Below are positions 1 through 64,000 of a stretch of DNA of 64,000 nucleotides, in pieces. A model generated the notes under the pieces. That model had not been told where the DNA came from. It saw nothing but the letters and a program-made list of their open reading frames with translations, and made no database searches. How positions within the stretch are numbered: position 1 is the stretch's first letter; each line of letters begins with the position of its first letter. The translations under genes were made by a program, and so were the position numbers. The stretch comes from Candidatus Zixiibacteriota bacterium. GTDB lineage: Bacteria; Zixibacteria; MSB-5A5; SM23-73-2. The stretch lies in assembly GCA_030615745.1 (NCBI GenBank), contig JAUWYR010000001.1, forward strand, positions 1-64,000, read 5' to 3'.

Positions 1-501
1 AACAAAGGTGGCTAAAAGACCTCCGATACCTGCGCCCAAAGACTCCCATAGATAAACGCGGTTAACAAGAAAGGAGGGGAGACCTCTGAATTCCCAGAAC
101 CTTGAGTTCAAGACAAAGAGAATACCCCACAAAAGGCATAATGGGCTTAAAGCTAAAAAGGAGAAAAAAAGCATCGGGAAAAAGCTCGTTATCTCACCCG
201 GCAGAATTCCCAAAAAAATTCTTGAGAAGCGAATTCCAAATACAGTTCCCAAAAGAATAAACGATGTGACAAAATACCATAAAAAAAGGGTTTTGTATGA
301 AGCGTTTTTGGGGTAGATTTTTTCTCCTAACTTAGACCCCACCCCCACCCAGAAAAGCCAGACGAAAAACAAAGCTCCCAAACAGAGCTCATTTCCGAAA
401 AACGAGACAACCATCTCCCGGAAAAGGACTATCTGGGAGACCATCGACGAAAAACCCAAAATCAGACAAGCTGAAAGGAATCGGATTTTATTCAAATTCA
501 T
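1..501 (-). CDS. Spermidine-synthase-like membrane protein, N-terminal part (runs off the window)
   Basis: Partial gene read from the ATG at 501 down to the left edge; 167 codons are visible with no stop. The product starts with a hydrophobic helix followed by SQIVLFREMVVSFFGNE, then further membrane segments, and ends at the edge with YLWESLGAGIGGLLAT. This pattern (a first helix with QIVLxRE, and a later xxESLGxxxGG) is typical of the multi-pass domain of fused MFS/spermidine-synthase-like proteins. The methyltransferase-like half would lie outside the window. No other gene is close enough to suggest an operon. Family assignment is from pattern memory; the substrate is unknown. Confidence 0.7.
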   Translation of the reverse strand, partial: MNLNKIRFLSACLILGFSSMVSQIVLFREMVVSFFGNELCLGALFFVWLFWVGVGSKLGEKIYPKNASYKTLFLWYFVTSFILLGTVFGIRFSRIFLGILPGEITSFFPMLFFSFLALSPLCLLWGILFVLNSRFWEFRGLPSFLVNRVYLWESLGAGIGGLLATFV

Positions 502-547
502 GCTATAAAAACTTATCGGCAAAAATTTATTCGCGTTCTTTTACTTC

Positions 548-647
548 TGGAGTGTAAAGCCCCCCCGCCTTTGGCGGGGGGATCTACGACTTCAGCTTTA
601 CTTTAAAAATTCATCTTTATAAACCTAAAGGTTTATCGTAAAGATGT
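548..647. repeat. Intergenic hairpin repeat, TGGAGTGTAAAGC family (copy 1)
   Basis: Begins TGGAGTGTAAAGC, contains a C-rich/G-rich hairpin around a CCGCCTTTGGCGG core, then ATCTACGACTTCAGCTTTAC and a second small hairpin AAACCTAAAGGTTT. Near-identical modules recur at 4719-4796, 12819-12906 and, in shorter forms, elsewhere in the window. Confidence 0.85.
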
Positions 648-698
648 CGTCAAGACTCTTCGAGCTTCGCATACTCCGCGTTAAATCCTAAAATATTT

Positions 699-766
699 GT
701 AGGCACGAATCTCTTGATGCATACGCATTTATTCGTGCACCTTTGCACAGATAAATCTGTGCCTAC
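699..766. repeat. Nested inverted repeat, GTAGGCAC...GTGCCTAC family
   Basis: Outer arms GTAGGCAC and GTGCCTAC enclose two hairpins: an ACGAAT/ATTCGT pair and GCACAGATAAATCTGTGC. The same composite is at 48271-48320, and the second hairpin alone is at 4594-4615. It lies just downstream of the stop of the restriction-methylase gene on the minus strand. Confidence 0.8.
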
Positions 767-778
767 ATTCAACTGATT

Positions 779-3700
779 TTAAACTTTTCCTTCAACGATT
801 TTGATCTCGTCCTCAGTTAAGCCATAAAGCAGATACACTATTTGGTCAATTAAATTATCTGTAGCACCTATTTTGGTCTTTAGAGGTCTAAGCTTCTTTA
901 AACTTGAATTGAATTCGTTCTCGATGTTCTCCCGGAGGGTGCGACCAATTTTTATTCTGTTCCTTCTTAATACACCCAAAATAGTTTCTAAATTATGGTC
1001 GTGATAATCTTTTACTTTAGTTTTTAATTTTAGCCTTTCAATATCGGTTTTAATTTCCCCTGCAAGCCATTTCAAAAACCCTTTGACCTCTTTTTGTTTT
1101 TCTTTGTTCATTTTAATCATCTGCTCAGCTAAGAAGGCTAAAAAATCATGGACCACATCGGATTTTTCAGGAGTACTGATAAGGTATTGATAGATCATTT
1201 TGCCGATTTTAGAATTTCGAAATTCTGAAGCAGATGAAAAAGTTGAAAATTGCACCAACTTTATAACCTTTGCGAATATAATTTCTAGCTTATGCAATAG
1301 CTTGGCACGCTGGGTAGGGGATGTAGTGAATGAAATTCGACGAATTGGTAATTTGCCAATATAATAATCATCAAAATCCATAGTCCTTATTGCTTTTCCA
1401 AATATAAATCTATAAGCATACCAGGAGGAAAAGAAGGAGTTCATTAACGAAGTGATGAAAGCTAAGGAATAGTGTTTATCAGTAACTACAGTATTTTCTA
1501 TTGTGTCTAATGTCAACACACCTTTATTATCAAGAGTTGACATGAGGATGATATGATCAACGGGGTATAAAACATGAGCAACTATTCTTTGACTAAGAAT
1601 CTTTGGTTGTGATAACAATTCCACCTTCCCTCTGACTTTTTCTAGGACACTTTTTAGAATTGTTTCATCACTTTCAAATAGCATGTATCTTGCTATATGA
1701 TCTCCACGAAATATTTGAATTCTACTAGCTCCTTTATTAACGTATTTCTGAAAAGGTAACCCCCTTGCACTTACGCTTATATTTCTCATGAAAAATTTCC
1801 AAGATAAGACCTTATTAAATATTTGAAGTTCCTTCTTACTTATACCGAGTAATAAAGAATCGGTGAGTAAGCAAATATCTTTTGATATTTCACAAGGCGT
1901 ATCTACTCCAGATTTTTGAAGAATAACTGAGTTGTAATTGTTTGCTTTTAAGTAATTTTCAGAAATTACGATTACTGCTTGCTCCAATAACACTTCTTCA
2001 AATGCTTTACTTGCATCAGCGGCAATGACTAAATCCTTGAGGATTAGATCTCTGCCAGGGGCCCACTTTTGGCTGAATGCAAGAGACTTAGGTATTATAA
2101 AACTGAAAAATCCACTTTCTCGCTTTTTTGCCAAGCTCCTTTCAATAAAAACCATAGCACTATTCTTGTTGTGCTTGCTATGTTCATATTCATATTCTAT
2201 ATATTTTCTCTCGAAATTATCAAACGTTGCTCCATACGGCGGATTCCCTATCACCGCATCGAATCCAGGATTGTCTTTCTGCCTGCCATACTCATCAAAG
2301 AAAATTTCTGGAAATTCAAGCTCCCAGTGGAAGAATCTTTTTTCATTTGCAGTTTTTCCAGCCTTGTTAAAAATATCTTTATGTGCTTTCTCACTGAGCT
2401 TTCTCTTTGTTTCATCCCTTATTCCTTCAACCGTTGCCCGATAAACACTATCATACATAAGATTGCCAAAATACGACGAAGTCCACAGGTCAGCGATTTT
2501 CTTATACTTTTCTCTCCCTTTTTCCAAAGTAGCTAATAAACTATATTTCTCATCAATTGCCTTCTTAGTAATCGATTCTTTTAGTTCTATTTCTTTCTCT
2601 AATTTCAGAAAATGCCATACATCTTGCTTAAACCACTCCTCTTGAATGAAGGAAAGCTGATCCTCAGATGGTTCTTTTTTCTTTTTAGATTTTTTAACTG
2701 GAAGGTAGCCTAAATCTTTTAATTTAGCACCTATCAAACTATTTCCACATCTCAAATGGTGATCCAGAAAAGAAAGAGGTTTGCCTTTTGCTACGGTAGC
2801 TAACCATAAAGATAGTTTTGCTAATTCCACAGCTAAAGGATTTAAATCCACCCCATAAATACACCTTTCAACTATTTGCCTTTTCCAGAAGTTTAACTCA
2901 TTTTCATCATCCATTCCCTCTTGTGTTTTAACTTCAGGATGGGTCGCTATTGCTTCAGCTAAAAATTCAGTAGCGCGAACTAAAAAATGACCCGAACCCA
3001 TAGCAGGGTCTAATACATTTAGTTCTAAAATTTCTTCCGGGGATTTTCCATTGCTTAAAGGACCCAAGGTGTTTTCCACAATATATTTTACAATATAATC
3101 AGGAGTGTAATAACTTCCTGTAGCCTTTCTTTCACTTTTGTCTGTGGCTAAGTAGATCTCACCAGGCTTTAATTCCTTCAAGATTTTTTTATTTTTTGTT
3201 TGGTCTGCCGAAACAACTTTTTCTTTTCTCTTTTCTTTGATTACATATTGTATCTTTTTAGCTTCTATTAATCTGTGTTCTAAAAGACCTTCATAGATTG
3301 AACCGAGATGTCTAATTTCAAGATCACGAAAACTGACGAACTCTAACCTCTCCTCTTTTTCTCTTTTAGTTGGAGTTCTGGACAGTAAATCGATGACTTT
3401 TGAAAGATATGAGTCCCCTATATTATATTTTTCTAAAAATAAATTTTTTTCTGGTTTGAATAATCCCCCGTTATATTCTGGAACATTTAAGTTCTTATCT
3501 CCCTTGTTAATTAATTGAAAGAGATTTTTTAATCTGGACCAGTAAATTACGCTGCTGGATAATAGAGTTTCGTCACGAGTTAGCTTCTTAGCTATCTCTT
3601 TTTTAAGATCATCTAGACTATAAGTCATTCGATAGCTTGTGTTCTCCTCTATGGGCAGGAGGCTGCGGCTTTCTGCATAGAGAATGAAAAGGAGACGATA

Positions 3701-4576
3701 AAGCAAAATTAGGCAATTTTCTCTTATTTTCTCCAAGCTGGCTGTAGTCAATTTGTTATCAGGATAGTTCAAAAAGCCATTAGCTGCTTCCTCTAAGGCA
3801 TCATACACTCTACTTTTTAGCTCATCTCCTATTTGGGTAGCGTAATCGAGAGATGATTTATAAACTTTATCTAAAAAGCATTCCCCTTGCGCATCTGGTA
3901 GAAATGCTTTTAACCTGAAAAAGTGATAGAAATATTTGAAACATTCCAAGTCATTTTGTTGAATAAGGATAGGCAAGTCGACTTGATAAAAGCTGTTGAG
4001 TTTGAAACTTGTTTCCCGATTATATATCCTCCATAAACGTCCATTAGTTAAAATTCCCCATTTTAGGTTGGTTGCTCTTAGATAAAAATCGATTTGATAA
4101 TTAGGATTATGATTGGTGAAGGCATCTTTTGACTTTGTATCTTTTCTGTCTAAAGGTCTATCCCAGTATTTGGCATCACCAACAGCAATTGCTTTTTTAA
4201 AATACTCTCTATATTTTTCTTGGATTAAGTTTTTGTCTGCTTCTTTTTTGGTTTTCTTATCCGAGAAGAATGCATAGTCTGGTCTTTTTTTGCCCTCAAT
4301 TGATAGAGTTCTTGGTTGTAATTGAAAATAAGGATTTATAATTTTCAAAACGGGCATGATAAAATTTTCCTCATTTCTCCTCTCATCTTCAAGAAGTTTT
4401 AATTGACCAGCGACTTTAGCATAAGTTTCAGTGATTTTCTGGAATGCCTCTTTCAAACCTTCTTCATCTTTCCAATTGTCAGTTTTTCTTAATACTTCCG
4501 CCAGATAATGATCAGAAAACAGATAATGATTTTGATGATTCTGCTTTATTAAAGGTAGTTGATAGTTTGAGCTCAT
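779..4576 (-). CDS. Solitary type IIG restriction enzyme / N6-adenine DNA methyltransferase (Eco57I-like)
   Basis: A single chain that should both methylate adenine and cleave DNA. Numbering from the upstream GTG at 4597, an N-terminal nuclease signature is visible as RPDY near residue 105 and GDAK near 140 (PD...D-x-K type). The SAM-binding motif I DPAMGSGHF is near residue 529 and the catalytic motif IV NPPY near 784. The C-terminal ~400 residues resemble a target-recognition domain. At about 1265 residues it has the usual length of this class. A GTG at 4597 opens the same frame, but it lies inside a dispersed palindromic repeat; the ATG at 4576 with AAGGGA just upstream is the better start. 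There is no specificity or restriction subunit next to it, so it is probably self-sufficient. It could be a BREX PglX-like methylase, but no other BREX gene is present. Confidence 0.85.
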   Translation of the reverse strand: MSSNYQLPLIKQNHQNHYLFSDHYLAEVLRKTDNWKDEEGLKEAFQKITETYAKVAGQLKLLEDERRNEENFIMPVLKIINPYFQLQPRTLSIEGKKRPDYAFFSDKKTKKEADKNLIQEKYREYFKKAIAVGDAKYWDRPLDRKDTKSKDAFTNHNPNYQIDFYLRATNLKWGILTNGRLWRIYNRETSFKLNSFYQVDLPILIQQNDLECFKYFYHFFRLKAFLPDAQGECFLDKVYKSSLDYATQIGDELKSRVYDALEEAANGFLNYPDNKLTTASLEKIRENCLILLYRLLFILYAESRSLLPIEENTSYRMTYSLDDLKKEIAKKLTRDETLLSSSVIYWSRLKNLFQLINKGDKNLNVPEYNGGLFKPEKNLFLEKYNIGDSYLSKVIDLLSRTPTKREKEERLEFVSFRDLEIRHLGSIYEGLLEHRLIEAKKIQYVIKEKRKEKVVSADQTKNKKILKELKPGEIYLATDKSERKATGSYYTPDYIVKYIVENTLGPLSNGKSPEEILELNVLDPAMGSGHFLVRATEFLAEAIATHPEVKTQEGMDDENELNFWKRQIVERCIYGVDLNPLAVELAKLSLWLATVAKGKPLSFLDHHLRCGNSLIGAKLKDLGYLPVKKSKKKKEPSEDQLSFIQEEWFKQDVWHFLKLEKEIELKESITKKAIDEKYSLLATLEKGREKYKKIADLWTSSYFGNLMYDSVYRATVEGIRDETKRKLSEKAHKDIFNKAGKTANEKRFFHWELEFPEIFFDEYGRQKDNPGFDAVIGNPPYGATFDNFERKYIEYEYEHSKHNKNSAMVFIERSLAKKRESGFFSFIIPKSLAFSQKWAPGRDLILKDLVIAADASKAFEEVLLEQAVIVISENYLKANNYNSVILQKSGVDTPCEISKDICLLTDSLLLGISKKELQIFNKVLSWKFFMRNISVSARGLPFQKYVNKGASRIQIFRGDHIARYMLFESDETILKSVLEKVRGKVELLSQPKILSQRIVAHVLYPVDHIILMSTLDNKGVLTLDTIENTVVTDKHYSLAFITSLMNSFFSSWYAYRFIFGKAIRTMDFDDYYIGKLPIRRISFTTSPTQRAKLLHKLEIIFAKVIKLVQFSTFSSASEFRNSKIGKMIYQYLISTPEKSDVVHDFLAFLAEQMIKMNKEKQKEVKGFLKWLAGEIKTDIERLKLKTKVKDYHDHNLETILGVLRRNRIKIGRTLRENIENEFNSSLKKLRPLKTKIGATDNLIDQIVYLLYGLTEDEIKIVEGKV

Positions 4577-4593
4577 GTTTCCCTTGAATGTAA

Positions 4594-4615
4594 GCACAGA
4601 TAAATCTGTGCCTAC
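4594..4615. repeat. GCACAGATAAATCTGTGC palindrome at the 5' end of the restriction-methylase gene
   Basis: An 18-base perfect palindrome followed by CTAC, identical to part of the element at 699-766. It lies directly upstream of the ATG of the minus-strand methylase gene and overlaps the alternative GTG start. Confidence 0.75.
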
Positions 4616-4718
4616 ATTTTTTAAATGAATATATCGAGTTTTTTTAAAAGGTCAAATAAAAAAGACTTAACGCCTTGGGTCTTTTTTGCACGAATAGAAT
4701 CTGTGTCAAGAAATTTTT

Positions 4719-4796
4719 TGGAGTGTAAAGCCCCCCGCTTTTAGCGGGGGATCTACGACTTCAGCTTTACTGATAAACCTAAAGGTTTATACTCCA
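4719..4796. repeat. Intergenic hairpin repeat, TGGAGTGTAAAGC family (copy 2)
   Basis: Complete copy bounded by TGGAGT and ACTCCA, with a CCCCCGC/GCGGGGG hairpin, the shared linker ATCTACGACTTCAGCTTTAC and AAACCTAAAGGTTT. It sits between the restriction-methylase and radical SAM genes. Confidence 0.85.
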
Positions 4797-4825
4797 AGAT
4801 AAATCTGTGCTCATAAATTAAGTGA

Positions 4826-5977
4826 TTATCCCCATACCCCGGGAATTATCTCCCCACAGAATTTGCACTTGTTATCTTTTATGTTCATCTCAGTTATGGT
4901 ATAGCCTATTCTCCCTATAATTTTCTTTTTGCAATTTGGACAAAAGGTGTTTTCGCCTTCATGTCCAAAAACATTGCCTATATATACATATTTTAATCCT
5001 GTTTCCAAAGCAATTTCCCTTGCCTTTTCCAAGCTTGAAACCGGGGTAGGGGGGAGGTTTTTTAGAAGATAGTGTGGATGGAAACGTGAAAAATGTATTG
5101 GAACCAAAGGACCTAAATCCTTCAACATCCACTTACACATCCTTTTTATATCTTTCATGTCATCATTAAGTGTTGGAACCATTAGATAGACGATCTCAAG
5201 CCATATCCCTATTTTAGCCAGATCAACCAATCTATCCATTATAGGCTTGAGCTCACATCTGCATATATCGCGATAATATTTTTCTGTGAACCCCTTGAAA
5301 TCCACCTTTATCGCATCGACCTCTTTGCAAAGCTCAACCAGTGGGTCATGGTTGATGTATCCAGCAGTTACAACCACGCTTTTTATGCCCTTTTTTCTCC
5401 CTTCTTTTGCGCAATCGAGCATATATTCATAGAAGATAACCGGCTCAGAATAAGTATAGGCTATGGACTCACAACCATTGTGCTCAGCATAGCTTGCCAC
5501 CAGCTCTGGTGTCAAATTATAATTATCCACCTGTTCAGGCCGCACCTGGGAGATCTGCCAGTTCTGACAGAACTTGCAATTCATATTGCAACCAGCGGTG
5601 GCTATTGAAAAAGCTTTTGTCCCAGGTAAAAAATGAAAGAATGGCTTTTTCTCAATAGGGTCAACATTCGCTGAACAGATAAGGGAATGGACTAAAGTGT
5701 AATATACCCCATCCTGATTTTCCCTCACACCACAATACCCTCTTTCCTTATCTCCCACCTTACATTCCTTTGGACAGAGCAGACATTGAATCTCTTTGTG
5801 CTCAAGCTTTTTATAATATTTAGCTTCAACCTTGGAAAGCTTGGTTGTTCTTTCTTGTGCATAGGCTAAGGGAATTCCTTCCAGAATGGAGAAGTCACCC
5901 AGAACCTTGGGCGCTAAAATTCCGCCAGTGGCAGCTATTGAGTATTTCAAAAAATCTCTTCTTTTTATCTTAAACAT
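4826..5977 (-). CDS. Radical SAM enzyme of the AmmeMemoRadiSam (AmrS) / Pfl-activase-like type with Tat leader
   Basis: 383 residues. A twin-arginine leader (KIKRRDFLKYS, then a hydrophobic stretch) suggests export or membrane attachment. CLLCPKEC near residue 60 and the later GYCG form the family's N-terminal cysteine set. ATAGCNMNCKFCQNWQ near residue 130 is the CxxxCxxC cluster that binds the 4Fe-4S/SAM centre. A C-terminal CPNC...CKFC pair looks like a further metal site. The family makes glycyl-radical-type activations; the substrate is unknown. It starts three bases after the stop of the DUF362 gene, so the two are almost certainly co-transcribed. The AMMECR1 and MEMO partners are not in the window. 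Confidence 0.85.
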   Translation of the reverse strand: MFKIKRRDFLKYSIAATGGILAPKVLGDFSILEGIPLAYAQERTTKLSKVEAKYYKKLEHKEIQCLLCPKECKVGDKERGYCGVRENQDGVYYTLVHSLICSANVDPIEKKPFFHFLPGTKAFSIATAGCNMNCKFCQNWQISQVRPEQVDNYNLTPELVASYAEHNGCESIAYTYSEPVIFYEYMLDCAKEGRKKGIKSVVVTAGYINHDPLVELCKEVDAIKVDFKGFTEKYYRDICRCELKPIMDRLVDLAKIGIWLEIVYLMVPTLNDDMKDIKRMCKWMLKDLGPLVPIHFSRFHPHYLLKNLPPTPVSSLEKAREIALETGLKYVYIGNVFGHEGENTFCPNCKKKIIGRIGYTITEMNIKDNKCKFCGEIIPGVWG

Positions 5978-5980
5978 AGA

Positions 5981-6907
5981 TTATCCTAAATTTATCTCGA
6001 CTAAATCTATTTTGTCCTGTCCGATATTTCCTAAATTATGTTCCTTATCTCCTGCGGTAAAGATATAGTTTGGTTTTCTTCCAGATTTTTCTAATGTAGG
6101 GAGATCATGGTTTTTCCTTATCTTCTCAATTATTTGATACCCAACAAAATCTACTGCCACAGGATCTGAACCTAAGATTATACCTCCATAAAGGTCAGAC
6201 CACTGTGGATGATATGCAGGACCACCATTATATTGAATTCTTAAAGCATCGCAGATTATAAGTTTATTTTGTTCTCTAATCTGGGGCATGAAATTAAGGT
6301 CAGCAACGAATGGATTGCATCCGTTATCGTGATATTTGTTGGGATTATGAATTGCGCCGAAATAGTTTTTCATTGCGCAGGTAACACCTGCTAAGGCATG
6401 GTCTTTTAAAATGGGTATATTTATCTGAACATTGGTATAATCGGTCATTATCCTGCTGAAAAGGCTTCCGACATCTTTATAGGTAAAAAGATCTGTGGTG
6501 TAGCCAACTCCTCTGGCATCTGTTCCAAAACATAAAAGGTCTTTACCTTTATAATTTACAGGAAAACCGACCTCTTGTAGTTCCTGGGTTGACCTTTCCC
6601 AGACTATAAATCTTTTCTTCTGAAACCCTGCTTTTTCAAATAGATTGATTGTGGTGATGCAAAGTTCCGGATGGGTGGCAACCATTTTACCACCCAGGCA
6701 GTTGACCTTTATCCCGATATAATCTTTTTTTGAATAAAAATGCGAGATTGCGTCTCTAAAATCGGATTCAAAAGTCAAAGTAGTTAAACCTTTTGCGACC
6801 ATCTTTTGTAAAAGATTCAAGTCTAACTTCTTAGAAGAATTTATCACCCTTTTGCTTCGAACCAAGACTACCCTTGATTTACTTTTATTCAAGCCACTCT
6901 CTCTCAT
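5981..6907 (-). CDS. DUF362 domain protein
   Basis: About 308 residues from the ATG at 6907 (a TTG one codon earlier is also possible). The sequence follows the DUF362 pattern: KDYIGIKVNCLGGK near residue 80, IPILKDHALAGVTCAMKN near 165, and a late GSDPVAVDFVGYQI. In this family these elements belong to a domain often fused or linked to ferredoxins and radical SAM enzymes. No extra cysteine cluster is visible here, so it lacks its own ferredoxin domain. It is translationally close to the downstream radical SAM gene (three-base gap), which suggests a shared redox pathway. The biochemical role is not established. Confidence 0.85.
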   Translation of the reverse strand: MRESGLNKSKSRVVLVRSKRVINSSKKLDLNLLQKMVAKGLTTLTFESDFRDAISHFYSKKDYIGIKVNCLGGKMVATHPELCITTINLFEKAGFQKKRFIVWERSTQELQEVGFPVNYKGKDLLCFGTDARGVGYTTDLFTYKDVGSLFSRIMTDYTNVQINIPILKDHALAGVTCAMKNYFGAIHNPNKYHDNGCNPFVADLNFMPQIREQNKLIICDALRIQYNGGPAYHPQWSDLYGGIILGSDPVAVDFVGYQIIEKIRKNHDLPTLEKSGRKPNYIFTAGDKEHNLGNIGQDKIDLVEINLG

Positions 6908-7020
6908 CAAACTTCCCTGTCTTTTAGATACGAGGTTGTATCAGTCTTTTTGAGCATTTATGACCATGATTTTTTTTGGGTTTGCCCAACTAGTGCTTCA
7001 CCAACAAAATAAACCCAATA

Positions 7021-7112
7021 CGTAGGGGAGACCCTTGTGGTCTCCCGCTGGTAGTTGGGAGGGGGCCCCCCGCCAGAGGGGGGGGGATTTCGCCAAGCTC
7101 AACAAGTCCTTT
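7021..7112. repeat. Intergenic repeat, GTAGGGGAGACC...GGTCTCC family
   Basis: Contains a GGGGAGACC/GGTCTCC hairpin and a C-rich/G-rich hairpin with the core CCGCCAGAGG, followed by TTCGCCAAGCTCAACAAG. A close relative lies at 45272-45453 and the first module also at 21952. The rest of 6911-7350 is AT-rich with no gene seen. Confidence 0.7.
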
Positions 7113-7207
7113 CACTACAGAAAAATCTGCATTATTTAATTGGAATAACAATAGGAGCAAACCTGACAAGCATATAGAACTTTTTCTTACTTTTCTTCAG
7201 ATTTTTC

Positions 7208-7236
7208 TTGACTTTTGTTCAAGTTTTTATTAATTT
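7208..7236 (+). promoter_or_regulatory. Possible promoter for the 7351/7528 genes
   Basis: TTGACT and TAATTT are separated by 17 bases, a sigma70-like arrangement; the same spacing and -10 occur before the giant beta-helix gene (49704-49732). Position upstream of secreted-protein genes fits. Not experimentally supported. Confidence 0.4.
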
Positions 7237-7350
7237 TTGATAAGGCATAAAAGGTGTTTTTCTTTCCGGTTTTCAAGGTGAATCTGTTTTAAAAATAGAA
7301 AAAAGGGTTTTAACAAATGTTTAACTTTTCTCAAAAAAGGAGGTAGAAAA

Positions 7351-7443
7351 ATGCGGTTAAAAATTTTTATAGTTTTGGCAGTGGTGCTCTGGGCTTTACC
7401 CGCTTTTGCCCAAGCAGTTGATACTGTTTGGGTAAGAAGATAA
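7351..7443 (+). pseudogene. Truncated secreted protein: signal peptide plus a few residues
   Basis: A 30-codon frame with a strong AGGAGG site ten bases upstream. It encodes a classic signal peptide (MRLKIFIVLAVVLWALPAFA), followed by QAVDTVWVRR and a stop. The mature part DTVWVRR is how many secreted repeat proteins of these bacteria begin, so this is probably the 5' remnant of a lost larger gene that still carries its translation signals. A true 30-residue exported peptide cannot be excluded. Confidence 0.5.
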
Positions 7444-7527
7444 AGGGGACGGAGAAATGGCGATGAATTTCTGGTTCGTTTATAAAGAAATTATACGTCA
7501 TTGGACAAAAAAACAAAGGAGGTAGAT

Positions 7528-8793
7528 ATGCGTGATATGATAAAAAGACGGACAAGAGAGATAACCAGAAGGGGAGGTGTTCCTCTTTTGGTCCTTTTCA
7601 TTTCAATAGTCATCCCTCAGACAACAGTTCTTGCGCAAATTCCCCATATTGTCTCCACTTCACCAGAACAGAATGAGCTGAATGTGCCAGTTGACACCAA
7701 TATTTCAGTAACCTTTGATGTTGATATGAATCCATTAACGATTAACGAAACCAGTTTTATTGTCAATGCCAGGTCTACTGGTCTTCACCAAGGCACAATT
7801 ACTTACGACAGTCAAACTAAAACTGCAACTTCGGATCCTTTAGAGGACTTTGATGAAGGTGAAGCGGTAACTGTGGTGCTTACTACTGATATACAATCCT
7901 CTGAAGGGACTCCTCTGGACAGCAGTTATGCCTGGTCTTTCACTATAATAGTCATGGATGGCTCGGGCATCTTTACCCCCGATTCGGTCTATCCAGTCGG
8001 TGATTGGCCTCGGTCAGTCTTTGCTGCTGACCTGGATGGTGATGAAGACCTTGACCTGGCAACTGCAAATGTTGGTCCCGACAATGTCTCTGTTCTCTTG
8101 AACAATGGAGATGGCACCTTTGCCCCTGATTCGGTCTATCCAGTCGGTGCTTACCCTTCCTCAGTCTTTGCTGCTGACCTTGATGGCGATGGTGACCTTG
8201 ACCTGGCAACTGCAAATTGGAGTTCCTCCAACAATGTCTCTGTCCTTTTAAACAATGGAGATGGCACCTTTGCCCCTGATTCGGTCTATCCAGTCGGTTA
8301 TGAGCCTCGGTCAGTCTTTGCTGCTGACCTTGATGGTGATGAAGACCTTGACCTGGCAACGGCAAATTTTAATTCCGACAATGTCTCTGTCCTTTTGAAC
8401 AATGGAGATGGCACCTTTGCCCTCCATTCAGTCTATCCAGTCGGTGATGGCCCTTGGTCAGTCTTTGCTGCTGACCTGGATGGTGATGCTGACTTGGACC
8501 TGGCAACTGCAAATTGGTATTCCGACGATGTCTCCATCTTAATAAATCGTGAATTTATCTGCGGCGACGTCAATAATGACTGGGTTATCAACCTTGGTGA
8601 CGTAATCTATTTAGCCAATTATCTCCTTAAGGGCGGGCCAGAACCAGCATGCCCGCCAGCACCATACAGCGCATGCGCTGATGTTAATGGAGACTGCTTA
8701 CTCAACCTCGGAGATGTGATCTACTTAGCCAATTACTTACTGAAGTCAGGACCTGCTCCACACTGTGACTGTGGTGGCGCTTTAGGCAATTAG
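7528..8793 (+). CDS. Secreted VCBS/FG-GAP repeat protein with C-terminal dockerin-like domain
   Basis: About 421 residues. The start is the ATG at 7528, six bases after AGGAGG; the frame stays open upstream to a TTG at 7501 but that codon lacks a site. The product has a basic, then hydrophobic signal peptide ending near VLAQ, and an Ig-like (Big_5/SbsA type) domain at residues ~40-135. Next come four near-identical ~50-residue VCBS/FG-GAP repeats carrying AADLDGDxDLDLATAN. A duplicated GDVIYLANYLLK dockerin-like unit, with Ca-binding D-x-N-x-D positions, closes the protein. Such domains usually fold around calcium and lie outside the cell; a cohesin partner is not in view. The product probably acts as a surface or secreted beta-propeller; its ligand is unknown. 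Confidence 0.85.
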   Translation: MRDMIKRRTREITRRGGVPLLVLFISIVIPQTTVLAQIPHIVSTSPEQNELNVPVDTNISVTFDVDMNPLTINETSFIVNARSTGLHQGTITYDSQTKTATSDPLEDFDEGEAVTVVLTTDIQSSEGTPLDSSYAWSFTIIVMDGSGIFTPDSVYPVGDWPRSVFAADLDGDEDLDLATANVGPDNVSVLLNNGDGTFAPDSVYPVGAYPSSVFAADLDGDGDLDLATANWSSSNNVSVLLNNGDGTFAPDSVYPVGYEPRSVFAADLDGDEDLDLATANFNSDNVSVLLNNGDGTFALHSVYPVGDGPWSVFAADLDGDADLDLATANWYSDDVSILINREFICGDVNNDWVINLGDVIYLANYLLKGGPEPACPPAPYSACADVNGDCLLNLGDVIYLANYLLKSGPAPHCDCGGALGN

Positions 8794-8972
8794 CTCAAAT
8801 GAGTAAGCAACAGTAAGTTTTTCAGATGCAAAACAAAATCCAGATAGAACAGTCACAGTTCCGATTAATGCAGATTTTGAAATAACCCTTGTCTACTTAA
8901 TTATATCAGATTCTCACAAGAGTTGGTTGGCCTTCTAAATCAAGGAGGCGACCCTTTTCTTCACTGGGTTGC

Positions 8973-9000
8973 TCTCTGTTGGTCTTAAGACCAACAGAGA
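8973..9000. repeat. 28-base perfect palindrome
   Basis: TCTCTGTTGGTCTT followed by its exact reverse complement, centred at 8986/8987, downstream of the VCBS gene. It lacks a T-run, so it is a poor intrinsic terminator for the plus strand; it may be a protein-binding site or a stabilising hairpin. Nothing else is visible in 8794-9096. Confidence 0.7.
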
Positions 9001-9096
9001 AACAATCTATTAAGTGTATTTGATCATTCACCGATTAAGAATTCAGACTAAACAAGTTCTGTTTTTTGTCGAAAGAAGTAAAAAAGGAGGAGTAAG

Positions 9097-9330
9097 ATGG
9101 CAGTTAAAGCTTTCGTTTTAATTGAGACCAAAATTGAGGCTATTAAAGGTAATACTAAGAAGCTTTTAAAAAAGCGCCATGTTAAATCAGCTTATTCTGT
9201 GGCAGGACCTTATGATATTATTGCGATGATTGAGGCGAAGGATTACAAGGATATTTCCAAAATCGTAGCAAAGGAGATTCATTCCCTTCCGGGAATTCTC
9301 AGGACCACCACCCTTTTGGCATTCGATTGA
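9097..9330 (+). CDS. Stand-alone Lrp/AsnC ligand-binding (RAM) domain protein
   Basis: 77 residues, preceded by AAAGGAGGAG. The whole chain matches the C-terminal RAM domain of Lrp/AsnC regulators: AFVLIETK at the start, then VAGPYDIIAMIEAKD and the ending LPGILRTTTLLA. There is no DNA-binding helix-turn-helix, so it is a RAM-only protein, a known small family that forms alpha-beta dimers and binds amino acids or similar ligands. It stands alone between repeats; its partner is unknown. Confidence 0.85.
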   Translation: MAVKAFVLIETKIEAIKGNTKKLLKKRHVKSAYSVAGPYDIIAMIEAKDYKDISKIVAKEIHSLPGILRTTTLLAFD

Positions 9331-9366
9331 GGATTTTTAAAAACTGTTTTTGCGGGACAGGGATAG

Positions 9367-9524
9367 ATGCAAGAGGCAAGATGCAAGTTGCAAGAAAAAA
9401 AGAGATAAAATCTTTAAATAGTTGCGTCAGGAGCTCCACTCCTGACGCTTAAAAAGGTGTCAGGACTGAGGTCCTGACACAACACAAAGAAGAGGTAAAA
9501 TCTTGCAACTTGAGTCTTGAAACT
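9367..9524. repeat. Nested inverted repeats between the RAM gene and the Lys/Glu-rich gene
   Basis: Outer arms GATGCAAGTTGCAAG and CTTGCAACTTGAGTC enclose two hairpins, GCGTCAGGAGCTCCACTCCTGACGC in two arms (9424-9448) and GTGTCAGGAC/GTCCTGACAC (9457-9480). The same GTCAGGA modules recur at 28053-28137. Confidence 0.75.
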
Positions 9525-9530
9525 TTCATT

Positions 9531-10001
9531 TTATCGTTTTCTTTTACTTCTCGATGGCTTCTTCTCTTTTCTCTGTTCTTTTTTCTCCTTGCTTTCTCTT
9601 TTTACGGTCTCTTTTTTTTCGCTTTTCTCCCTTTCTTTTTTTAAAAAGGTCTTTTTCTTGATTATCTTTTTCTCGAACTTGTCATCTATTCCATCTTTGT
9701 TTTTATCCTGAAAATAGTCATAGTTCTTTTCAACCTTTTTAAATAACCTGTCGAAAAAACTTTTCTCACTTTTCTTTTTAACTACTTTTACTTTTTCTTG
9801 GTCTTCGATTTTTTGTGGTTCCCCTTTTTTTACCTTAACATCTTTCTTTTCCTTATCCGCCTTTTCATTGGCCTGAACCTGGGTCTTTTGCAAAGCATTC
9901 TTAGAATCATCCTTTTTGGCTACCCTCTCTATGGCAAAAGCAGGGGAGAGTATGGAAAAGGTAAAAAGTGAAAAGACAAAAATTATTATAAATTTTTTCA
10001 T
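9531..10001 (-). CDS. Secreted Lys/Glu-rich protein with a calcium-loop-like motif
   Basis: 156 residues; signal peptide ending at PAFA. The mature chain is almost wholly Lys, Glu, Asp and Arg. The one ordered-looking part is DYFQDKNKDGIDDKFEKK near residue 100, which resembles the Ca-binding D-x-N-x-D-G-x-x-D loop of thrombospondin type 3 or EF-hand repeats. The end is very basic. It is the last gene of a minus-strand group with 10059, 11382 and 11750, all encoding exported proteins with Lys-rich tails, but a 57-base gap leaves co-transcription open. Function not recognised. Confidence 0.65.
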   Translation of the reverse strand: MKKFIIIFVFSLFTFSILSPAFAIERVAKKDDSKNALQKTQVQANEKADKEKKDVKVKKGEPQKIEDQEKVKVVKKKSEKSFFDRLFKKVEKNYDYFQDKNKDGIDDKFEKKIIKKKTFLKKEREKSEKKETVKRESKEKKEQRKEKKPSRSKRKR

Positions 10002-10058
10002 CGCCCATCACCTTCTATATTTATTAAAATAACTCATCTTTTTAACTTGTCAATCATT

Positions 10059-11363
10059 TTATCTTTTTCGCCTTGTTTTTTTGACCTTTACACTCTCTTT
10101 TTTGAAGCTTTTGTTAATACTCTTGTGCGTATCTTTAGATTTTATCCTCATCTTTTCTTTCTCATGAGTGTTTTTGGAAGAGCGAAATTTGAGTTTTTCA
10201 TCTTTTTTTATTTTCGATTTCCCTGCTTTTCTAAAAACCTTATGCTCAGCTTTTTGCGTATGCATCAAGAGATTCGATTTAAATTTCAGGTCATCTTTTT
10301 GCCAGTTCGAAGAATCCTTCGGATGAGTTCTTTTTTTGATTTTTGCCTTCTCTTTTGTGTAAAGCTTGGTCTTTTTCTCCTTTTCTATGAATCCTTCGGA
10401 TTTTACTTCCACTATCTTTTTTCTGCGTGGGGGTTTCTCCTGTTTTGATCTAAAAGATTTATCTTTTCTTTTTCGATATTCTTTTCTTATCGGGTCATCA
10501 TAAGCAAACCTGTGTCTATCATAGAAGTGATGTGGCCTGACCCAGATTGTCCTTTTGGGATAGACCCAGACCCAATCCCAGAAGACCCTGCATCCACAGA
10601 AATAGATGGTGATAAAATGCCTTCCGACGATAAGATAGGGAACAGTTATTGGAGCAATTCCGTAAAAGACACCGTCAATATATACCTCTGCTCCATAAGG
10701 ATACCAGATATAACATCCACCCAATTCATAATGCCAGGGGCGTTCGACATAGTATGTTCTTGGCCAATAATACCATCTGGGATGAGGATATTCAACTGTG
10801 AAAATACACAGGTCTTGTGCGAAATCAGAATTTTGAACCATCCATTCATTGGTAAACTCGATGAAATCGTAAGGGTCCTCATCTTCTTCCAGTCGCAAAA
10901 CAGATATTTCCTCATCTTCCCCTCTTAGACCACCCATATACCTGGGCCAGTTAGGCAGATGAATTGGCTTTGTTGAGCAGATTGCCTGAATATACTCTGT
11001 TCCCTCAGGACCATCAACCCTTAGCTGGTAATCATCATACCTGTTAGGAATCCGATAGATTTTTCCTCCAAAAACCCACTGGGGATCTGAATAATCATAG
11101 GGATAGAGGATGTTAACATACCCTCTTGTATCGATGTTGTAAATTGACACATAACAATCCTCTGAGGTCTGGAAAAAAACTTTGATCTCCTCTCCAGGAT
11201 GGTAAACTGCTCCTTCACCTTTATCTATCCAGACATCTATCTCCAAGTCTGGATAGTAATGGATAATTCTGGGAGCTATAGGTGGTTTTTGTTGAGCAAA
11301 AGCGGAAGGTAAACATAACCCCAAAATTATGCTCAAAATTACAATTCTTTTTAATTTCAACAT
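10059..11363 (-). CDS. Exported DUF4384 and PEGA-domain protein with Lys/Arg-rich tail
   Basis: 434 residues from the ATG at 11363, six bases after GGAGGTGA; the frame continues upstream only to a TTG that lies inside that ribosome site. The product has a signal peptide (ending SAFA) and a DUF4384-like domain at ~25-190 (GAVYHPGEEIKVFFQTSED, followed by NIDTRGYVNILYPYD). Next is a PEGA-like segment at ~215-275 (YPYGAEVYIDGVFYGIAP), then ~150 residues of Lys/Arg/Ser-rich low-complexity sequence. DUF4384 domains occur in surface and secreted proteins; PEGA domains are common in envelope proteins. The basic tail might bind polyanions. It lies downstream of two lipoprotein genes in the same direction. 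Confidence 0.75.
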   Translation of the reverse strand: MLKLKRIVILSIILGLCLPSAFAQQKPPIAPRIIHYYPDLEIDVWIDKGEGAVYHPGEEIKVFFQTSEDCYVSIYNIDTRGYVNILYPYDYSDPQWVFGGKIYRIPNRYDDYQLRVDGPEGTEYIQAICSTKPIHLPNWPRYMGGLRGEDEEISVLRLEEDEDPYDFIEFTNEWMVQNSDFAQDLCIFTVEYPHPRWYYWPRTYYVERPWHYELGGCYIWYPYGAEVYIDGVFYGIAPITVPYLIVGRHFITIYFCGCRVFWDWVWVYPKRTIWVRPHHFYDRHRFAYDDPIRKEYRKRKDKSFRSKQEKPPRRKKIVEVKSEGFIEKEKKTKLYTKEKAKIKKRTHPKDSSNWQKDDLKFKSNLLMHTQKAEHKVFRKAGKSKIKKDEKLKFRSSKNTHEKEKMRIKSKDTHKSINKSFKKESVKVKKTRRKR

Positions 11364-11381
11364 AAAAATCACCTCCAAAGA

Positions 11382-11753
11382 TTATCTTCTCTTTGTTTTT
11401 TTCTGTTGTAATATTTTTTCTCTGTCTTTTTCTTTTAACCAACGCCTCTTGTAATAATCCTTGTATTCTTTATCCTTTTTGTAATTATATTCTTTAAATA
11501 CATAAACTTTTTTTGCACCTCTTTTCGGAAGATAATAGTATCCATCCTCTACGAAATAGAATTTATAATATCTGCAACCAACATAGACTTTAGTCCAGTG
11601 AGGATGTGGATGGCAGTCATAACAATATCTCGGATGAGCGCGATGGGGACGATAAAAAATGCCAAACCCGGTGCTCACATAGGTGAAACAACCTGAGATA
11701 AAAATAGTAACAAAAATTACAGTTAAAATTATTATTAAGTTTCTTTTTCTCAT
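11382..11753 (-). CDS. Small lipoprotein, His/Tyr/Lys-rich
   Basis: 123 residues. A hydrophobic N-terminus ends in the lipobox IFISGC near residue 21. The mature part is rich in His, Tyr and aromatic residues (HPHWTKVYVGCRYYKFYF) and ends in a Lys/Arg tail, like its neighbours. Its start overlaps the preceding lipoprotein stop by four bases (ATGA), showing translational coupling. No family recognised. Confidence 0.65.
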   Translation of the reverse strand: MRKRNLIIILTVIFVTIFISGCFTYVSTGFGIFYRPHRAHPRYCYDCHPHPHWTKVYVGCRYYKFYFVEDGYYYLPKRGAKKVYVFKEYNYKKDKEYKDYYKRRWLKEKDREKILQQKKTKRR

Positions 11754-12592
11754 CTCTTACCCCTGTTTTCTTCCAAGTTTATTTTTCCTCCAATTTCTTT
11801 CTCCTTTCTCAAATCTGTGAGCTTTGGTGGTCCGGGCTTTAACTCTTGATTGCCCGGGTCTACCTGATAAGCCCAGTCGAATAATATTCCGTAACTTCTG
11901 GTGAAGTCCGCCACTCTCAACTTTGCATAATGGTCATCCCTTGTCCAGATAATATATGAATGCCCTTTGATCACCTCAACGCACCATAAAGCTGACCAGC
12001 CCACCTCAGGTGAATAGTCAACACTGTCTATATCATCTTTATAGCCAAAGTCCTGAATATCGGTCTCTGCATCCCGAACACAGAGGTAGAAGATACCATC
12101 GTAATATTCTAAGTAAATGTCACAGCGGGGGTCATCATACCGAACTACTTGCTCTCTTGAGAAATCGAATCCTGAGCTATTAGGATATCTGTTAAAGTCT
12201 TGTATGATTTCATCCCATCCTTCAGGTCTTGGAGTATCAAAAGCTGGTTCTGATAGGTCGCTTTCATCTCCATACCAATTAACTGCTGAAACCCTGTACA
12301 AGTAGGTTCGTCCATTTACAACATTTTTGTCAACATATTCCGCAATGGTTGTCCTGCCAATGCGACGGTAATGGCTTTCACCATCTCTTCTTCTGTAAAC
12401 CCAATATTCATCGAAATCCTCCTCATCGTTTTCCTCCCAATAAAGATAAACCCTTTCATCACCTGTTATACCATACAATCCCTTAGGAGTACATGGAAAG
12501 CAATCGTCACAATAGTAAATTCTTTTATCACATCCTAAAATGATAAAACTTAACCCTAAAAAAATTCCCAAAATCAAGATTTTCGTCCTCAT
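11750..12592 (-). CDS. Lipoprotein with fibronectin type III-like domain
   Basis: 280 residues; lipobox IILGC near residue 21, so membrane-anchored. Residues ~35-120 resemble an FN3 fold: GLYGITGDERVYLYWEEN, then YWVYRR, and YLYRVSAVNWYGDES with the usual Tyr-x-(V/R)-x-A pattern. The C-terminal half is unassigned. It heads the minus-strand envelope group and overlaps the next lipoprotein gene by four bases. Likely part of a surface assembly; ligand unknown. Confidence 0.7.
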   Translation of the reverse strand: MRTKILILGIFLGLSFIILGCDKRIYYCDDCFPCTPKGLYGITGDERVYLYWEENDEEDFDEYWVYRRRDGESHYRRIGRTTIAEYVDKNVVNGRTYLYRVSAVNWYGDESDLSEPAFDTPRPEGWDEIIQDFNRYPNSSGFDFSREQVVRYDDPRCDIYLEYYDGIFYLCVRDAETDIQDFGYKDDIDSVDYSPEVGWSALWCVEVIKGHSYIIWTRDDHYAKLRVADFTRSYGILFDWAYQVDPGNQELKPGPPKLTDLRKEKEIGGKINLEENRGKR

Positions 12593-12818
12593 TTTTTGCT
12601 CCTGATTTTAAAATCCATTTTATCTTTGAGCAATCCTTATGCCAAGAAAAATGCGTAGTTTTAATTTCTTAGATGCTCTTTATAACTTTTTGACTTGCAA
12701 TAAATTATTTAAATGAGATGAAGGTATTTTTTAAGAATAAAAAAGGGGGATATTTTTTACTATGCACAAAAATTGGTCAGAAGTAAAATGAATTTGTGCA
12801 AACCTATATTTGATATTC

Positions 12819-12906
12819 TGGAGTGTAAAGCCCCCCCACCTTTGGCGGGGGGATCTACGACTTCAGCTTTACCTTAAGTAAGAATAAACCTGAAGGTTTA
12901 TACTCC
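12819..12906. repeat. Intergenic hairpin repeat, TGGAGTGTAAAGC family (copy 3)
   Basis: Ends TGGAGTGTAAAGC and TATACTCCA with a CCACC/GGCGG-type GC hairpin and the shared linker ATCTACGACTTCAGCTTTAC inside. 12593-12818 is AT-rich with no gene seen. Confidence 0.85.
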
Positions 12907-12926
12907 AAAAAAGTAAGAATTTTCCT

Positions 12927-12988
12927 GCTCCTGGGTGGATGTTATCATCCACCCTAATGCCGAGGGATGATAACATCCCACGGGGAGC
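12927..12988. repeat. Paired ATGTTATCAT palindromes
   Basis: GGGTGGATGTTATCATCCACCC (12933-12954) is followed by GGGATGATAACATCCC (12964-12979), both within GCTCC/GGGGAGC arms. Related hairpins occur at 34872-34951 and 45702-45782. Confidence 0.75.
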
Positions 12989-13003
12989 AAATAAACTGAA
13001 TTG

Positions 13004-13052
13004 CTGGAATGTAAAGCTTTAGCTTTACGATAAACCTAAAGGTTTATACTTT
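13004..13052. repeat. Short copy of the GTAAAGC hairpin repeat (copy 4)
   Basis: GTAAAGCTTTAGCTTTAC followed by TAAACCTAAAGGTTTA. Same modules as copies 1-3 without the GC-rich hairpin. Confidence 0.75.
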
Positions 13053-13082
13053 AAAAAGGAAAAAGATTTATTCGTGCTTTTT

Positions 13083-14429
13083 TTATTTCCCCCCTATAAC
13101 CAACTCTCCTATCTTCAGACTTGGACAAGCCAGAGGGCTTCGGAAATCTAAGTCGTTTCCTACTTGTTCGATCTTTGATAAAAAGTCGAATAAAGTTCCC
13201 GCTAAGGTAACCTCATCAACAGGATAGGTGAGCTCTCCATTCTCAATCCATATACCCTCAACCATCTGGGAGAAATCGCCGGTTATCCAGTTTATGCCGA
13301 AGCCCATCAGATCGGTGACAAAAAGCCCGGATTTTATCTCTTTGACCATTTCCTCCAAAGGAGTTTTCCCATTTTCTATATAAAAATTTAAAGTCCCGAT
13401 TTGAGGAATCTCATCATATTCTCTGGAGGCATTTCCAGTTGAAGCCAATTTAGCCTTTTTTGCGGTGTAGGTGTCATAAAGAAAACAGGACAAAACACCT
13501 TTATCTATTATCTTTTTCCTTCTGGTCAAAACCCCTTCATCATCAAATGGCTTGGAGCCCAGTCTCTTTGGAATTGTTCCATCGTCTATTAAAGTAACTA
13601 AATCAAAGCCAATTTTTTTATCTAACATAGAGGCTAAAAAAGAAGATTTTTTATAAACGTTATCACCATTTACAGCAGATGCCAGAGCATGCAAAAACCT
13701 GTTGGAAATCAGATTCTCTAAGATAGCAGGAACTTTTTGAGACCTGACTTTTTTTGCTCCAAGCATTCTTTCTGCTCTTTGGGCAGATTTTTTTCCAATA
13801 TCCTCGGGTGAGTCTAAATCAGCAAAAAACCTTTTAGAGTCCCAAAACCTGCCAATCCTTTTTTCATTCCCATGTTCAGCTACCGGCTCACAGGAAAGAT
13901 GAAAAAAAGTTGAATCATAGGATATCGGCTCAGATTTTGAATTGACTAAGATTACACTTGTTTTTTCTGATATGAAATTCGCCCCTTCTGAATTTTTTAC
14001 ATTGGGACTTTCGGAAAAAGCAGACTCCTCCGCTCTTTTAGCTAACTCAATCTTGGTTTTGGTATCTATTGTCTCTATCTGTGGGTCATAGATTTTCAAA
14101 TCTGAAAGCTTTTTTTGTGATGCCAAATCTTTCTCAGGGAGACCATAAAACTCATCAGAAGTTGAATGCTTGGCTAAAAGAAGTGTCTTTTCAATTTGTG
14201 TGTCAATGATTTCAGGAGTGAAATCAGATGTATAGAAAAACCCTAATTTGTTATTTACAAATACGCGCAAACCTAACCCCCTTTTTTGTGCTTGCTTGAG
14301 GATTTCAATCTCGCCCTTTCTTGTTCTTACCTGAAATTCTGTCCCAAGTTCAAGATATACCTCAGACTCATCTGCTCCTTTATTTATAGCTTTTTTTACA
14401 ACATCGGTTGCAAGCTCAAGATAGTTCAT
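13083..14429 (-). CDS. TldE/PmbA-family metalloprotease subunit
   Basis: About 448 residues. The ATG at 14429 has AAAGGGG at good spacing; another ATG two codons upstream (14435) touches that site. The chain follows the TldE/PmbA pattern: EVYLELGTEFQVRTRKGEIE near the N-terminus, RGLGLRVFVNNKLGFFYTSD, and DFSQMVEGIWIENGELTYPV near the end. TldE lacks the HExxxH zinc motif and works with the TldD subunit, whose gene is directly upstream. In E. coli the pair trims unfolded peptides and matures microcin B17 and CcdA; the substrate here is unknown. Confidence 0.9.
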   Translation of the reverse strand: MNYLELATDVVKKAINKGADESEVYLELGTEFQVRTRKGEIEILKQAQKRGLGLRVFVNNKLGFFYTSDFTPEIIDTQIEKTLLLAKHSTSDEFYGLPEKDLASQKKLSDLKIYDPQIETIDTKTKIELAKRAEESAFSESPNVKNSEGANFISEKTSVILVNSKSEPISYDSTFFHLSCEPVAEHGNEKRIGRFWDSKRFFADLDSPEDIGKKSAQRAERMLGAKKVRSQKVPAILENLISNRFLHALASAVNGDNVYKKSSFLASMLDKKIGFDLVTLIDDGTIPKRLGSKPFDDEGVLTRRKKIIDKGVLSCFLYDTYTAKKAKLASTGNASREYDEIPQIGTLNFYIENGKTPLEEMVKEIKSGLFVTDLMGFGINWITGDFSQMVEGIWIENGELTYPVDEVTLAGTLFDFLSKIEQVGNDLDFRSPLACPSLKIGELVIGGK

Positions 14430-14449
14430 TTTCATCCCCTTTTATCCGG

Positions 14450-16036
14450 TTAAAGTTGTTTTATCTGGGTTCCGCCAACTGTGATTTCAGAGAATTTAAT
14501 TGTTGGCTGTCCAACGCCGACATAAACTCCCTGTTTATCTTTTCCGCAGGTTCCGGTTGTGGGGTCAACCCGTAAGTCTGTTCCCACAAGCTCGATTTTC
14601 TTAATAGCATCCAGACCATTTCCGATTAACAAAGCTCCTTTCACCGGTCTGGTTATCTTCCCATTCTCAATTACATAGGCTTCCCTTACCAAGAAGTTAA
14701 AGTTTCCTGTGGTATGGTCCACAGACCCTCCACCCAATTTCTTAGCGTAGATTCCTTTTTTAACTGATTTTATTATATCCTCAAGGTCTGTTTCTCCTTT
14801 TTCAATATAGGTATTGGTCATCCGTGGAATAGGATAGTGGCGATAAGACTCTCTTCTTCCATTACCTGTGGATTGGGTTCCCATAAGTTTCGCATTCAAT
14901 TTATCATACAAATACCCTTGTAAAATTCCGTCTTTCACCAAAACTTTTCTCTGCCCCAAAGTCCCTTCATCATCTATGTTGAATGAACCTCTGCCAAATG
15001 GGATTGTGGCATCGTCTATAACTGTAACAATATCGGAAGCAACCTTTTTGCCTAAAAGGTTTGACATAAGGGAAGTGTTTTTTCTTATTCCATCACCTTC
15101 CAGGCTGTGTCCGAATGCCTCGTGAATCAATACCCCACCCCAGGCGTGTCCAACAACCACAGGGAGGGAGCCTGCTGGCGCATCATATGCATTAAGCATA
15201 TCCATCGCCTGTCTGGCACCTTCAGCACCGGTATTCTCAGGCGGATTTTTATCGAAATATGAGATATTGACCCTTCCTCCTGAGGTAGCATATCCTTCGA
15301 ATCTTTTACTTCCCTCAATTGCTAAAGGATAAACCGCCATTCTGACTATAAATTGCGTATCTGAAACTTTTATCCCCTCTGAGTTTATTATCGCTATATT
15401 TTTCGCCTCATCATACCATTCGATTTTGACCTGCTCTATTTTTTTATCATAGTCTCTTGCAGACTGATTAGCTCTTTTTACAAGTCTGATTTTTTTCTCT
15501 TCTTCTAAAAGGGGAACCGGGGACTCAAGGAGAAAGTTGGGCTTTATTTTTTTAGCTGTGATGGCTAAAGGCTCTATTTTTTCATTTGATCTGGCAATGT
15601 AGGATGCAACTTGTGCGGCCTCTTTTAATTTTTCAAAAGAAAGCTCACCTGAGAAGGCGTAACCGGTCTTTTCCCCAAAAGTAACTCTTATACCTGCCCC
15701 ACAAAGTATGCCATAAGATATGTTTTTGAGTTTATCCTCCTCGAGTAAGATCTCGGTACTGATCCGGTGCTCCAGATATATTTCAGCAAAATCACCACCT
15801 TGAGATAATGCCTCATCAAGAATTTTTTTAAACTCCTCCTCTGAGAATAACTCCAAAAGATTTTTTCGAAGAATGCTTCGCATATCTGACATTTTTTTCT
15901 CCTCAGCACAATCAAGCAAAAAAGGAAAAAAGCAAAGAATGACACTTGAACCGATTGCCGATTTTATAAACTCCCTGCGGTTGATTTTTAAAAATTTTTT
16001 TTCCACAAAGTCTCTTGTTCTATTTATCAATAACAA
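14450..16036 (-). CDS. tldD: TldD-family zinc metalloprotease with Tat-type leader
   Basis: Up to 528 residues; the catalytic HEAFGH (HExxxH) is near residue 305 within GGVLIHEAFGHSLEGD, and the C-terminal part carries GGGSVDHTTGNFNFLVREAY. Family members are usually ~460-480 residues and cytoplasmic; this one has ~55 extra N-terminal residues with a twin-arginine leader (KINRREFIKSAIGSS) and a hydrophobic stretch ending in LLDCAEE, a possible lipobox. It may therefore be exported. The start is uncertain: TTG at 16036 opens the frame, GTG at 16006 is an alternative, and none has a strong ribosome site. It forms a pair with the TldE gene 20 bases downstream. Confidence 0.88.
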   Translation of the reverse strand: MLLINRTRDFVEKKFLKINRREFIKSAIGSSVILCFFPFLLDCAEEKKMSDMRSILRKNLLELFSEEEFKKILDEALSQGGDFAEIYLEHRISTEILLEEDKLKNISYGILCGAGIRVTFGEKTGYAFSGELSFEKLKEAAQVASYIARSNEKIEPLAITAKKIKPNFLLESPVPLLEEEKKIRLVKRANQSARDYDKKIEQVKIEWYDEAKNIAIINSEGIKVSDTQFIVRMAVYPLAIEGSKRFEGYATSGGRVNISYFDKNPPENTGAEGARQAMDMLNAYDAPAGSLPVVVGHAWGGVLIHEAFGHSLEGDGIRKNTSLMSNLLGKKVASDIVTVIDDATIPFGRGSFNIDDEGTLGQRKVLVKDGILQGYLYDKLNAKLMGTQSTGNGRRESYRHYPIPRMTNTYIEKGETDLEDIIKSVKKGIYAKKLGGGSVDHTTGNFNFLVREAYVIENGKITRPVKGALLIGNGLDAIKKIELVGTDLRVDPTTGTCGKDKQGVYVGVGQPTIKFSEITVGGTQIKQL

Positions 16037-16071
16037 TGAACTATACTAAAAATTTTTTTGAATAAGTCAAC

Positions 16072-16108
16072 AAAAAAAGCGCTGACCCAAAAGAATCAAC
16101 GCTTTTTT
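16072..16108 (-). terminator. Intrinsic terminator after the Met-rich lipoprotein gene
   Basis: On the minus strand AAAAAAGCG...CGCTTTTTT forms a stem closed by TTGA/TCA with a loop between, ending in a T-run. It lies 18 bases after the stop of the 16127 gene and before tldD. Confidence 0.7.
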
Positions 16109-16126
16109 AGGTAGGACTAAATAAGT

Positions 16127-16456
16127 TTATCTTTTTTTCCTCAATTCTTTGGCTTTCTCAGAGATCAGATCCTTGGCATAATCATTTTGCATCATCTTCT
16201 CCATCATCACATCCATAAGATTCTGGTCCACTACAACTGAATCCATAACTCGAAAGATACAGGTTGAATCCATCATGGTCATATTCATCATCCTCATCTT
16301 ATAATCTGGAGACTCCATCATCTTCCTCATTATCATCTCAGACATCTCAGGATTTGCCATCATAGTGTCAATAGCTTTCTCCTGACTGCAGGACGAAAAC
16401 AACAAAGCTGCTAAAAGAATACCAAAAGCAAGTGAGAGAAACAAAAATTTTTTCAA
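16127..16456 (-). CDS. Small Met-rich lipoprotein
   Basis: 109 residues from a TTG start backed by AAAGGAGGTG at the expected spacing. Lipobox LFSSC near residue 23. The mature part has clustered Met residues (MIMRKMMESPDYKMRMMNMTMM, quoted in two overlapping runs of M-x-x-M), plus DSTCIF and a Lys/Arg tail. Met clusters are seen in periplasmic copper-binding proteins, and this genome has a copper-type efflux cluster at 36-45 kb, but no direct link is visible. No family recognised. Confidence 0.65.
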   Translation of the reverse strand: MKKFLFLSLAFGILLAALLFSSCSQEKAIDTMMANPEMSEMIMRKMMESPDYKMRMMNMTMMDSTCIFRVMDSVVVDQNLMDVMMEKMMQNDYAKDLISEKAKELRKKR

Positions 16457-16786
16457 TTCTTCACCTCCTTTTAAATTGTGCTAATTTATTTTTTTTCATT
16501 TTCTAAACTTCAGGTGGTATTTAAAAAGAATTGGTGAGGTTTGTCAAGGAAATTTTAAAAAAACTCAAAAAAGAGTTTTGGGTCTTTTTATATTTGCCTA
16601 ATTTTTATGTTGTATTTGAAAAATCTTAAACTGCAAGTTTTATGAGCAAAAATTTTTTCAGATATTTCATTTGATTTAAGGATTTTAATCTTTATCTTAA
16701 GCTCAAAATAAAGGAAAGGATTTTTAGACTTATTTTGTTTTAAAGAGAAAAAATAAAAGCCACCCTGTTTTAGCTTATGGTTTTTT

Positions 16787-16924
16787 ATGTTCAAAAGAAA
16801 AATTTTTATTCTAATTTCTTTTCTTCTGCTCGGCACAATAATTTTTTGTTCAGCAAAAAAGATCGAGAAAAAATCAAGAAAAACAGAAAATAAAAAAAAT
16901 GCTCTGTATTGTTCCTGTAGGTGA
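16787..16924 (+). pseudogene. Signal-peptide leader, one base out of frame with the archaemetzincin
   Basis: 45-codon frame that starts at ATG 16787 with a clear signal peptide (KRKIFILISFLLLGTIIFC) and a Lys-rich linker, then stops within the first codons of the next gene. A run of eight A at 16892-16899 lies just before the archaemetzincin ATG. With seven A the leader would continue directly into it as ENKKMLCIVPVGE. So this is either the broken or slippage-dependent 5' part of the next gene, or a sequencing error in a homopolymer. Confidence 0.55.
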
Positions 16925-17417
16925 AGTTGAACACTCTGTTTTATTGAATTTAAAGCTCAAATTAAAAGAAATTTTCGGGCTTGGGGTCCAGATAAAAGAA
17001 GGTTTGGAAAAGTTAGATTATGCTTACAATCCGGAAAGGAAACAGTATTTTTCATCTGCAATTTTGAAAAAGATTAAAAAGGGCTCTTACAAAGAATGTG
17101 AGAAAGTATTGGGGATAGTTGATGTTGACCTTTATGTCCCATCTTTGAATTTCGTTTTTGGAGAGGCGGATATTGATGGAAAAGCATGTGTTATCTCTTT
17201 GTGCAGGTTAAAACAGAGTTTTTATAGTTTGCCCGAGGATCAAAAATTATTCGAACAAAGAGTGCTAAAAGAGGCAGTTCATGAGCTTGGACATACCTTC
17301 GGTCTTTCTCATTGTCCAGATCCAAAATGTGTGATGCATTTTTCAAATAGCCTGCGCGATACAGATATTAAAAGTCACGATTTCTGCGAGAATTGCAAGA
17401 AATTGCTCTGGAAATGA
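16899..17417 (+). CDS. Archaemetzincin-type zinc metalloprotease
   Basis: 172 residues. The motif HELGHTFGLSHC (HExxHxxGxxHC) with the following CVMHFSN and a late CENCKK matches the archaemetzincin signature (HExxHxxGx3CxxxxCxM...CxxC): three zinc-binding His/catalytic Glu plus a structural Cys4 site. The N-terminal LCIVPVGEVE also fits the family start. The family is common in archaea and scattered in bacteria; its substrates are poorly known. The first ATG has no ribosome site of its own; see the upstream out-of-frame leader, which suggests a secreted version. Confidence 0.85.
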   Translation: MLCIVPVGEVEHSVLLNLKLKLKEIFGLGVQIKEGLEKLDYAYNPERKQYFSSAILKKIKKGSYKECEKVLGIVDVDLYVPSLNFVFGEADIDGKACVISLCRLKQSFYSLPEDQKLFEQRVLKEAVHELGHTFGLSHCPDPKCVMHFSNSLRDTDIKSHDFCENCKKLLWK

Positions 17418-17689
17418 AAAACCCCTTTATTTGATGTTAAAAAGAAATAAAATTCAATTGGCTAAAAGAATGCAGAATAAATTCATCCCTACGTGAATTT
17501 AAAAGCGTCAAAGTTCGCATGTTATTTTGAAAAGATAATCATAGGACTTTTATTTTTGCACAAGCTGTTTTAATTTTTCATAAAAATCCGATAAGATAAA
17601 TAAGGTTATTTTTTACAATGTATTATCTGATTCTTGCGTAATATTAAGTAAACTTTTAAAGGGGTAAACATTTTAAAGGAGGATTTAAA

Positions 17690-18811
17690 ATGAAAATTAC
17701 CTTGAGTGTAATCAAGGCAGACATTGGTAGTATTGGAGGTCATATCCAGCCGAGCAAGAGATTGAAAGAAACTGTTGGAGACTATATCAAATCCGAAGGG
17801 CTGAACAAAAATCTGATCAAAGATTTTTACATAAGCTCGACCGGGGATGATATTGCTATTCTCATGTCCCATCAAAAGGGAAAACTCGATTCCGATATTC
17901 ACAAGTTAGCCTGGGATGCTTTTGTTAAGGGAACAGAGGTGGCAAAAAAGCAGGGACTTTATGGTGCTGGGCAGGATCTTTTAAAGGATGCTTTCTCAGG
18001 GAATGTCAAGGGTATGGGACCTGCTGTGGCTGAGCTCGAGTTTGAGGAAAGACCGAATGAATCCTTTGTCTTTTTTGCTGCTGATAAAACTGACCCAGGC
18101 GCCTACAATCTCCCATTATATTTGGCATTTGTAGACCCTATGTATAATGCAGGACTTATGCTTTCTCCTAAAATGGATGAGGGATTCAAATTCGTCATAA
18201 TGGATGTTTCCTACACCGAGGCTGACAGGGTAATAGAGCTTTCCTCTCCTCAGGACCTTTACGATATCGCAGCCCTTTTGCGGGATAACCAGAGATTCGT
18301 GGTTGAATCAATTCATTCCAACAATACAAAAGAACAGGCAGCAGCAATGAGCACTACAAGATTGCACAATATCGCAGGAAAATACACGGGGAAGGATGAC
18401 CCGGTTGCTCTGGTCAGGGTACAGGGTGAATTTCCAGCTACAGGTGAGGTTCTTTCTCCTTACAACATCGGACATTTTGTGGCTGGATTTATGAGAGGTA
18501 GCCATAACGGACCTCTGATGCCGTCGAAAGCTAATACCACTATCTCCTTTTTCGATGGACCCCCGGTTGTAACTGCTCAGGCATTTTCAATGAGAGAAGG
18601 GAAATTCACCGAGCCAGCGGATTGCTTTGACCATCCTTTCTGGGATTATGTAAGAGACCAAGTCTCTCAGAAGGCTCTGGATATAAGGCGCCAGGGATTT
18701 TCCGGATGCGCCATGCTTCCTTACTCAGAGCTGGAGTATGGTGGTATCGTGGAGAAGATGAAAAAGCTGGATGGGAAGTTTAAAATTAAAGGTGAAAAAG
18801 TAAGAGTTTAA
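17690..18811 (+). CDS. fbp: Bifunctional fructose 1,6-bisphosphate aldolase/phosphatase (archaeal type V)
   Basis: 373 residues behind AAAGGAGG. N-terminal KITLSVIKADIGSIGGHIQPS includes the Asp/His metal ligands of this family; further hallmarks are STGDDIAILMSHQKG, KGMGPAVAELEFEERPNE, and LYLAFVDPMYNAGLMLSP. These enzymes first condense triose phosphates and then dephosphorylate FBP in the same site, committing carbon to gluconeogenesis. They are typical of archaea and deep-branching or thermophilic bacteria and replace classical FBPase. It is a single-gene unit closed by a terminator. Confidence 0.95.
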   Translation: MKITLSVIKADIGSIGGHIQPSKRLKETVGDYIKSEGLNKNLIKDFYISSTGDDIAILMSHQKGKLDSDIHKLAWDAFVKGTEVAKKQGLYGAGQDLLKDAFSGNVKGMGPAVAELEFEERPNESFVFFAADKTDPGAYNLPLYLAFVDPMYNAGLMLSPKMDEGFKFVIMDVSYTEADRVIELSSPQDLYDIAALLRDNQRFVVESIHSNNTKEQAAAMSTTRLHNIAGKYTGKDDPVALVRVQGEFPATGEVLSPYNIGHFVAGFMRGSHNGPLMPSKANTTISFFDGPPVVTAQAFSMREGKFTEPADCFDHPFWDYVRDQVSQKALDIRRQGFSGCAMLPYSELEYGGIVEKMKKLDGKFKIKGEKVRV

Positions 18812-18849
18812 AATTAAGAATTAAAAAGTCCAAAATTAAAGATAAAAAA

Positions 18850-18879
18850 GGCCCCATTCTCAAAAGGGTGGGGTTTTTT
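18850..18879 (+). terminator. Intrinsic terminator of the FBP aldolase/phosphatase gene
   Basis: GCCCCATTCT, a CAAA loop and AGGGTGGGGT with wobble pairs, followed by TTTTTT. 39 bases after the stop. Confidence 0.8.
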
Positions 18880-18948
18880 AATTAGCAAAAATTAGATTGG
18901 GAACCTTTTAGTTGCCTAAATGGTCTTTTTTTCTTCAGATACTTATAA

Positions 18949-19082
18949 GTAAAGCTAAAGCTTTACACTCCAAAGAAATAAAAATCAGTATCCCCACCTT
19001 GCCTCCAAGGTGGGATTCATTTACCCACGTTGAGGGCAACGTGGGATTACCTTTTTAAGTCAAGCTAAAGCTTGACACTCCA
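18949..19082. repeat. Cluster of hairpin repeats upstream of tRNA-Gly
   Basis: Copy 5 of the GTAAAGC family (18949-18972, GTAAAGCTAAAGCTTTAC), then CCCACCTTGCCTCCAAGGTGGG and CCCACGTTGAGGGCAACGTGGG (18992-19051), then copy 6 (19059-19082). The two middle hairpins recur at 34788-34856 and 35944-35980. Confidence 0.8.
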
Positions 19083-19101
19083 AAAAGTAAAATAAAAAAA
19101 C

Positions 19102-19130
19102 TTGACAAGGGCAAAAATCTTTTATAAATA
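19102..19130 (+). promoter_or_regulatory. Probable promoter of the tRNA-Gly gene
   Basis: TTGACA at 19102 with TATAAA at 19123 (15-base spacer) or TAAATA at 19125 (17-base spacer), about 30 bases before the mature tRNA. Confidence 0.5.
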
Positions 19131-19157
19131 AATCATGCGGAAGCATCAAGAGATAAA

Positions 19158-19229
19158 GCGGGTGTAATTCAGCGGTAGAATGCAAGCTTCCCAAGCTTGA
19201 CGTCGAGGGTCCGACTCCCTTCACCCGCT
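19158..19229 (+). tRNA. tRNA-Gly, anticodon CCC
   Basis: Folds as a cloverleaf: acceptor GCGGGTG/CACCCGC, D-stem ATTC/GAAT, anticodon stem CAAGC/GCTTG with loop TTCCCAA (anticodon CCC), and T-stem GAGGG/CCCTT. No CCA is encoded; a T-run follows. The T-loop reads TCCGACT, with C where the nearly universal T55 (pseudouridine site) is expected. Confidence 0.9.
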
Positions 19230-19276
19230 TTTTTCTTTTTTGTATTTTTTAACTTAGCTTATTATATTAATCCTGT

Positions 19277-20578
19277 ATGAAAATATTGGAAGTTCAAAAA
19301 AATAGCATTGCTCAAAAATATGGGATTTTTCCAGGGGAGAAAATATTGGAGATCAACCATAACCCGGTAAGTGATATAATAGATTACAGATTTTTTGTAT
19401 CAGATAAGATCGTTTTTTTGAAATTAAAAGACAGAAAAGGAAAGGTAAAAAGAATCAAAATAAAAAAGAAAGAGGAGGATGATTTAGGAATTGTTTTAGA
19501 GAAGACAAGATACAGAGCGTGCAGGAATAAATGTATTTTTTGTTTTGTTGACCAGTTGCCAAAAGGTTTAAGAAAATCTCTCTATTTCAAAGATGAGGAT
19601 TTGAGGCTATCCTTTCTTTTTGGAAATTTCATCACCCTGACCAATCTTTCTGATAAAGATTTTGATAGAATAAAAAATCAAAGAATATCTCCACTTTATA
19701 TCTCAGTTCACACCACTGATGAGAAATTGAGAAAAAAGATTTTAGGTGATAAAAAGATTCCACCGATTCTACCAGCGATAAAAAGATTGACTAAAAATAA
19801 AATTGTGCTTCACACCCAGATAGTTTTATGTCCAAAAGTAAATGATGGGACAAATCTTGAAAAATCTGTTTTTGATTTAGCATCTTTCTATCCACAGGTA
19901 AAATCTTTGGCTATTGTGCCTGTGGGTTTGACAAAGTTCAGGGATAATTTGCCAAAAATCATTCCAGTCAATAAAAAGATCGCTTTTCAAATTGTAAAAA
20001 AAATAAAAATTTGGCAGAATGTCTTCAGAAAAAAATTTGGTCAGGGGTTTGTCTATGCGGGAGATGAATTTTTCCTTAAGGCAGGACTTGACATCCCTCA
20101 AAGAAAATATTATGATGATTTTTACCAGATAGAAAACGGTGTGGGGATGGTGAGAAGATTTTTAGAAGATTTCAAATCAGAACAAAAAAAATTGCCAAAA
20201 AAGTTAAAGAAAAAATTAAATTTAACTTTAGTCACAGGCAAACTATCTTTAAAGATTATCAAAGATAGGGTTGAAAAAAGATTGAACCAGATTGAGAATC
20301 TTGAGGTGAAAACAGTTGGAATAAAAAATCAGTTTTTTGGTAATTCTGTTACTGTGTCCGGTCTTTTAGCAGGATTTGACATTTTGGAAACTCTAAAAAA
20401 AATGAAATTAGGTGATATAATTATTTTGCCTCCTGACTGTGTAAACACCAATGGAGTTTTTTTAGATGGTCTGAGCCCTGAGGACTTAGAAAAAAAATTT
20501 AAAAGAAAAATTGTGGTTAGTTTATACAATATTGTGCAGACAATAAATAATATTGTAAGAAGTCGTAACGCAAGGTAA
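19277..20578 (+). CDS. PDZ/DUF512 radical-SAM-like protein
   Basis: 433 residues. The N-terminal ~70 residues form a PDZ-like domain (IAQKYGIFPGEKILEINH). The middle has CRNKCIFCFVDQLPKGL, the CxxxCxxC cluster of this family, then SLYFKDEDLRLSFLFGNF, and the C-terminal DUF512 domain ends with a conserved GDIIILPPDC. The family is a putative Fe-S oxidoreductase widely found next to der, as here (53-base gap). Its reaction is not known. Low GC and Lys-rich like its neighbours, so no sign of transfer. Confidence 0.9.
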   Translation: MKILEVQKNSIAQKYGIFPGEKILEINHNPVSDIIDYRFFVSDKIVFLKLKDRKGKVKRIKIKKKEEDDLGIVLEKTRYRACRNKCIFCFVDQLPKGLRKSLYFKDEDLRLSFLFGNFITLTNLSDKDFDRIKNQRISPLYISVHTTDEKLRKKILGDKKIPPILPAIKRLTKNKIVLHTQIVLCPKVNDGTNLEKSVFDLASFYPQVKSLAIVPVGLTKFRDNLPKIIPVNKKIAFQIVKKIKIWQNVFRKKFGQGFVYAGDEFFLKAGLDIPQRKYYDDFYQIENGVGMVRRFLEDFKSEQKKLPKKLKKKLNLTLVTGKLSLKIIKDRVEKRLNQIENLEVKTVGIKNQFFGNSVTVSGLLAGFDILETLKKMKLGDIIILPPDCVNTNGVFLDGLSPEDLEKKFKRKIVVSLYNIVQTINNIVRSRNAR

Positions 20579-20631
20579 AAGCCTTGCTTTGCAGAAAAAG
20601 ACTTGAAGGTTAACTTTAAATAACACCTCTT

Positions 20632-21945
20632 ATGCAAAAGCCAATTGTTGCAATAATAGGAAGGCCCAATGTGGGGAAATCAACCCTTTTCAATCGATTG
20701 ATAAAAAGAAAAATTGCAGTGGTTGATAAAACCCCAGGTGTTACAAGGGATAGGAATTATGCAGAATGTAGCTGGGTTGGGAAAAACTTCTATTTAGTGG
20801 ATACTGGAGGTTTTATTCCTAAAACAAAAAATGAGTTACAAAAAAAAGTTTTGGCTCAGGTTGAAACTGCCATTTATGAGGCGGATCTGATTTTATTTCT
20901 TGTGGATAATAAGGTTGGTGTTCAGAATATAGACCAGGAAATAGCGAAAAGATTGAGAAAGGAGGGTAAAAAGATTATCTTGGTTGCAAACAAGGTTGAC
21001 AATGAGACAGAGGAAAAAGAGATTTTTAAGCTAAAGAGATTAGGGCTGGGAGATCCAGTTCCAGTTTCCTCAACTTCAGGTAGAAACACAGGTGAGCTTT
21101 TAGAAAGAATAGTTGAATTTTTGCCGGAGGTAAAATTTGAGGAGGAAAAAAAAGAGGAAATAAAGATCGCAGTTATCGGTCGTCCTAATGTAGGGAAGTC
21201 CTCTTTGGTGAATGCGATATCAGGGGAGGAAAAACTCATAGTTACTGAAATCCCCGGAACAACAAGGGATTCAATAGATACCGAAGTTCAAATCAATGAC
21301 AGGATATTTACCCTAATTGATACTTCAGGTTTAAAACGTAAGTCAAAGATAAAAGAAGACTTAGATTATTACACTTTGCTCAGAACTCTAAGAAGCATCG
21401 AGCGTTGTGATATAGCTTTAGTCTTAATCGAAGCGCAAGAAGGATTGGTGAATCAAGACCTTAAGATTTTCCAACAGGTAGAAAAAGCTTGGAAAGGGAT
21501 GGTGATGGTGGTGAACAAGTGGGATTTGGTGGAAAAAGATAGCACGACAGCTGACCTTTATACCAGAACCATTCGTCAAAATGCTCCTTTTTTAAACTAT
21601 ATTCCCATAATTTACATCTCAGCCAAGACGAAAAAAAGGGTTAAGCAGACCTTGAATTTTGCTTTGAAGGTTTATGATGAAAGGAAAAAAAGAGTTCAGA
21701 CCCAAAAGTTAAATGATAAATTAAGGGTTGAGATAGAAAAAAGACCGCCTGCTCAGGCAATGGGCAAGTATATAAAGATATTCTATGTCACCCAAACAAA
21801 TGTAGAACCACCCACATTTGTTTTTTTCTGTAATTATCCCAAGCTTTTGCAAAAGACTTATTTAAGATTTTTGGAGAATAAAATAAGGAGTCATTTTGGA
21901 TTTATAGGAGCTCCTTTGAGGATAAAGGTGAGGAAAAGGGAATAA
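20632..21945 (+). CDS. der: Ribosome-assembly GTPase Der (EngA)
   Basis: 437 residues, the usual Der length. Two tandem GTPase domains each show P-loop (GRPNVGKSTLFNRL near residue 9; GRPNVGKSSLVNAI near 180), DTGG or DTSG and NKVD or NKWD motifs, followed by the C-terminal KH-like domain. Der acts in maturation of the 50S ribosomal subunit. It follows the DUF512 gene in the same direction, a conserved pairing. Confidence 0.97.
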   Translation: MQKPIVAIIGRPNVGKSTLFNRLIKRKIAVVDKTPGVTRDRNYAECSWVGKNFYLVDTGGFIPKTKNELQKKVLAQVETAIYEADLILFLVDNKVGVQNIDQEIAKRLRKEGKKIILVANKVDNETEEKEIFKLKRLGLGDPVPVSSTSGRNTGELLERIVEFLPEVKFEEEKKEEIKIAVIGRPNVGKSSLVNAISGEEKLIVTEIPGTTRDSIDTEVQINDRIFTLIDTSGLKRKSKIKEDLDYYTLLRTLRSIERCDIALVLIEAQEGLVNQDLKIFQQVEKAWKGMVMVVNKWDLVEKDSTTADLYTRTIRQNAPFLNYIPIIYISAKTKKRVKQTLNFALKVYDERKKRVQTQKLNDKLRVEIEKRPPAQAMGKYIKIFYVTQTNVEPPTFVFFCNYPKLLQKTYLRFLENKIRSHFGFIGAPLRIKVRKRE

Positions 21946-21951
21946 GAAAAT

Positions 21952-22089
21952 GTAGGGGAGACCTTTATGGTCTCCTAAAAGGAGTGCGATTCCGCCTTTG
22001 GCGGGACGCATGCAACCCGTATGGGTTGCACTCCGAAATTAAAACGTCTGGGATAAACCCAGACGCTACGAAAAACTAAAATCCGTTGA
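21952..22089. repeat. Hairpin repeats after der (GGAGACC, CGTCTGGG modules)
   Basis: GTAGGGGAGACC/GGTCTCC, a GTGC...GCAC module containing CCGCCTTTGGCGG and GCAACCCGTATGGGTTGC, and CGTCTGGGATAAACCCAGACG. All are modules found elsewhere in the window. Confidence 0.65.
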
Positions 22090-22093
22090 TGCA

Positions 22094-22203
22094 GGAATTG
22101 TCGTCCCTGGCCGGGCAGGCAAGACCCGTTCCGGGGATTTCTTACACCGAAGCTAAGGTTAGGGAATTCCCCCGCTGTTCAGCGGGATCTTTACGACAAT
22201 TCC
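22094..22203. repeat. 110-bp element with terminal inverted repeats GGAATTGTCG/CGACAATTCC
   Basis: Ten-base perfect terminal inverted repeats enclose the CCCTGGCCGGGCAGG module and CCCCGCTGTTCAGCGGG. It looks like a small non-coding MITE or a complex hairpin RNA; no coding frame is present. Confidence 0.6.
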
Positions 22204-22256
22204 CCAACCAACTGAAGAAAACTGAAATACCGATTCACAGGGATTAAGAATACGTA

Positions 22257-22547
22257 ATGGCGGAGTTTATTTCTGAAAAAATTGAAGTTTTAAAAGATGA
22301 AAAATTAAGATTACCTCTTTCTTTTTTATGGAGGGGAAAAGAATATAAGATAAAAGAAGTAATTGAGAGCAGGGCTGACTGGGGTTTTTCAAAAGGAGCA
22401 CCTAAAAGGAAAAACTGGAGGTTAAGACATCATCGTAACTACTTTAAGGTGAAAACAGAAAAAGATCAAATTTTTGAGATATATCATAACAGGAAGAGCA
22501 AAAAAGATCAGGGGGAATGGATACTTTATCAAAAATTAAAAATTTAA
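22257..22547 (+). CDS. Small conserved-looking protein, possibly DUF6504-like
   Basis: 96 residues, basic. Contains FLWRGKEYKIKEVIES and WRLRHHRNYFKVKTEKDQIFEIYHNRK; the latter resembles the H-R-x-Y-x-(R/K)-V-x-(T)-x-x-G-x-x-F-E-(I/L)-Y core of DUF6504-type proteins. Function unknown. It stands before plsY in the same direction. Confidence 0.55.
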   Translation: MAEFISEKIEVLKDEKLRLPLSFLWRGKEYKIKEVIESRADWGFSKGAPKRKNWRLRHHRNYFKVKTEKDQIFEIYHNRKSKKDQGEWILYQKLKI

Positions 22548-22660
22548 AATTAAAAATGAAAAATTATTAAAATTCAAAATTTAAAATGAAAAATTCAAAA
22601 TTGGAATGCTAAATTAAAAAAATTCAAAATTAAAAGTGAAAAATTTAAAATTAAATTAAT
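22535..22660. repeat. AT-rich degenerate repeat of an AAAATTCAAAATTAAAAATG-type unit
   Basis: About 125 bases nearly free of G and C made of imperfect units AAAATTCAAAATT and AAAATGAAAAATT, starting inside the end of the 22257 gene and running to the plsY start. Likely an expanded microsatellite. Confidence 0.6.
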
Positions 22661-22661
22661 A

Positions 22662-23300
22662 ATGCAAAATTTGATTTTCGTTATAGTTTTGAGTTATCTT
22701 TTGGGCTCTTTTCCTACAAGCGTTGTGCTCAGCAGATTGTGGAAAGGGATTGATATAAGGGATTATGGATCAAAAAATGCAGGAGCAACTAATGTATACA
22801 GAGTTTTAGGAATTGCTCCTGCGCTCATTGTTCTTTTAATTGATGCCTTTAAGGGGATAGGCTCTGTTTTATGGATATCTCAGATCGGTTCCAATAATCT
22901 ATATTTAAATATGATAACTTTACAGCTTTTAGCAGGTGCATCTGCAATTTTTGGTCATATTTTCCCAATTTATATAGGTTTTAAAGGAGGTAAAGGAATC
23001 GGGACAGGGATGGGGGTTTTCCTAGCTTTGATTCCAAAGGAGGTTTTATTAGCACTTTGTATTTTTGTCCTCGTCGTTGCCTTAACCCGATATGTCTCTT
23101 TAGGCTCTTTGTGCGCAGCAACGTTTATATCCCTTGCTTTGATTTTCGAAAAATATTATTTTAATGTGAAAGTTGAAAATGAGCTTGTTTTTATGACTTT
23201 AGCTTTGACTCTTTTAGTTTTCTTTACTCACAGGTCGAACATAAAAAGACTTTTGAAAGGAAAAGAGAATAAATTAGGACAAAAGAGAAAAAATTTTTAG
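22662..23300 (+). CDS. plsY: Acyl-phosphate:glycerol-3-phosphate acyltransferase PlsY
   Basis: 212 residues, membrane protein. The three loop motifs of PlsY are visible: GSFPTSVVLSR near residue 16, DYGSKNAGATNV near 35, and GHIFPIYIGFKGGKGIGT near 100. It transfers an acyl group from acyl-phosphate to glycerol-3-phosphate, the first step of phospholipid synthesis. Next gene gpsA makes its substrate; the 18-base gap suggests an operon. Confidence 0.95.
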   Translation: MQNLIFVIVLSYLLGSFPTSVVLSRLWKGIDIRDYGSKNAGATNVYRVLGIAPALIVLLIDAFKGIGSVLWISQIGSNNLYLNMITLQLLAGASAIFGHIFPIYIGFKGGKGIGTGMGVFLALIPKEVLLALCIFVLVVALTRYVSLGSLCAATFISLALIFEKYYFNVKVENELVFMTLALTLLVFFTHRSNIKRLLKGKENKLGQKRKNF

Positions 23301-23318
23301 TTTTTTTCTTTTGAAACT

Positions 23319-24341
23319 ATGCCAAAAAAAATGAGAAGTAAAATCGCCATTTTAGGAGCAGGTAGTTGGGGAATTGCCCTGGGGGTTATGTTGAACTCCG
23401 AGGGTCATAGAATAACTTTGTGGGAGTTCGACCAAAAGGAGATGATTAAATTAAATACAAAAAGAGAACATCCCAAAAAACTTCCAGGGGCAAAAATACC
23501 TCAAAGGGTTAAAATAACAGATGATTTAGAAGAGGCAACTTTTGACTCTGAATTTCTACTTTTGGCAATTCCATCTCACACTGTAAGAGAGGTAGCAAAA
23601 AAGTTAGCTAAAATAAATTTAAATCAACCTTTGATAGTCAACCTAGCCAAAGGGATTGAGAACAAGACCCTTTGCAGGATGTCCGAGGTTTTAACTTCTG
23701 AGCTTCCAAAAAATCTACATAAAAATATTACAACTCTATCCGGACCCTCCCATGCAGAGGAGGTCTCTAAAAAGATTCCTACAACAGTCGTTGTTGCTGG
23801 ATTTGATGAGAAAGTTGCACAAAAGGTTCAAAAAACTCTTATCAATCTCTATTTCAGGATTTATACTAATTCTGACTTAATCGGGGTTGAGCTCGGGGGC
23901 TCTTTAAAAAATGTCATCGCCATCGCATCAGGAATATGTGATGGTTTGAATTTGGGTGATAATACCAAAGGTGCTTTGTTGACCAGGGGTTTGGCTGAGA
24001 TGATAAGGTTAGGAGAAAAATTGGGTGCAAAGGCTCAAACTTTCGCCGGGCTTTCTGGAATGGGAGATTTGATCACCACTTGCTTTTCCCCTTATTCGAG
24101 AAATAGATTTGTAGGGGAACAGATTGGTAAAGGGAGAAAATTAAAAAAGATTTTAAAAGATATGGTTATGGTTGCTGAAGGAGTTAAAACCACTTTATCT
24201 GTTTACAAAATCTCAAAAAAATTTAAAGTGGAGATGCCTATTACAGAAGAGGTTCATCTTGTTTTATTCAAAAATAAAGACCCTATGAAGGGAGTTTATG
24301 ATCTTATGTCTCGTGGTCCAAAATCTGAAATTTGGGGTTGA
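23319..24341 (+). CDS. gpsA: NAD(P)-dependent glycerol-3-phosphate dehydrogenase GpsA
   Basis: 340 residues. N-terminal Rossmann motif GAGSWGIALG; later SGPSHAEEV, LGGSLKNVIAIASGI with the catalytic Lys, and GLSGMGDLITTCFSPYSRNR, all standard for GpsA. It reduces dihydroxyacetone phosphate to sn-glycerol-3-phosphate for PlsY encoded just upstream. Confidence 0.97.
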   Translation: MPKKMRSKIAILGAGSWGIALGVMLNSEGHRITLWEFDQKEMIKLNTKREHPKKLPGAKIPQRVKITDDLEEATFDSEFLLLAIPSHTVREVAKKLAKINLNQPLIVNLAKGIENKTLCRMSEVLTSELPKNLHKNITTLSGPSHAEEVSKKIPTTVVVAGFDEKVAQKVQKTLINLYFRIYTNSDLIGVELGGSLKNVIAIASGICDGLNLGDNTKGALLTRGLAEMIRLGEKLGAKAQTFAGLSGMGDLITTCFSPYSRNRFVGEQIGKGRKLKKILKDMVMVAEGVKTTLSVYKISKKFKVEMPITEEVHLVLFKNKDPMKGVYDLMSRGPKSEIWG

Positions 24342-24392
24342 CAAAAAAAATTAAATCTTTATCTTATTGGAAAATCTATCAGGGAGGGTTAG

Positions 24393-24746
24393 TTGCGGAA
24401 AAACGCTAAAGGAAAACTTTATCATTCGATAAGCGAGGTAAGCAAGACAACCGGAATAAAACCCTATGTCTTGAGGTTCTGGGAAAAGGAGTTTCCCGGT
24501 TTAAGACCTAAAAAAAACAGAGCGGGCAATCGCTCCTATCAACAAAAAGATATAGAGTTAATAACTCAGATCAAATATCTCCTTTACAATGAGGGTTATA
24601 CCATTGAGGGAGCAAGAAGCAAACTGAAAAACTATAGGATCAAAAAGAAAAAGACATTTGCTTTAAAGGAGAGAGAAAAGATCAAGCTGAAAAGTTTGCT
24701 TTTTGAGGTGAGAGGGGAGTTGGAGGAGATACTCAAACTTTTCTGA
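24393..24746 (+). CDS. MerR-family transcriptional regulator
   Basis: 117 residues from a TTG start with AGGGAGGG five bases upstream. The N-terminal winged helix reads YHSISEVSKTTGIKPYVLRFWEKEF...RSYQQKDI, the MerR DNA-binding pattern, followed by a short coiled coil. No ligand-binding C-terminal domain, so its signal is unknown. Stand-alone MerR proteins of this size often follow gpsA/plsY or tRNA genes in these lineages. Confidence 0.85.
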   Translation: MRKNAKGKLYHSISEVSKTTGIKPYVLRFWEKEFPGLRPKKNRAGNRSYQQKDIELITQIKYLLYNEGYTIEGARSKLKNYRIKKKKTFALKEREKIKLKSLLFEVRGELEEILKLF

Positions 24747-24751
24747 TAGTT

Positions 24752-24826
24752 CGGGGCGTGGCGCAGTCTGGTTAGCGCACTCGCTTGGGGTGCGAGTGGT
24801 CGGCCGTTCGAATCGGCTCGCCCCGA
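24752..24826 (+). tRNA. tRNA-Pro, anticodon GGG
   Basis: Cloverleaf: acceptor CGGGGCG/CGCCCCG, D-stem GCGC/GCGC, anticodon stem CTCGC/GCGAG with loop TTGGGGT (anticodon GGG), and T-stem GGCCG/CGGCT with loop TTCGAAT. No CCA encoded. An integrase remnant begins within a dozen bases of its 3' end. Confidence 0.93.
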
Positions 24827-24837
24827 CTAAAATTTGA

Positions 24838-24975
24838 ATCTAATTTTGTTAGAAAGCCTTAGGACATAAGAGTTGGAAAACAACTGAGATTTATACTCAT
24901 GTAAGCACAAAAAGTATAAGTAAAATTCAAAGTCCTTTGGACAGTTTAGGCTTAAGACAAAGGGGTAATAAATGA
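24838..24975 (+). pseudogene. C-terminal remnant of an integron-type tyrosine recombinase (IntI/Xer)
   Basis: The frame ending at TGA 24975 reads LGHKSWKTTEIYTHVSTKS, followed by ISKIQSPLDSLGLRQRGNK. This is the box II end of tyrosine recombinases: LGH-x-S, TTxIYTHV with the nucleophilic Tyr, and the SPLD-x-L tail typical of integron integrases (IntI1 ends with IYTHV...RSPLDAL). Farther upstream the frame is broken by a TAG and a shift, and the tRNA-Pro gene occupies the place of the rest, so only the last ~35 codons survive. It has the same orientation as the cassettes that follow, as in Treponema denticola-type inverted integrons. Confidence 0.75.
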
Positions 24976-25002
24976 CGAAATTTATTAAAAGGAAGGGGTT
25001 CT

Positions 25003-25058
25003 GGCTATTCATCCAGAGGTGGAATAAACGAACTTGTTCGGTTATGAACAAGTTAGCC
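25003..25058 (+). other. Candidate attI-like recombination site
   Basis: Lies between the integrase remnant and the first cassette gene. It has a GAACTTGTTC/GAACAAGTT inverted repeat ending in GTTAGCC (25052-25058), which resembles the GTTRRRY core. Its cassette-side bases TTAGCC nearly match the complement of the R'' box (GCCTAAC) of the first attC, as expected at the start of a cassette. It lacks the central motif shared by the two attC sites, hence attI rather than attC. A second core-like GTTAAGT is at 25085. Confidence 0.5.
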
Positions 25059-25097
25059 GAAATAGCCACACAGTAAAAGCAAAGGTTAAGTGAGATT

Positions 25098-25874
25098 ATG
25101 GATCAGAGAATTATACAAAATTTGGAAAAGTTGGTTGAGGAAGGCAAGAAGCTTGCGCCTCAAGGCGGCAGGGCGGCTGAAGGATATAACGATAAATTAC
25201 AATCTGAATATGTTTCATGGAGAATGCGAAGTTTAAGTGCAATAGAATCCCTTGGAAAACTTGCTGCAAGTCTCAAGAAAGAAATAGAAAGCGATAAAAG
25301 TGGACCTTATTTTTACCAGTCATCAGCACAAAGAGTGTTAGGTTGTATCCAAGCTGCTTTAGAAATTGCTAAAGAAGCAAAGGCTGAGACACTAAAGGAG
25401 ACCGCAAGGACTAAAGAAGGGAAAATACTTTCCAGCAAAGTCTTTATCGTACACGGACATGATGAAGCAGCGCGAGAGGCCACAGCCCGTTTTGTTGAAA
25501 AGCTCGGTCTTGTAGCTGTCATTCTTCATGAGCAGCCAAGTAAGGGGCGAACAATCATTGAAAAATTTGAAGATTATGCCGACGTTAGTTTTGCAATTGT
25601 TTTGCTTACTCCCGATGATATCGGAGCACCGTCTGAAAATCCCAAAAATCTCTTGCCCAGAGCTCGACAAAATGTAATTTTTGAACTTGGATATTTCATT
25701 GGTGCTCTTGGACGGGATCGAGTTGTTGCGTTGTACAAGAAGGATGTCGAAATTCCATCTGATTATCAAGGTGTTATGTTTATTCCGTTCGATGAATCCG
25801 GCTCCTGGAGATTTGCGCTAGCGAAAGAGTTAAAGACGGCCGGAATGAACATAGATTTAAATAAAGCAATATGA
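25098..25874 (+). CDS. Integron cassette gene 1: TIR-like (CAP12/PycTIR-type) nucleotide-binding effector
   Basis: 258 residues. The first ~110 residues are helical, with no recognised domain. Residues ~114-245 match the TIR-like predicted nucleotide-binding family (PF10137-type): KVFIVHGHDEAAREATARF, HEQPSKGRTIIEKFED with the likely catalytic Glu, VLLTPDDIG, and RQNVIFELGYFIGALGRDR. Known members cut NAD+ as effectors in CBASS and Pycsar antiphage systems. No cyclase lies nearby, so it may use a built-in sensor. It begins 40 bases after the putative attI core and ends 20 bases before attC1, the compact spacing of a gene cassette. Confidence 0.85.
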   Translation: MDQRIIQNLEKLVEEGKKLAPQGGRAAEGYNDKLQSEYVSWRMRSLSAIESLGKLAASLKKEIESDKSGPYFYQSSAQRVLGCIQAALEIAKEAKAETLKETARTKEGKILSSKVFIVHGHDEAAREATARFVEKLGLVAVILHEQPSKGRTIIEKFEDYADVSFAIVLLTPDDIGAPSENPKNLLPRARQNVIFELGYFIGALGRDRVVALYKKDVEIPSDYQGVMFIPFDESGSWRFALAKELKTAGMNIDLNKAI

Positions 25875-25893
25875 ATATAATTGTGGCTACTTC

Positions 25894-25979
25894 GCCTAAC
25901 ACGGTGTATGCGGTTCGCTACGCTCACCCAAATTGCTCCGCTCCGCTCCGCAACTTCGCATACACCGATTCCGTTGTGC
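25894..25979 (+). other. attC-like site of cassette 1
   Basis: Outer boxes GCCTAAC (fits RYYYAAC) and GTTGTGC (GTTRRRY with one mismatch). Inner arms CGGTGTATGCG and CGCATACACCG pair perfectly over 11 bases, with unpaired spacers between boxes. The middle carries CCCAAATTGC and GCAACTTC, shared with attC2. This is the layout of integron recombination sites. Confidence 0.75.
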
Positions 25980-26004
25980 GTAATGCCCAAATAAGGAGAA
26001 ATGC

Positions 26005-26997
26005 TTGATATTAAAAAAGAAAAATTTTTTGAGATGTGTTCTTTCTCCATTTGATTTATTTGGAAAAGATGAAGAAGGCCTTTCGAAAGCATTTGCTTAT
26101 ACAATTGCGAAAGAACCCAAAGCTCTTTATGGTTTCTTGCACTATCTTGGATTATCAGTAAAAAATACAAAAAATAATTTTAAATCTACTTCAATTCAAC
26201 TTGAAAAAAAATATAGGGTTAAACGAACAGATATTGAAATTAAACAAAAGAATAAGTTTCATATAATTATTGAGTGTAAAGTGAGGAAAAATAAAGTCTT
26301 AAAACAAAGAAGGCAATATTTAAATTGTTTTGATGATGTTCCATGTAAAATAATGTGTTTTATAACTCAGGTTAATGACTATCAGGTTCAAAAATATAAG
26401 GATATTAAAGTATGCAATATAGGATGGATAGAAATTATTAATATCTATAATGACAGAAAATATGAAAATTGTCCTATAATCATTGATTTTATAAAATTTA
26501 CAATGAAAGGATATAAAATGAGAGAGCAAAAAGAAATATTGGTTCAAGACTTAAGTAAAGAAAATGAAATGAAGCGTTACCGTGAATATAATGTGTATCG
26601 AAGAAATGTAGTGTTTGGAAACCCTTTATATTTTTCACCTTATTTTACTCAGAAGGCTAATCAGCTAGAAGGTAAAGGAATATCATTTCTATCCAAAATT
26701 TTAGGTATTTTAACTCTTCGACCAGCCGAAATAGTGAACTATGAAGATGACTTAAAAGAATTTGCTGGGGGAAAGAAAAATTTAGTAAAAAAATGGATGA
26801 ATGGAGTTTCAATTGATAAAAATTCGGATAAAACATACACATATTTTTTTCTTGATGATCCTGTAAAATTAAATAAACCATTATTGAAAGATAGAGGCAG
26901 AGAAACTGGACGGGGGAAAAACTGGATAGCAGCGATGATTCCTAAAAATCGATGTGTATCATTTGATGAATTTGTTAAGAGAATTGTGGCTAAATAA
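26005..26997 (+). CDS. Integron cassette gene 2: PD-(D/E)XK-type nuclease, otherwise unknown
   Basis: 330 residues from a TTG start six bases after AAGGAG. A nuclease core is visible: RTDIEIK near residue 75 and HIIIECKVRKNKVLKQRRQY (D...E-x-K followed by QxxxY), the arrangement of PD-(D/E)XK enzymes of the RecB/restriction type. The C-terminal ~180 residues show no known domain. The gene is richer in A/T than cassette 1. Its cassette runs from TTGTGC at 25974 to the attC2 box at 27082, and its attC R'' box GCACAAC is the exact complement of the cassette's first bases. A defence role is likely from context, but not shown. Confidence 0.75.
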   Translation: MILKKKNFLRCVLSPFDLFGKDEEGLSKAFAYTIAKEPKALYGFLHYLGLSVKNTKNNFKSTSIQLEKKYRVKRTDIEIKQKNKFHIIIECKVRKNKVLKQRRQYLNCFDDVPCKIMCFITQVNDYQVQKYKDIKVCNIGWIEIINIYNDRKYENCPIIIDFIKFTMKGYKMREQKEILVQDLSKENEMKRYREYNVYRRNVVFGNPLYFSPYFTQKANQLEGKGISFLSKILGILTLRPAEIVNYEDDLKEFAGGKKNLVKKWMNGVSIDKNSDKTYTYFFLDDPVKLNKPLLKDRGRETGRGKNWIAAMIPKNRCVSFDEFVKRIVAK

Positions 26998-27009
26998 TTC
27001 GGGCACTAC

Positions 27010-27088
27010 GCACAACAGCGGATAAAAGGAAAATCAAAGATTTCCCCAAATTGCCTTTGGCAACTTCTTTTATCCGAAGACGTTATAA
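27010..27088 (+). other. attC-like site of cassette 2
   Basis: Outer boxes GCACAAC and GTTATAA (only AAC/GTT paired), with inner arms CGGATAAAAG and CTTTTATCCG (10 bases perfect). The loop holds GGAAAATC/GATTTCC and TTGCC/GGCAA hairpins and the CCCAAATTGC...GCAACTTC motif also present in attC1. Confidence 0.7.
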
Positions 27089-27177
27089 AAAATGGAAATT
27101 TTTGGAGAGACAATTTTTTGATACCAGTCTAAATTGCTTCGAACAGCGTTCAGTAATTCAGATATAGTTAAAAGTTC

Positions 27178-27320
27178 ATTAGGGGTTGTTGCCGAAGTCT
27201 ACAAATGTCACCCTGAACGAAGTGAAGGGTCTTTTATTTCGTGGGAAAGATGAGATTCTTCCCCCCGCTGTTAGCGGGAGTCAGAATGACACAATGGGGT
27301 TGAGCAACAGCCCCATTAAT
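27178..27320. mobile_element. MITE-like element with imperfect terminal inverted repeats
   Basis: ATTAGGGGTTGTTGC at one end and GCAACAGCCCCATTAAT at the other form imperfect inverted ends, flanked by ATTA on both sides. Inside is an ACCCTGAACGAAGTGAAGGGT hairpin and the G(T)CAGAATGAC end of a repeat core. It has no coding frame and lies just beyond the cassette array. Confidence 0.5.
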
Positions 27321-27361
27321 AAAATAAAAATGGAGTAGAAACCCTGCCCTTTTTTAGTTGA

Positions 27362-28051
27362 ATGGAAAAAATCTTGGTTTTAATACCAGCCTATAATGCT
27401 TCAAAAACCTTGTCTTTTTTGATTGAACAGATTTTTCCCTTTTTTAAAAAAGAAGACATTCTGGTGGTGGACGATGGCTCAAATGATTTAACTTTTGATA
27501 TCGCAAAAGAAAAAGGGGTGATTGTTTTTCAACATCATAAGAACAGAGGAAAAGGTCAGGCACTTTTAACCGGATTTGACTATGCATTAAAAAAAGGATA
27601 TGAGGGTGTTCTAACAATAGATGCTGATTTTCAGCATCCTCCTCATCTTATAAAAGATTTTCTGTCAAAAAAAGACAAAAATACAAAGGCGATCTTTATC
27701 GGAACAAGAAGAAGGGATTTTAAAAATCGGCAACGATCAAGAGATATGCCTTTCCACAGATTTTTGTCCAACACTTTAACATCCTTGGCAATATCTATTA
27801 TCGCAAGGGAGAGAATATATGATAGCCAATCAGGATATAGATTAATTCCGACAACTTGTTTGAAAAAGATGAGATTGAAATCAAAAAAATATGACCTCGA
27901 ATCAGAAATTTTACTTAAAGCTTGTAGGCTCGGATTTAAAATCGACTCCATTTCGATCCCCACTGTTTATACCGGATCCAAAAGTTTTATTAATCCTTGT
28001 AAGGATACTTTGAGGTTTTTGTATCTTTTATGGAGGAGTTTTTGGTGGTAG
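27362..28051 (+). CDS. Family 2 glycosyltransferase (dolichyl-/polyprenyl-phosphate mannose synthase-like)
   Basis: 229 residues. KILVLIPAYNASKT at the start, ILVVDDGSNDLT near residue 32 (nucleotide-binding Asp), NRGKGQALLTGFDYA near 60, and LTIDADFQHPP near 80 with the DxD metal site, as in DPM1-like GT2 enzymes. There is a C-terminal hydrophobic part (FLYLLWRSFWW) but no clear membrane domain, so it is likely a soluble or peripheral form that transfers a sugar to a lipid carrier. Acceptor unknown. Confidence 0.85.
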   Translation: MEKILVLIPAYNASKTLSFLIEQIFPFFKKEDILVVDDGSNDLTFDIAKEKGVIVFQHHKNRGKGQALLTGFDYALKKGYEGVLTIDADFQHPPHLIKDFLSKKDKNTKAIFIGTRRRDFKNRQRSRDMPFHRFLSNTLTSLAISIIARERIYDSQSGYRLIPTTCLKKMRLKSKKYDLESEILLKACRLGFKIDSISIPTVYTGSKSFINPCKDTLRFLYLLWRSFWW

Positions 28052-28052
28052 A

Positions 28053-28137
28053 AACAGTTGTAGTCGTAGGTCAGGTGCCCTGCGCACCTGACAAATGAAT
28101 AGTGTCAGGAGCACGGGGCTCCTGACCTACAACTGTT
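28053..28137. repeat. Nested inverted repeat with GTCAGGA modules
   Basis: Outer AACAGTTG/CAACTGTT arms enclose GTAGGTCAGGTGCCCTGCGC-type and GTCAGGAGC...GCTCCTGAC hairpins and the terminal CCTGACCTAC. Related to 9367-9524. Confidence 0.7.
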
Positions 28138-28263
28138 GATTGAATAGTAGACTAACTGAAGTTGAAAAATTGGTTAGAAAAAAAGATATTATTAGTCAGA
28201 AACTATTTCCTATGAAGGTCTTAAAAGCAACAACTTATTAAAAAAGTTTTTTTGGAGGTAAAA

Positions 28264-29004
28264 GTGGTAATTCTTCTTACCAACGATGATGGAATTGAGG
28301 CAGAAGGGCTTTTAGCTTTGAAAAAAGAGCTTTCCAAAATAGGGGAGGTTTGGGTGATAGCTCCTTCTGGGGAGCAGAGTGCTGTTAGTCATTCTCTAAG
28401 TTTGCACCGTCCATTAGAAGTGAGAAAAATTGGGGAAAGATCCTATGCTATAGATGGAACCCCAACTGATGGGGTTATTTTGGGTTATTATGGAATTTTG
28501 AAAAACTCTCCTGATCTTTTAGTTTCTGGAATAAACCATGGACCCAATTTAGGAGATGATGTTACCTATTCAGGGACAGTAGCTGCAGCTATCGAGGGAA
28601 CATTGTTAGGGATACCATCAATTGCAGTTTCTGTGGCAGACCCAAATTTCAGATATTTCAATCCCGGAGCGAAATTTGTAAAAAAAATAGCGCTTTTAAT
28701 TTTAGAAAAGAGATTGCCTGAAAACACCTTTTTAAATATCAACATTCCAGCTAAAAGGGAAAAAATTTTTAAATATCAAATCACAAAACTGGATAAGAAG
28801 AAAAAAAAGAAAGTGGAGCTTAAAAGAATAACATTGAGGGGCAAAACCTTCTATTGGATAGGAAAAGAAAACACCACCTGGGCAAAAGGGAAATATACTG
28901 ATTATGAGGCTATAAAAAAAGGATACATTTCCATTACCCCTATAAAATTGGATTTAACAGATTATGAGGCGATTGAGAACATAAAGGGATGGAGGATTTT
29001 TTAG
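28264..29004 (+). CDS. surE: 5'/3'-nucleotidase SurE
   Basis: About 246 residues from GTG 28264, four bases after GGAGGT; the frame extends to a TTG that lies in this ribosome site. N-terminal ILLTNDDGIEAEG carries the Asp-Asp metal ligands, then SGEQSAVSHSL, SGINHGPNLGDDVTYSGTVAAAIEG, and NINIPA, all SurE hallmarks. It removes phosphate from nucleoside monophosphates in survival metabolism. Monocistronic; the next promoter begins shortly after it. Confidence 0.95.
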   Translation: MVILLTNDDGIEAEGLLALKKELSKIGEVWVIAPSGEQSAVSHSLSLHRPLEVRKIGERSYAIDGTPTDGVILGYYGILKNSPDLLVSGINHGPNLGDDVTYSGTVAAAIEGTLLGIPSIAVSVADPNFRYFNPGAKFVKKIALLILEKRLPENTFLNINIPAKREKIFKYQITKLDKKKKKKVELKRITLRGKTFYWIGKENTTWAKGKYTDYEAIKKGYISITPIKLDLTDYEAIENIKGWRIF

Positions 29005-29014
29005 TTAAAAAGAC

Positions 29015-29072
29015 TTGACTATGGAGGCAGATTGTAGTAAATTTTGCTACATTTGTAGTAAAAAAAGCTACA
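29015..29072 (+). promoter_or_regulatory. Promoter with twin 19-base operators of the MNT/HEPN genes
   Basis: TTGACT (29015) and TAAATT (29038), 17 bases apart. Two palindromes TGTAG(T)AAATTTTGCTACA (29033-29051) and TGTAGTAAAAAAAGCTACA (29054-29072) start 21 bases apart, two turns of the helix; the first covers the -10. A wHTH repressor, probably the gene product itself, is the likely ligand. Confidence 0.65.
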
Positions 29073-29079
29073 ATTCTAA

Positions 29080-29670
29080 ATGAAGATGAAAGGTAATTTA
29101 CTTGGTTCGAAATTAAGATGCAAAATATTGACTTGTTTTTTTACCCATCCTGAGAAGACCTTCTATGTAAGGGAGCTCCAGAAATTGTTAAAAAAAGATC
29201 CTACTAATATAAGCAGAGTCTTAAAAAATTTATCAGACCAAGGAATATTAAAAAGTGAGAAAAGGGGCGGTCGGAAATACTATAAAGCAAACTCCAACTC
29301 TCCGATTTATCCTGAATTGAAAAGTATAATTTTAAAAACAACTGGTGTTGCTGGGTCCATTAAAGAAAAACTTTCTAAACTAAAAAATGTTAAATTTGCA
29401 TTCATATATGGCTCCTTTGCTAAAAACACAGAAAATATTAATAGTGATATAGATTTGATGTTGGTTCTTGAAGGCAAAGTGAATTTGGATTTATTACATG
29501 AGGTTATGTTAGAAATAGAGAACAATCTAAGAAGGGAAATAAATTATATTATTTATAATCCAGAGGAATTCAAAGGAAAAATCTTAGCTCAAAATGGATT
29601 TTTAAAAAATATTTTAAAAGATAGGAAAATAATGTTAATAGGAAAAGAGGATGAACTTCAAAGATTATGA
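29080..29670 (+). CDS. wHTH-fused minimal nucleotidyltransferase (MNT antitoxin-like)
   Basis: 196 residues. Residues 1-75 form a winged helix (KTFYVRELQKLLKKDPTNIS, then ILKSEKRGGRKYYKAN). Residues ~105-195 form a MNT domain with FIYGSFAKNTENINSDIDLM (GSxA...DxD). MNT proteins pair with HEPN toxins, in some systems adding AMP to the toxin; a fused wHTH suggests that it also represses its own promoter, where twin operators are visible. It overlaps the HEPN gene by 20 bases. Confidence 0.85.
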   Translation: MKMKGNLLGSKLRCKILTCFFTHPEKTFYVRELQKLLKKDPTNISRVLKNLSDQGILKSEKRGGRKYYKANSNSPIYPELKSIILKTTGVAGSIKEKLSKLKNVKFAFIYGSFAKNTENINSDIDLMLVLEGKVNLDLLHEVMLEIENNLRREINYIIYNPEEFKGKILAQNGFLKNILKDRKIMLIGKEDELQRL

Positions 29671-30097
29671 ATCTGAGGGATTAATCGAAAAAATCGAGAA
29701 AAGCTATGATCAGATCCATAGCAATTTGCAAAGAGCCTTAAAAGACTTAAAGAGCGCAAGAGGAGAGGGGGACGAAGGGTGGGCGTATGTAAAAGCTTAT
29801 AACTCTATGTTGAGAGCTGGAAGAACACTTTTGTTTTCTAAAGGATACAGACCCAAAGGACCGAATCAGCATAAGACAGTGGTTGAGTTAAGTTCTTTTA
29901 TCTTGGGTGAAAGGTATAAAAAATTAACCATGGCATTTGATAGGATGCGCAGAAAAAGACACAATTTTATCTATGAGCCAGATCGTCCAATATCAAAAAC
30001 AGAGGCCTTAAATTCAATTCAAAATGCGGAAAAGTTAGTGAAAGAGATTATAAAAATCATAAAAAAAGAAAATCCTCAGTATGAATTTAAATTTTAA
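29651..30097 (+). CDS. HEPN-domain protein (toxin of MNT/HEPN pair)
   Basis: 148 residues. YDQIHSNLQRALKDLKSARG at the start and a conserved-looking RMRRKRHNFIYE (R-x4-6-H, the RNase motif of HEPN toxins) near residue 100. Usually an RNase or partner for AMPylation. Its start lies inside the end of the MNT gene, so the two are translated together. Confidence 0.8.
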   Translation: MNFKDYESEGLIEKIEKSYDQIHSNLQRALKDLKSARGEGDEGWAYVKAYNSMLRAGRTLLFSKGYRPKGPNQHKTVVELSSFILGERYKKLTMAFDRMRRKRHNFIYEPDRPISKTEALNSIQNAEKLVKEIIKIIKKENPQYEFKF

Positions 30098-30152
30098 ATA
30101 GAAATTAATTAAAACAAGGAACGATTAATGAGCAACTATCCACGATTCACAG

Positions 30153-30488
30153 ATGAGCAGATGGCTGCTATTCCGTAAAGGAAAAACCGAAGGGTCATTC
30201 CGCATTCGTCTTGTTACTGAGGCCAGCTTACCACCTTCTTTTAGTAGTCCAACGTGTTTCCCAACTTGCAAAATATGTGGTTGGGAAACTTCAAAGATGG
30301 GTAACCTAACAAATATGAGATTAGCGGACATGGATGATTCCCATCGATTTAATGAGGAATATGGTATGATGTGTACCGAGCATGCAGGTCAACTGACACA
30401 GAAGCTTGTAGCAGAAAAAGGAATCTCCAAAAGTCAACTAAAAAAAGCAGTGCAAAAGGCTCGAAAAATTATGTATTCGCAGATGTAA
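30153..30488 (+). CDS. Hypothetical small protein with Cys pairs
   Basis: 111 residues; CKICGWETSKMGN near residue 40 and CTEHAGQ near 78 could form a small zinc site. C-terminal part is helical and basic. A second short frame starts at ATG 30128 but stops after 16 codons, so the 5' part may be disturbed. Lies between the HEPN gene and a second copy of the operator. No family recognised; possibly a decayed gene. Confidence 0.4.
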   Translation: MSRWLLFRKGKTEGSFRIRLVTEASLPPSFSSPTCFPTCKICGWETSKMGNLTNMRLADMDDSHRFNEEYGMMCTEHAGQLTQKLVAEKGISKSQLKKAVQKARKIMYSQM

Positions 30489-30523
30489 AACTTTCTGCCA
30501 TTTTTTTAAATTTCATTAATCTC

Positions 30524-30561
30524 GTAGCAAATCTTACTACATTCGTAGTGATTTTTACTAC
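30524..30561. promoter_or_regulatory. Second copy of the twin operator
   Basis: GTAGCAAATCTTACTAC (30524-30540) and GTAGTGATTTTTACTAC (30545-30561), again 21 bases apart, matching the pair at 29033-29072. No nearby start codon on the plus strand until deoB at 30776; the rest of 30489-30775 is AT-rich and appears empty. Confidence 0.55.
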
Positions 30562-30775
30562 AAAGTGGTTTTCCTATCGCAATTTCAAAAGTTTTGTTTG
30601 CGTAGATTTTATCCCTTTAAAAAATGCACGAATAAATTTATATCCACAAGCATTTTCAAAACCCTAAAGCAAAAATTTTGACTTCTCTATGAGTTGATAC
30701 AATCTATTTAACTCTGTCAAAAAAATTAATATTCCCTTTACAATTTTAAGCTCAACTGTTAAATTTACAAAGCTT

Positions 30776-31972
30776 ATGAAGATAAAAAGGGCTGTCCTTT
30801 TAGTTTTAGATTCCTGCGGAGTTGGAGAGTTACCTGATGCTTATCTATATGAAGATGAGGGTTCAAATACCATTGTGAACACTGCTAAGGCAGTGGGAGG
30901 ACTAAATCTTCCAAACCTCGAAAAACTCGGGCTGGGCAATATTACTGTAATTTTTGGAGTATCTAGAGCTAAAAATCCAATAGCTAACTTTGGCAAGATG
31001 GCGGAGAAATCTTTGGGAAAGGATAGCACCACAGGTCACTGGGAGATTTCTGGGGTTATTTCTGAGAAACCTTTTCCAGTTTATCCAGATGGCTTTCCTG
31101 AAGAGATTATCAAAGAATTTGAGAAAAGAATCAAAAGAAAGATTTTATGGAACAAACCAGCTTCCGGAACTGAGATCATAAAAAAATTGGGAGAAAAGCA
31201 TAAAAAGACTAAAAGACCAATAGTTTATACTTCAGCTGATAGTGTTTTCCAGATTGCTTGCCATAAGAATGTTGTTCCAGTTTCTGAACTTTACCAGATG
31301 TGTAAGGTTGCAAGAGAGATTTTGACTGGAAAACATAGTGTTGCTCGGGTGATTGCAAGACCATTTATAGGGGATAAGGGCAACTTCGTTCGCACCGAAA
31401 AAAGAAAAGATTTTTCTCTGGCTCCACCAGAACCTACCCTTCTGGACTTGATGAAAAAAAAGGGATTTGAAGTTGTGGGAATAGGTAAAATTGATGACCT
31501 TTTCGGAGGGAGGGGTTTAACTGAGGTTATCCACACTAAAAATAATATGGATGGTATGGATAAGTTGATAAAAATTATGGAGGGTGATATGAGTGGTTTG
31601 ATATTTATTAATCTTATTGATTTCGATATGCTCTGGGGTCATCGTAATAATTTCAAAGATTTTGCTTCCGGATTAGAAAGGTTCGATTCAAGATTACCTG
31701 AGTTTTTGAATAAAATGAGAAAAGAAGACATTTTGATAATCACTGCTGACCATGGTTGCGACCCCACTACTCCATCAACCGACCACTCAAGAGAATATGT
31801 TCCTCTTTTAGTTTATGGAGAATTATTAAAAAGTGGAATGAACTTGGGGACAAGGGAGACTTTTTGTGATGTGGCGAAAACTTTAGATGAAATATTTAAT
31901 TTGAAGGGAATAAAAAATGGTAAAAGCTTTTTAAAGGAGATGTCCGAAGGATTTTTCGAATATGAAGGATGA
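30776..31972 (+). CDS. deoB: Phosphopentomutase DeoB
   Basis: 398 residues. [15 protein letters not shown] at the start and [10 protein letters not shown] near residue 85 carry metal-binding Asp and the phosphoryl-accepting Thr; [21 protein letters not shown] near the end is the family signature. It interconverts (deoxy)ribose 1- and 5-phosphate. First gene of the nucleoside catabolism cluster; it overlaps cdd by 11 bases. Confidence 0.97.
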
Positions 31973-32348
31973 AAAACTCATAGAAGAGGCTAAAAAGGCA
32001 AGAGATTTAGCTTATGCTCCATATTCAAAATTTAAAGTGGGTGCGGCATTGTTGACCAAAGATGGTAAAGTATACAAAGGAGCTAATGTTGAGAACTCCT
32101 CCTATGGCCTTTCGATGTGTGCTGAGAGGGTGGCTTTGTTTTGTGCAGTTTCCTCAGGTGAAAAAGACTTTTCGAAAATTGCAATTGTCGCCGATTCAGA
32201 GCAACCGATTACTCCCTGCGGAGCATGCAGGCAAACCCTTTTGGAATTTAATGGGAATCTTGAAATTATTTGCGCAACTACTAAAGGTAAGATTAAAAAA
32301 TATAGGCTAAAAGAACTTTTGCCAGAGCCTTTTAAACTGAATAGATAG
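31962..32348 (+). CDS. cdd: Cytidine deaminase
   Basis: 128 residues. [19 protein letters not shown] at the start, [18 protein letters not shown] (C-A-E: zinc Cys and catalytic Glu) and [13 protein letters not shown] (zinc CxxC) are full hallmarks. It converts (deoxy)cytidine to (deoxy)uridine, the substrate of the downstream pyrimidine phosphorylase. Start overlaps the deoB stop. Confidence 0.97.
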
Positions 32349-32367
32349 TTTGTGGTAATTTTTTTAC

Positions 32368-32398
32368 GCAACCTGCCTGCCCGGACAGGGAAGGTTGC
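32368..32398. repeat. Hairpin with the CTGCCCGG...CAGGG module
   Basis: GCAACCTGCCTGCCCGG-ACAGGGAAGGTTGC, arms GCAACC/GGTTGC. Sits between cdd and deoC. Confidence 0.6.
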
Positions 32399-32524
32399 GG
32401 CTACTTTTTAGGTGAAAAAGAATTTTTTGGTATATTGACTGAGAATGTTCTTTTTCACCCGGTGGTCATAATACACTTATAGGAGAAGTTCTTTTAGTTT
32501 TTAAGATTTAGGAGGAGAAATAAG

Positions 32525-33208
32525 ATGGACATCGCAAAACTAATAGACCATACTCTTTTGAAACCAGATGCGAAAGAAGAAGATATAAGAAAGCTTTGTG
32601 AAGAAGGAGAAAAATATGGATTTTGCTCAGTTTGTGTTAATCCCTTTTGGGTAAGCTTCTGTTATAAGTTCTTTTCAGAGTCTTGTGGGTCAAGGGTCAA
32701 GGTGTGTTCTGTTTCTGGTTTTCCTCTGGGCGCCACAAGCACTTTGATTAAATCCAAAGAGGCGGAATTGAATGTGAAAAATGGTGCGGATGAGGTTGAT
32801 ATGGTGATAAATATCGGAGCTTTGAAAGATAAAAACTTCAAACTTCTGGAGGATGAGATCAAGTCGGTTAAAAGTGTGATAGGTGAGGATAAGATTTTAA
32901 AAGTGATCTTAGAGACCTGTGTTCTAACTGAAGAAGAAAAGATTGAGGGTGCAAAGATTGTGTTGAGTTCGGGTGCGGATTTTGTCAAGACCTCAACTGG
33001 ATTCGGTTCGGCTGGAGCTAAGATAGAGGATGTGAAACTTTTGAAAGAGGTTGTTGGAGATAAGATAAAAGTTAAGGCATCAGGAGGAATAAGGGATTAT
33101 GAAACAGTTGTGAAGATGATAGAAGCAGGTGCTACAAGAATTGGAACTTCTTCTGGAGTGAAGATCATTGAAGAGAGAAAGAGATTTGAGAAAGAGAGAT
33201 TTCAGTAG
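32525..33208 (+). CDS. deoC: Deoxyribose-phosphate aldolase DeoC
   Basis: 227 residues behind AGGAGG. IDHTLLKPDAKEEDI, then VCSVSGFPLGA, VDMVINIGAL, VILETCVLTEEE (Schiff-base Lys region: KVILET), and VKTSTGFGSAGA (second Lys in VKTSTG) define the DERA family. It cleaves deoxyribose-5-phosphate made via deoA/deoB to acetaldehyde and glyceraldehyde 3-phosphate. The last codons (FEKERFQ) are duplicated downstream. Confidence 0.96.
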   Translation: MDIAKLIDHTLLKPDAKEEDIRKLCEEGEKYGFCSVCVNPFWVSFCYKFFSESCGSRVKVCSVSGFPLGATSTLIKSKEAELNVKNGADEVDMVINIGALKDKNFKLLEDEIKSVKSVIGEDKILKVILETCVLTEEEKIEGAKIVLSSGADFVKTSTGFGSAGAKIEDVKLLKEVVGDKIKVKASGGIRDYETVVKMIEAGATRIGTSSGVKIIEERKRFEKERFQ

Positions 33209-33412
33209 GCAGTAAACAGTAGGCAGTAAACAGTAGCAGATAAAGATTTTTGGAGTGTCAAGCTTTAGCTTGACTGGATAGTGGTTCAACCCCTGTCCAA
33301 GCTGGTTAATGAATTTGAAAAAGAAAAGTTTCAGTAGGCAGATGACAGTAGACAGAAAACAGAAAACGGGAAACGGAATTCTGAGAGAGATTTGAGAAAG
33401 AGATTTGAGAGA
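33205..33412. repeat. Duplicated deoC 3' end and TAGGCAGTAAACAG-type short repeats
   Basis: GCAGTAAACAGTAG repeats (33205-33238) are followed by copy 7 of the GTGTCAAGC hairpin (33251-33275), a second copy of the deoC end (33311-33340: GAATTTGAAAAAGAAAAG, then TTTCAGTAGGCAG), CAGTAGACAG-type units, and GAGAGATTTGAGAAAGAG again at 33384. The duplication brings a fragment of the coding sequence into the spacer. Confidence 0.65.
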
Positions 33413-33415
33413 AGT

Positions 33416-34741
33416 ATGAGAGTCTACGATATAATTTCTAAAAAAAGAGACAGGGAAAAATTAAGTAAAGACGAAATAGATTTTTTTATAGATGGTTACA
33501 CAAAAGAAAAGATACCCGATTATCAGATGTCAGCTTTTTTGATGGCTATATTTTTGAATGGGATGGATATTGATGAGACAGCTAATTTAACTTTATCTAT
33601 GATGAGAACAGGAAAAACCTTAGATTTAAGTGAAGTTCCTCAAGTGAAGGTTGATAAGCACTCAACTGGTGGTGTTGGTGATAAAGTATCTTTGATACTT
33701 GCACCTTTAGTTGCATCCTGCGGTTTGTGTGTTCCAATGCTTTCAGGAAGGGGATTGGGATATACTGGTGGGACTTTAGATAAATTGGAATCGATCTCTG
33801 GATTTAAGACCTCTTTTTCTCTGAAAAAGTTTGAAAAAAATCTAAAAGAGATCGGATTGTGTATAATAGGGCAGACCGAAGATATTGCACCTGCTGATAA
33901 AAAAATCTATGCTCTAAGGGATGTGACTGCAACTGTTGATTCCATTCCGTTGATAACCTCAAGCATCCTTTCAAAGAAATTAACTGAGGGAGCAGATGTG
34001 ATTGTTTTCGATGTTAAGGTGGGTAATGGTGCCTTTATGAAAGATGAAGAGAAGGCGATCTCTTTGGCTCAGACTTTAATCCAGGTGGGCAAGAGATTAA
34101 AAAAGAAAATGGTCGCGTTGATCACCGATATGAATGAGCCATTAGGGGAAGCAGTTGGAAATTCACTTGAGGTTATTGAGTCGATCGAAGCTTTGAAAGG
34201 GAATTTTCAAAAAGATTTGATGGAGGTTACTTTTGCTTTAGGTTCTTGTATGTTGATCTTGGGGAAAAGAGTAAAGAGATTTGAGAAAGCGAAAGAGATT
34301 TTAAACCAGGCGATTAAAGATGGAAAGGCTTTGGATAAGTTTAGACAGATGATTGAAAGACAGGGAGGGGATAAAAAGGTTATTGATAACTACGACCTTT
34401 TGCCCAAAGCTCAGTTTGAAATTTTAGTAAAATCTCCAAAATCTGGATATGTGAGGTCTGTTGATACTAAAAAAATTGGTTTTTCCGCAGTTGAATTAGG
34501 CGCTGGAAGGGAAAAAATTGGGGATAAAATTGATCCTGCAGTTGGATTTCTGATAAAGAAAAAAGTGGGTGATTATGTTAAAGAAGATGAGGTGATTGCT
34601 GAAATTTTTGCAAATGACAAAGAAAAAGGTGAGATTGCTAAAGAGAAGATTTTAAGTGCGTATGAAATAAGTAGGACTAAAAGTAAAAGATTAAAGAAAA
34701 CACTTTATCTTGTTGATGAAAAAGGAGTTAGGAAGCTTTAA
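33416..34741 (+). CDS. deoA: Pyrimidine-nucleoside/thymidine phosphorylase
   Basis: About 441 residues from ATG 33416; the frame is open upstream to TTG 33392, which lies in the repeated spacer. MRVYDIISKKRDREKLSKDE, VDKHSTGGVGDKVSL, and GRGLGYTGGTLDKLES match the pyrimidine-nucleoside phosphorylase family; KVGNGAFMKD is also conserved. It splits thymidine or uridine to base and (deoxy)ribose 1-phosphate, feeding deoB and deoC. Confidence 0.93.
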   Translation: MRVYDIISKKRDREKLSKDEIDFFIDGYTKEKIPDYQMSAFLMAIFLNGMDIDETANLTLSMMRTGKTLDLSEVPQVKVDKHSTGGVGDKVSLILAPLVASCGLCVPMLSGRGLGYTGGTLDKLESISGFKTSFSLKKFEKNLKEIGLCIIGQTEDIAPADKKIYALRDVTATVDSIPLITSSILSKKLTEGADVIVFDVKVGNGAFMKDEEKAISLAQTLIQVGKRLKKKMVALITDMNEPLGEAVGNSLEVIESIEALKGNFQKDLMEVTFALGSCMLILGKRVKRFEKAKEILNQAIKDGKALDKFRQMIERQGGDKKVIDNYDLLPKAQFEILVKSPKSGYVRSVDTKKIGFSAVELGAGREKIGDKIDPAVGFLIKKKVGDYVKEDEVIAEIFANDKEKGEIAKEKILSAYEISRTKSKRLKKTLYLVDEKGVRKL

Positions 34742-34787
34742 ATGTAAATCTTTTGGAGGTATTTTAATTTCCACACTAAATAGTAGG

Positions 34788-34951
34788 CCCACCTTGCCCT
34801 CAAGGTAGGGTAAAGATTCGGATGCCCCATGTTGAGGACAACATGGGGTTACCGATCACGAGGCCATCCGTTCCTCAGGGATGTTATCATCCCCGAGAAA
34901 AAAGTTGAGTGGATGTCTACCTGGCCAGGGATATCATCTACCCCGAACAGT
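34788..34951. repeat. Composite of hairpin repeats after deoA
   Basis: CCCACCTTG(CCCT)CAAGGTAGGG and CCCCATGTTGAGGACAACATGGGG (34788-34856), then CTCAGGGATGTTATCATCCCCGAG and the CTGGCCAGGGATATCATCTA/CCCCGAACAG module (34872-34951). The same order occurs at 45702-45782. Remainder to 35301 has no gene. Confidence 0.7.
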
Positions 34952-35301
34952 AGAAACCTTGAAAAGTTTATGAAGATAAGGCCTCAAAATGCAAACTTTA
35001 AGTTTGCTCAAAAGTTTTTTTATTTTTCAAATGTTACAGGTAAAGCTAAGACTTTTCCCTCCAGAAAAAATAGTATTGTAATCTGTTTTTCAAAGACTAA
35101 TTTAAAAGGCTTGACTTTTCCTTATGAATATTTATATCATTATTTTGAGATATTGAAAATTCTTGGATGTAAATAGAAACGACTGATTGGATATAAAAAA
35201 GATCTTATTAAAAAATTTTATTAAGGATTTTGATCTAAAGAGCACTTGAAAAAAGGCTTTTTGTCAATGTAAATTTTAAATTATAAAAAGAGGTAAACAG
35301 C

Positions 35302-35508
35302 ATGAACCAGATTATAGAAGGAATGCTTACAATTGTAAGTGGATTAAAAAAGAAAGAACGACGCGAATTCCTTACTCGACTCATCACCTCAGGAGTTCTG
35401 AGCGAGGATGAACAGGACATATTAGTGATTGAATCGAGGAGAGGTGAACCAACTCGACCATTAGATAAATTCGTGAAAGAGATGAGAAAGAAAGGTTGCC
35501 TCAGGTGA
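35302..35508 (+). CDS. Antitoxin of a RelE-type module
   Basis: 68 residues, helical and charged: GMLTIVSGLKKKERREFLTRL and DIEQDI-like EDEQDILVIESRR. Small partner placed directly before a RelE/ParE toxin with a GTGA start-stop overlap. No known fold can be named, but short helical antitoxins of this kind usually bind the toxin and their own promoter. Confidence 0.65.
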   Translation: MNQIIEGMLTIVSGLKKKERREFLTRLITSGVLSEDEQDILVIESRRGEPTRPLDKFVKEMRKKGCLR

Positions 35509-35759
35509 GCTGGGAAGTTGAGCTTAATACTCATGCAGAACGGGAGCTCGAGAAACTTCCCGATATGATAATTCAACCGATAGTAGATCAACTAATTCGT
35601 TTAAAGAAAAATCCTTTTCCCAAAGGTGCCAGAAAACTTAAGGGACATACCGGGTACAGGCTAAGGATTGGTGAATACAGAGTCCTCTATGAGGTTGATC
35701 AAAAAGCGAAAAAAGTTATTATTTATTCCATCGGGCATCGAAGGCAAGTCTATCGATAA
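35505..35759 (+). CDS. RelE/ParE-family toxin
   Basis: About 84 residues from GTG 35505, which overlaps the antitoxin stop as GTGA; AAAGG lies ten bases before it (a TTG at 35496 is the other option). WEVELNTHAERELEKLP, IRLKKNPFPKGARKLKG and YRLRIGEYRVLYEVD with IYSIGHRRQVYR are the RelE/ParE pattern, including the basic active-site residues. Acts as a ribosome-dependent mRNase or gyrase poison; which one is not decided here. Confidence 0.88.
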   Translation: MSWEVELNTHAERELEKLPDMIIQPIVDQLIRLKKNPFPKGARKLKGHTGYRLRIGEYRVLYEVDQKAKKVIIYSIGHRRQVYR

Positions 35760-35943
35760 TATCTGCTTTTTTTGAATTAAAAAATTTACAGCAAGCAGAG
35801 GATAAATAGCTTTAAGCGTTTTTGTAATTTTAAAGTTTTTTTTAAAAAGCCAAATTTATAAGAGGAAACTTAGAAGTAGAAAGCTTCGGCTCTACCTTTA
35901 AGACCTTCAAAAAAGATTTCGTCTGGCAAACCTCAAAAGGTTT

Positions 35944-36041
35944 GGATGCCCCATGTTGAGGGCAACATGGGGTTACCGATAAGAATGGAAGATAGTTGCG
36001 CAACCTGCCTGCCCGGCCAGGGATAACATCTACCCCGAACA
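35944..36041. repeat. CCCCATGTTGAGGGCAACATGGGG and CTGCCCGGCCAGGG hairpins
   Basis: Copies of the modules at 18992 and 34788; followed by the CTGCCTGCCCGGCCAGGGAT unit and CTACCCCGAACAG. Confidence 0.7.
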
Positions 36042-36050
36042 GAAAAAAAA

Positions 36051-36356
36051 CTAAAGCCTCTGTTTATATTTTTCTGTCACAACAGGATTTTTTTTAATAT
36101 CGATTATAGAGCAGAACTTTTCGAATAATTTTCCGATTTCTGGATTCTGGTCAACTTTTTTCCTTATCTTTTCAAAGTGCTTTTTATCTTTAAATTTATT
36201 GATCTCCATCCAGATATTTTCTCTTCCTTGTTTTTTGTAAACCTCATAGGCAATGCATCCAGTTTTTACATAAATAGCTTTAACTGTTCTTTGTAATTTA
36301 ATATAATCCTTTATCTTACTCTTGGGAACTTTATAAGTATATGTAACGATAAACAT
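36051..36356 (-). CDS. Small dimeric alpha-beta barrel protein (antibiotic biosynthesis monooxygenase-like)
   Basis: 101 residues from the ATG at 36356 with AGGAG upstream. MFIVTYTYKVPKSKIKDY, GCIAYEVYKKQGRENIWMEIN, and the following FKDKKHFEKIR fit the ABM-type fold. It is the last gene of the minus-strand metal cluster; role there unknown. Heme- or metal-linked monooxygenases share the fold, but no catalytic residues can be assigned. Confidence 0.65.
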   Translation of the reverse strand: MFIVTYTYKVPKSKIKDYIKLQRTVKAIYVKTGCIAYEVYKKQGRENIWMEINKFKDKKHFEKIRKKVDQNPEIGKLFEKFCSIIDIKKNPVVTEKYKQRL

Positions 36357-36387
36357 ATTTTCTCCTTTTTGTCCCCGAAGCTTGAGC

Positions 36388-36549
36388 TTATTTTTTTCTT
36401 TTCTTATCAAAAATATACTTCTTAGGTTCTTTTTCAAACTCCGACTGACATAAAGGACAACAGAGATAGTAGATCTCACCTTGATAAAAAATCTTAGCAT
36501 AGGCTTTATTGGGATTCATTCTCCTTTTACAAACTGGATCATAGTGCAT
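36388..36549 (-). CDS. YHS-domain microprotein
   Basis: 53 residues, good GGAG site. HYDPVCKRRMNPNKAYAK with CCPLCQSEFEKEPKKYI: the D-P-V-C...C-C-x-x-C metal-binding YHS/TRASH pattern found in copper and heavy-metal proteins. A second, similar microprotein lies 46 bases upstream. Likely a metal-sensing or -carrying accessory of the CusABC cluster. Confidence 0.75.
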   Translation of the reverse strand: MHYDPVCKRRMNPNKAYAKIFYQGEIYYLCCPLCQSEFEKEPKKYIFDKKRKK

Positions 36550-36594
36550 AACTTTCTCCTTTAAGTTTTATTATGTAAGCTTACATCAAATATC

Positions 36595-36759
36595 TTAATC
36601 TTTTTGTTCTTTTGGTTTTTTCATATATTTCTCTGGCTCTTTCTCGAATTCAGATTTACACAACGGACAGCAGGCTAAATAATCCTTTCCTTTATATTTC
36701 AGAGAAAGGTAAGCTTTCTCTTTATCAATCTGGGCATTGCAAACTATGCATCTATCCAT
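36595..36759 (-). CDS. YHS/TRASH-like microprotein
   Basis: 54 residues with GGAGGTG site. DRCIVCNAQIDKEKAYLSLK and CCPLCKSEFEKEPEKYM show the same Cys set as the 36388 protein (about half of residues identical by eye), so the two are tandem paralogues. Probably metal-binding. Confidence 0.75.
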   Translation of the reverse strand: MDRCIVCNAQIDKEKAYLSLKYKGKDYLACCPLCKSEFEKEPEKYMKKPKEQKD

Positions 36760-36785
36760 AAAAATACACCTCCTTTCATTAAATA

Positions 36786-37124
36786 TCAGAGTGCGGCTTC
36801 GCCTTTTTCTCCAGTGCGGATTCGAATAGCTGTCTCCACCGGGGAGATAAAAATCATGCCATCTCCCTTAGAGCCGGTATAGGAACTACCGCTGATCACC
36901 TGCACCAGACGGTCAACATCTTTGTCCGCACAGACCACCTCTAACTTAGTTATATCCCAGTATCTTTTGGTGATACTCTCATCGGTGGTAAAATAGTTGG
37001 GATCGAATCCATAGCCCACAGGGTGCACGGTGACCACAGTGATTCCCGGCGCTTTTGCCTCCTCCAATGCCTTTACCGTTCTTTCTAAGACCTCTGTTCG
37101 GATATAGGCTTTTATCTCTTTCAT
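36786..37124 (-). CDS. P-II family signalling protein
   Basis: 112 residues behind AGGAGG. KEIKAYIRTEVLERTVKALE, the B-loop TGSKGDGMIFISPVE, and C-terminal IRIRTGEKGEAAL are P-II features; the T-loop (VGYGFDPNYFTTDES) differs from nitrogen-type GlnB and lacks the usual uridylylated Tyr context. This subgroup occurs beside CusA-type metal efflux genes and may sense metal or nucleotides rather than nitrogen. Confidence 0.85.
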   Translation of the reverse strand: MKEIKAYIRTEVLERTVKALEEAKAPGITVVTVHPVGYGFDPNYFTTDESITKRYWDITKLEVVCADKDVDRLVQVISGSSYTGSKGDGMIFISPVETAIRIRTGEKGEAAL

Positions 37125-37250
37125 TTGTTCCTCCTGTTAAAGCGTAATGTAAATTTTCATCTTAACCATGATTTTGATTTCTGGTTTTTTCTTCTTTGAA
37201 TCTTAAGCTACCAGAGGCTCAAATTTTTAGGTCGAAAGAGTAGGAAATGT

Positions 37251-37649
37251 TCAGAAATATTTTTTTTCAATCAATAGTTTTATCTGCTCCAAGCTCTTTC
37301 CCTGCACAAACCAGTTGAAGGCATCACGGCCCTCGTCATTACATTCTCTTCAGGTGGGAGGACATCTTCCCTTGTAGCAAACATCCAGATACTCTCCACA
37401 ACAAGGGCAGGGAATCTCAGATACGATATCTGGAATCTCTTTTAGAAGGAAGCTATATAGTTCTGAGCCATCCGGTGGAAGTGTCAATCGGGAGAGACGT
37501 TCCCTCCGGTTATCAAGACCGTCAGCATTTTGAAAAAGATACAGAGTTAAAATTACGATCGCAAAAACTCCCAGAAGGCTCAATAGGGTAAACATTTTTC
37601 GCCTTTTCCCTTTTTTAAAGCCTTTCTTTTTTTCTTCTTTGAAATTCAT
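37251..37649 (-). CDS. Probable selenoprotein of the CYCXC/PCYCGC-like family (UGA readthrough)
   Basis: As a normal frame the gene ends at TGA 37350-37352 after 99 residues (…CYKGRCPPT). The same frame continues for 32 further codons to TGA 37251: RECNDEGRDAFNWFVQGKS, then LEQIKLLIEKKYF. Read through, the UGA sits as U in U-R-E-C, aligning with the second Cys pair of Cys-rich PCYCGC-type proteins, whose C-terminal part (C-x-x-C, then G-x-S-x-x-x-I-x-x-x-I-x-x-x-Y) is exactly what the extension restores. The N-terminus has a basic and a hydrophobic segment (membrane anchor). It lies in the metal-resistance cluster. The alternative, a recent nonsense mutation, is less likely because the extension is so well conserved in pattern. 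Confidence 0.7.
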
Positions 37650-37718
37650 TATAAAGACAGTTCACTCCTTTCTTTGATGTCATCACAAAAGATAGATAAA
37701 CAGATCCTAATTTGCCTT

Positions 37719-37746
37719 GAGGGAGGGTCGTTTCCGGCCCTCCCTT
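37719..37746 (-). terminator. Hairpin between the DUF3347 and selenoprotein genes
   Basis: AAGGGAGGG...CCCTCCCTC stem on the minus strand with no strong T-run. It may attenuate transcription from the cus genes into the distal part of the cluster. Confidence 0.5.
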
Positions 37747-37757
37747 AAAGTCAAAAT

Positions 37758-38345
37758 CTATTTACCTTCCATTTCCTTCATATGCATTGCGGGCTCGGAT
37801 TCGCCACCAGCTTCTTCGATGAATTTCCCGTTCTGCGTCATCCCGGTCATTTCTCCACACTTATACATCTTGGAGCCGTAGTAGGGGTTGCCTATCTGAT
37901 CATTTTCCTGTAGCCAGCTTTCTTTTATCATGGAGCAGTGAAAACTGTAAGCTTTGCCTGAAAAACCGAACCATTTGACATAATCTATCGTAGCCTGTGA
38001 AAGGGAAGCAAATCCTTTACGCGCCTCTTCCAGATTACCAGCTTTCAAATTAGATGAGCTGGTTTGAATCCGCTCTAAAGCTTTAATCAGGTTTCCCAGC
38101 TGGACTGACATCTCCTGAGCATGGGTGCTCACCTGGTCGACTTTATCCTGGGCTAAAAGCTCCCGAATGGCAAAATAGTGTTTGAAAATTTCAGCCATCT
38201 CATCTGATGTGGTGACTTCTTCTTTTGCCGAAGCTTCCAAAGGCTTTTCCTCAGATTTCTGATCTGCCAAAACGGGACTTGAAAAAATTCCCAAAATGAA
38301 TAAACCCAAGGTTAAAATGACGGTTAATTTAATCTGTTTTTTCAT
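37758..38345 (-). CDS. DUF3347 periplasmic protein of the metal-efflux operon
   Basis: 195 residues; signal peptide ending PVLA. EIFKHYFAIRELLAQDKVDQ and YSFHCSMIKESWLQENDQIGNPYYGSKMYKCGEM (two runs) are the DUF3347 pattern: Tyr/Leu-rich helix followed by C-x-M and NPYYG-x-x-M-x-x-CGE. This family is found fused to or beside CusB-type adaptors and carries metal-ligand Cys and Met residues. It follows the cusA gene with 104 bases between. Confidence 0.9.
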   Translation of the reverse strand: MKKQIKLTVILTLGLFILGIFSSPVLADQKSEEKPLEASAKEEVTTSDEMAEIFKHYFAIRELLAQDKVDQVSTHAQEMSVQLGNLIKALERIQTSSSNLKAGNLEEARKGFASLSQATIDYVKWFGFSGKAYSFHCSMIKESWLQENDQIGNPYYGSKMYKCGEMTGMTQNGKFIEEAGGESEPAMHMKEMEGK

Positions 38346-38449
38346 CTTTTTTCCTCCAGGGATAAAAGATTAACGGTTTACATGCATTTAAGCGAGACAA
38401 AACTTCAGATATCTGCTTTGTTGATTTTCACATAGCACACCTCCTTGAT

Positions 38450-41400
38450 TTAATCAGATTTAGTATCTTCTTTTTCTGTCTCCTCTTTTAAACTCCAGCC
38501 CTTGACAATTGCATATATGGCTGGGATTATTATCAAAGTCAGGACAGTGGAGCTAATTAGTCCCCCTACCATGGGAGAGGCCATTCGCTTCATCACCTGT
38601 GAGCCGGTGCCATGTCCGATCATTAAAGGAAGAAGACCGATCATGGTGGTAACCACAGTCATAAGCTTTGGTCTAACCCTTTCCACCGCTCCCTCGATTA
38701 TGGCTGAATGTAAATTAGATAGGGTATTAAGTTTTCCTTGTCGCTTAAAACGATGATAAGCTTCTTCCAAATATACCAACATCACCACACCCGTCTCGGC
38801 TGCCAGTCCACCCAGAGCGATAAAACCCACATACACAGCTACACTGGTATTGAACCCCAAAAAATACAACAACCACACTCCACCCACCAGAGAAAAAGGT
38901 AAGGAAAGCATAACTGTCAGGCTGTTGGTCATATTTTTGAAATGGAAGAACAAAAGTAAAAAGATGATGATGATAGTAATAGGAATAACAATTCTGAAAC
39001 GCTTAGCAGCTGCCTGCATATATTCGTATTGTCCACTCCAGATGATATTATAGCCGGCTGGGATGTCTATCTCTTGGGCTACCACCTGCTGAGCTCTTTT
39101 GACATAAGTTCCCACATCGATTCCCTTAATATCAACATAAACCCAGGCAGTTCGCCGGGCGTTTTCTGATTTGATAGCAGGTGGTCCCTTTTTTATCTCG
39201 ATATCAGCTACCTGAGTGATGGGGATTTGTGCTCCGGTTAGCGTGGGTATTAAGATCCTTTTTAAGCTGTTGAGGTCGTCGCGCAGTTCTCGAGGGTAGC
39301 GAACGTTAACCGGGTAGCGTTCCAACCCCTCAATGGTATAGGTCACATTCATACCCCCAACCGCAGACATGATCACATCCTGAACATCCCCTACCGTCAG
39401 TCCATACCTCGCTGCCTCCTCCCTTTTGATCTTATAATCCAAATAATTGCCGCCCACTACTCTTTCAGAGTAAACAGAAAGTGTCCCTGGGACTTTTCTC
39501 ACTACGGCTTCTATTCGTTCCCCTATGGCGGATAGGGTGTCAAGGTTTGCGCCCATTATCTTGATTCCCACAGGGGTCTTGATCCCAGTGGAAAGCATGT
39601 CAATCCTGGTTTTAATAGGCATAGTCCAGGCATTGGTTAGTCCCGGAAACTGTATAGCCTTATCCAGCTCATCCACCAATTTTTCTGGAGTCATCCCGGG
39701 ACGCCACTCTTCCTCTGGCTTTAACATTATGGTAGTTTCAATCATGGTCAAAGGAGCTGGGTCGGTTGCAGTCTCTGCTCTTCCGATCTTGCCGAAAACA
39801 GTTTTTACCTCAGGAAATGAAGCAATGATTTTATCCGTCTGTTGGAGGAGTTCCTTTGCTTTGGTGATTGATATTCCGGGAAAAGTCGTAGGCATATAAA
39901 GTAAATCGCCCTCATAAAGTGGAGGCATGAATTCAGAGCCCAACTTGGAAGCGGGATAGAAGGTTATGCCTAAAATGATTATAGCCGCTAAAATGGTTAG
40001 CCACTTGAAACGTAGCACCAATTTGATGAAGGGCATATAAAGGGCTATGAAAAAACGGGAGATGGGATTTTTCTTCTCCGGCAGGATTTTCCCCTTTATC
40101 ACCACCACCATCAGAGCAGGAATTACGGTGATGGCAAGCAGAGCTGCGGAAGCCATAGCAAAGGTCTTAGTATAAGCCAGCGGCTTGAACAGCCTTCCAG
40201 ACTGCTCCCCTAAGGCAAAGACCGGGAAGAAGGAGACGGTTATAATTAAAAGTGCATAAAAAAGGGCTGGACCCACCTCTTTGGCCGCATCCATTATAAT
40301 TTGCCAGTGCTCCTTTTTCCCCTTATCCCGTTCCAAATGTTTATGAGCATTTTCCACCATCACCACTGAAGCATCCACCATCACTCCTATGGCAATGGCA
40401 ATTCCTCCCAAGGACATGATGTTGGCATTTATTTTCAGATAGTTCATGACGATGAAAGACATCAAGACCCCGGCTGGTAGGGTGAACATAGCTACTAAAG
40501 CGCTTCGGGCATGTAATAAGAAAATCATACAGATCAAGGCTACCACGAGGATCTCCTCGATCAGCTTTCCTTTCAAGTTGTTTATAGCCCGATATATGAG
40601 CCCGGAACGGTCATAAACCGGTTTGATCTTCACCCCAGGAGGCAAACCTGGTTTCAGTTCGTCTAACTTCTTTTTAACGTTTTTGATCACCTCTAAGGCG
40701 TTTTCGCCAAAGCGCATCACAATTATTCCCCCCACCACCTCCCCTAAGCCATCCTTTTCCGCAATTCCTCGACGAAGCTCAGGACCAATTTTGATCTGAG
40801 CAACGTTTCTTAATAGAATTGGGGTCCCGTCCTGGTCTATTCCCAAAGGAACATTTTTTAAATCCTCAATGGATTGAATATAGCCCAATCCTCTCACCAT
40901 GAATTCGGCCTCGGCCATCTCTATCAAACGGCCGCCCACATCGCTGTTAGACCTCTTTATAGCCATCTTCACTTTGGAAAGTGGAATGTTATATGCTAAA
41001 AGCTTGTTCGGATCAACCTCCACCTGGTATTGTTTAACATATCCCCCTACCGAGGCGACCTCAGAAACACCTGGAACAGAGGTTAGCTCGTATTTTAAAT
41101 ACCAGTCCTGAATGCTGCGCAGATCAGAAAGATCCAGATTCCCGCTTTCATCCTCCACCGTGTATTCATACACCCACCCCACCCCGGTAGCATCGGGTCC
41201 TAGCTGAGGAGTTACCCCTGGGGGCAGACGCCCAGAGATAAAGCTTAAATACTCCAAGACCCGAGAGCGAGCCCAATAAAGATCGGTGCCATCCTCAAAG
41301 ATGATATAGACAAATGAGAAACCAAAGAAGGAGTATCCTCTGACTACCTTGGCATAGGGAACAGAAAGCATAGCGGTGGTCAGAGGATAGGTAACTTGAT

Positions 41401-41587
41401 CCTCCACCACCTGAGGAGCTTGACCCGGGTATTCGGTATAAATTATCACCTGCACATCCGAAAGGTCAGGGATGGCGTCTAAAGCGATGTTTTGGATTGC
41501 ATACGCTCCTCCCAGAAAAACGAATATCGCTACAAGGAAGATGATATACTTATTCCTGATCGAATATTCTATGACCTTTTCAACCAT
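38450..41587 (-). CDS. cusA: CusA/CzcA-family heavy-metal RND efflux pump
   Basis: 1045 residues, the normal length. VEKVIEYSIRNKYIIFL at the start, then twelve membrane segments with two large periplasmic loops. GGIAIAIGVMVDASVVMVENAH carries the conserved acidic residue of TM4; IKTRIDMLSTGIKTPVGIKI is the porter-loop signature of HME-RND pumps. It exports Cu(I)/Ag(I) or similar cations by proton antiport. Neighbouring Cys- and Met-rich proteins support copper or silver rather than zinc or cobalt. Adaptor gene cusB overlaps the operon just upstream. Confidence 0.93.
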   Translation of the reverse strand: MVEKVIEYSIRNKYIIFLVAIFVFLGGAYAIQNIALDAIPDLSDVQVIIYTEYPGQAPQVVEDQVTYPLTTAMLSVPYAKVVRGYSFFGFSFVYIIFEDGTDLYWARSRVLEYLSFISGRLPPGVTPQLGPDATGVGWVYEYTVEDESGNLDLSDLRSIQDWYLKYELTSVPGVSEVASVGGYVKQYQVEVDPNKLLAYNIPLSKVKMAIKRSNSDVGGRLIEMAEAEFMVRGLGYIQSIEDLKNVPLGIDQDGTPILLRNVAQIKIGPELRRGIAEKDGLGEVVGGIIVMRFGENALEVIKNVKKKLDELKPGLPPGVKIKPVYDRSGLIYRAINNLKGKLIEEILVVALICMIFLLHARSALVAMFTLPAGVLMSFIVMNYLKINANIMSLGGIAIAIGVMVDASVVMVENAHKHLERDKGKKEHWQIIMDAAKEVGPALFYALLIITVSFFPVFALGEQSGRLFKPLAYTKTFAMASAALLAITVIPALMVVVIKGKILPEKKNPISRFFIALYMPFIKLVLRFKWLTILAAIIILGITFYPASKLGSEFMPPLYEGDLLYMPTTFPGISITKAKELLQQTDKIIASFPEVKTVFGKIGRAETATDPAPLTMIETTIMLKPEEEWRPGMTPEKLVDELDKAIQFPGLTNAWTMPIKTRIDMLSTGIKTPVGIKIMGANLDTLSAIGERIEAVVRKVPGTLSVYSERVVGGNYLDYKIKREEAARYGLTVGDVQDVIMSAVGGMNVTYTIEGLERYPVNVRYPRELRDDLNSLKRILIPTLTGAQIPITQVADIEIKKGPPAIKSENARRTAWVYVDIKGIDVGTYVKRAQQVVAQEIDIPAGYNIIWSGQYEYMQAAAKRFRIVIPITIIIIFLLLFFHFKNMTNSLTVMLSLPFSLVGGVWLLYFLGFNTSVAVYVGFIALGGLAAETGVVMLVYLEEAYHRFKRQGKLNTLSNLHSAIIEGAVERVRPKLMTVVTTMIGLLPLMIGHGTGSQVMKRMASPMVGGLISSTVLTLIIIPAIYAIVKGWSLKEETEKEDTKSD

Positions 41588-41589
41588 AG

Positions 41590-43344
41590 CTATTTGCTCC
41601 TTTTTTTAGATTCCAGTTTTATTAACTCCATGCCGCACTCCGGGCATTTCCCTGGCACATTAGAAAGGATATGATGATGCTCCTCCATGGGACAGGTATA
41701 AACATCTCTGTCCGTTTCGGTGATTGGCACCAAATCCATCCCGCATTCAGGACATTTACCCGGTCCTACCTGAAGTATATGACTATGCTCATCCATTGGG
41801 CAGGTGTAGACCTCCTCGGCATACTCTGCCTTTTTTTCAGGGGTAAGATTCAGATTCTTGACCTCAAGCTGTGCACCCTCATGAACATGCTCCTCTTCTT
41901 TTTTTATAACCGGTATCCTTTCCACTTCAACCTCTTTTGAAGTGTCCATCTTAGCCTTAATCATCTTTTGAATTGCTTCTTGGGTCTTGCTTTCAGAATC
42001 GAGCATGAACTGAGCGGAGACTACCACCACTTCATTCGGAAGAAGTCCTTCTTTAACCGCCAGGACCCCTCCCTCACCACTAACTCCGGTTATGATTTCT
42101 CTGGGTGTATATTTCCCCTCACCTATATCCACAAAAACTATCTCCCTTTTACCTGACCGAATCACCGCCTCCTCGGGAATCAGAGTTCTTTCCCCGGAGA
42201 GCTCAGATTCAATTACCACATTAGTATACATATCCGGCTTGAGTTTGAATCCGGGATTGGAAAACTCCAGGCGCACCTTTACATCACGTGTCTTTTGACT
42301 TAAATAAGGATAGATGTAGGTTAATTTTCCCTCGAAGGTCTCACCTGGAACATAGGGCAAAGTTATGGTGGCTTTCTGTCCCAGCTTTATATAGGGGAGC
42401 TCATATTCATAGATCGTGGCTAACACCCAAACGGTTGAAAGATCAGCTATCCGGAAAAGATCTGATCCTGCTTTAACATAACCTCCTTCGATAGCGTTTT
42501 TATGGATCACTACCCCTTTTGTTAGTGAATAGATGGTCAAAGTTTTTTTGACCTCCCCGGTTTGTTCCAATCTTCTGATCTGGTCTTCATTGATATCCCA
42601 GTATTCTAACCGCCTGCGTGAGGAATTCAGAAGTTCTAAGGCACCCTCTCTGGCTTCCTTAAAGGGGCTATCTTTAAGTTCTTGATAGCCCTTCAAAGAG
42701 GTTAAATATTCTTCCTGAGTGCTGACCAACTCCGGTGAATATAATTCCAGAAGTGGTTGCCCTTTTTCCACCACCTCCCCAGTGGTGTTTACATAAAGTT
42801 TCTCGATCCAACCTGCGATTTTGGTGTTAATGATGTAAAGCTTCTTCTCATCGTAATCGATATGTCCCACAGTTCGGATGGTGCGGGTCAAATTACCGGT
42901 TTTAACCGGTGCAGTTCTGAGACCCATATTTTGAACAGTAACAGGGTCTATAAAGATAGCACCCTCTGCTATCTCATCTTCATAAACAGGTATCAAATCC
43001 ATTCCCATGGGAGATTTGCCTGCCTTATCCGAAATATAAGTTGGGTCCATGGGCGCTCGCCAGTATTTGATTTTTCGCTCTCCTTTGGGTTTAGTGGTGC
43101 CAGCAGAGGCACTTTTAATGGGGGTCAACTTCATTCCACAGACAGGACAGTTCCCTGGTCCCTCTTGAATTATCTCTGGATGCATACCACAGGAATAAAG
43201 TTGCTTAACAGAAGCCTCTCCCATTTGGACCAAATCCTTCGGACCAGAGGATCTTTTTCCCATTAAGAAGCCTAAAGCAACCCCAACGGTCAAAGTTAGA
43301 ATTGCCACCAAAATGATTGTAAGCAATTTTGTTTTCTTTTGCAT
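41590..43344 (-). CDS. cusB: CusB-type periplasmic adaptor with four metal-binding domains
   Basis: About 584 residues from ATG 43344 with AAAGGAGAG upstream; the longer frame lacks a site. N-terminal membrane helix, then a heavy-metal-binding domain (YSCGMHPEIIQEGPGNCPVCG), a second degenerate one, and the HlyD-like adaptor (YIINTKIAGWIEKLYVNTTG at ~160). Uniquely, two more metal-binding domains lie at the C-terminus: TCPMDEHSHILQVGPGKCPE and TCPMEEHHHILSNVPGKCPE. They probably present metal to CusA. Fused metal domains on both ends are unusual in length. Confidence 0.9.
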   Translation of the reverse strand: MQKKTKLLTIILVAILTLTVGVALGFLMGKRSSGPKDLVQMGEASVKQLYSCGMHPEIIQEGPGNCPVCGMKLTPIKSASAGTTKPKGERKIKYWRAPMDPTYISDKAGKSPMGMDLIPVYEDEIAEGAIFIDPVTVQNMGLRTAPVKTGNLTRTIRTVGHIDYDEKKLYIINTKIAGWIEKLYVNTTGEVVEKGQPLLELYSPELVSTQEEYLTSLKGYQELKDSPFKEAREGALELLNSSRRRLEYWDINEDQIRRLEQTGEVKKTLTIYSLTKGVVIHKNAIEGGYVKAGSDLFRIADLSTVWVLATIYEYELPYIKLGQKATITLPYVPGETFEGKLTYIYPYLSQKTRDVKVRLEFSNPGFKLKPDMYTNVVIESELSGERTLIPEEAVIRSGKREIVFVDIGEGKYTPREIITGVSGEGGVLAVKEGLLPNEVVVVSAQFMLDSESKTQEAIQKMIKAKMDTSKEVEVERIPVIKKEEEHVHEGAQLEVKNLNLTPEKKAEYAEEVYTCPMDEHSHILQVGPGKCPECGMDLVPITETDRDVYTCPMEEHHHILSNVPGKCPECGMELIKLESKKRSK

Positions 43345-43360
43345 AAAGCTCTCTCCTTTT

Positions 43361-44638
43361 TTATAGTAATGATTTGCCCACCATCTCCTCAAGTCTGGCG
43401 ATGGTTTTGAAATAAGAACTCAAAGCCTGATGATGGGCTATCTCATAATTGAAAAGGGTCACCTGATTGTTTAGCAAAGTCAGAAAATCGACTTTATTCA
43501 CCTGATAGCCAGACTTGGCGGACTCAAGGGACTGCCGAGCTTGAGGCAGGATAGCGGTCTGGTAAAGTTGGACTTCTTTTTTGAATTTGTTCAAGGAATA
43601 AAATAACTTCGACACCCCAAGCTTCACATAATTTTCGCCACCCTCATATTCTTGACGGGACGATTCTAAATCTAAAGATTTTTCCTGAACCTTTTTTTTC
43701 TGTTTAGACCAAAAGTAAAGCGGGATATTTATACCCGCAGAAAAAGAGACGAAATCCTTTCCTTTTACTGGATCCATCTTTACCTCATCTCTGATCCGGT
43801 AACTGGCTGATAAGGTGAAATCGGGCCAATACTCCCGGAGAGCTAAATCATAAGCTGACTGAGATGCACTCACAAAAAACCCTTTTCCCTTTAAATAAGG
43901 ATTGGTTTCTAAGGCTAAGCTTTGCAACTTCTCCTCGGAATAAGGGAATTCTTGGAAAGTTAAATCTGAAGCTTTCCCTAATGAATCCTGCGGATTCCGA
44001 TTGAGCAGAATGTTTATCTTGGCCTGAATGATTTTTCTCATCTCCTCTAAGGAAATAAGTTTATCTATCATCTTGGAGACCTCCACTTGAGCTTTCAGAA
44101 CATCCTGCTGGATTCCTCTGCCTACCGAATATTTGGTGGAAGCTATGCGAGCAAGATCTTCTATTAGCAATTTGTTCTTCTGGGTAATCTCAATCGATTT
44201 CTGCAATAGGTAAAGTTGATAGTAATTTTGTTTCAGTTCACTCAGGATGAAGTTTTTAGTGGATTTATAGCCTTCCTTTGTTTTTTGGGCTAAACTTCTG
44301 GTGGTTTTCTCGGCAAGCCCCAGCTTTCCCGGGAAGGGGATTTTCTGAGTTAGCATCAACTCCAGTCCGCTCATGGGAGTCTGATCGAAAGACCAGGAAT
44401 CTATGGGTAGATTGGAGCCTACCATTTTGAAAAAAGGATCGGGAAGTGATCCAGCCTGAGGCACCTTTGCCTCAAAGGCTTTGTAGCGAAGTTCAGCAGC
44501 TTTCAGGTCCGGATTGGCTCTGAGAGCTTCAGTGATCAGGGAATCTAAGATTAGCTCTTGTGCCAGGCTCGGCTGCGACATTAGTGTGAGAAGGCTCAAA
44601 CAAATTGCCAGCCCACACCTAAAAAAAGATAGTCTCAA
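43361..44638 (-). CDS. cusC: TolC-like outer-membrane efflux protein (CusC)
   Basis: About 425 residues from TTG 44638, five bases after AAGGAGG; the frame continues 16 codons upstream without a site. Signal peptide ending SLAQ. Two OEP repeats: LRANPDLKAAELRYKA and RASTKYSVGRGIQQDVLKAQ-like segments, and a late AILPQARQSLESAKSGYQVN, the usual TolC periodicity. It forms the outer-membrane channel for CusA/CusB; stop lies 16 bases before cusB. Confidence 0.88.
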   Translation of the reverse strand: MRLSFFRCGLAICLSLLTLMSQPSLAQELILDSLITEALRANPDLKAAELRYKAFEAKVPQAGSLPDPFFKMVGSNLPIDSWSFDQTPMSGLELMLTQKIPFPGKLGLAEKTTRSLAQKTKEGYKSTKNFILSELKQNYYQLYLLQKSIEITQKNKLLIEDLARIASTKYSVGRGIQQDVLKAQVEVSKMIDKLISLEEMRKIIQAKINILLNRNPQDSLGKASDLTFQEFPYSEEKLQSLALETNPYLKGKGFFVSASQSAYDLALREYWPDFTLSASYRIRDEVKMDPVKGKDFVSFSAGINIPLYFWSKQKKKVQEKSLDLESSRQEYEGGENYVKLGVSKLFYSLNKFKKEVQLYQTAILPQARQSLESAKSGYQVNKVDFLTLLNNQVTLFNYEIAHHQALSSYFKTIARLEEMVGKSLL

Positions 44639-44713
44639 TTTAACCTCCTTAAGTAAAAGACAAAAACACCCCCAAAGGGGCAACAAAGCATTGCCTCTTA
44701 GCTTAAAGAGGTA

Positions 44714-45109
44714 TTAAATAAGAAAAGATGAATTAAGAAGATATAAGGGTGGGTCTCTGTTAAGGAGCACAAAAGGATAAGGATACAAGTTCGTAAGCTG
44801 GCTGGAATGATATTGGGTAATAAGTTCGACCTCCGATGTCAGCAAAATGGTCTTAGGTTTACCATCCTGGTGGGAAACAAGAACTGCAGGGGGACTCTCT
44901 TGTTTAGGATTTTCACTCATCTGACAGGGGCATTCGTTCTGCTCCATACCATTAGTTGGTGAGGGCTGAAAATAGCTCTCACAGCAGCAACAGGTGTTTT
45001 GCGATATGTCAGCTTTTTCGCAGGGGTCTCCAGAAACAGGTACAAAAAATAAAATGCTAACTATTAGAAGCAGTGCGATTTTTCCCACCATTTTTCTTTG
45101 TATCCTCAC
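44714..45109 (-). CDS. Cys-rich exported small protein at the head of the cus operon
   Basis: 131 residues from a GTG (or ATG 45091); signal-like N-terminus ending VSGD. Mature part has ISQNTCCCCESYF and NECPCQMSE. Clustered Cys and Met indicate metal binding. Placed first in the operon, before cusC, where small metal-binding proteins are often found. No family recognised; the start is uncertain. Confidence 0.65.
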   Translation of the reverse strand: MRIQRKMVGKIALLLIVSILFFVPVSGDPCEKADISQNTCCCCESYFQPSPTNGMEQNECPCQMSENPKQESPPAVLVSHQDGKPKTILLTSEVELITQYHSSQLTNLYPYPFVLLNRDPPLYLLNSSFLI

Positions 45110-45271
45110 TTTCTATTCCCCGCTCTCAAAAAATTATCCTTGAACGTCAAAAACATATACCTATTCTATACGAAAAACTTCATCCTATTTGTTTGAAATA
45201 TTGCTCATCTTGCAGAAATAGATTTTTTATTCTCATCGAAAAAGAAGGAATGCAAAAACTTGTTTTTGCAA

Positions 45272-45453
45272 TGTAGGGGAGCCCCTTGCCTGCCCGGCCA
45301 GGGTGGGCTCCCTTGCAGAGTGATAAAAGAAGTAGGTCGAAATTCCAATTTCGACAAGACAGATGTCGATTTTGGAAAATCGACCTACGAACTTTTGGAC
45401 GGGAGGGGTTCCCCCGCCAGAGGCGGGGGAATTCGCCAGGCTCAACAAGCCCC
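45272..45453. repeat. Composite hairpin repeats (GTAGGGGAGCCCC, GTAGGTCGA, CCGCCAGAGGCGG)
   Basis: TGTAGGGGAGCCCC with CTGCCCGGCCAGGG and GGGCTCCC; GTAGGTCGAAAT...ATCGACCTAC (45332-45388) with nested AATTCCAATT and GTCGATTTTGG arms; and a CCCCCGCCAGAGGCGGGGG hairpin with TTCGCCAGGCTCAACAAG. Closely related to 7021-7112. Confidence 0.75.
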
Positions 45454-45474
45454 TCTCCTAATTGTTTTTGCATT

Positions 45475-45556
45475 GTCATTGCGAGGAACGAAGTAACGAA
45501 GCAATCTCATGAAATTTTCGCTACTTAGAGATTGCTTCGCTAACGCTCGCAATGAC
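45475..45556. repeat. GTCATTGCGAGGAACGAAG...GCTCGCAATGAC repeat
   Basis: Ends GTCATTGCGAG and CTCGCAATGAC; inner GAAGCAATCTC and GAGATTGCTTC. Relatives of this unit are widespread in bacterial genomes of many phyla. A second copy is within 48168-48232. Confidence 0.85.
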
Positions 45557-45602
45557 GTTTCAAAAAGAAAGAGACGGGAGGGGATAAACCCCTCCCCTAC
45601 AG

Positions 45603-45680
45603 TGTGCGTTTACTGTTTACCACCTACTGTTTACCGTTTACTGTTTTCTGTCTACCGTTTACCGTTTACTGTCCACTGTC
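45603..45680. repeat. Short tandem repeat, TACTGTTTACCGTT-type units
   Basis: About ten imperfect units of TTTACTG and TTTACCG in reverse orientation to the GCAGTAAACAG repeats at 33205. No gene in it. Confidence 0.75.
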
Positions 45681-45701
45681 TACTAATCCGTTTCATCTGT
45701 T

Positions 45702-45782
45702 CCTCAAGGATGTTATCATCCTTGAGGAAATAGGTTGGGTGGGTACCTCTGCCTGGCCAGGGATAACATCCACTCTGAACGG
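45702..45782. repeat. CCTCAAGGATGTTATCATCCTTGAGG hairpin plus CTGGCCAGGGATAACATC module
   Basis: Same two-module composite as 34872-34951. The whole of 45110-45837 is repeat DNA without a gene. Confidence 0.75.
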
Positions 45783-45837
45783 AAAACGTTCCGTTGGGGC
45801 AGAAGTTCAACTTCTGTCCTAACATATTTATTGATTT

Positions 45838-47973
45838 TTAAAAATGAATTCTTTCCTTTTTCTCAGGTTTTCTTTCCATAACCCGGAATTTTAATGTATC
45901 TGCTCCCTGAGCCAAAGGAGGTCCTGAATGAAGTCTGCAATACTCTTTGGGAACCGTCTGTTCGGTAAAGACCTCGGTGATCACCTTTGGGCACTCCTCG
46001 GTGGCAAGGTCTCCTGATTCTAAACATACTGTTCTGAAGACAATTCCAGGTGGAATCTCGAAATCTTTTTCGTCCAGACCAAGGTGGGCGAACTTCATGA
46101 ACTCGGTCCACACAGGAAGTGCAGTTACTGCACCTGTTGAGTTTTCCCCGATTTTAGTTTTATCATCAAACCCTATCCATACACTGGAGGTTATCTGAGG
46201 TGTAAAGCCAATAAACCAGTTATCCATACATTCATCCGAGGTGCCGGTTTTTCCACCTGCGGTGCGATTAAACCCCCATAGCCTTACTCCCCTTCCAGTT
46301 CCAAAATCTATCACTGTCTGAAGCATCGTTGTTATTATGTAGGATGTCTGTGCAGACAATATCTCTTCTTTTTTTGGGGTTGTGGTCTCCTCTAAGAGAT
46401 TACCATATCTGTCAACCACCTTTAAAATGAATCTCGGTTCCACTCTGATCCCATGGTTGGGAAAGACTGAATAAGCATTGGTTATCTGAAGCAAAGTTAC
46501 CTCAGAGGTTCCGATAGCTAAAGAGGGAACAGGTAAAAGAGGGGTCTTTATTCCCATCTTAGAGCCATAAAAAACAGCCTGCTGTGGACCTATTTTCTGA
46601 AGAAGCTTAATTGAGATCAGATTCCTTGAGACCCTTAAAGCTTCTCTTAAGGTCATTGGTCCTCTGAAGGTGTGGTCGAAATTCTCAGGTCGCCACTCCT
46701 TACCATCTCCCCCGATCAAGATTATCGGAGTATCGTAGATTATATCCACAGGTGTATAGCCATTTTCAATGGCAGCAGTGAAGACAAAAGGCTTGAATGC
46801 TGAGCCGGGCTGGCGAAGCGCCTGAACCGCTCTGTTGAATTCGCTCTCTTTAAAATCTCTGCCTCCAACCATTGCGATGATGTCGCCAGTCTCATTGTCT
46901 AAAGCAACTAAAGCACCTTGAATTTTTTTATACTCCCTTATCTCATTTGATAAACTGTCTTCATAAACTATGGTATAGTCCTCCTCATCGATTCCGTGGG
47001 TGTTTTCTATTTTCTTCTGGAGGGTATCAAGCTGAGTGGTTAATATTTTCTCCGCCTCATTTTGCAGATTAGCCTTTAAGGTGGTGTAAACAGATAGTCC
47101 ACCTGAATAGAGAATTTTCTCTCCATATTTTTCTAAAAGATATTGCCTTACCATCTCGGCGAAATATGGGGCATGATTAGAGGAGCCGATATTTAGGTTG
47201 ATCTCGAGGGGAAGAGCTTTCAGGCTGTCGCACTGCTCTTTAGTCAGCTTCCCAAAAATTTTTAAAGAATTCAAGACCAGATTCCTTCTATTCAAAGCCA
47301 ACCTCGGATGATTAACAGGTGAGTAGCGACCTGGAGATTTCAAAAGTCCTATCAAAAGGGCACACTCAGAGAGGTTTAATTTGTCCACATTTTTGTTAAA
47401 ATACATCTGAGCTGCTGCCTCAACACCATAGGTTCCTTTCCCAAAATAGCACTGATTCAGATACATCTCTAAAATCTCATCCTTGGAATAGTTCCTCTCG
47501 ATCTTTATTGCTGTTAAAATCTCTTTGATCTTTCGTGCGATTGTTCTTTCCGGGGTTAAAAACAAAATCCTTGCGAGCTGTTGGGTGATTGTGCTTGTTG
47601 CTCTGATTTTCTTCATATTCACCAGGGCAACAAAGGATGCACGTGCTAAAGAGTAAATATTTACACCCCAGTGCGAATAGAATTTCCGGTCCTCTGTGGC
47701 TAAAAGTGCATCTAATAAATAGGGCGGCATATTTTTTAGAGGAACATAAATTCTCCTCTCAGAGAAAAATTCCTGCAAAAGCTCTCCATCAAAAGAATAG
47801 ATTTTAGTGGATAAGCTGGGCTCAATATTTCTAAGTTGTGCTAATGATGGAAGGTCTTTTTTATAAACAGAATAGGTCTTTAAAACTGCAAAGACTGCAA
47901 GAGCAAAAAAAATAGAAAGAATTAAAATACTTAGCTTTCTTTTGCTTTTAAAAAAGGATTTTTTTGAGTTCAT
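45838..47973 (-). CDS. Bifunctional penicillin-binding protein 1A (transglycosylase/transpeptidase)
   Basis: 711 residues. One N-terminal membrane helix, then a GT51 domain (ATEDRKFYSHWGVN, ITQQLARILFLTPE, LNQCYFGKGTYGVEAAA) at ~90-260 and a transpeptidase domain with SAFK (RQPGSAFKPFVFTAA), SRN (SRNLISIKLL) and KTGT (GGKTGTSDECMDNWFIGF). It polymerises and cross-links peptidoglycan. Cells with such a gene are Gram-negative-type walls. Monocistronic in the window. Confidence 0.95.
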   Translation of the reverse strand: MNSKKSFFKSKRKLSILILSIFFALAVFAVLKTYSVYKKDLPSLAQLRNIEPSLSTKIYSFDGELLQEFFSERRIYVPLKNMPPYLLDALLATEDRKFYSHWGVNIYSLARASFVALVNMKKIRATSTITQQLARILFLTPERTIARKIKEILTAIKIERNYSKDEILEMYLNQCYFGKGTYGVEAAAQMYFNKNVDKLNLSECALLIGLLKSPGRYSPVNHPRLALNRRNLVLNSLKIFGKLTKEQCDSLKALPLEINLNIGSSNHAPYFAEMVRQYLLEKYGEKILYSGGLSVYTTLKANLQNEAEKILTTQLDTLQKKIENTHGIDEEDYTIVYEDSLSNEIREYKKIQGALVALDNETGDIIAMVGGRDFKESEFNRAVQALRQPGSAFKPFVFTAAIENGYTPVDIIYDTPIILIGGDGKEWRPENFDHTFRGPMTLREALRVSRNLISIKLLQKIGPQQAVFYGSKMGIKTPLLPVPSLAIGTSEVTLLQITNAYSVFPNHGIRVEPRFILKVVDRYGNLLEETTTPKKEEILSAQTSYIITTMLQTVIDFGTGRGVRLWGFNRTAGGKTGTSDECMDNWFIGFTPQITSSVWIGFDDKTKIGENSTGAVTALPVWTEFMKFAHLGLDEKDFEIPPGIVFRTVCLESGDLATEECPKVITEVFTEQTVPKEYCRLHSGPPLAQGADTLKFRVMERKPEKKERIHF

Positions 47974-48054
47974 AATAAGAAAATTAACTTATCCATCTGA
48001 GGTGTCAAGGAAAATATTTTTGCACAGATGGATTCTATTTCTACAACTCTTCTG

Positions 48055-48120
48055 AAGTGCAAAGCTTCAGCTTTGCTTGTAAACCTGAAGGTTTATCGTC
48101 AAGATGCTTTGCACACTCCA
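48055..48120. repeat. Copy 8 of the GCAAAGC/GTAAAGC hairpin family
   Basis: AAGTGCAAAGCTTCAGCTTTGC, AAACCTGAAGGTTT and a terminal GCTTTGCACACTCCA; a longer element whose outer arms TGCAAAGC and GCTTTGCA also pair. Confidence 0.75.
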
Positions 48121-48133
48121 AATTTTTTATCAC

Positions 48134-48263
48134 TAGTGTAGTGTCTCACAAATAGCTTTACTATCCTGTCATTCCGGGCAAAGCGAGGAATCTCGGCAAG
48201 AGATTGCTTCGCCCACATGGGCTCGCAATGACAGTGTAAAGAAATGTTAGAGACACCACACTA
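48134..48263. mobile_element. 130-bp MITE-like element with 14-base terminal inverted repeats
   Basis: TAGTGTAGTGTCTC and GAGACACCACACTA are inverted ends with one mismatch. The core (48168-48232) is a GTCATTCCGGGCAAAGCGAGG...GGCTCGCAATGAC repeat. No coding frame. Looks like a non-autonomous transposon that carries a widespread repeat. Confidence 0.65.
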
Positions 48264-48270
48264 TTTTTTA

Positions 48271-48320
48271 GGCACAAATTTATTCGTGCATTTTTTGCAC
48301 AGATAGAATCTGTGCCTACA
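48271..48320. repeat. Second copy of the GTAGGCAC...GTGCCTAC composite
   Basis: GGCACAAATTTATTCGTGC followed by GCACAGATAGAATCTGTGC and CTAC, as at 699-766. Lies just before tyrS. Confidence 0.75.
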
Positions 48321-48421
48321 AGTTTTTCTCAACTCTGAGCGTTTTTAAATTAAAATTAGCTTGCATTTATAAGTTGAATAATTATAATATAATCAATATT
48401 TTTACGAATTTCGGAGGTTGG

Positions 48422-49636
48422 ATGTTAGGAGTAAAAGAGCAGATGGAAGTGATCAAAAGGGGAGCAGTGGAGATAATTCCAGAGGAGGAGCTTTTAAGGA
48501 AAATAAAAAATTCGATTAAAAGTGGAAAGCCCTTGAGGGTGAAACAGGGATTTGATCCGACTGCACCGGATATTCATCTTGGTCATACTGTGGGATTAAG
48601 GAAATTAAGGCAATTCCAGGAGCTGGGTCACAAGATTATTTTAATTATTGGTGATTACACCGGGATGGTTGGGGACCCATCGGGCAGGTCTATAACCCGA
48701 CCTCAGCTCAGCTACAAGGAAGTGAGAGAAAATGCAGAGACTTACCAGAAGCAGTTTTTCAAGGTTATCGATAAGAGCAAAACCGAGGTTCATTTCAATG
48801 GCGAATGGTTCTCCAAGATGAGCTTTCAGGGAATCATCCAACTCGCTTCTAAATTCACTTTGGCTCGAATGCTGGAAAGGGATGATTTCTCCAACCGATA
48901 TTCTAAACAGGTCCCTATAAGTTTACATGAGCTTTTTTATCCTTTGATGCAAGGATACGATTCAGTGGCTATCAAGGCTGATGTTGAAATAGGAGCAACA
49001 GAGCAAAAGTTCAATTTATTGACCGCAAGGCAAATTCAACAGGAGTATGGTGTGAAGCCTCAGGTTATTTTGACTTTACCGGTTTTGCCAGGAACTGATG
49101 GTGTGCAGAGGATGAGCAAATCAACTGGAAATTATATCGGTATCGATGAATCCCCAAAGCAAATCTTTGGAAAGATAATGTCAGTTCCGGATGATTTGAT
49201 CTACCCCTATTTTGAGCTTTTGACAGATGTTTCATCTGAGGAGTTAAAAGAAATTAAGAATGATCTGGAGAAAAAAGAGAAAAATCCTATGGATTTTAAA
49301 AAGAGATTAGGAATAAAAATTGTTTCGATGTACCATTCAGAAAAAGAAGCTTTAGAAGCAAAAAAAGAATTTGAGAAAGTCTTTTCAAAAAAAGAGCTTC
49401 CAGAAGAAATTCCTATTTACGAATTGAGATATGAAAAGCCTAAGATCTGGATTGTAAAACTTTTAACTATGACAGGATTGGTTTCCTCATCCAGTGAGGC
49501 CCGAAGGTTAATCAGACAGGGAGGAGTTTATTTGAATGGTAAAAGGGTGGATGATGAGAACTTGGAGATAAGTGTTGAAGAAGAAAAAGTTTTGAAGGTG
49601 GGGAAAAGGAAGTTTTTAAAGGTCATTAGTGCCTAA
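48422..49636 (+). CDS. tyrS: Tyrosyl-tRNA synthetase (KMSKS/TyrZ type)
   Basis: 404 residues from ATG 48422 with GGAGG four bases upstream; the frame is open to an earlier ATG at 48374 without a site. Class I signature HLGHTVGLRK near residue 46 and RMSKSTGNYI near 233 (KMSKS form, rather than KFGKS), and a C-terminal S4 RNA-binding domain (SSSEARRLIRQGGVYLNGK). It charges tRNA-Tyr. Confidence 0.96.
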   Translation: MLGVKEQMEVIKRGAVEIIPEEELLRKIKNSIKSGKPLRVKQGFDPTAPDIHLGHTVGLRKLRQFQELGHKIILIIGDYTGMVGDPSGRSITRPQLSYKEVRENAETYQKQFFKVIDKSKTEVHFNGEWFSKMSFQGIIQLASKFTLARMLERDDFSNRYSKQVPISLHELFYPLMQGYDSVAIKADVEIGATEQKFNLLTARQIQQEYGVKPQVILTLPVLPGTDGVQRMSKSTGNYIGIDESPKQIFGKIMSVPDDLIYPYFELLTDVSSEELKEIKNDLEKKEKNPMDFKKRLGIKIVSMYHSEKEALEAKKEFEKVFSKKELPEEIPIYELRYEKPKIWIVKLLTMTGLVSSSSEARRLIRQGGVYLNGKRVDDENLEISVEEEKVLKVGKRKFLKVISA

Positions 49637-49703
49637 AGTAATAATTTAAGTCAATAAACTAATTGCTTAGTGCATATAGCTTAAAAAATTTCCAATTTTT
49701 TCC

Positions 49704-49732
49704 TTGACAAAATAATTTTAACTTATTAATTT
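49704..49732 (+). promoter_or_regulatory. Possible promoter of the giant beta-helix gene
   Basis: TTGACA and TAATTT with a 17-base spacer, ~330 bases before the start. The intervening leader holds no gene, so a long 5' UTR is implied. Confidence 0.4.
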
Positions 49733-50058
49733 AGTCTAAAATATTAGGGCAATGAGGGGGTACCCTATTTTTCAAGACCTTAAAATTTTCGTGATTTTGC
49801 ATTATTTTAGGGATGATAATGATTTATTATCTTCCTTCTCTAAAAAAGTTAAATCTTTTTAACCAGGGGGTGAAATATGCATTCGCCTTAAGCTATTTTT
49901 TTTAAAGGTTTGAAGCTACCTGAAAACGCTTCAGGGAGTTAATCAGGGATGAGAAAAATTCTTTTACTTAAGAAAGGAGGAATTGCCAAAAGTTACTATT
50001 ATTAGGTTTCTCTTTTAATCCAAAATAAGAATTCAACTTTAAGTAGAAAGGAACTGAA

Positions 50059-53000
50059 ATGAACTGGAAAAAATTTAGGGCAATTATTTTATCCTGTTTT
50101 TTGGCTTTTCTTATTATTGGTTTGAATAGTGAGACTTTATCTGCTGAAGAGGAGGAGGTTTCGCCACCGCATGAAGCGGTGAATTTTCCAATGGATGAGG
50201 ATCTGACCCTCCCATCTATTCTTTCCTCTCATAAGATCATAAAATCTCCTACCTCTGCTGAACTTTCCACCTGGCTTAAGGATTCGAAAGCTTCCCCTGT
50301 TACTCCTTTTGAGTTCCCCAGTATCCAGAAATTGGGCTTGGATACCTTCAAGCCACCATCTGATAGAACCGGTGTTTCTGCTCCTAAAGTCTCGGTCACC
50401 TCCCCTGATTACACTTCGGCTCTTTCAGCTGGTGCCTATCGTCTGGTTGGACTTCAGGCTGATATAACCGAGGATAATGCTGGAAATGGTGACCCGGATG
50501 TGGACTTAGAGGATGGAGGCTGGGATTGGCAGGTCGATTCCACTATCACTGCACATAGTGGTTCACCAAGTCCTACCAACACCTATGGGGTAACTGCTGG
50601 AGGAGTTTTAGGTGCTTATATAGCACTGGGTGGAAAGCCTTTTCCTCCTGACCATAGCGTTCTTACTTCTTTGGAAGATGCCTATGCTGGAATGTTGGCT
50701 GATACCACAATTGATAGCGGTGGTGATTTTCAATTCTTGGTCAGGCTCTCAGAAAAAACCGGGGACAGCAAATATGCCGATTTAGCTAAGGCGAGATATG
50801 ATGCTAAAAAAACTCTATTGGGTGGTTCTAAAGCTTGGGCAGATAGTATTTTTGCCTGGAGAGCCGGACTACAAAATGGTATAATCCCTTTTGATATTAA
50901 CTTATTGGCTGTGGGAGCTGCAAAACTAAATGATTATTTCCCAGGACAGGGGTATGATTTCGATGCAGATACTTTCGCTCAAGCTATCTATGATGATATC
51001 TACAACGATACTCCCGGATATTTCGATGAGACCGATAAGACTGAATGGTGGTGGACTTTGGGTATTGCTGGAGCTTTGGAGGCTTTTACCGTTTCCGGAA
51101 CTCACCCTACTGAAAGGGATGAACTGGCTGATACCCTTTTAAATTATCAGAATGATGGGATCACCAAAACACCCAAAGGCGCCTGGGACTGGAATGATAC
51201 TTATACCGGTGGAGATTATCAGACCACAGCCTATGCTATTATGGCTCTTATGACTTATGGAGGAACTCAAGCCGAATCTGCCTGTATAGAGGGTGTGAAC
51301 TGGCTGGTGAGCGAGCAGAGGGCAAATGGCGGGTGGTATTGGGATGGTGGAAATGAATGTACCGAAGAGGTAGGAGAGGTTCTCTGGGCTATCTCCCTTG
51401 TGGTTCCCACCGAAGTCTGGGTGGATGATGATTTTAATTCTTCCACTCCGGGATGGAGTTATGACCATTTTGATAAGATCCAGGATGGAGTGGATGCAGT
51501 TGCTGCTGGTGGAACTGTGCATGTGGCAGATGGAAACTACGATGCTACCACGAGTCCCTTTGTTAGAATCACTAAACCCTTGACCCTTCTTGGTGAGAGT
51601 CGGGATGGTGTCATCCTCGATGGCACAGGAACCAGCACAATTTCTTGGGCTAAAGGAATCCACGTCACCGCAGATAGTGTTACTATCAAAAATCTCACAG
51701 TTCAGAACTTCGGTGCACCCGGCTATTGGGGATATGGAGTTTTGTTCCGCGATTATGCTCATGATACTCCTGGCGAAGGCTATATTTTCTATTATGGTTG
51801 TGTAGCAGAGAATGTCAAATCGCAAAATAATTGCTATCCTATGTATGCTTTGGTTAATCGGAATTTAACGGTTCGTAACTGCCTTATTCAGGATAATCTT
51901 GGCGATGGGATGTTCATCGCGCGGGAATGCGATAACGTCATAATCACAGAGAACACGGTTTTGAATTCAGGAGATCATGGGATCTGGGTTGGAAAATGTT
52001 GGACGGGACTTGGTCCTTCTGATACTGCAACGATTACAGATAATTTCATAGATGGTGCACGCGAGGGTGGAATCACCTTCTGTGCGAGCGATAGCGCTTT
52101 CATTTCAGGCAACGCCATCACCAATGTGAAGGGAGAAGAACCACCTGCCGGCTGGTCTGTGGGAGCTCTGAGCTTGAAGGACGGTGTGTCTAATGTGACC
52201 GTCTCCAATAACTATATCCATGGCAACGATGGTCTTGGCACTGGTTGCGGTCGTGGAGTTGGAGTGGATGGAACCTCATCTAATATCACTATTTTCGACA
52301 ATATCATAAGTGATAACGCAGGTGAAGGTATCAAGGTGATTGGGTCTACTTCAGTTTGGAGTTGCAATTCTAACTATATCTGTTGCAATACCGGTTATGG
52401 AGCTGAGAACACTACTGGCACAACCTTGGATTTTGAGAACAACTGGTGGGGTGCATCTGATGGACCAAGTGGAGTAGGACCTGGCTCAGGTGATTCGGTC
52501 AGCACTAACGTGGATTATGACCCCTGGATGACTGTTTCTGTTGTCTGGGTGGATGATGATTGGGCTGGAACTACTTGTGGTGATTCGGTTGGTGGACATC
52601 TTTTTGGCTATGATGCTTTTGCTACTATTCAAGATGGTATAGATGCGGAGGCTGTTGGTGGTGTTGTTTATGTGCATTTGGGCAACTATACCGAACAACT
52701 CATCATTCAAAAGGGTATAACTCTGGAAGGGATGACAAGCTCACCCAAGCCAAAGATTATAGCACCAGCAGTTCGAGCCCCTGCTTTCCAGATCGCAGAA
52801 TCTGGAAGGTGGTGGGATCCGGTTATCTTTATGGGTCTTAAAGCTGGGGCAGGAACTGCTAATATCACCGTTAAAGGATTTGAAATCGATGGACTTAACC
52901 TTGGGACAGCTGGCAACACTTTTGTTGCTATTTTGGCACGCAATGCCAATCCAGGCTTGATTAGAGACTGCGACATTCATGATTTTCACAACACGTTCAA

Positions 53001-56000
53001 TTCTGATATGGGCAGTGGCATCATGATTTATGGCAACAGCAATGTGGCGGTGAAGAATAATGGGGTGAGCGCTTTCTCCAAAAACGGAATCACCGCAAAT
53101 GGTGATTTTGGTCCTTCAGTTGATCCAACGGTCACGATCGATAGCAACACCGTGATTGGGGACGGCTACATCACCACAGTGGCTCAGAACGGCATTCAGG
53201 TTGGGTTTGGAGCAGGAGGCGTGGTTCATGCAAATACTATTTCTGATATTGGATGGATCTGGGATGGGACCGGAACCCATTGGGTATCATCTGGAATCTT
53301 ACCAGCAGTATATAACAATTACTATGCTCCTGGCCCAGTTGTGCATTGCACTGATAATATTATCACCGATGTTCAGTGTGGGATATATTACTCTGATGGA
53401 AATGGGAATGCAATTGGAAATTCTTACACCATGACAAATTCTGATGGATTGGATGCTGGTGATCCAGCATATGCATATTATGTTGGTATTCTTGGATGTG
53501 ACCCTGTAGAGGGTGCACCGATTCCTAAAGTTTCGCCTTTTGAGGATCAGGGCACAGGTGAAGGAGTTGGTCCTCCACCCCTTAGGAAGCCGGCAGCTAT
53601 TTTGACCTATGATTTCAGCAATAATATATTGATTGGAGATTCCAAAAATACAAGTGAAGGAATATACTTTTACAATTGGTCAGGAGGTGCTCATACCTTA
53701 GTGGGGACTGCCACAAACAATACTGTAAAATACTTTAGCTGGGGATTGAGTAGCGATTCGGATGGATCAACTGTGAACGTAACGTTCAATGACAACACCG
53801 TAGCTTGCAACACTGTTTTGGGAATTTACATTGGTGGTGGAACCACAGCCAGCTTGCTCTACAATAACTCTCTTTTTGGTAATGCACAGAATGCCCAGGA
53901 TGATGGAACTCCTCCAAATGCATGGGATGATGGCTCTGTTGGGAACTTCTGGGATGACTGGGCTTCTAATTCCGGATATCCAACTATCTATAATGTCCCC
54001 GGAACAGCCGGCAGTGTGGACAATTATCCTCAAGCTCCTTCTGTTGTCTGGGTAGATGATGATTGGGCAGGAACTGCTTGCGGTGATTCGGTTGGCGGAC
54101 ATCTTTTTGGCTATGATGCTTTTGCTACTATTCAAGATGGTATAGATGCGGTGGCTGATGCTGGAATAGTCAAGGTCTTAGAAGGAACTTATAACCCATT
54201 CATTGTGGATGCCAAGTCGGTTACAGTGGAGGGGCAAAGCGATGTGATAGTAACCGGAAACCAGACCGTCACTACCGCCTATGGTGATAGGAGCACCATC
54301 ATCTTCGTTAAGAGTTCTACTGATGTTACACTGAAAAATCTGAATGTTCAGGGACCAGTTAGTGGAACTCCTCGATACGGTATTATCTTCCAGGGTGTCA
54401 CCGGAGAGTTTATCCAAGGAACTGTTTCCCCCAATAATGTGGATGAATGGAGTAATGGATGCGGTATCGGGATTTGGGGAACCTCAGATGTGGATATAAA
54501 AGAGTCCACAGTGAGAAACTTCGGTAAGGTTGGAATTTTCTATTATGCTGCCAGCGGTCAGATTCTGGACTGCACCGTGGAGGGAGTAGTATTTAATGAC
54601 TCTCTCAGGCTTACCAATGCTATTGAGCCAGATTATGGTTCGAGCGTTGATATTATTAACACCGAGGTTTACAACAGCCGCAATCTCCATCCCAATCCTG
54701 CCTGGGCATCGATCGGTATTCTAAGTTATGGATGGGGTGTCCCCACGACTGTGAATGTCTACGATTGTAATATCCACGACAACGATTATGGGATATGGAC
54801 TGCATTAGGTTCTGCAGCCAACAGTCACTTCAATTTCAACGACATTTTGGGAAATTACCAATATGGCTTTTATAACGCTGAAGGAGTCTTGGCAGATGCT
54901 AATCTGAACTACTGGGGTGATTATAGTGGTCCAACTCTTCCTGGCGATGGAGATCTGAGAGGAACTTCTGTTTTGGCTTTGGCTTCACCAATGGTTCTTG
55001 AGAAGGGTTTAAAGAGCGGTTCTGTGACTCCTATTAACTCAAGCCAGACTGAGGGCGATGTCACCTTGTCCAAAACCTCAGGGGTCTTGGGCACAGGTGA
55101 TGCAATCAGCGATTCCGTAACTTATAGTCCCTGGCTAGGCTATCCTGTAGGGACTGTACCTATGACCTATCATGTGGATACCACCGGTAAGATCCAATTA
55201 GCTATTGATACCAGCTCTGCTGGAGATACGGTTAAGGTGCATGAGGGTGCTTTCAACGAGAATCTGGTGATAAACCAATCGATTGCCCTTTTGGGCTCTG
55301 GTCAATCCACAACAACCATCTATCCGGATAGCTCAGACATAGGCATTCCAAATCCAGAGGTGGGACCTAGTTTTAGAGGTTCACAGATGGTTGTGGTTGA
55401 GGCTACTGACGTTTTAATTGATGGATTTATCTTCGACGGAGATAGTCCTACTTTAACCCCACCTGGAACCATAGATGCTCGCAATGGAATCATAACTAAC
55501 TATAATACTGGAAACTGGAATAACCTAACTGTTCAGAATTGCACTGTTAAAAATATCTATTTCAGAGGAATCTATGCTTCAGCTATGACAGCTAATAATC
55601 TCACCGGGATAAATTTCAACCACAACACAGTGGATAATGTAAATGGCTCGTCCTTTGAATCCTTGGGTCTGATGTTCTGGGGTGCATCTGGAACCATAAC
55701 CCATAACACCATCACCAATTCATCTATCGGTGCTATGTTTCACTGGTATTCGGATGGTAATCTGGATTCTAATATTGCTTCTGGTTGCGAACTCGGGTTT
55801 GCGGTGAACAGCAACGACCAAACTACCACCCTTTCTAGCAATACTATTACAGATTCAGATCAAGGAATCCAAACAATTAGCGTAGATGCTTTAGCAACTG
55901 TTTCCGATAACATCATCACCGACTGTAAAGAGGGTATAGTATTGTATGGTGGAGGACCTGGATTAACTGATGTGGTGAATAACCTGATAGATGGTCCAGA

Positions 56001-56646
56001 GGCTTATCCTGCTATTGGTCTTTATGCATCCACTGATCTCGGCATCTGGGGAATGGGAGATGTATTTGCCACTCTCAGGAAAAACACCATCACAGGCAAT
56101 TTCTATGGGATGGTCTTTAATGAGCCGGATACCATTAGAACTCAGTTGGTATCGATAACTGTCAGCGGTTCTGCGGATGACCGAAACTTCATTTATGATA
56201 ACAGCAGTTTTGAGCTTCTGATGGAATATTGCGATAATGATGTGAATGCTACTTATAATTACTGGGGTAAATCTTTGCTTTCGCAAATTGAGGATGAGAT
56301 CTACCATCAAGTGGATCAATCAGATCTTGGTCTGGTGGATTTTGGTAATCCACTACTGCACGGAGATGTGAACTTAGATGGAGAAATCAATCTTGGAGAT
56401 GTGATCTATCTTGCAAATTACCTTCTTAAAAGTGGCCCAGAACCCCCAATCTTTTTAATTGCAGATGTGAACTGCGATGACAAAATTAATTTGAGTGATG
56501 TCATCTATTTAGCAAATTATCTGCTCAAGGGTGGTCCTGCTCCATGTGGTGGCGCACTTGCAAAGGCTACTGTTCAGACTCAAAAGAAAGAGATGGAGAA
56601 GGTTGAAATTGTTAAACCTGCTTCAGTACATTCTCTCATTCAGTAA
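50059..56646 (+). CDS. Giant secreted parallel beta-helix protein with dockerin-like domain
   Basis: 2195 residues. Signal peptide (FRAIILSCFLAFLIIGLNS), then a terpenoid-cyclase-like helical toroid region (~110-450; TAYAIMALMTYGG and VNWLVSEQRANGGWYW). It is followed by four beta-helix blocks, each opened by a WVDDD or YHVDT stretch with IQDGIDA near residues 452, 830, 1331 and 1720. These blocks are full of PbH1 repeats with Asn/Gly turns. A duplicated dockerin-like GDVIYLANYLLK unit lies at ~2100-2165, and a short tail follows. Likely a surface or exported carbohydrate-binding or -degrading protein. Starts with AAGGAACTG site; ends in a strong terminator. Confidence 0.85.
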   Translation: MNWKKFRAIILSCFLAFLIIGLNSETLSAEEEEVSPPHEAVNFPMDEDLTLPSILSSHKIIKSPTSAELSTWLKDSKASPVTPFEFPSIQKLGLDTFKPPSDRTGVSAPKVSVTSPDYTSALSAGAYRLVGLQADITEDNAGNGDPDVDLEDGGWDWQVDSTITAHSGSPSPTNTYGVTAGGVLGAYIALGGKPFPPDHSVLTSLEDAYAGMLADTTIDSGGDFQFLVRLSEKTGDSKYADLAKARYDAKKTLLGGSKAWADSIFAWRAGLQNGIIPFDINLLAVGAAKLNDYFPGQGYDFDADTFAQAIYDDIYNDTPGYFDETDKTEWWWTLGIAGALEAFTVSGTHPTERDELADTLLNYQNDGITKTPKGAWDWNDTYTGGDYQTTAYAIMALMTYGGTQAESACIEGVNWLVSEQRANGGWYWDGGNECTEEVGEVLWAISLVVPTEVWVDDDFNSSTPGWSYDHFDKIQDGVDAVAAGGTVHVADGNYDATTSPFVRITKPLTLLGESRDGVILDGTGTSTISWAKGIHVTADSVTIKNLTVQNFGAPGYWGYGVLFRDYAHDTPGEGYIFYYGCVAENVKSQNNCYPMYALVNRNLTVRNCLIQDNLGDGMFIARECDNVIITENTVLNSGDHGIWVGKCWTGLGPSDTATITDNFIDGAREGGITFCASDSAFISGNAITNVKGEEPPAGWSVGALSLKDGVSNVTVSNNYIHGNDGLGTGCGRGVGVDGTSSNITIFDNIISDNAGEGIKVIGSTSVWSCNSNYICCNTGYGAENTTGTTLDFENNWWGASDGPSGVGPGSGDSVSTNVDYDPWMTVSVVWVDDDWAGTTCGDSVGGHLFGYDAFATIQDGIDAEAVGGVVYVHLGNYTEQLIIQKGITLEGMTSSPKPKIIAPAVRAPAFQIAESGRWWDPVIFMGLKAGAGTANITVKGFEIDGLNLGTAGNTFVAILARNANPGLIRDCDIHDFHNTFNSDMGSGIMIYGNSNVAVKNNGVSAFSKNGITANGDFGPSVDPTVTIDSNTVIGDGYITTVAQNGIQVGFGAGGVVHANTISDIGWIWDGTGTHWVSSGILPAVYNNYYAPGPVVHCTDNIITDVQCGIYYSDGNGNAIGNSYTMTNSDGLDAGDPAYAYYVGILGCDPVEGAPIPKVSPFEDQGTGEGVGPPPLRKPAAILTYDFSNNILIGDSKNTSEGIYFYNWSGGAHTLVGTATNNTVKYFSWGLSSDSDGSTVNVTFNDNTVACNTVLGIYIGGGTTASLLYNNSLFGNAQNAQDDGTPPNAWDDGSVGNFWDDWASNSGYPTIYNVPGTAGSVDNYPQAPSVVWVDDDWAGTACGDSVGGHLFGYDAFATIQDGIDAVADAGIVKVLEGTYNPFIVDAKSVTVEGQSDVIVTGNQTVTTAYGDRSTIIFVKSSTDVTLKNLNVQGPVSGTPRYGIIFQGVTGEFIQGTVSPNNVDEWSNGCGIGIWGTSDVDIKESTVRNFGKVGIFYYAASGQILDCTVEGVVFNDSLRLTNAIEPDYGSSVDIINTEVYNSRNLHPNPAWASIGILSYGWGVPTTVNVYDCNIHDNDYGIWTALGSAANSHFNFNDILGNYQYGFYNAEGVLADANLNYWGDYSGPTLPGDGDLRGTSVLALASPMVLEKGLKSGSVTPINSSQTEGDVTLSKTSGVLGTGDAISDSVTYSPWLGYPVGTVPMTYHVDTTGKIQLAIDTSSAGDTVKVHEGAFNENLVINQSIALLGSGQSTTTIYPDSSDIGIPNPEVGPSFRGSQMVVVEATDVLIDGFIFDGDSPTLTPPGTIDARNGIITNYNTGNWNNLTVQNCTVKNIYFRGIYASAMTANNLTGINFNHNTVDNVNGSSFESLGLMFWGASGTITHNTITNSSIGAMFHWYSDGNLDSNIASGCELGFAVNSNDQTTTLSSNTITDSDQGIQTISVDALATVSDNIITDCKEGIVLYGGGPGLTDVVNNLIDGPEAYPAIGLYASTDLGIWGMGDVFATLRKNTITGNFYGMVFNEPDTIRTQLVSITVSGSADDRNFIYDNSSFELLMEYCDNDVNATYNYWGKSLLSQIEDEIYHQVDQSDLGLVDFGNPLLHGDVNLDGEINLGDVIYLANYLLKSGPEPPIFLIADVNCDDKINLSDVIYLANYLLKGGPAPCGGALAKATVQTQKKEMEKVEIVKPASVHSLIQ
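52537..52651 (+). repeat. Direct repeat inside the beta-helix gene (partner at 54040-54154)
   Basis: About 115 bases almost identical to 54040-54154, 1503 bases (501 codons) apart. Both encode VWVDDDWAGT and GDSVGGHLFGYDAFATIQDG. The close identity at DNA level indicates a recent internal duplication. Confidence 0.75.
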
Positions 56647-56661
56647 AGGGATTATGATCTG

Positions 56662-56697
56662 AAAAAGCCCCGCCTTCTGGGCGGGGCTTTTTTATTT
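56662..56697 (+). terminator. Intrinsic terminator after the beta-helix gene
   Basis: AAAAAGCCCCGCC, TTCT loop, GGGCGGGGCTTTTTT: a strong GC-rich stem with a T-run, 15 bases past the stop. Confidence 0.9.
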
Positions 56698-56795
56698 TTA
56701 AACTTAAGTTTTTTATCACTTGACTCCCACTTTTTTAAGCGTAATATTATTGGAAAGTTTTCTGTTAAACCTTCCAGATAGCGAGTTATCTAATT

Positions 56796-58799
56796 ATGGC
56801 TAAATTCAGATTGGTTTCAGACTACAAACCCACAGGCGACCAGCCCAAGGCGATTAAGGATTTGACTGAGGGGATAAAGCAAAAGGAGAAATTTCAAACT
56901 CTTCTGGGCGTTACCGGGTCCGGGAAAACTTTTACTATGGCTAATGTTATAACTAACTGCGGAAAACCAGCTCTGGTTATCTCTCATAATAAAACACTGG
57001 CAGCTCAGCTTTACGGAGAGCTCAAAGGATTTTTTCCAGAAAATGCAGTGGAGTTCTTTATCTCCTATTATGATTACTATCAGCCAGAAGCTTATGTTCC
57101 GGTAACAGATACCTATATTGAAAAAGATACCTCGATAAACGATGATATCGATAGACTGAGGCTAAGGGCAACTTCATCTCTCTTGGAAAGGAATGATGTG
57201 GTTATAGTTGCATCTGTGTCCTGCATTTATGGAATAGGTTCTCCTAAGGATTATCAGGAGCTTATGGCTTTTATTCAAACAGGAGAAAAAATAGAAAGGG
57301 ATAAACTTTTAAAACAATTAATAGATATTCACTATACCAGAAACGATATCGATTTTGGCAGAGGAACATTCAGGGTTAGAGGTGATGTGGTTGAGATTCA
57401 CCCTGCTTATGAGGAAACAGGAATAAGAATTGAACTTTTCGGAGATGGGGTTGAGAGGATAACAGAAATAAATATCCTTACCGGTGAGATTTTGGAAGAG
57501 AAAAAAAAGATCGCTATCTATCCTGCCAAGCATTTTGTAACCTCATATCCGAGACTGGAACAGGCGATAAAAAATATTGAGAAGGAGCTTGAGCAGAGGT
57601 TGAAATGGTTCAGGTCACAGAATAAACTCTTAGAGGCTCAAAGATTGGAATCAAGAACCAGATATGACATCGAGATGATGAGGGAGATCGGGTATTGTCC
57701 GGGAATAGAGAACTATTCCAGACATCTTTCCGGAAGAAAGCCAGGGGAAAGACCTTATACTTTGATTGACTTTTTTCCGAAAGACTATTTGGTAATAATC
57801 GATGAATCCCATCAGACAGTCCCTCAGATCAGGGGGATGTATGCAGGAGATCGTTCAAGAAAAGAGACTCTGGTTGAATATGGTTTCAGATTACCCTCTG
57901 CTCTGGATAACCGTCCACTTTTTTTTGAAGAGTTTGAGTCACTTATAAATAAGGTGATTTTTGTCTCAGCAACTCCTGCTGAATATGAGCTGAAAAAGTC
58001 CAAAGGGGTGGTGGTTGAACAGCTAATTAGACCAACTGGCTTGATCGACCCTAAGATCACGGTAAAGTCATCAGCTCACCAGGTGGATGACCTTTTAGAT
58101 GAGATAAAAATTCGAGCACAAAGAAAAGAGAGAGTTTTAATCACTACTTTGACTAAAAGGATGGCTGAGGATTTAGCTGATTATCTTTCCCAGATGAATA
58201 TCAGGGTGAGATACCTTCACTCGGAGATAGATGCGATTGATAGGGTGGATATATTAAGGGATCTGAGGTTAGCTGAGTTCGATGTCCTGGTAGGGATAAA
58301 TCTCTTAAGAGAGGGATTGGATCTCCCTGAGGTATCTTTGGTTGCTATTCTGGATGCAGATAAGGAGGGGTTTTTAAGATCTGAGACATCCTTGGTTCAG
58401 GTAGCGGGAAGGGCAGCAAGAAATTTAGCTGGCGAGGTGATAATGTATGCTGATAATATCACCGATTCGATGAGAAAGGCTATTGAGGAGACAGAGAGAA
58501 GAAGGAGAATTCAAAAAGAATATAATGAAAAGCATAAGATCAAACCAAGAACAATATATAAATCAAGAGAGGAGATATTAAAGGCCACCACTTTTGCAGA
58601 CTCAAGGTCCACACCACAAGTTAAAGAGGAGAGGATGGACTATCTAAAGGAGATGGGTATAGAGGATCAGGTATCCTATTTAAAAAAAGCCATGAGGGAA
58701 GCAGTAAAAAACTTAGAATTCGAGAAAGCAGCTTTTTATCGAGATGAAATACAAAAGATTAAAAAGAAAAGGCAGAGAAAAAGGTCAAGATATAGATGA
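56796..58799 (+). CDS. uvrB: Excinuclease ABC subunit B
   Basis: 667 residues. Walker [15 protein letters not shown], the beta-hairpin region [12 protein letters not shown], helicase motifs [30 protein letters not shown] and QVAGRAARN, and the C-terminal UVR motif ([20 protein letters not shown]). It verifies damage and loads UvrC in nucleotide excision repair. It overlaps the next lipoprotein gene by four bases. Confidence 0.97.
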
Positions 58800-59617
58800 G
58801 AGCAAACAAAATGGGAAAAACTTTTAAAGTTTTTATCTTTATTCTCCTTATCTCAATCTTAACAGGTTGTGAGGAGAAGATAATCAAATCTGAAAGTGAT
58901 TTTGAGGCAATAAGAGCTATAACCTTGGATGAGAATCCAAGCATTTTCAAAAGCGACATCTTCGATACTTTACAGGATACGCTATTTTACAGGGAGATAA
59001 CAAAAAGAGACTTTTGGATCAGTCATCCTATTACCGAAGCACCACCCGAATCAAATTATACTCATGAGGTTAATGTTGAGATCGTGGATAGCATTAAGGG
59101 TGTTTTTCACCATTTTTTAAATGGGGTAGAATATGTTGATAGTTTTGAAGCCACATCTATAACAAAAGGGTATTTAGTTAGATGGCCAGAGATTCCTCGC
59201 CACCGCGGCTGGATTTTGAAAAAAGTATCAGGTAATAAAATTTTCACCATACCTGGTGCATCTAGTTTTTCTAGCGTAATTATTACCTCTCCTGCTGGAA
59301 AAAATACTTTGCTTCGCTCAGGGATAACATCTTTAAAATCTTTTAAAGACATCTTAAGTTTTAACTCAGGCGACTCCATCACTCTGGAGTTAAGTCCGAC
59401 GAAATCCACTGACTACTTATATCTCCATTATGATGATGGAACAAATTACATAAAGCGTCCATTTATTAAAGAAAATGGGAAATTTATATCTGGCTGTAAA
59501 ATTGATGGAAAAGGATACCAGCACATTTTCATCGATATCATTGACAAAAGCTCGATAGATGATAGCACAGCTTCTTATAAATCTAACGCATGGGGGATTT
59601 TGATTCAGGTTGAATGA
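58796..59617 (+). CDS. Lipoprotein of unknown function
   Basis: 273 residues; basic start then lipobox SILTGC near residue 24. Mature part includes [15 protein letters not shown] and a Ser/Thr-rich C-terminal half with [19 protein letters not shown]. No named family. Its start overlaps the uvrB stop (ATGA), so it is co-translated with uvrB, though the functional link is unclear. Confidence 0.65.
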
Positions 59618-59696
59618 TGAATTTAGGTGGATGATATTTAAAAAATAGTTTAGAGGAGGAACTTCCAGCTGCGACGAGCCCCGACTTATTTTTTAA

Positions 59697-59798
59697 AGTT
59701 CGAGGTAAGGTACCCCGAACTAACGGAAGTCTTTTCTCTATTTGGGTTAATCTTTGTTTAGCACAGGTTGCTTGCCCGGCCAGGGGGATGACCTGTGC
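59697..59798. repeat. Two hairpins downstream of the lipoprotein gene
   Basis: AGTTCG...CGAACT with AGGT/ACC inside (59697-59721) and GCACAGGT...ACCTGTGC (59761-59798) carrying the CTTGCCCGGCCAGGG module in its loop. 59618-60046 contains no gene otherwise. Confidence 0.65.
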
Positions 59799-60046
59799 TA
59801 CCTGTTATTTATGACATTATTCAGTTGATAAAAAAATGTCTTGGGATAACGTAAATAGCTTTCTCTTTTCAAAAAATTCTGATTTATACCGATAAGAAAA
59901 ATAATGAAAAAGCTTATGGATTTATAAAGCTCTGTAAAGAGGTTGAACTTTCTGAAATTCTCCAGTTTGGTTTGAAAAAATGTTTGTTTTAATTTTACCC
60001 TCAAATATTTCAGTTTAGCTTTCGTTTAGAGGAAAAGGAGAGTGAA

Positions 60047-60247
60047 TTGATCTCGACAGAAAAATTATTTATCGAGGGAATCAAAGCTTTGGAGGATGAG
60101 AATTATTCTGAGGCTGAAGAGAAATTAAAAAAAGTTGCTAAAACTAAAACTGACAAATCAAAAAAAGCTCAAGTTATCTTAGCTGCTCTGTCTTTGAAAG
60201 AGGAGTGTGAGAATTTATTAAAAAAGCTCAAAAGCTCTGGAGGTTAA
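60047..60247 (+). CDS. Small helical protein, TPR-like
   Basis: 66 residues from a TTG start with AAGGAG upstream. EKLFIEGIKALEDENYSEAE followed by LKKVAKTKTD and KAQVILAALSLKEECENLLK, similar to one TPR unit plus a helix. One base from the next gene, so they form a small operon. No function known. Confidence 0.55.
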   Translation: MISTEKLFIEGIKALEDENYSEAEEKLKKVAKTKTDKSKKAQVILAALSLKEECENLLKKLKSSGG

Positions 60248-60248
60248 A

Positions 60249-60440
60249 ATGGCAAGGAAAAAAAGAACTTTTGCAGATAAGATGAAGAGAGAGAAAAAGG
60301 TGATGGTGTGTCCGGTTTGTAATAGCCCGATTCAAAATATTTTTCTTGTGAAGTCGGTTAAGACAGATAACGGTTTTTGGAAATTTAAGCAAAGGCATAT
60401 ATCCGTTTGTAAGTGTAATCAGAAAGAAGTTTACTCTTGA
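60249..60440 (+). CDS. Small zinc-ribbon-like protein
   Basis: 63 residues, GGAGG upstream. KKVMVCPVCNSPIQNIFLVK and RHISVCKCNQKEVYS contain CxxC and CxC, which could bind one zinc. N-terminus very basic. Looks like a small RNA- or ribosome-associated protein; family not identified. Confidence 0.65.
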   Translation: MARKKRTFADKMKREKKVMVCPVCNSPIQNIFLVKSVKTDNGFWKFKQRHISVCKCNQKEVYS

Positions 60441-60469
60441 TTTTAATAAAATTTAGCTGAAACTTTTTG

Positions 60470-60509
60470 AAAAAGCCGACGCAAAAACTTGATTGTGCCG
60501 GCTTTTTTT
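60470..60509 (+). terminator. Intrinsic terminator after the zinc-ribbon gene
   Basis: AAAAAGCCG...CGGCTTTTTTT stem with a 20-base loop and T-run, ~30 bases after the stop at 60440. Confidence 0.75.
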
Positions 60510-60806
60510 CTGTAAAAATCGAAGCGACCAAGTTATATAAGCTAACAAAAGGTTAAAAATTAGTTAAATTTAAATTTTCACCTGTCTGAGACCCAAGGGA
60601 GAGGTTACTCTACCATCCTGCAAAGGGGGGATAAAGATGTTGAAAATCTCAACAAAGATGGATTCATGGAACCCTTTGACTGAAAGGGGAAAACAGAGGA
60701 GCCATTCATCTCTGAAGCTCGGATACTAAAATATGATCCAAAAACAGAGGGTGAGTTTTGGAAAATTAGCAATATTGCAAAAGTGGAAAGAAAATGAAAA
60801 AAATCC

Positions 60807-60834
60807 TTGACAATTATTTATATATAATTATATT
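60807..60834 (+). promoter_or_regulatory. Likely promoter of the 861-residue surface protein
   Basis: TTGACA and TATATT with 16 bases between; about 260 bases of leader follow before the ATG at 61103. No recognised riboswitch; 60513-60806 shows no gene. Confidence 0.45.
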
Positions 60835-61102
60835 AGGAGTAGAAAATAAGTGGAGTTTACCCCTTCGCTTAAGGTAAAGAATATATCATCCATATTAAAT
60901 TTTAAATGGGTGAAATACATCTTGTTTTGCATTAGGAAGGATTCCTCTTGGAGGGGGGAATTACAGAGTAGATTTTTGATTTTGTACGGTAGGAAGAGTT
61001 AAAAACTTCTTCCTTATCTAAAAATGTTTAGAATACTAAAGTGCACACAAGAAAAGTGGCAGAAGCCAATAGTTCCAAAAAATCCAGAATAAAGGAGCGT
61101 AT

Positions 61103-63688
61103 ATGGGCATAAAAAAGGTCTGCTTTTTTCTTTTGATATTTTCAACTATTTTGAGTCTTCCTGTAAGTGGTTTAGCCCAGGTTGACAGCACTTCGGAATT
61201 TGACTTGAAGTTCACTGAATTCACGCAGGCGGCAAACGAAGACCCCACCATGGGCGCCATCCACTGGATCGGTTCCATCCTCCAGCAGAGCAACTCAAGG
61301 TACTACGAGGGTATGTCCGTGTGCCAACGGCTTATATTTAACGATATTCCTTCTACCCCAGGGGACACCCATACATTGACGCTGAGCCATGAGGCGACAA
61401 AAGGTGGTGTTCACGCCTATGATTTTCTTACCTCCTGGGACAATGCCATACCAGCTGCAGATTCGATAGCTCCCGGGCAGAATCTTCTCGTGGATTTGTT
61501 TTCCGACAAGTGTGGTCCCGAATTTTGGGGGTCAACTCAGGCAATTTGTGATTCCATCCACAACCTGGGGCTTTACGACGAGGCTGATTTAGCAGTTCTG
61601 GATATGGACAGTGTAGGCGGGCATAACGTAAAACTCAGAGCCGATAACTATGATACTTTTTTTGGAATCCCCCGCACGATCAAGATTTGGGGTAGCGACT
61701 CAGTTTTTTCAGCATATGTAACATTTGATGGCTACACCGGGAGTGCCGACAATAAGTATGCCAACTACACCCTCCACTGGACCTCAGCTTCGGATACCGT
61801 AATAATCGAGATGGCTGGTCACCTTTCGGTTGGCGTAGATCCTTTGGAGGCTGGTATTGGTTATGGCGAAGGCTTCGGGGCTGCTGACATCAGTGGCGGA
61901 CCATACCATTTCAAGCTGTCCAAACTTGATGGTTCTTCTTTGGGTTCACAAGATAACCAGATAAAAGGTGCGGATGTCCTTTTGCCAGCCTTAGAATGTC
62001 GTGTAATTCCTGACAGTCAGGCGGTATGTGTTGGAGGTTCAGCCACCTTTACAGACAGCAGCAGGGGCGGCACACCGCCCTACAGTTGGTCTTGGACAGG
62101 GCCTAATGGTTTTACAGCCAGTACTCAATCCATTACCATTAACAATGCCCAGCTTGTTAATGCGGGCACATATCAGGTAATAGTGACGGATGATAATGGT
62201 TTAGCAGATACTTGTTATGGGGAGTTAGTGGTCTGGTTGCCACCGGTATGTTCCATAGATCCGGCCAGTGCTGAGATTTGCCAGGGAGATTCAGCGGAGT
62301 TCTGTGTGGTACCCAGTGGTGGGACTGCACCTTATACTTATCAATGGAATCATGGTCCTACGGATTCCTGCGTGTGGATAAGTACTGCTGGTACCTATCC
62401 AGTTTTAGTAACCGATGCCAAGGGTTGTACCACCAGCTGTCAGGCAACTTTGACCGTTAATCCTGTTCCAAGCTGTTCCATAGAGCCACCCAGTGCTGAG
62501 ATTTGTGATGGTGATTCCCAGAAGTTCTGTGTGGCTCCCAGTGGCGGAACTCCGCCATATACTTACCAGTGGAGTCACGGACCCACCGATTCCTGCATCT
62601 GGGCAAGTGACACTGGCACCTATACAGTTGTGGTCACTGATGACAAAGGGTGCACCACCAGTTGCCAGGCGACTTTGACCGTACATCCGCCACCGGACTG
62701 TTATATTACCGGGGATAGTGTAATTTGTGAAGGATCTACTGCAGAGTTTTGTGCCACACCAGGTATGGCCAGTTATTCTTGGACTGGACCGGGAGGATTC
62801 AGTGCCAGTACTCAGTGTACAGGTGCGATAGGGGATTCCGGATATTATCAGGTAGTCATCACCGATACCAATGGATGTGTGGACAGTTGTGGACGGACAT
62901 TGGTGGTTAATGACAAGCCGGACTGTTCTATTACCGGGGATAGTGTGGTATGTGAGGGCTTTACTGCGGACTTTTGTGCTACTCCGGGTATGGCCAGTTA
63001 TACCTGGACTGGGCCAGGAGGATTCAGTGCTAATACTCGTTGTACAGGTGCGATAGGGGATTCCGGATATTATCAGGTAGTCATCACCGATACCAATGGA
63101 TGTGTGGACAGCTGTGGACGGACATTGGTGGTTTATCCTCAGCCGGCATGTTCCATAGATCCACCCAGTGCCGAGATCTGTCAGGGCGAGTCCCAAGAGT
63201 TCTGTGTGATCCCCAGTGGTGGGACTCCTCCATATACCTACCAGTGGAACCATGGGCCTACGGATTCATGTGTGTGGGTGAGTGTGGCTGGCCTATACTC
63301 AGTTGTAGTCACGGATGCCAAAGGATGCGCGAACACTTGCGGTCGGACATTGGTGGTTTATCAACCGGACTGTTATATTACCGGGGAAAATGTAATACCT
63401 GTAGGATCCACCACGGAGTTTTGTGCTCCCCCTGGTATGGCCAGCTATTCCTGGACTGGACCAGGAGGATTCAGTGCTGATACTCGTTGTACAGGTCAGA
63501 TAGGAGAGGAAGGGTGGTATACGGTGACTATCACGGATGAGAATGGATGTGAGAACACCTGTAGTCTGAAATTGACGGTGACGGATCATGTTTCTTCAAT
63601 GACCCGGTTGGGCCTGGTTCTCTTAATACTTGCTATGGCTGGTGTCTCCATATATCTGATCTCTAAGAGAAGGAGAGCTGCGGCGTAA
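61103..63688 (+). CDS. Surface protein with Ig/PKD-like repeats and C-terminal sorting-type anchor
   Basis: 861 residues, AAAGGAG site. Signal peptide ending GLAQ; an N-terminal ~270-residue domain; then about eight Ig/PKD-like modules of two kinds, PPSAEICxGxSxxFCVxPSGG and ITGDSVxCEGxTAxFCATPG, repeated with near-identical DNA between 62700 and 63140. The end has MTRLGLVLLILAMAGVSIYL followed by SKRRRAAA: a membrane helix with a basic tail, as in CTERM-type sorting signals. Expected on the cell surface or in the matrix. The ligand is unknown. Confidence 0.8.
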   Translation: MGIKKVCFFLLIFSTILSLPVSGLAQVDSTSEFDLKFTEFTQAANEDPTMGAIHWIGSILQQSNSRYYEGMSVCQRLIFNDIPSTPGDTHTLTLSHEATKGGVHAYDFLTSWDNAIPAADSIAPGQNLLVDLFSDKCGPEFWGSTQAICDSIHNLGLYDEADLAVLDMDSVGGHNVKLRADNYDTFFGIPRTIKIWGSDSVFSAYVTFDGYTGSADNKYANYTLHWTSASDTVIIEMAGHLSVGVDPLEAGIGYGEGFGAADISGGPYHFKLSKLDGSSLGSQDNQIKGADVLLPALECRVIPDSQAVCVGGSATFTDSSRGGTPPYSWSWTGPNGFTASTQSITINNAQLVNAGTYQVIVTDDNGLADTCYGELVVWLPPVCSIDPASAEICQGDSAEFCVVPSGGTAPYTYQWNHGPTDSCVWISTAGTYPVLVTDAKGCTTSCQATLTVNPVPSCSIEPPSAEICDGDSQKFCVAPSGGTPPYTYQWSHGPTDSCIWASDTGTYTVVVTDDKGCTTSCQATLTVHPPPDCYITGDSVICEGSTAEFCATPGMASYSWTGPGGFSASTQCTGAIGDSGYYQVVITDTNGCVDSCGRTLVVNDKPDCSITGDSVVCEGFTADFCATPGMASYTWTGPGGFSANTRCTGAIGDSGYYQVVITDTNGCVDSCGRTLVVYPQPACSIDPPSAEICQGESQEFCVIPSGGTPPYTYQWNHGPTDSCVWVSVAGLYSVVVTDAKGCANTCGRTLVVYQPDCYITGENVIPVGSTTEFCAPPGMASYSWTGPGGFSADTRCTGQIGEEGWYTVTITDENGCENTCSLKLTVTDHVSSMTRLGLVLLILAMAGVSIYLISKRRRAAA

Positions 63689-63850
63689 GATGAGCCTGCA
63701 GTGACCTGAAGTTATAAACACATCCTCTGGATTCTATACCCAGGGGAGGTGTTAAAATTATTTAAGTTCTTATAGAAAATATTCCGCTACCAAAAAGATG
63801 CTTCTGGGGAAATAGAGATAAGTAACTTAAAACAAAAGCTTTGAGAGTTA

Positions 63851-63882
63851 AAAACATGGAGAGAAATCTCCGTGTTTTTTTT
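63851..63882 (+). terminator. Intrinsic terminator downstream of the surface-protein gene
   Basis: AAAACATGGAGA, GAAA loop, TCTCCGTGTTTTTTTT with one wobble pair. Also works in the other direction. The remainder to 64000 has no clear gene. Confidence 0.75.
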
Positions 63883-64000
63883 ATTTTCGAAACTTAAGGG
63901 ATGAGAGTATCTGTAGTCATCAGACGTTTTAAATAAATATCCAGTAATTATCCCTCTTGCTTGATCTTTTAACTTTTCAGGGAAAATCATCGCTGGAGTT

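Follow-up and report, generated by a model that had tools for sequence, protein, structure and literature searches.

A probable two-cassette integron relic of an insertion-less, non-IntI tyrosine recombinase in Candidatus Zixiibacteriota

Introduction

The IntI-specific insertion has been presented as a defining mark of the integron integrase (Ghaly, 2022; PMC9668308). In the available portion of one survey, the insertion is described as incompletely conserved in an 'integron-like' subgroup of tyrosine recombinases, yet essential for integron function (Smyshlyaev, 2021; PMC8138268), and few integrons were reported in Bacteroidetes with IntegronFinder 2.0 (PMC9024848). Because integron surveys look for the insertion, a class of integrons that lacks it would be missed or seen only as orphan attC clusters. 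Our searches of open-access papers turned up no account of integrons run by insertion-less recombinases, a scope that leaves priority uncertain.

We consider here a 64,000-nucleotide stretch of DNA (the window) from a member of Candidatus Zixiibacteriota, in which an earlier note had proposed an inverted integron carrying two defence-like cassettes.

Locus architecture and genomic setting

The integrase remnant, attI, two genes and two hairpin sites all lie on the + strand, between tRNA-Pro(ggg) and a glycosyltransferase (GT) gene (27362). In window coordinates the features are as follows.

24752..24827, +, tRNA-Pro(ggg), left border of the insertion (ARAGORN)
24853..24975, +, C-terminal remnant (40 codons and stop) of an integron-type tyrosine recombinase, predicted to be insertion-less (TIGR02249; identity to L177)
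25028..25058, +, attI core, crossover G^TT at 25052/25053, TATGAACAAG^TTAGCC (profile of relatives)
25053..25973, +, cassette 1 (TT...G), attC1 included (start box and R'' paired at 9/10 plus position 12)
25098..25874, +, TIR-domain protein gene, 258 aa (PF10137, PADLOC PDC-S35)
25892..25978, +, attC1 (covariance model R1, 51.4 bits, E 8.8e-8)
25974..27082, +, cassette 2 (TT...G), attC2 included (10-nt exact box match, GTTGTGCGTA / TACGCACAAC)
26005..26997, +, PD-(D/E)XK nuclease-like protein gene, 330 aa, TTG start (PF14281 PDDEXK_4)
27008..27087, +, attC2 (covariance model R1, 43.1 bits, E 3e-6)
27116..27143, +, diverged copy of the 5' end of the downstream GT gene, right border of the insertion

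The gene order gpsA-merR-tRNA-Pro-GT-surE is conserved across the window's order. The gap between tRNA-Pro and GT measures ~48-125 bp in four sister genomes (G001, G003, G007 and G010) and 2.5 kb in the window genome. The four carry the empty site, relative to which the window locus is an insertion. In G002 the same gap spans 2.2 kb and is filled by a methylase-like and a restriction-type gene (L273; G002:C86, 150-2271), both assigned by direct reading rather than profile search; given this pair, the gap looks like a defence hot spot.

The copy of the GT 5' end that follows attC2 is identical to the gene at 22/28 positions, a value equalled in 0/500 shuffles. Because of this diverged copy, the insert may have arrived through recombination with a relative. 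A promoter scan of the locus gave fewer matches than in shuffles. Inverted repeats of the GTCAGGAGC...GCTCCTGAC type recur in intergenic DNA of the genome, for example at 28066-28127 of the window and at ~1060-1085 of L003.

attC sites and box complementarity

The earlier note had described two hairpin sites with attC layout and proposed a covariance-model search as a check. Our model, R1, was built from nine compact attC sites of relatives, picked by length and box match, with no window sequence among them. It found both sites at the expected places, the next match in the window scoring 10.5 bits. Rfam at gathering score gave no attC match. The central motif CCCAAATTGC...GCAACTTC, which the note had seen in both sites, is indeed present in each (25927 and 27045), and it is conserved in related genomes beside other genes. 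Of the two outcomes that the note named as refuting its reading, absent attC scores and a motif not conserved in relatives, neither was observed.

The note had also claimed that the start of cassette 2 is the complement of its own R'' box. The match is longer than was claimed: the start GTTGTGCGTAAT (25973) and R'' ACTACGCACAAC (ending 27016) are exactly complementary over 10 nt, followed by an A.C mispair at position 11 and a pair at position 12. When the whole 64 kb was scanned on both strands for hairpins between AAC and GTT, each strand gave five, with a box match of at least 8 nt at the cassette 2 pair and nowhere else. In cassette 1, where the note had counted one mismatch, GTTAGCCGAAAT and ACTTCGCCTAAC pair at 9/10 of the first positions, again with A.C at position 11 and a pair at position 12. 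When relatives and plasmids (85 loci) were scanned in this way, 39 loci yielded 117 pairs in total, compared with ~7 in shuffles.

Both window cassettes share the box pattern of their relatives. In a set of 85 pairs, in which positions 1-9 are paired by selection, 58/85 have an A.C mispair at position 11 and 8/85 are paired there, whereas 65/85 are paired at position 12. On the other strand an A.C mispair becomes G.T, so that the bottom strand would be the more likely one to fold. The R'' GCACAAC of attC2 departs from the classical R-box consensus RYYYAAC/GTTRRRY. Classical attC sites also have similar unpaired spacers on the two sides; in relatives the spacers separating box from stem are mostly 1/5, versus 7/7 in two class 1 attC sites. 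A box match longer than 7 nt was considered as a mark specific to the family and dropped, since a class 1 control array likewise has matches of 10-12 nt.

The attC stem comprises 11 bp in 24 aligned sites, where 95% of cells are paired, compared with 32-46% when the alignment is slid, although pairing is overcounted in this alignment (A4) because it was fitted to the structure of the model. Covariation of the stem in the 24 sites is strong, with a score of 0.79 versus 0.21 when shuffled. Two apical hairpins, split by CCCAAAT and ACTTC, have mean folding better than shuffles (z -2.7 and -3.5); attC1 is without the first of them. Two other genomes of the order, G003 and G010, have sites beside unrelated genes that share 88-89% identity with attC2, and the R'' boxes differ. 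CCCAAATTGC occurs four times in the genome. The copy at C70:66944 had been taken for a coding-sequence match, a reading overturned when the covariance model identified it as attC. Among the viral-contig matches listed, the loose central motif occurs at about chance level.

attI and the integrase remnant

The candidate attI of the earlier note, G^TTAGCC beginning at 25052, ranks first of the 1,934 GTT sites in the window by a profile derived from 30 relatives (11.4 bits, against 6.7 for the runner-up). Its core is nearly identical in L177, L185 and L228; that of L177 reads TATGAACAAG^TTGTGTG. It adjoins the integrase gene, and the spacing from the integrase end to the first cassette is 79 nt in the window and 33-161 nt, with a mode of ~105, in relatives.

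The remnant itself reads KALGHKSWKTTEIYTHVSTKSISKIQSPLDSLGLRQRGNK and then a stop, and retains His-III and the Tyr nucleophile. The note had called it IntI-like, and TIGR02249 is its best NCBIfam match (positions 285-315/315, E 9e-8). The nearest relatives, however, are without the IntI insertion: identity is 69% to L177, a KSB1 relative (39 aa), versus ~50-55% to IntI-type matches, and the C-terminus is of the THVSTKSISKIQSPLD type, not THVLNRGGxGVRSPxD. L177, too, is fragmentary, and its reading frame is disrupted. The 69% identity over 39 aa suggests that the window's own enzyme was insertion-less, the remnant being too short to reach the insertion region near patch III.

An intact recombinase of the remnant's kind was not found elsewhere in the genome, which is 98.6% complete. 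Because the integrase has been lost but for its last 40 codons, the cassette array would be frozen unless a recombinase acts in trans, and it is probably frozen at present. The note had seen a mobile antiphage array. The two defence-like cassettes bear out one half of that description, but the platform is no longer self-mobile. A second integrase remnant, with a C-terminus like that of classical IntI (YTHVLNKGGHGVRSPVDAL), lies in the same genome at G000:C1 ~18686-18806 (-) (locus L020); that contig gave no attC matches.

A family of insertion-less recombinases

The closest relatives of the remnant come from KSB1, Nitrospirota, Deltaproteobacteria, Bacteroidota, Bacillota, Micrarchaeota and others, and make up a broad insertion-less group. 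The relative search used a protein alignment (A2) of natural rows only, and 80 relative loci were examined, one of which (L222) is an IntI and served as control. In the group, catalytic Arg I and His II are 89-95 aa apart, with one row at 87 (L191), versus 131 in IntI. Aligned to IntI4 (PDB 2a3v), the group profile passes over 55 residues (183-237), and on nine relatives the TIGR02249 match is split in two, scoring 200-226 bits, below the cut-off of 265; the IntI control scores 438. Catalytic residues are invariant among aligned family members. The top matches of the predicted family fold are XerA (two entries) and IntI4, with Z of 23.2, 20.8 and 20.2.

In a tree of shared columns, which leaves out Gemmatirosa and represents XerA by two tested sequences, the insertion-less group clusters with IntI to the exclusion of XerA, XerC and XerD (99/96). 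The insertion-less group itself is weakly supported (57/53), and the insertion-less enzyme of G008 falls beside IntI (92/93); its placement with the rest of the insertion-less group is not rejected (p 0.07). From its position in the tree, the G008 enzyme is a possible intermediate. Because of the weak group support and the alternative placement of this enzyme, the order of events is suggested rather than settled.

The first ~60-70 aa of the family integrases (alignment A7) form an extra N-terminal domain with the motif GxRWxxxxKxWxxP, which is missing from IntI. It matches HARP (PF07443), a domain of a DNA-annealing helicase, weakly in 3/13 members (best E 5e-4), and the solved HARP 4o66 with E 1.4. 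A fold search with the domain returned nothing convincing, with Z of 4.2 at most. Fragments of related recombinases, with attI-like sequence, also lie directly beside resistance genes on an Acinetobacter tet(X3) plasmid (L176) and a Salmonella mph(G)/mef(C) plasmid (L174), where the cassettes are putative.

Arrays in relatives and attC sites in the order

At 20/41 family loci with at least 2 kb downstream, a box-matched first cassette starts within 180 nt of the integrase stop. The same test gave 0 in shuffles, 0/73 upstream and 0/35 at Xer-type loci. By this strict test, roughly half of the family loci for which the sequence is long enough lack an array. The arrays chain, the attC end being the next cassette start, and L208 carries several cassettes. 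The insertion-less integrases mostly point in the same direction as their own arrays. The earlier note had likened the window to Treponema-type inverted integrons. The shared strand is as it described, but this layout need not point to integrons of that type because it is the usual one in the insertion-less family.

The one complete array of the window's order, in G008 (C101, locus L307), has a divergent layout. Its insertion-less integrase (972-1785, -) is in two pieces and includes a masked stretch; three chained box-matched cassettes (GNAT, LysE and an unknown) run at 1834-3926, away from it.

In 132 genomes of the phylum, R1 found matches in 8/11 of the window's order versus 3/121 elsewhere, often with defence genes. 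Elsewhere in the order or class there are attC cassettes with an OLD nuclease (G001, box match 10/10) and GmrSD (G012, 9/9), and further attC sites neighbour an FRG domain (G002), HSDR_N (G005) and a PD-T7-4-like protein (G009), where the cassette starts are less well authenticated. The window's genome holds three single attC sites outside any array: C40:48075-48161 after AIPR/AbiU, C47:12263-12352 after HD-CE and C70:66907-66987 after DUF3795. Their box matches are weaker (8-9/10). In this uncultivated order, single anti-phage-like genes (TIR, PD-(D/E)XK, AbiU/AIPR, OLD, HSDR_N) thus bear attC sites of the same family.

Cassette genes

The TIR protein matches PF10137 (E 2.8e-39) and, over residues 9-257, the PADLOC candidate PDC-S35 (E 1.2e-78); its best solved relatives are Cap12 proteins. 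The nuclease-like protein matches PF14281 PDDEXK_4 with E 2.6e-4 and 21.4 bits, against a cut-off of 22.3, and a D...E-C-K motif is visible. It had no match in PADLOC, among PDB structures or among plasmids. The TTG start of its gene sits 4 nt past an out-of-frame ATG (window 26001-26060), and a small 5' frameshift is possible. Both are plausible anti-phage genes.

Interpretation of the locus

We read the locus, with high confidence, as a two-cassette integron relic driven by an insertion-less, non-IntI tyrosine recombinase. We call it a two-cassette integron relic because of the box match, the attC sites found by covariance model, the top-ranked attI and the 2.5-kb gap compared with the sister genomes. 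The remnant, attI, the two attC sites, the box complementarity, the stem covariation, the insertion as judged against sister genomes and the intact relatives with arrays can each be read from the DNA itself. In intact relatives, attI lies ~100 bp downstream of the enzyme gene, and circular one-gene cassettes would be inserted at its G^TT. Because insertion is at G^TT, every cassette would begin with TT plus box and end with an attC, folding as a hairpin, whose R'' complements that box. We infer that the insertion-less enzyme recombines such cassettes with the folded bottom strand as its substrate, and that the cassette genes act in phage defence. The window platform, between tRNA-Pro and the glycosyltransferase gene, would have taken up the TIR and nuclease-like cassettes and later lost its integrase except for the last 40 codons, leaving an array that could move only with a recombinase in trans.

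We consider it unlikely that the locus is a decayed integron of the ordinary IntI type whose inverted layout would be the one already known. Such an origin would agree with TIGR02249 as the remnant's top NCBIfam match, with the classical IntI remnant kept on another contig of the genome and with the IntI above cut-off that G010 carries on C318. It sits poorly with a remnant whose C-terminus and identity favour the insertion-less relatives, and with an attI core (TATGAACAAG^TTAG) and compact attC sites that match the insertion-less arrays. The three single attC sites elsewhere in the genome indicate that cassettes do exist outside arrays, and the window pair might then be a cluster without a platform of its own, placed in a secondary site near an unrelated integrase fragment; the integrase end, attI and first cassette nevertheless follow the order and spacing of intact relatives, and we judge this very unlikely.

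The remnant is only 25 bp from the tRNA, and the gap in G002 holds its methylase and restriction-type pair; both would suit a genomic island put at tRNA-Pro by an island-type tyrosine integrase, with the hairpins as terminators or REP-like repeats. No tRNA-end repeat was seen, however, and the hairpins, which lie between AAC and GTT boxes complementary to cassette starts, show covariation and are found again next to unrelated genes. The box chain strongly contradicts an island of this kind, which we regard as extremely unlikely.

Beyond the integron relic itself, the insertion-less integrases with the extra N-terminal domain might constitute a large, undescribed integron class that extends across Bacteroidota, Bacillota, Nitrospirota, other bacteria and archaea. 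IntI integrons would then have originated inside this class or next to it when they acquired the insertion, which would not be needed for cassette recombination as such. We hold the odds on this broader proposal to be about even. If the enzymes work, capture of cassettes at folded sites is possible without the IntI insertion, and the origin of integrons from Xer recombinases becomes testable.

Comparison with known systems

Archaeal XerA acts at dif on chromosome dimers. It is the best overall match to the family in sequence and fold (4a8e, 5hxy; NCBIfam NF040815) and, like the family, has no insertion; many family members exceed the NF040815 cut-off. Unlike XerA, the family is found next to cassette arrays, and in the tree it joins IntI in a clade that excludes both tested XerA (99/96). 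With respect to the 'integron-like' subgroup of tyrosine recombinases (Smyshlyaev, 2021; PMC8138268), the difference lies in the arrays, none being reported for insertion-less members in the available portion of that paper.

The window locus resembles a CALIN in having two attC sites within 4 kb and no functional integrase, but it keeps an attI and an integrase end. With IntI integrons (class 1, VchIntIA/VCR) the family shares an attI, an R'' complementary to the cassette start, the G^TT crossover, one-gene cassettes and a tyrosine recombinase with the full catalytic set. It differs in an enzyme that lacks the IntI-specific insertion and carries the additional ~60-70 aa N-terminal domain, in a mostly same-strand layout, in short attC spacers of unequal length (mostly 1/5, where two class 1 attC sites have 7/7) and in the conserved A.C mispair at box position 11.

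Follow-up and report, generated by a model that had tools for sequence, protein, structure and literature searches.

To our knowledge, no member of the CYCXC family has a demonstrated metal or redox activity. The invariant residues of the main family follow the order C, C, C, H, C, H, U/C, C and, judged from their conservation, likely form a metal site. The family, also designated OS_HP4, is already listed among the selenoprotein families, with the motif UxxC (PMC13188914), thus a selenoprotein of this kind is not new in principle. Metal-resistance selenoproteins have been described as well, namely SaoB/SaoC and the SO_0444 Cu/Zn efflux transporter, with selenocysteine (Sec) proposed as metal ligand (PMC13188914).

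The window, that is the whole analysed stretch of 64,000 nucleotides from a Candidatus Zixiibacteriota bacterium, very probably encodes a selenoprotein at 37649..37254 on the minus strand, with the UGA at codon 100 read as Sec. The following features define the gene:

37251..37649, minus strand, predicted selenoprotein gene of 132 residues, Sec as residue 100, coding part 37649..37254
37350..37352, minus strand, UGA codon 100 (predicted Sec) inside T-U-R-E-C, aligned to the TGA/Cys column of the CYCXC family
37254..37349, minus strand, 32-residue extension past Sec, RECNDEGRDAFNWFVQGKSLEQIKLLIEKKYF, recognized by its match to NF041379 and a shuffle test
37253-37251, minus strand, final TGA stop of the gene
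37665..37671, minus strand, AAAGGAG, candidate ribosome binding site read in the sequence, 15 nt from the ATG and thus rather far

The ATG at 37649 opens an ORF of 99 codons (37649..37350) that is closed by the TGA at 37352-37350, followed by 32 more sense codons and a second TGA stop. Reading through yields MNFKEEKKKGFKKGKRRKMFTLLSLLGVFAIVILTLYLFQNADGLDNRRERLSRLTLPPDGSELYSFLLKEIPDIVSEIPCPCCGEYLDVCYKGRCPPT-U-RECNDEGRDAFNWFVQGKSLEQIKLLIEKKYF, a protein with a lysine-rich N-terminus, one membrane helix at approximately residues 19-40 and a Cys/Sec-rich domain (79-132). Seven thiol or selenol groups, C81, C83, C84, C91, C96, U100 and C103, are present in this domain. Coordinates and in-frame UGA had been given correctly in the original prediction, which left the strand unstated; it is the minus strand. 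A plus-strand reading of 37251-37649 was rejected, as translation is closed there. The Cys-rich pattern proposed at the same time held for its U-x-x-C part, but not for CYCXC: the actual motif is CPCC...C...C..U..C. An ordinary annotation would stop the protein at residue 99, a quarter shorter and deprived of its most conserved part.

A 32-codon open frame is not unusual on its own and is weak evidence of coding. The read-through protein matched NCBIfam NF041379, the model of the CYCXC family (seleno)protein, over residues 70-131 (E 1.9e-7, 31.1 bits); its first 99 residues, cut at the UGA, had no match. The extension alone, 32 residues, scored 16.5 bits against NF041379 positions 61-89, the family segment that follows the Sec/Cys. 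With a model built from 20 family members, the window protein left out, the extension reached 14.9 bits versus a maximum of 7.1 bits among 4,363 scored shuffles, none of which was as good (0/4,363). Profile alignment by hhalign of the window protein and its Eisenbacteria relative with the CYCXC family gave 98% probability over 78 columns and placed the UGA exactly on the U/C column of the family (U/C-x-x-C). The helical tail that follows U/C-x-x-C in the family, G-[KS]-S..[EQ]I...I..[KR][YF], is present too. Hence the 32 residues gained by reading through TGA 37350-37352, as originally proposed, were borne out by the frame and by the NF041379 match, and the in-frame UGA has conserved coding sequence behind it. 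The protein departs from the family in other respects. Its 31.1 bits do not reach the family cut-off of 90 bits, and the C-Y-C-x-C motif and the two invariant His are absent: CPCC stands in place of CYCXC, the first His is lost with a deleted stretch, the second is not kept, with C96 nearby. A Pfam search gave no match of the protein to PCYCGC (PF13798) at its gathering score. Since the cut-off and the name-giving motif are both missed, the protein is placed as a divergent branch of the CYCXC (OS_HP4)/PCYCGC family, a relative and not a regular CYCXC member.

A first homologue search covered 386 genomes and returned 21 clear family loci. The same codon is TGA in 12 of these 21 loci (L021, L023-L027, L030-L033, L039, L048) and Cys (TGC/TGT) in the other nine (L022, L028, L029, L034-L038, L049), with a constant U/C-x-x-C spacing in both groups. 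Cys in homologues had been suggested as a check and was found; homologues ending at this point had been named as a refutation, and none stops there for good, all carry TGA or Cys and continue. A second profile, made only from the window protein and the Eisenbacteria relative, retrieved the same family from dozens of further genomes. Most of these have a single TGA, which occupied the codon-100 column in all clear matches inspected. Two matches in Acididesulfobacillus (L052, L053) were rejected: they belong to a repeated element that occurs in copies and carries a transposase-like gene, and their PCPCCGE match is due to chance. The nearest and only close relative found, from Candidatus Eisenbacteria Dive96_bin2.117 (L044 = L051), is 42% identical over the whole length and reads CSCCGEELRWCYEGGCPYT-U-GSCNE-[TAA]-GRVAYRMYNEGASEEEILDYINETYF-stop. 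It shares the TGA and has an in-frame TAA six codons further on. In this assembly selA is split into two overlapping frames; because the tail behind the TAA is conserved as well, a sequencing or assembly error at the TAA is plausible. No other member was detected among 146 relatives (class level and beyond), by a single-sequence scan of the genome contigs or in a plasmid search.

The presence of sel genes had been proposed as a test, and selA, selB, selD and tRNA-Sec are all encoded in this genome. They form one cluster on contig C32, all above the curated cut-offs:

C32:3204-3297, tRNA-Sec, anticodon TCA, 66.9 bits
C32:3594-4520, selD (L016), over the curated cut-off
C32:4637-5977, selA, 574 bits
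C32:6009-7862, selB, 370 bits

The selenophosphate synthetase SelD has an in-frame TGA of its own in the active-site motif ASSFG-U-ASKCSP (GUASKCSP). By this motif SelD is itself a predicted selenoprotein of the genome and serves as internal positive control. Most other genomes bearing a TGA-type family gene also contain selA; it was not found in the TGA-bearing genomes G161 (86% complete) and G203. G203 (97% complete) has one TGA-type (L027) and one Cys-type (L049) family gene, and the absence of selA may stem from a contig that is missing or from one that is stray.

Behind the UGA a bSECIS-like hairpin was located:

37317..37334, minus strand, GAGGGC-CGUGAU-GCCUUC, 6 bp stem, -8.7 kcal/mol

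The hairpin starts 15 nt and its loop (6 nt, CGUGAU) 21 nt past the UGA, with G as second loop position. The published bSECIS model describes a loop of 3-9 nt whose first or second base is G, a stem of 4-16 bp, a UGA-to-loop distance of 16-37 nt and a minimum free energy of at most -7.5 kcal/mol (PMC13188914); the hairpin at 37334-37317 lies within all of these limits. The stem-loop of the original prediction, ATGACG/CGTGAT, contains one G-G mismatch and has only -2.8 kcal/mol; as SECIS it was excluded by the stronger hairpin overlapping it. The ordinary TGA stops of nine long ORFs in the window did not reach -8.7 kcal/mol (0/9, best -3.4). Of random places in the window, 3.7% reached the hairpin energy anywhere in the allowed range, and 0.8% did so when the loop had to lie at 20-24 nt. 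When the same peptide was recoded with synonymous codons, 9% of the recodings reached it. The hairpin is modestly special in sequence terms, and the family comparison is the stronger evidence. In 14 of 14 TGA genes the best hairpin has its loop 21-23 nt past the UGA, and base pairs vary at each stem step, e.g., C-G, U-A or G-C as closing pair and G-C or C-G as second pair. Hairpins at this place are stronger in TGA genes than in Cys genes (Mann-Whitney p = 0.003, genes taken as independent), and several of the homologues' hairpins miss the -7.5 limit. An Rfam scan of the region gave no relevant match.

These observations bear on two readings without Sec. A recent nonsense mutation could have changed an ancestral Cys codon (TGC/TGT) to TGA, so that the protein would now be either the truncated product of a pseudogene or a form that functions with 99 residues. 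Some family members do have Cys here, one base away from TGA, but the frame past the TGA is intact and conserved, the Eisenbacteria relative and most of the family share TGA at the same codon, the genome has the equipment to make Sec, and the hairpin is present at the family spacing; we regard such a mutation as very unlikely. Decoding of UGA as another amino acid, by a changed genetic code or by plain read-through, would account for the in-frame UGA here and in selD. Yet UGA terminates the P-II gene as well as the selenoprotein gene itself, in agreement with the earlier statement that it is a normal stop elsewhere, and both in-frame UGAs sit on Cys/Sec positions of known families. This explanation has a negligible probability.

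The gene had been assigned to a metal-resistance cluster, which proved to be a CusCBA-DUF3347 heavy-metal efflux operon. Its surroundings comprise:

43361..44686, minus strand, outer-membrane efflux protein, CusC-like (PF02321)
41590..43392, minus strand, CusB-type adaptor, carries four HMBD (heavy-metal-binding) repeats
38450..41587, minus strand, CusA-type heavy-metal RND pump (PF00873)
37758..38345, minus strand, DUF3347 protein (PF11827), encoded upstream in the operon
36786..37124, minus strand, P-II-like protein, downstream gene with ordinary TGA stop
36595..36759, minus strand, YHS-domain small protein
36388..36549, minus strand, YHS-domain small protein

Leftward the gene order is CusC-like, CusB-like, CusA-like, DUF3347, selenoprotein, P-II-like and two YHS proteins. 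The Cus operon is headed by a Cys-rich ORF of 131 residues (44714-45109, minus strand; CCCC...CPCQM) that had no Pfam match. The genome G004 (same order) has a CusCBA-DUF3347 operon that is 61-74% identical, with no selenoprotein, P-II or YHS genes adjoining; the downstream set of selenoprotein, P-II and YHS genes is therefore accessory. The P-II-like regulator (36786-37124, minus strand) thus lies within a heavy-metal efflux operon and is absent beside the sister operon of G004 (L087). Elsewhere 5 of 20 family loci adjoin CusCBA (L070, L071), a copper-type P-type ATPase with HMA and E1-E2 domains (L060, L065) or an HMA/YHS protein (L067), and a sixth (L073) is near an RND fragment, all as raw counts. 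Other family loci lie by redoxin, cytochrome c assembly, cytochrome or Rieske genes. The CYCXC family thereby gains a specific setting, given by the Cus-type efflux operon here and by the copper or heavy-metal exporters beside several relatives, and in this setting the purpose of Sec becomes a testable question of metal binding.

An AlphaFold2 model from the two-sequence alignment is helical (pLDDT 75); sequence and fold searches of the PDB yielded nothing useful and no match to a solved structure. The UGA at codon 100 is very probably decoded by the cell's own SelA, SelB, SelD and tRNA-Sec, guided by the downstream hairpin. From the lysine-rich N-terminus and the helix behind it we infer a single-pass, outward-facing membrane protein, whose small helical Cys/Sec domain would be held outside the cytoplasm by the N-terminal helix. 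There it may bind a soft metal ion such as Cu+, Ag+ or Hg2+ via thiolates and the selenolate, and the bound metal may be passed to, or sensed for, the CusCBA-DUF3347 efflux system. Soft-metal binding with transfer to the pump or sensing for it appears the likeliest role, and is favoured with modest confidence. The main functional alternative is a redox role, in which U100-x-x-C103 would be a thiol-disulfide/selenenylsulfide pair that keeps metal-binding thiols reduced and is not itself a metal ligand. The UxxC spacing is of the redox type, the Cys-type loci L062 and L064 adjoin a redoxin-sized gene (an AhpC/Redoxin domain was seen for L062), and the cytochrome c assembly, cytochrome and Rieske neighbours of further loci fit as well. 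Against a redox pair speak the helical model, which has no thioredoxin fold and is without a solved-structure match, and the further invariant Cys and His, which suggest metal coordination. We consider the redox role a serious option, if distinctly on the doubtful side. Returning to metal binding, we tentatively propose, with a confidence somewhat short of even, a rare and so far undescribed selenoprotein subfamily, known from two genomes whose lineages are unrelated. Its members would have an all-thiol/selenol cluster rebuilt from the CYCXC/His site and would act as a Sec-dependent metal receiver for a CusCBA pump.

Compared with SaoB/SaoC and SO_0444, the likeness consists in the use of Sec in heavy-metal handling; these belong to other families. 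CcmH-like domains (PF03918) have a similar CPCC...G.S...I...Y pattern, which for the window protein itself goes no further than resemblance. At locus L036 (856-1779) an N-terminal domain close to CcmH (CPCC..., slightly short of the PF03918 cut-off) is fused to a CYCXC domain, a hint that the CcmH-like and CYCXC families may be related. As to PCYCGC (PF13798), the Eisenbacteria relative matches its C-terminal part (E 2e-4, below cut-off) and one CYCXC family member matches it clearly, whereas the window protein has neither a Pfam match to it nor the PCYCGC motif. With CYCXC (OS_HP4, NF041379) it shares a homologous C-terminal domain, Sec/Cys in the same UxxC column, an N-terminal hydrophobic helix and the bSECIS spacing; it differs in lacking the GHKSLL His segment and in a second His that is Cys or unmatched. 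The CYCXC family, listed but uncharacterised, is thus extended to a divergent branch missed by the curated models.
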